10,000 bases of DNA, taken from Asticcacaulis sp. (lineage in GTDB: Bacteria; Pseudomonadota; Alphaproteobacteria; Caulobacterales; Caulobacteraceae). The notes under the pieces are model-generated. The model worked only from the letters and a program-made list of their open reading frames with translations, was not told the DNA's origin and searched no databases. Positions 1 to 10,000 of this stretch are shown here, piece after piece; position 1 is the stretch's first letter; the number at the start of each line of letters is the position of its first letter. The stretch spans positions 1 to 10,000 of the forward strand of contig NZ_JAIWNX010000036.1 of assembly GCF_020217185.1 (NCBI RefSeq), in the 5' to 3' direction. The translations under genes and the position numbers were made by a program.

Positions 1-1161
1 TGGGCGGGACTGTTGCGCGAGGCGCACGCGCAAACCGCTGACGGCGAAGCCGCGCGGACAAAGCTGCGGATCATTCTCGAAAAACTGCAACCCCCGGCCG
101 ACGACGAAGCGCGCTGGCGCAGGGCCATGGTGCAGGACATTATCACGGCCGCCAGTGACTATCTCGCGCTTCGGCCGACACATGACCCGGCGCGGGTCCC
201 CAGATCGAACCGGACCGTATCGTCCATGCTGGATGGCTATTTCGCCAACCCACCAAAAGCCACCTCCGGCAGCACCCTTAAGCAGTATCTGAAGGTCCGC
301 CATCACATTGACCGGCGCTTCGGGCCGGAAGACGTCAAGAGCCTCACGCGCGGGCAGATACGCCTCTGGTACGAAGATCTGATCGAAACGCGCAGCCTGT
401 CTATGGCAAACCTGATCACGGCCGCCCTTGGCGCGGCCTATAGCTGGGCCATGCTGAACGATTGGGTATCCGACTCGCCCTGTACGAAGCTGAAAAAGGC
501 GCAACCGGAAGGGCGGATCATGATCTGGCCTTTTGCCATCGAGTCGGCCTTTGTTACATGGTGCGACGAAAACGGCTTCGAAGACGTGGCCGACGCCGTA
601 GTCACCGGATGCTACACAGGCGCAAGCCAGATTGACATGTGTACCCTGCGCCTGGGCGACTTCAACAGCGACATATGGCGCTTCCGGCGCGTCAAGACAA
701 AGCAGGAGGCCGTCGTCGCATGGCTACCGCAGGTCCGCGCGCGCGCCGAGCGCCGACGTCAGGCCCTCGCCTCAGACGGCATAAACTACATCACGCCGGA
801 CGTTGCACCCTTCCTCTTCCGTCGCGGCGAACTCACACGCGGCCCGCACCATAGCAAGACGATAGGCGAGCGCTACCGCGAGGCCCGCACGGCCGTCATG
901 GCACAGGTCCGCATAGGCGACCTGCCGGAACTGGTGACGCTGCATGAACTGAACCTGTCCGATACGCGCGATACCTGCGTCACGCGCCTGTTCCTCGCCG
1001 GTATCCCGCTGGACAGAATTCCCCTCTGGACGGGCCATAGCCAGAGGGACGCCGAGCGCATACTGCGCAGGCATTACCTGATGCTTACCGAGGAAGGTGC
1101 GCAAGAGACAGCGGCCCTTTATGAGCGCTACGCGGCCGTGCAAAACCTTGCCCTGAAATGA
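1..1161 (+). CDS. Tyrosine recombinase / phage-type integrase, 5' end outside window
   Basis: A site-specific DNA recombinase of the alphaproteobacterial phage-integrase type. The frame is open to the first base; the first in-window start is a TTG at 13 with no convincing ribosome-binding site, so the true start probably lies upstream. Numbered from that TTG, residues about 65-155 look like the SAM-like core-binding domain (the 'STLKQYLKVRHHIDRRFG' region) and about 170-370 the catalytic domain. Visible catalytic residues are Arg319 (in SDTRDT), His342 (TGHS) and the nucleophile Tyr355 (RRHYL, followed by an acidic helix typical of the group), with a likely beta-hairpin Lys in VKTKQ. The box I arginine, expected in YTGxR, is Ser205 here (YTGASQ), and the usual His of HxxR is a Ser. 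Activity may therefore be reduced or lost. Its place beside a repeat-rich intergenic region fits the edge of an integrated element, but no att duplication is visible in the window. Confidence 0.85.
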   Translation, partial: WAGLLREAHAQTADGEAARTKLRIILEKLQPPADDEARWRRAMVQDIITAASDYLALRPTHDPARVPRSNRTVSSMLDGYFANPPKATSGSTLKQYLKVRHHIDRRFGPEDVKSLTRGQIRLWYEDLIETRSLSMANLITAALGAAYSWAMLNDWVSDSPCTKLKKAQPEGRIMIWPFAIESAFVTWCDENGFEDVADAVVTGCYTGASQIDMCTLRLGDFNSDIWRFRRVKTKQEAVVAWLPQVRARAERRRQALASDGINYITPDVAPFLFRRGELTRGPHHSKTIGERYREARTAVMAQVRIGDLPELVTLHELNLSDTRDTCVTRLFLAGIPLDRIPLWTGHSQRDAERILRRHYLMLTEEGAQETAALYERYAAVQNLALK

Positions 1162-1171
1162 GAACAAAATA

Positions 1172-1199
1172 GCATGAAGTCGGACGTCCGACTTCATGC
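1172..1199. repeat. Perfect 28-bp palindrome after the integrase gene
   Basis: The 14-bp arm GCATGAAGTCGGAC is followed directly by its exact reverse complement, with no loop and no T-run. This suits a dimeric protein-binding site or a cruciform better than an intrinsic terminator. It begins 10 bp after the integrase stop codon. Candidate roles are a recombinase binding/core site or a regulator's operator; the sequence does not decide between them. Confidence 0.8.
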
Positions 1200-1227
1200 A
1201 AAGTCGGAAACAGGCCGCAAAGTCGGA
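1177..1227. repeat. Cluster of four AAGTCGGA 8-mers
   Basis: AAGTCGGA occurs on the plus strand at 1177-1184, 1201-1208 and 1220-1227, and inverted at 1187-1194 inside the 28-bp palindrome. The last two plus-strand copies share the longer 11-mer GCAAAGTCGGA (1198-1208 and 1217-1227). Four copies within 51 bp, in both orientations, resemble the multiple binding sites of an integrase, excisionase or repressor. Function is inferred from arrangement only. Confidence 0.7.
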
Positions 1228-1276
1228 TGCCGCATTGAATAGATTAAAGAAAATCGCTCAAAAACTAACGAAAAAA

Positions 1277-1311
1277 TTAACCAACCGTTACCCATTTTAA
1301 ACGAAGGTTAA
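1277..1311 (+). promoter_or_regulatory. Two CtrA-type boxes upstream of the polysaccharide export gene
   Basis: TTAA-ACGAAGG-TTAA at 1297-1311 is an exact match to the CtrA consensus TTAA-N7-TTAA. TTAA-CCAACCG-TTAC at 1277-1291 is a one-mismatch copy. CtrA is the cell-cycle master regulator of Caulobacterales and often binds over the -35 region. If the downstream box does so here, transcription would begin near 1330-1340, almost at the ATG at 1339. That implies cell-cycle control of the export gene and a very short leader. Binding itself is inferred. Confidence 0.6.
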
Positions 1312-1338
1312 GACGGACTGAATTTTGTGGACGCCGCC

Positions 1339-2052
1339 ATGCTCAGCAAACGCGCCTTGATGTTGGGACTGACCGGACTGGGCCTCAGCGCCCTGATGGC
1401 TGGCCCTGCGGCACAGGCGGCGCGCGCCCCCGAAGCGACCCCCATACGCTTTTCGCAGTGGACGGACGAAGACCCGCCCTATCTGTTCTATCCGGCAGAC
1501 AAGCTGGAGATTCAGGTGCCGGGTGCGCCGGAACTCAGTCGGACGACGCAGGTCGGTCAGGATGGCCGCATCACCCTGCCCCTCGTCGGGCAGGTCATGG
1601 CCGCTTATAAAAGTGTGCCGGACTTACAAACGGAAATCACCGAACTGTACCGCCCCTATCTGCGCCACCCCGAAGTGACGGTCTTCCCCGGCGACACGGG
1701 CAATACGCGCGTGCTGGTCGGCGGTGAGGTGCGCAATCCCGGTTGGGTCGAGATGCCGGGCGATTTTGACGCCCTGTCGGCGGCGCTGGCGGCGGGCGGC
1801 TTTACCAATGCCGCCAAGTCGCAGCAGGTGCTGATCCTGCGTCGCGGTCTGGACGGGACGATCATGCAAAGGCTGATCGATCTCAAAAGCCCGCTGAATG
1901 GCAAGGCCTCGGTGGCCGTCGCCCTTCGCCGCCACGACATCGTTTTTGTGCCCAAGACCCGCATCGCCAAGGCCGGCGTGTGGGTCGAACAGAACATCAA
2001 CAACATTGTCCCGGCGGGGATCATGAACTGGCTGCTCTATAGCCAGAATTAG
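1339..2052 (+). CDS. Polysaccharide export protein, Wza/HfsD-like (Poly_export + SLBB)
   Basis: A predicted periplasmic/outer-membrane component of a capsule, exopolysaccharide or holdfast secretion channel. I place the start at the ATG at 1339 (237 aa), which opens a clean signal peptide: a Lys-Arg n-region, a hydrophobic core at about residues 6-21, and likely cleavage after AQA27. An in-frame GTG at 1327 would add four residues, and neither start has a strong Shine-Dalgarno sequence. Residues about 47-120 match the polysaccharide export domain (opening YLFYPADKLEIQV, then DGRITLPLVGQV) and about 124-206 one SLBB-type domain (RVLVGGEVRNPG, then a DIVFVPKT end). The C-terminus (WVEQNINNIVP) resembles short OPX proteins. 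There is no lipobox Cys, unlike E. coli Wza. No other polysaccharide genes are adjacent, so it stands alone under its own CtrA-box promoter. HfsD-like is a suggestion from size and lineage, not proven. Confidence 0.87.
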   Translation: MLSKRALMLGLTGLGLSALMAGPAAQAARAPEATPIRFSQWTDEDPPYLFYPADKLEIQVPGAPELSRTTQVGQDGRITLPLVGQVMAAYKSVPDLQTEITELYRPYLRHPEVTVFPGDTGNTRVLVGGEVRNPGWVEMPGDFDALSAALAAGGFTNAAKSQQVLILRRGLDGTIMQRLIDLKSPLNGKASVAVALRRHDIVFVPKTRIAKAGVWVEQNINNIVPAGIMNWLLYSQN

Positions 2053-2053
2053 A

Positions 2054-2096
2054 GCGCAATCCGAAAAGTGTGCAACGGTTTTCGGAAAAATTGCGC
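2054..2096. repeat. REP-like intergenic palindrome
   Basis: GCGCAATCCGAAAA at 2054-2067 pairs with TTTTCGG (2079-2085) and ATTGCGC (2090-2096), leaving a small internal bulge and the loop GTGTGCAACGG. The CCGAAAA...TTTTCGG core with a GTG..CGG-type loop resembles dispersed palindromes I recall from many alphaproteobacterial genomes. It starts 2 bp after the export-gene stop and could also stabilise or terminate that transcript. Copy number in this genome is unknown. Confidence 0.6.
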
Positions 2097-2109
2097 GATC
2101 ACACAAAAA

Positions 2110-2154
2110 CCTAGAGCCATTCGGCGGCTCAACTGAGCCAACGAAGGCTCTAGG
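2110..2154. terminator. Nested hairpin between convergent genes
   Basis: The outer stem CCTAGAGCC (2110-2118) pairs with GGCTCTAGG (2146-2154). TTCG/CGAA extends it after a one-base bulge, and an inner stem GGCTCA/TGAGCC (2126-2131 and 2134-2139) closes it. A short A-run at 2104-2109 gives a U-run on the minus-strand transcript only. The right arm contains the minus-strand stop codon of the Sel1-like gene (2150-2152). It probably serves as the transcript end for one or both convergent genes, although it lacks a classical long T-tract. Confidence 0.5.
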
Positions 2155-2422
2155 CCGCGTAGCGGGTGTGGCCCTGATCCAGCCAGCGGCGAGCCGCCTT
2201 CTGGGCTTCGGCGACGTCTTCGCGTTCCATTTCCTTCGACAGTTCGCGGCGGTAAAGCGTCGCTTCCATCGATCCGCGCATCGAAGCGAGGTTGAACATC
2301 ATGTGCGCCGAAATCAGGTCCACGGGCGCACCGTTCTGACCGGTGGAATACATCATGCCGAGCTTGAACAGATCATCACCGTTCATATCCGGCGTCGGCA
2401 GAGGCAGGGTCTCGTTCGTCAT
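2150..2422 (-). CDS. Small Sel1-like repeat protein (90 aa)
   Basis: A short, apparently cytosolic protein with one Sel1/TPR-like unit at residues about 18-54: 'LFKLGMMYSTG', then 'DLISAHMMFNLASMRG', with the helix-turn-helix spacing and small-residue positions of Sel1 repeats. A charged helix follows (about 56-82, ending ARRWLDQG). Sel1 proteins are protein-interaction scaffolds; no partner is evident. I choose the ATG at 2422 because GGAG lies 6 bases upstream of it on the coding strand. A TTG-started extension to 2491 is open but has no comparable ribosome-binding site. No signal peptide is present. It is convergent with the polysaccharide export gene and divergent from the RcnB-like gene. 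The small conserved protein with this Sel1 pattern is familiar from alphaproteobacteria, but its function is unknown. Confidence 0.8.
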   Translation of the reverse strand: MTNETLPLPTPDMNGDDLFKLGMMYSTGQNGAPVDLISAHMMFNLASMRGSMEATLYRRELSKEMEREDVAEAQKAARRWLDQGHTRYAA

Positions 2423-2862
2423 CTTCGTCTCCGCGCCTTTTGCGCGGCCCCCGAAATCAAGTGGTCGATGAGATGAGTTTTCCACCGCCAAGTGAAATTA
2501 AAGTTAACGACGATATTTACTGTGAATTTTTTATGTAAAAATTGAATTAATATTAATTATTACGTTAACTATTCAAGTAAATATTATTACTTATTTCACA
2601 ATATTTGAGTTTAATTTGATAAAATTTGATAAATTTCTCGACAATAACAACTTTCCAAACCAAGCGGTGCGTTAATGTCTGAATTTAGAATCAGTGAAGC
2701 CCCTGACTCAGCTTGGTGCCGTCATCGTCGCCCCCTGACCGATACCTGCGCGGTTTCGTTCAGTTTCAGTTCAGCCAGACAAGCGCATAGTGAAAGCAAT
2801 CGGAGAAAAGCGTCTCCGTCCATGCGTAGGGCGGCAAAAAAATCGCCGCCATCGAGGAAACC
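2423..2862. promoter_or_regulatory. Divergent intergenic region with very AT-rich core
   Basis: About 440 bp separate the divergent Sel1-like and RcnB-like genes and must hold both promoters. Roughly 2495-2655 is strikingly AT-rich. It includes a 14-bp palindrome AATTAATATTAATT (2545-2558) and a tandem ATTTGATAAA-type repeat near 2614-2636. From about 2660 the composition returns to GC-rich. AT-rich promoter DNA of this kind is a usual target of nucleoid-associated proteins, but no specific factor or -35/-10 pair can be assigned with confidence. A 63-codon frame (2675-2866) crosses the right part and is probably not a gene. Confidence 0.5.
2784..2850 (+). promoter_or_regulatory. Structured leader with tandem hairpins before the RcnB-like gene
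   Basis: Two adjacent stem-loops precede the start codon. The first has an outer stem CGCAT/ATGCG (2784-2788 and 2822-2826) around an inner stem CGGAGA/TCTCCG (2801-2806 and 2813-2818). The second is GGCGGC/GCCGCC (2830-2835 and 2845-2850) with a nine-base A-rich loop, ending 3 bases before the GAGG ribosome-binding site (2854-2857). No T-run follows, so it is not a terminator. The placement suggests transcript stability or translational control. No known riboswitch class is recognised. Confidence 0.45.
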
Positions 2863-3885
2863 ATGACCCACCGGTCGTCCAAATCCCTGAGACTGAGCGC
2901 CACAGCCCTGAGCGCGGTCATCGCCTTTACGTCATTGCCTCTGACTTCCGGCACCGCTTACGCCGGTACGACGGCGTTTCTGCAGCGCCAGACGGATCAA
3001 CGCAGCGAGGCCCCGCCGGCACCGCAGCCGCGCCCGCAAGTGAGCGAGCCGCGTGCGGAACGCGGTGATCGGGGCGGCGACCGGGGTGGCGAACGCGGCC
3101 CACGTGGCGACACTGGCGGTGGCTGGAACCGCGGCGATACCCCGCGCAACACCAATCCGGGCAGCGGCTGGAACCGTCAGCCGGGTCAGGACAATACGGC
3201 CGGACGCCCGGATCGTACCCCCGGAGCCAATACCGGTGGCAACACCGGCGGCTGGCAGGGTCGCCCGGATCGCAATGACAACCGTCCGGAGACGCGACCT
3301 GAGACACGCCCTGAAACACGTCCGGAAACCCGGCCCGGCAATGATGGGCGCTGGAACGGCGGGCGCGACACCACGCCCGGCGGCTGGACCGGCAATCGCG
3401 GTAACGACAACCGGGGCGGTTGGGACAATCGCGGCGGAAACTCAGGTCGTAATGAGCGCGATTGGGGCCGTAATGACCGCAATGACCGTGACCGTGGCGG
3501 CTGGGACAACCGGGGCCGCAATAATGACAGCCGCTATAATGGCGGCTGGGACGGTCATGACTCTGACCGCAACGGCTGGTCGTCGCGCCACGCCTATAAC
3601 TGGCGCACGCATCGCGATTTCCGGTCCTACACGGGGGTGCGCATAGGCTTCTATTTCGCCCCGCGTTACGGCTATTACCGCGTGCCGAGCGAGTATTACG
3701 GCTATCGCTACGACTATGGCGACTACCTGCCGCGCTACTTCTACAGCTACCGCGTCTATGACCCGGACTTCTATTTCCTGCCGCGCAAGCCCTATGGCTG
3801 CGAATACTATTTCGTCGGCAGCGACATTGTTCTGGTCGATCTGCGCACCGGCCGTATCATCGACGTCTTTTACGACGTGTTCTGA
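2863..3885 (+). CDS. Secreted RcnB-domain protein with long Gly/Arg/Asn/Asp-rich region
   Basis: A 340-aa exported protein. A signal peptide occupies about residues 1-34 (Arg/Lys n-region, hydrophobic core, cleavage after AYA34). Residues about 40-240 are low complexity: Pro-rich, then Gly/Arg/Asp/Asn with repeated GGWDNRG- and DRGG-like motifs and four tandem PETR units (142-157). The C-terminal roughly 100 residues are Tyr-rich and end in an RcnB-type domain: 'YLPRYFYSYRVYDPDFYFLP', 'KPYGCEYYFVGSDIVLVDL', 'TGRIIDVFYDVF'. RcnB in E. coli is a periplasmic protein affecting nickel/cobalt homeostasis. Many alphaproteobacterial relatives share only the C-terminal fold and have unproven roles, so metal homeostasis is a family label here. 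No His-rich metal-binding stretch is visible. GAGG (2854-2857) sits 5 bases before the ATG. The usual family member is much shorter; the expanded disordered middle is the oddity. It is monocistronic, ending at a strong terminator. Confidence 0.85.
   Translation: MTHRSSKSLRLSATALSAVIAFTSLPLTSGTAYAGTTAFLQRQTDQRSEAPPAPQPRPQVSEPRAERGDRGGDRGGERGPRGDTGGGWNRGDTPRNTNPGSGWNRQPGQDNTAGRPDRTPGANTGGNTGGWQGRPDRNDNRPETRPETRPETRPETRPGNDGRWNGGRDTTPGGWTGNRGNDNRGGWDNRGGNSGRNERDWGRNDRNDRDRGGWDNRGRNNDSRYNGGWDGHDSDRNGWSSRHAYNWRTHRDFRSYTGVRIGFYFAPRYGYYRVPSEYYGYRYDYGDYLPRYFYSYRVYDPDFYFLPRKPYGCEYYFVGSDIVLVDLRTGRIIDVFYDVF
3286..3333 (+). repeat. Four tandem 12-bp units encoding PETR
   Basis: Four consecutive codon quartets encode Pro-Glu-Thr-Arg (residues 142-157 of the RcnB-like protein). 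The DNA units differ from one another at third positions while the peptide is unchanged. This suggests an old repeat expansion kept under amino-acid-level constraint rather than recent slippage. Confidence 0.85.
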
Positions 3886-3905
3886 TAGGGTGGCCGATGC
3901 AGGTC

Positions 3906-3938
3906 AAAACCCCTCCGGTCCTGCCGGAGGGGTTTTTT
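3906..3938. terminator. Intrinsic terminator after the RcnB-like gene
   Basis: A 13-bp stem (AAAACCCCTCCGG at 3906-3918 with CCGGAGGGGTTTT at 3924-3936) and a 5-base loop are followed by two more T residues, six in all (3933-3938). The A-run before the stem lets it work on the minus strand too. It lies 21 bases past the stop codon. The remaining bases to 4057 hold an imperfect inverted repeat (GTTTCCGGGCT at 3971-3981 and AGCCCGAAAAC at 4001-4011) and presumably the promoter of the next gene. Confidence 0.93.
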
Positions 3939-4057
3939 ATGCGGGGCTTATGCCGCGGCTCAGGTCTTCTGTTTCCGGGCTTATCTTTCCGGCACATTTC
4001 AGCCCGAAAACCCGCGTTTCCTGACGGGGTGGTACAACCCTTAATGAGGAAACCCAA

Positions 4058-4507
4058 ATGAAACGCGCAGTTGTTCTTTCCGTATCCCTGATGGCCGCAG
4101 CGGCCGCCCTGCCCGCCTCGGCCCAGCTTCTGGGCGGTCAGGGCAGCGTCACCGGCGGCCTGACCGGACAGGTGGACCGCACGCAATCCACCGTCGGCGG
4201 CAGCCTGGGGGCGCAGGGCCAGATCGGCGTCAATCCGTCTTCGACGATCGACAGCGCCACGGGCACGGCTCAGGACGCCGCCACCCGCGCCCGCTCCGGC
4301 GTCGAACCAACCGCCAACTCGGCCTACAATACCGCGCACAAGGCCAAGCATAAGGCGCAGGCAACGACGCAATCGGCGGTGAACAGCGCCGCGCAGGCGG
4401 CACCTTCGACCGAAGCCAGTGCCAGAGTCTCCGGCAATGCCAATGTCAGCGGTGACGGTGCCTCGGCGCAGGTCGGCGCGCAAAGCGATGCCAAGGTCGA
4501 GAAGTAA
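4058..4507 (+). CDS. Small secreted Ala/Ser/Gln/Thr-rich protein of unknown function
   Basis: A 149-aa protein that I do not recognise as a named family. Residues 1-22 form a clear signal peptide (MKR n-region, an Ala-rich core, cleavage after ASA22). The mature part is low complexity and hydrophilic. A Gly-rich segment (about 25-55, GGQGSVTGGLTGQ) leads to an Ala/Thr/Ser region with a short basic cluster (HKAKHKAQ, about 94-101) and an alternating Val/Ala/Gly-Ser tail (VSGNANVSGDG). There is no Cys, no transmembrane helix after the signal and no catalytic motif. The ribosome-binding site GAGGA (4046-4050) is 7 bases before the ATG, which makes the start firm. It is flanked by terminators on both sides, so it is transcribed alone. 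Periplasmic or cell-surface location is inferred from the signal peptide. Confidence 0.8.
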   Translation: MKRAVVLSVSLMAAAAALPASAQLLGGQGSVTGGLTGQVDRTQSTVGGSLGAQGQIGVNPSSTIDSATGTAQDAATRARSGVEPTANSAYNTAHKAKHKAQATTQSAVNSAAQAAPSTEASARVSGNANVSGDGASAQVGAQSDAKVEK

Positions 4508-4531
4508 CGTCATAAATATATTGATAAAAAA

Positions 4532-4562
4532 GCCTCCAGCTTCACGGGCTGGAGGCACTTTT
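4532..4562 (+). terminator. Intrinsic terminator after the small secreted protein gene
   Basis: GCCTCCAGC (4532-4540) pairs with GCTGGAGGC (4548-4556) around a 7-base loop, followed by ACTTTT. A run of A residues precedes the stem. It sits 24 bases after the stop codon. Confidence 0.88.
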
Positions 4563-4807
4563 AATTCAACCTTTGAAAATCTCTTGGAACCAAACAAAAA
4601 GCCGGAACCTACAGATTTTTAACCTTTATCTATACTCAGATTTACAAAGAAATATTTATATGTGGATTGACAACCTTCATTTGAGAAATTTTTTTAAAAA
4701 TGTAGCGAGCGGGATACCGCAGATTCGAAATCATTCCATGAACAGTATATTCCAAAAGACCATTCGCTATAATAAATAAATTATAATTAAAATATATAAA
4801 TTAAATA
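4563..4807. other. AT-rich stretch without a supportable gene
   Basis: These 245 bp lie between the terminator and the end of the minus-strand membrane-protein gene. They are AT-rich, most strongly from about 4765 to 4807, where nearly every base is A or T. A plus-strand frame (4573-4779, TTG start) has no ribosome-binding site and a product with no recognisable domain. No hairpin with a U-run is obvious for the minus-strand operon. Together with the adjacent AT-rich gene it looks like one block of foreign composition ending near 5057. Confidence 0.6.
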
Positions 4808-5056
4808 CTATATCGTACGTTTATTTTTAACCCCAAACCCAAACCACACTAACGCAACACCAGAAATAACCATTGAAAAATAAATTTTCAACAGGTCGGG
4901 ATTATTTCCCAATTGGGATTGCTCAAAAAGCTCACTCAACGCATTGCCTCTTAATGCGTAGTAAATAAAAAATATACAAACGGCTATGGGAAAAACAATC
5001 AATATTGTCCCGATTATTATTAGAAGCCCTGCAACAAGTCTGTTTATTTTAATCAT
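4808..5056 (-). CDS. Small two-helix membrane protein, last gene of the ABC operon
   Basis: An unrecognised 82-aa protein with two predicted membrane helices, about residues 8-33 (LVAGLLIIIGTILIVFPIAV) and 56-75 (LKIYFSMVISGVALVWFGFG), joined by a short polar segment and ending in a basic tail (KNKRTI). It starts only 7 bases after the permease stop codon, with AGGG on the coding strand 6 bases before the ATG, so it is very likely co-transcribed and possibly translationally coupled. Composition is unlike its neighbours: I counted 39 G/C in 120 bases (4861-4980, about 33%), against about 63% in a sample of the permease. That points to horizontal acquisition. The role is unknown; an accessory or immunity-type membrane protein is conceivable but unsupported by any motif. 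Confidence 0.65.
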   Translation of the reverse strand: MIKINRLVAGLLIIIGTILIVFPIAVCIFFIYYALRGNALSELFEQSQLGNNPDLLKIYFSMVISGVALVWFGFGVKNKRTI

Positions 5057-5063
5057 ACCAGCC

Positions 5064-6452
5064 CTATCCGCGCGACAGTCCCATCAGAGCCTTCCAGCTA
5101 AACTTGCCGCCGCCCAGCGCGCCCTGCTTGAAGGCGCGGGCCCCCAGCCGGATCATCAGCCACGCCATGGCCCCCATGCCGGCCAGTGTCGCCAGAACCT
5201 CCCACCACGGCGCGCCACCCAGAACCCGCAGCGGCATCAGGAAGGGCGTAAACAGCGGCACCCACGACAGGTAGCGGATCAGCGGCAGGTCGGGCGACAT
5301 CAGCGCCGCCTGAAGGCTCATCATCGGGATCATCAGCACCACCACGATCGGCCCCATGATCGCCTGCGCCTCCTTCTGCGTCTCACAGAAGGAACCTATG
5401 GCGATAAAGGTGATGCCGTACATCAGATAGCCACCGACAAAGAACAGCAGCATGGGCACGATCGTCTCGACCTTGAGGATGGCTCCGGCCAGCACGTGCA
5501 CATTGTTCATCATATCCGGCGGCATAAAGGCCAGTCCGTAGCCCATAATACCGCCGGCCACCGCGCTCCACAGCCCGGCCACCGTCAGCAGGACCATGAA
5601 CACACCCAGCACCTTGCCGACCAGCAGGCTACTGGCCGGGGCCGAGGTCAGAAGCACCTCCAACACACGCGACGATTTTTCTTCGATCACCCCCGACAAC
5701 AGGATGACCGAAGACGAGAAAATCGACATCCAGGTGAGGTAGCTGAGGACAATCCCGACAAAGTGCGGGCCGTTTTCTTTAAGCGACTCGGTAAAGGACG
5801 CCTTGTCATCGGCGCCCGCGGCGGCAATGGCCGGGGTCAGGCTGCTGATCTCGGCCCGCGCCTCACGCAAGGCGGTGGCGACCTGCGGGTCCACGCCCTT
5901 CTGTTTGGCCAAATAGGCCGATTGCAGGGCGTGCAGGTCCCAGCGCAGATAGTCTTCCAGCGACTTGCCCTTGGTCTGCGACGACCACAGGTGGAAGGCC
6001 AGATGCGGTTCGGGCGTCTTTTCGACATAGGCGACGATGACGTTGTCAACGCTGCGTTTTTCCGCCTGCATCAGTTGCGACAGGCGCGCCTCGGCCGCCG
6101 CCAGCGTCATGTCCGGCGTCAGCCCCTCCGGCAACGGGACGGCCTGATAGTCACGGCGACTGGCCATCTGGCGCAGGGCCTGACGCGCCGAAACGCTGGG
6201 GGCCGCCTCGTGCAGGGCGGCGACGGCGGGATCGGGACGATCCAGCAACGCCTGCAAAGACGGGGTCAGGTTTTCGCCGCTGAGGTCGAGTATGGCGACC
6301 CGGCTGGCCTCTTCGCCACCGCTGCGGCTCATCAGTATGGGGATAAACACCGATCCGGCCATCAGTACCGGCAGGACCAGCAGGGACAGCCAGAAACCGA
6401 CCGTCTTGACGAAGGCGAGATATTCGCGGCGCGCGATCAAAAGCGTCTTCAT
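5064..6452 (-). CDS. ABC-2 type transporter permease, NatB/YhaP-like
   Basis: A 462-aa membrane subunit of an ABC exporter, the partner of the ATPase encoded upstream. The topology is that of the NatB/YhaP branch. There is one helix near the N-terminus (about 17-40), then a large extracytoplasmic domain (about 41-228), then a cluster of helices: about 231-254, 278-307, 330-352, 364-385, 391-411 and 416-436. The coupling segment 'GVIEEKSSRVLEVLLTSAP' (about 254-272) is the family's conserved motif between the second and third helices. Characterised relatives export sodium ions or other small toxic compounds; the substrate here cannot be read. The start at 6452 has GGAG 7 bases upstream and its ATG overlaps the stop of the preceding 117-aa gene (ATGA). 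The length is usual for the family and no frameshift is seen. Confidence 0.92.
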   Translation of the reverse strand: MKTLLIARREYLAFVKTVGFWLSLLVLPVLMAGSVFIPILMSRSGGEEASRVAILDLSGENLTPSLQALLDRPDPAVAALHEAAPSVSARQALRQMASRRDYQAVPLPEGLTPDMTLAAAEARLSQLMQAEKRSVDNVIVAYVEKTPEPHLAFHLWSSQTKGKSLEDYLRWDLHALQSAYLAKQKGVDPQVATALREARAEISSLTPAIAAAGADDKASFTESLKENGPHFVGIVLSYLTWMSIFSSSVILLSGVIEEKSSRVLEVLLTSAPASSLLVGKVLGVFMVLLTVAGLWSAVAGGIMGYGLAFMPPDMMNNVHVLAGAILKVETIVPMLLFFVGGYLMYGITFIAIGSFCETQKEAQAIMGPIVVVLMIPMMSLQAALMSPDLPLIRYLSWVPLFTPFLMPLRVLGGAPWWEVLATLAGMGAMAWLMIRLGARAFKQGALGGGKFSWKALMGLSRG

Positions 6453-6463
6453 GCCGGTTCTCC
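6449..6463. repeat. Direct repeat copy 1: SD-start-stop junction at the permease start
   Basis: On the coding strand this reads GGAGAACCGGCATGA: the Shine-Dalgarno sequence and ATG of the permease, overlapping the TGA of the 117-aa gene. It is identical over 15 bp to 6799-6813, and the identity stops at both edges. Confidence 0.9.
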
Positions 6464-6802
6464 CTTGGCCACATTTTTAGCTTTAAGCAGATCAGCGAGC
6501 CATGGCGGATCAGCATCGAAAGTAGCGTAGTAGATTATGAAGTCCCGAACTTGTGCGTCGTCTAGTTCGTAGCGAGCCGCCGCTTCACACAAAACATCCA
6601 TATCCGCCTTATCCAAGACGTAAGAATAACCCTCACCTTTCCAGTCGGCGACGTGATCTGTGCTATCAAAAATCTTGGCTACAGCCTCTGCTGTGAATGG
6701 TGACTGCGCTACTATGGTATAATCCCATTCTGTCTGGCGACCGATTTGAATGGCTTGCGCCAACGAGAGCGTCTCGGCGCGCTGAAATCCAACCGGGCTC
6801 AT
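6449..6802 (-). CDS. Unrecognised 117-aa protein inserted between ABC ATPase and permease
   Basis: A soluble, acidic, probably cytosolic protein with no signal peptide, no membrane helix and no motif I can name. Residues about 9-45 and 64-110 look mainly helical, separated by a polar segment (SYVLDK around 60-65). The C-terminal half carries 'RDFIIYYATFDADPPWL' (about 86-102). The start is set by GGAG 7 bases before the ATG. Both ends overlap neighbours by 4 bases (ATGA): its start overlaps the ATPase stop and its stop overlaps the permease start. It ends KGEPA, echoing the ATPase ending GGEPA, because both gene ends lie in copies of a 15-bp repeat. GC is lower than in its neighbours (91 of 180 bases at 6481-6660, about 51%). 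I infer a horizontally acquired cargo gene co-translated with the transporter. Whether it works with the transporter is unknown. Confidence 0.75.
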   Translation of the reverse strand: MSPVGFQRAETLSLAQAIQIGRQTEWDYTIVAQSPFTAEAVAKIFDSTDHVADWKGEGYSYVLDKADMDVLCEAAARYELDDAQVRDFIIYYATFDADPPWLADLLKAKNVAKGEPA

Positions 6803-6813
6803 GCCGGTTCTCC
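6799..6813. repeat. Direct repeat copy 2: SD-start-stop junction at the ATPase end
   Basis: The coding strand again reads GGAGAACCGGCATGA. Here it encodes the ATPase's final Gly-Glu-Pro-Ala and stop, and supplies the ribosome-binding site and ATG of the 117-aa gene. It lies exactly 350 bp from copy 1. Confidence 0.9.
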
Positions 6814-7728
6814 GCCATTGGTGAGGACGATAAAGGCGTCGTGCAGGGTCGGCTCATGCGCTTCGAAGCGGCGCACATCCAGCCCGCCGACCAGCACCGT
6901 CTTCAGCGCCTCATTGGGCGTCACGCCGGGCAGGAAGCGCAGACGCCAGCGATGCGTGCCCTCTTCGCCCGCACCGCCGTCGATCACTTCGGACACGCCG
7001 GGCAGACCCGTAACCTGCTCACGGTTCAGCACGCCCTCCAGCTCCAGATAGCGCGGTGCGCGTTCGCGCGCCTGACGCAGTGTGCCTTCGAACACCTTGC
7101 GCCCCTTGGTCAGCATGACGACGTTTTCACACAGGCGCTCGGCATGGGCCATGACGTGGGTGGAAAACAGCACGGTCGCGCCCCGCTTGGCCAGGTCGCG
7201 GATCATGTCCTCCAGCCCCTGCTGATTGACCGGATCGAGCCCCGAAAAGGGTTCATCGAGAATGACCAGCTCCGGTTCGTGGACCAGACAGCCGATCAGT
7301 TGCACCTTTTGCGACATGCCCTTCGACAGGGACTTGATCGGCTTATACATAAATTCGCCGAGGCCCTGCGCCGTCAGAAGCTCAATGGCCCGTTTGCGCG
7401 CCGCCGAGGCCTTCATACCCTTCAGCCCGCCCAGAAAGACGATCATGTCCACCGGCGACATCTTGCGATACAGACCGCGTTCTTCGGGCAGGAAGCCGAT
7501 GCGGTCGAGCACCTTGGCGCCCTCACCGCCCAGCACGGTGATGGTACCGGCGCTCGGCTGCGACAGGCCCAGCATCATGCGCACGCTCGACGTCTTGCCC
7601 GCCCCATTCGGCCCCAGAAAGCCGCAGATAGAGCCGCGCGGCACGCGGAAGCTCAGATCCTGCACCGCAGCGAAGTCGCCGTAATATTTGCTCACCCCCT
7701 CAAGACTGAGGGCATAGTCGGACGCCAT
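6799..7728 (-). CDS. ABC transporter ATP-binding protein, NatA/YhaQ-like
   Basis: A 309-aa cytoplasmic ATPase subunit that powers the ABC-2 permease encoded downstream. Motifs: Walker A GPNGAGKTS (residues 39-47), an atypical Q-loop FLPEERGLY (79-87) with Glu in place of Gln, signature LSKGMSQK (134-141), Walker B LVILDEP (154-160), D-loop GLD (163-165) and switch His191 in STH. LSKGM and PEERGLY, rather than LSGGQ and a Q-loop Gln, are as I recall normal for the NatA/YhaQ branch, so they are not defects. The C-terminal roughly 90 residues form the accessory domain seen in this branch (the ending EPTLHDAFIVLT is typical). AGGGGGA lies just upstream of the ATG at 7728, fixing the start and first gene of the operon. 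A possible -35 TTGACC is at 7773-7768 on the minus strand, without a convincing -10. The last bases overlap the next gene's start. Confidence 0.93.
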   Translation of the reverse strand: MASDYALSLEGVSKYYGDFAAVQDLSFRVPRGSICGFLGPNGAGKTSSVRMMLGLSQPSAGTITVLGGEGAKVLDRIGFLPEERGLYRKMSPVDMIVFLGGLKGMKASAARKRAIELLTAQGLGEFMYKPIKSLSKGMSQKVQLIGCLVHEPELVILDEPFSGLDPVNQQGLEDMIRDLAKRGATVLFSTHVMAHAERLCENVVMLTKGRKVFEGTLRQARERAPRYLELEGVLNREQVTGLPGVSEVIDGGAGEEGTHRWRLRFLPGVTPNEALKTVLVGGLDVRRFEAHEPTLHDAFIVLTNGGEPA

Positions 7729-8069
7729 ACGGTCCCCCTTTTGTTGAAGCGCAATCTCTCACGCGCCGGTCAAGGGCGCAAGGCCGTGCTGGGGATAAGG
7801 GGCTGCGGGCGTTGGAAAAGCATAAGACACATTGCGGACACGTCAGGACGGCCTCAGGGGTGCCCCCGGTTCTGTAAGCGCCCGATGCGGCTCTGAGGCG
7901 TTGCGGGCGCAAAACGGCAAAAATTGAGCGCCTTTTTACGCCGGGCATAAAGAAGATAAGCCGCGGCTAAGGGCGGGGCCGGGCTTTGCAAGGGCGGCAA
8001 AATTGAGAAACCGGCGCGGAGGTGACAGAGTCAGGACCAGAGTTTCACCCCCACCTCCTGAGGATCATC
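7729..8069. promoter_or_regulatory. Divergent intergenic region, ABC operon / secreted protein gene
   Basis: 341 bp without a supportable gene, holding the promoters of two divergent units. Visible items are a near-identical pair CGGCAAAAATTGAG (7915-7928) and CGGCAAAATTGAG (7995-8007), about 80 bp apart in the same orientation; a 10-bp palindrome AGCCGCGGCT (7959-7968); and a weak minus-strand -35-like TTGACC at 7773-7768. The repeated element could be an operator or a promoter element, but nothing identifies a regulator. A minus-strand frame (7700-7948) crosses the region and overlaps the ATPase start; I regard it as a chance frame. Confidence 0.45.
8018..8058 (+). promoter_or_regulatory. 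Long-loop inverted repeat in leader of secreted protein gene
   Basis: GGAGGTG (8018-8024) is complementary to CACCTCC (8052-8058), which lies directly before the GAGGA ribosome-binding site at 8060-8064. Pairing would place a 7-bp stem with a 27-base loop next to the ribosome-binding site. It may affect translation or may be coincidental. Confidence 0.35.
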
Positions 8070-8555
8070 ATGACCCGCCTTCTCACCACCGCCGCCACCG
8101 CCGCCTTCCTGCTCGTCGCCCCGACGGCCTTCGCACAGGACATGCCCAGCCAGACGAACGCCATGCCGCAAACCGGCGCGACGCAAGACCCCGCGACGCA
8201 AGACCCGATGACGGCCAAAAGCGAAAGGCAGGCCCCGACGGCCAAGCAGGACCGCAAGTCGCAGAACGCCGCCACCGCTGAACTGAACGCTCAGTCCCTG
8301 CGCGCCGCTCAGGCCGCTGACGTCTCGACCGAGGCCAGCACCACAACCAGCGCCCCGGCCCCGGACACGCGAGCGATGCCGACCATGGGCGATCCGGCTC
8401 AGCCGACGCAACCAGCCACCGATCCGATGCAGGACCCGTCCAACCCGGCCCCGACGACCAATGAACCGCAGGCGGGCGACCCCAATGCCCCGGTGCCGCC
8501 CCTGCCGCAAACCGATGAGCCGGTCACCAGGGACCAGCCGACGACCAATCAATAA
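8070..8555 (+). CDS. Secreted Pro/Thr/Gln/Ala-rich low-complexity protein
   Basis: A 161-aa protein of unknown function. I start it at the ATG at 8070 because GAGGA lies 5 bases upstream and it opens a clean signal peptide (MTRLLTTAATAAFLLVAPTAFA, cleavage after Ala22). An in-frame GTG at 8022 would place 16 residues before the signal and lacks a ribosome-binding site. The mature protein has no Cys, no hydrophobic segment and no recognised domain. It is intrinsically disordered in composition, with repeated QDP, ATQ and PAPT/PTT motifs and many Asp and Pro residues towards the C-terminus (PVPPLPQTDEPV). Periplasmic or surface location is inferred. It is monocistronic and shares the downstream terminator with the convergent gatB. 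It resembles the 149-aa secreted protein at 4058-4507 in style but not in sequence. Confidence 0.78.
   Translation: MTRLLTTAATAAFLLVAPTAFAQDMPSQTNAMPQTGATQDPATQDPMTAKSERQAPTAKQDRKSQNAATAELNAQSLRAAQAADVSTEASTTTSAPAPDTRAMPTMGDPAQPTQPATDPMQDPSNPAPTTNEPQAGDPNAPVPPLPQTDEPVTRDQPTTNQ
8178..8206 (+). repeat. Tandem repeat encoding ATQDP twice
   Basis: GCGACGCAAGACCC occurs at 8178-8191 and 8193-8206 (period 15 bp), coding for two consecutive Ala-Thr-Gln-Asp-Pro units. The DNA copies are identical, suggesting a fairly recent slippage or duplication in a disordered region. Confidence 0.8.
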
Positions 8556-8585
8556 AAAAAGCCCCGCCAACCGGCGGGGCTTTTT
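8556..8585. terminator. Bidirectional intrinsic terminator between secreted protein gene and gatB
   Basis: AAAAAGCCCCGCC (8556-8568) pairs perfectly with GGCGGGGCTTTTT (8573-8585) around the loop AACC. It starts directly after the stop codon at 8555 and ends 9 bases before the gatB stop on the other strand. The A-run and T-run make it effective in both directions. Confidence 0.95.
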
Positions 8586-8594
8586 CCTGTGTAT

Positions 8595-10000
8595 TTAAAG
8601 ACCCAGCTTGCTTTTCAGCAGGTCATTGACCGCCGCCGGATTGGCCTTGCCGCCGGTGGCCTTCATGACCTGACCGACGAACCAGCCGATGGCCTGCGGC
8701 TTTTCCTTCGCCGCCTCGGCCTTGTCGGGGTTGGCCGCGATGATCTCGTCAATGGCCTTTTCAATCGCGCCGGTATCCGTCACCTGCTTGAGACCGTGTG
8801 TTTCGACGATCTCAGCCGGGGTAATGGTGCCCTTGCCTTCCCACATGTGCTCGAACACCGTCTTGGCGATCTTCGAGGAGATCACATTGGTTTCGATCAG
8901 CTCGACCAGACCGGCAATGTGCGCCGGCGGCAGCGGGCTCTGTTCGATCTCCAGCCCGTCCTTGGTCAGGCGCGCCAGAAGCTCGTTCGTCACCCAGTTG
9001 GCGACCAGCTTGGCGTCACGGCCTTTCGCCGCCGCCTCGTAATAGTCGGCGCGCGCCTGCTCGGTGACCAGCACGGTGGCATCGTACTGGCTGAGGCCAT
9101 ATTGCGTCATCAGACGCTGACGCTTGTCGTCGGGCAGTTCCGGCAGGGACTTCTTGATGTCTTCGATCCAGGCCAGCTCCAGCTCCAGGGGCAGCAGGTC
9201 GGGGTCGGGGAAGTAGCGATAATCGTGCGCCTCTTCCTTGGACCGCAAGGAGCGCGTCTCGACCTTCACCGAGTCAAACAGGCGGGTTTCCTGCGTGATG
9301 GTGCCGCCGTCTTCGATAATCTCGATCTGACGCCGCGCTTCGTATTCAATCGCCTGCTGCATGAAGCGGAACGAGTTGACGTTCTTGATTTCGCAGCGCG
9401 TGCCAAACTCCGCGCCGGGCTTACGCACCGACACGTTGACGTCGGCGCGCATATTGCCCTTTTCCATGTCGCCATCGGACGTGCCGAGATAGACGAGGAT
9501 GGTGCGGATCTTCTTGAAATAGGCCACAGCCTCTTCGGCCGAGCGGATATCCGGCTTGGAGACAATCTCCATCAGCGCCGTGCCCGCCCGGTTCAGATCA
9601 ACATAGGTGTTGTTGGGATCGAGGTCGTGGATCGACTTACCCGCATCCTGTTCCAGATGCAGACGTTCAATCCGCACCGTCTTCTGCGTGCCGTCCGACA
9701 GGTCGATCAGCACCTCGCCCTCCCCCACGATGGGGTAAAAGAGCTGCGAAATCTGATAGCCCTGCGGCAGGTCGGGATAGAAGTAGTTCTTGCGGTCAAA
9801 GCGCGAATGCGGGTTGATCTGCGCCTTCAGGCCCAGACCCGTCTTCACCGCCTGCTCGACGCAAAAGCGGTTCAGCACCGGCAACATGCCGGGGAAGCCC
9901 GCGTCCACAAGGCTCACCTGTTCGTTGGGGCCCGCGCCGAAGCCTACGGCGGCACCCGAAAACAGTTTGGAGGTCGAGGCGACCTGAGCGTGAATCTCAA
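8595..10000 (-). CDS. gatB: Asp/Glu-tRNA(Asn/Gln) amidotransferase subunit B, 5' end outside window
   Basis: Subunit B of the GatCAB complex in the cytoplasm. It binds mischarged Glu-tRNA(Gln) or Asp-tRNA(Asn) and activates the acyl group so that ammonia released by GatA converts it to the correct amide. The frame runs to the last base and begins, in window, with [17 protein letters not shown], the conserved N-terminal GatB motif. Only about a dozen N-terminal residues are missing, and a GTG at 9917 is internal, not the start. Conserved stretches include '[20 protein letters not shown]', '[20 protein letters not shown]' and '[17 protein letters not shown]'. The C-terminal roughly 150 residues are the helical and YqeY-like tRNA-binding tail, ending '[15 protein letters not shown]'. 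About 467 codons are seen, consistent with a full-length gene of about 480-500. It is probably the last gene of its transcript, ending at the bidirectional terminator. gatA or gatC may lie just upstream, outside the window. Confidence 0.96.

Follow-up and report, generated by a model that had tools for sequence, protein, structure and literature searches.

The window, by which we mean the whole stretch of 10,000 nucleotides analysed from Asticcacaulis sp. (genome G000), carries on its minus strand an operon in which the gene for an ABC ATPase is followed by an ORF of 117 aa and then by the gene for an ABC-2 permease (Table 1). The ATPase also matches TIGR01188 at 3.1e-58, below the cut-off of that model. 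At both gene junctions lies the same 15-mer, GGAGAACCGGCATGA, in which an SD-like GGAG, a 7-nt spacer and an overlapping stop/start ATGA follow one another.

Table 1. Features of the transporter operon, with positions in the window
Feature	Position	Strand	Basis
ABC transporter ATPase, 309 aa	6799..7728	-	Pfam ABC_tran 4.6e-24, DrrA1-3_C 2.8e-06
Junction copy 1: GGAG SD, 7-nt spacer, ATGA; ATPase stop and inserted-gene start	6799..6813	-	Exact match
Unique inserted DNA, 335 bp, 51% GC (flanking genes 64%)	6464..6798	-	Absent from relatives' loci, alignment gap, GC
Inserted 117-aa ORF, pI 4.3, near-orphan; start and stop both from junction copies	6449..6802	-	
Junction copy 2: inserted-gene stop and permease SD-start	6449..6463	-	Exact match
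ABC-2 type permease, 462 aa	5064..6452	-	Pfam ABC2_membrane_3 6.5e-42

An earlier note on this DNA had pointed out that the same 15 bp stand at both ends of the 117-aa gene, 350 bp apart, and that they hold the SD, the start codon and the overlapping stop of the preceding gene, and both statements agree with the sequence. In particular, the ATPase (GGEPA) and the 117-aa protein share GEPA as their last residues before the stop, and the 117-aa ORF and the permease each start at the ATGA within one of the two copies. The identity extends over exactly 15 bp, since both the preceding base (C versus G) and the following base (G versus A) differ between the two copies, which are still identical in G000. 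The duplicated span begins with the first SD base and closes with the final base of the overlapping stop, and it is the smallest piece that holds the whole SD, start and stop signal. Exactly two copies occur in the window, with no further match at up to three mismatches; in 200 shuffles, the mean number of matches at up to three mismatches was 0.41, and at least two were found in 14 of them. RNA folding at both junctions was no stronger than in shuffles, and a hairpin, AACCGG...CCGGTT, that reaches from the first junction into the beginning of the insert was dropped for the same reason.

The permease directly follows the ATPase, without the insert, in all 18 of the other loci of the genus that were examined. 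These loci come from the 19 genomes that match the ATPase at 1e-80 among 25 genus genomes, the window's own included; the six of the 24 others with no such match lie outside the comparison. At the uninterrupted junction, one exact copy of the 15-mer is present in G007, G004 and G018, whereas 14 of the 15 bases are identical in G006 and 13 in G015, and the remaining 13 loci have other sequences. Exact matches to the 15-mer are confined to this junction throughout the 25 genomes: G000 has two, G004, G007 and G018 have one each, and the other 21 genomes contain none. The comparison of orthologous ATPase-permease loci that the earlier note had proposed has therefore returned what an insertion should leave behind, an uninterrupted pair joined by a single exact copy.

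The sister genome G007, whose ATPase is 99% identical to that of the window, aligns with window positions 5060-6463 and 6799-7766, and in G007 the two pieces share 15 bp. The same overlap, leaving 335 bp of the window without a match, was obtained against G006, and an alignment gap at the insert is seen also against G018 and, with one edge shifted by 35 bases, against G004. The shift in G004 is probably caused by a stretch of 19 bases near the start of the insert that is 79% like the start of the permease gene. The net gain in G000 amounts to 350 bp, namely the 335 bp of unique DNA and one extra 15-bp junction, and the insertion, its polarity, the exact duplication of 15 bp and the empty site are shown by the comparisons. 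G000 is a draft assembly of 320 contigs, and a large protein search returned one cluster, P0001, which derives from other contigs, is 97% identical to the 117-aa protein over its full length and shares its MSPVGF start and KGEPA end; judging from this sequence match, P0001 would argue against a one-off misassembly.

The tree of the ATPase and permease proteins pairs G000 with its sister G007 (94/89) within a group that also holds G018, G006 and G004, and the 117-aa gene occurs only in G000. It follows that a single gain in the G000 lineage after its split from G007 is the simplest history, and the picture drawn in the earlier note, of an ancestral coupled junction entered by a gene with duplication of the junction, is supported by both the empty sites and the tree. 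The composition of the insert fits a foreign origin, the GC3 of the inserted ORF being 0.50 compared to 0.80 to 0.84 for the two transporter genes. Moreover, a homologue of the protein is found in only two of 390 family genomes, the window's own included, and the locus of the other one is different; the conservation in distant relatives that would have spoken against an insertion was looked for and not seen. The insert thus combines a foreign composition with a patchy distribution, either of which would be expected of a gene gained by an operon in one lineage. The same empty site would also arise, exactly as observed, if a three-gene operon were ancestral and the relatives had lost the middle gene by precise deletion between the 15-bp repeats. 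However, several independent precise losses would then be required on the tree, the more distant genomes of the genus have other junctions and lack the gene, and the GC and GC3 of the insert differ from those of its neighbours, which makes an ancestral three-gene operon very improbable.

The similarity of the two junctions might, in principle, reflect functional constraint on independent SD-ATGA signals. To set the repeat against other junctions, we scanned about 2.4 Mb of DNA, made up of about 1.08 Mb of G007 C2, 1.08 Mb of G006 C2 (most of it), 20 contigs of G000 and the window. ORFs of at least 50 codons were called mechanically, many of them being likely spurious, and orthologues of the two genomes were counted apart. 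The scan yielded 1118 ATGA junctions. ATGA stood at both ends of 70 frames, among which the identical run was 15 bp in one case (the present one), 9 bp in two, which are orthologues in the two genomes and hence one frame counted twice, 7 bp in three and 4 to 6 bp in 64. A pairwise comparison of the junctions of ORFs of 80 codons or more, made for each replicon separately (14,706 pairs in G007 C2 and 11,781 in G006 C2, 26,487 in all) gave 9 bases as the longest identity upstream of ATGA, whereas 11 bases are identical here, a length reached by none of the pairs. In favour of convergence, both signals are under constraint, and GGAG is found exactly at -11 in 3 of 172 junctions of G007 C2 and 7 of 154 of G006 C2. 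Against it, the relatives carry exactly this 15-mer as their only copy, and independent convergence is already refuted by this identical empty site. The view of the earlier note that convergence is unlikely has been borne out, and convergence can be considered excluded for practical purposes.

The suggestion in the same note to search for other genes flanked by copies of their own junction had a different outcome: among the remaining 69 doubly ATGA-bounded ORFs of the 2.4 Mb, no second case was found, and a recurrent process is unsupported. The comparison of G007 C2 with G006 C2 listed 40 small insertions or deletions, eight of which show an overlap of at least 8 bp; the seven of these that were inspected comprise five inexact repeats and two exact ones (8 and 10 bp), none of them containing ATGA. 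In 26 of the 40, the inserted sequence has at least six matches in the scanned DNA and thus is or contains a repeat. The 20 contigs of G000 added almost nothing to the alignments with the G007 and G006 stretches, and the comparison between G000 and G007 rests on the window, because all events listed in these alignments of G000 come from it.

On these grounds, we propose, with a probability of roughly 0.84, a recent capture of a foreign gene that proceeded with a 15-bp target duplication, did not involve a transposon and was kept by virtue of the rebuilt coupling. About 335 bp of foreign coding DNA would have entered the ATGA junction of the ATPase-permease operon in the G000 lineage, after the split from G007, and 15 bp of the target, the span that opens with the SD and closes with the overlapping stop, would have been duplicated in the event. 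Junction copy 1 would then form the end of the ATPase gene and the start of the new ORF, and junction copy 2 the end of the new ORF and the start of the permease gene. As to how the DNA was captured, break repair or replication without a transposon is most likely, whether through the filling-in of staggered ends or through template switching. No donor of the insert was found, so that the breakpoints on the donor side cannot be placed.

A direct target duplication that flanks unique DNA, with a 15-bp overlap at the empty site, is formally the signature of a transposon as well, and a transposase acting in trans could have placed a non-autonomous element of 335 bp, such as a MITE, within a 15-bp target-site duplication. 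A 10-nt inverted pair of 90% identity, at 6492-6501 and 6776-6785, would fit such an element, even though it lies 28 and 13 bp inside the ends, and none of the nine inverted-repeat pairs detected is located at the ends of the insert. The DNA of the insert is single-copy in the roughly 2.4 Mb scanned and unrelated to the interspersed repeats found there, its protein occurs once in its own genome, and neither a transposase nor a family match was obtained. Moreover, the whole element would be one ORF dependent on the start and the stop of its target. We therefore regard a transposon or MITE as a rather improbable source, and retain capture during break repair or replication.

Two accounts can be given of why the duplicated span coincides so exactly with the coupling signals. 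According to the first, the coincidence would be one of survivorship, with only those insertions tolerated that keep both signals. According to the second, GGAG and ATGA themselves would have acted as microhomologies where copying switched to and from the donor. A donor operon gene that starts with ATGA and is followed by GGAG could pair with the target ATGA on the left and with the target GGAG on the right, and since GGAG lies 11 bp upstream of ATGA, such pairing would duplicate exactly the segment from GGAG to ATGA and give a coupled three-gene operon in one step. Attractive as it is, we hold the microhomology account to be unlikely, because there is no donor, no second case and no similarity at the edges above that of shuffles. 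A longer homology as guide of the insertion was tried and rejected: for the start of the insert against the start of the permease gene, 66 of 500 shuffles scored as high, and for the other end of the insert against the end of the ATPase gene, 143 of 500 did, so that the edge similarity is not significant and no longer homology guided the insertion.

The overlap ATGA is a known arrangement for coupling by termination and reinitiation, as stated in a portion of PMC6728339. A stop/start overlap of this kind together with an SD, by which a coupled pair is recognized, is present at both junctions of the operon. Ribosomes that end the ATPase would restart on the inserted gene, and those that end the latter would restart on the permease gene; from the sequence of the junctions, we infer that the three genes should be translated as a termination-reinitiation chain and that the inserted protein is likely made. 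Such an outcome would readily be kept by selection, because the ATPase and the permease are unchanged and still linked, the duplicated SD-ATGA having rebuilt both coupled junctions.

The 117-aa protein is nearly an orphan. Its one distant homologue in the genus, in G020, shows 34% identity over residues 7-102 and is encoded by a free-standing gene of 97 aa and 31% GC at a different locus, between two genes that appear, by eye from their translations, methyltransferase-like. A search with a three-row profile returned two proteins, the second of which is letter for letter the G020 protein, and this is identical to a hypothetical protein of Asticcacaulis sp. ZE23SCel15. In the alignment, the G020 homologue begins near residue 12 of the insert and stops soon after W101. 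Thus, with just two sequences compared, the first and last residues of the inserted protein, including GEPA, are probably not ancestral to the family, which would fit a start and a stop supplied by the target, on what is thin evidence. Both members of the family are acidic (pI 4.2 in G020).

No credible match for the 117-aa protein was obtained in Pfam, NCBIfam, PADLOC, PHROGs or among the folds of the PDB. Scans of genome contigs and viral contigs gave no confirmed relative, and plasmids and phages no match to the insert, in collections from which records very near the genome of the window may be absent. Two weak profile hits at the level of the order, in G650 and G473, lie in long open frames and are treated as chance; the one that was inspected (L040) reads by eye as an outer-membrane receptor. 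For its role, an accessory or immunity-type function of a small acidic protein is the leading guess.

Gain of DNA is seen at the 3' end of this operon as well. About 500 bp directly after the stop of the permease gene (window 4562-5060) are AT-rich and strain-specific, with an ORF of 82 aa and 34.5% GC on the minus strand (4808-5056), two-pass membrane by eye, for which the 24 other genomes of the genus gave no match. In G007 (L027 8268-9260), this site holds the final portion of an Rhs core, with an Ntox50 toxin domain (E 5e-10), and then an ORF of 109 aa, and in G004 and G006 only 12 and 73 bp separate the end of the permease gene from the next segment that aligns with the window. With such a toxin context, an immunity-type role for the 117-aa protein is thinkable. 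Truncated Rhs-core matches were noticed also in G000 (L163 2432-2533), G004 (L165 1022-1138) and G006 (L167 2038-2166), where they begin 3 to 30 bp past the stop of what is, by eye, the same gene of 252-254 aa and are followed by downstream ORFs that differ by eye; the 3' side of this gene may be a fixed site at which orphan Rhs tips land.

Other strain differences lie elsewhere in the window. Positions 2053-2150 are a copy of an interspersed repeat of about 98 bp, resembling two hairpins, which is present at that place also in G007 and absent there in G006; the repeat is common in these genomes, the first 920 kb of G007 C2 giving 22 matches and G006 C2 giving 11, and the window shows no Rfam match. 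The segment 7766-8599, which includes an ORF of 177 aa on the plus strand (8022-8555), is missing in G007, where about 47 bp stand instead, and aligns in G004, G006 and G018. At the contig edge, positions 1-1161 (plus strand) encode the C-terminal part of what reads, by eye from its translation, as a tyrosine-recombinase-like integrase; the G004, G006 and G007 stretches do not align with this part, and the stretch of G018 ends short of it.

The entry of a gene into the middle of a coupled operon is rarely visible, junctions usually decaying afterwards. Here, the sister genome supplies the exact site before the insertion, and the two junction copies have not yet diverged. A single event, it is real, recent and unusually easy to read, and it offers a clean, probably one-off example of gene gain by an operon. 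If the microhomology account is true, SD-ATGA junctions would serve naturally as adapters by which operons capture genes, and, were this to hold generally, it would account for the joining of orphan genes to operons that are already set up for expression. Since the duplicated segment is the smallest one with SD, start and stop, a concrete prediction follows, namely that the coupling signals are used as microhomology.

In lambdoid phages, as in the ninR region, short conserved boundary sequences are found at gene junctions. Such sequences at the boundaries of modules have been proposed, in a section of PMC3029335, as places of recombination, and to the extent of that section the present repeat is alike in being a short sequence at a module boundary. 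However, the best pair among ten starts compared in a stretch of lambda is identical at 12 of 15 positions, compared to 15 of 15 here, and a lambdoid linker recurs at several junctions, whereas the 15-mer is confined to one locus in 25 genomes, which points to a target duplication rather than a shared linker. With transposable elements, the insert has in common the direct target repeats around it and the single copy at the empty site, and it differs from them in that no inverted repeats at the ends, transposase or other copies were found. The orphan immunity genes of polymorphic toxin systems, as characterized in excerpts of the literature on them, resemble it in encoding small, acidic and patchily distributed proteins; an immunity gene of such a system would be expected next to its cognate toxin, whereas the neighbours of the insert are an ATPase and a permease, and no sequence or fold match to immunity families was found for the 117-aa protein. 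We recognized no description of a duplicated coupling junction of this kind in the open-licence literature. In the operon life cycle of Price and colleagues (2006), orphan or horizontally transferred genes are reportedly acquired into existing operons. The present case is alike in that a foreign, near-orphan gene enters a native operon and comes under the transcription of that operon, and it is different in that the exact empty site is available and the coupling signal itself has been duplicated, so that both junctions should remain coupled.
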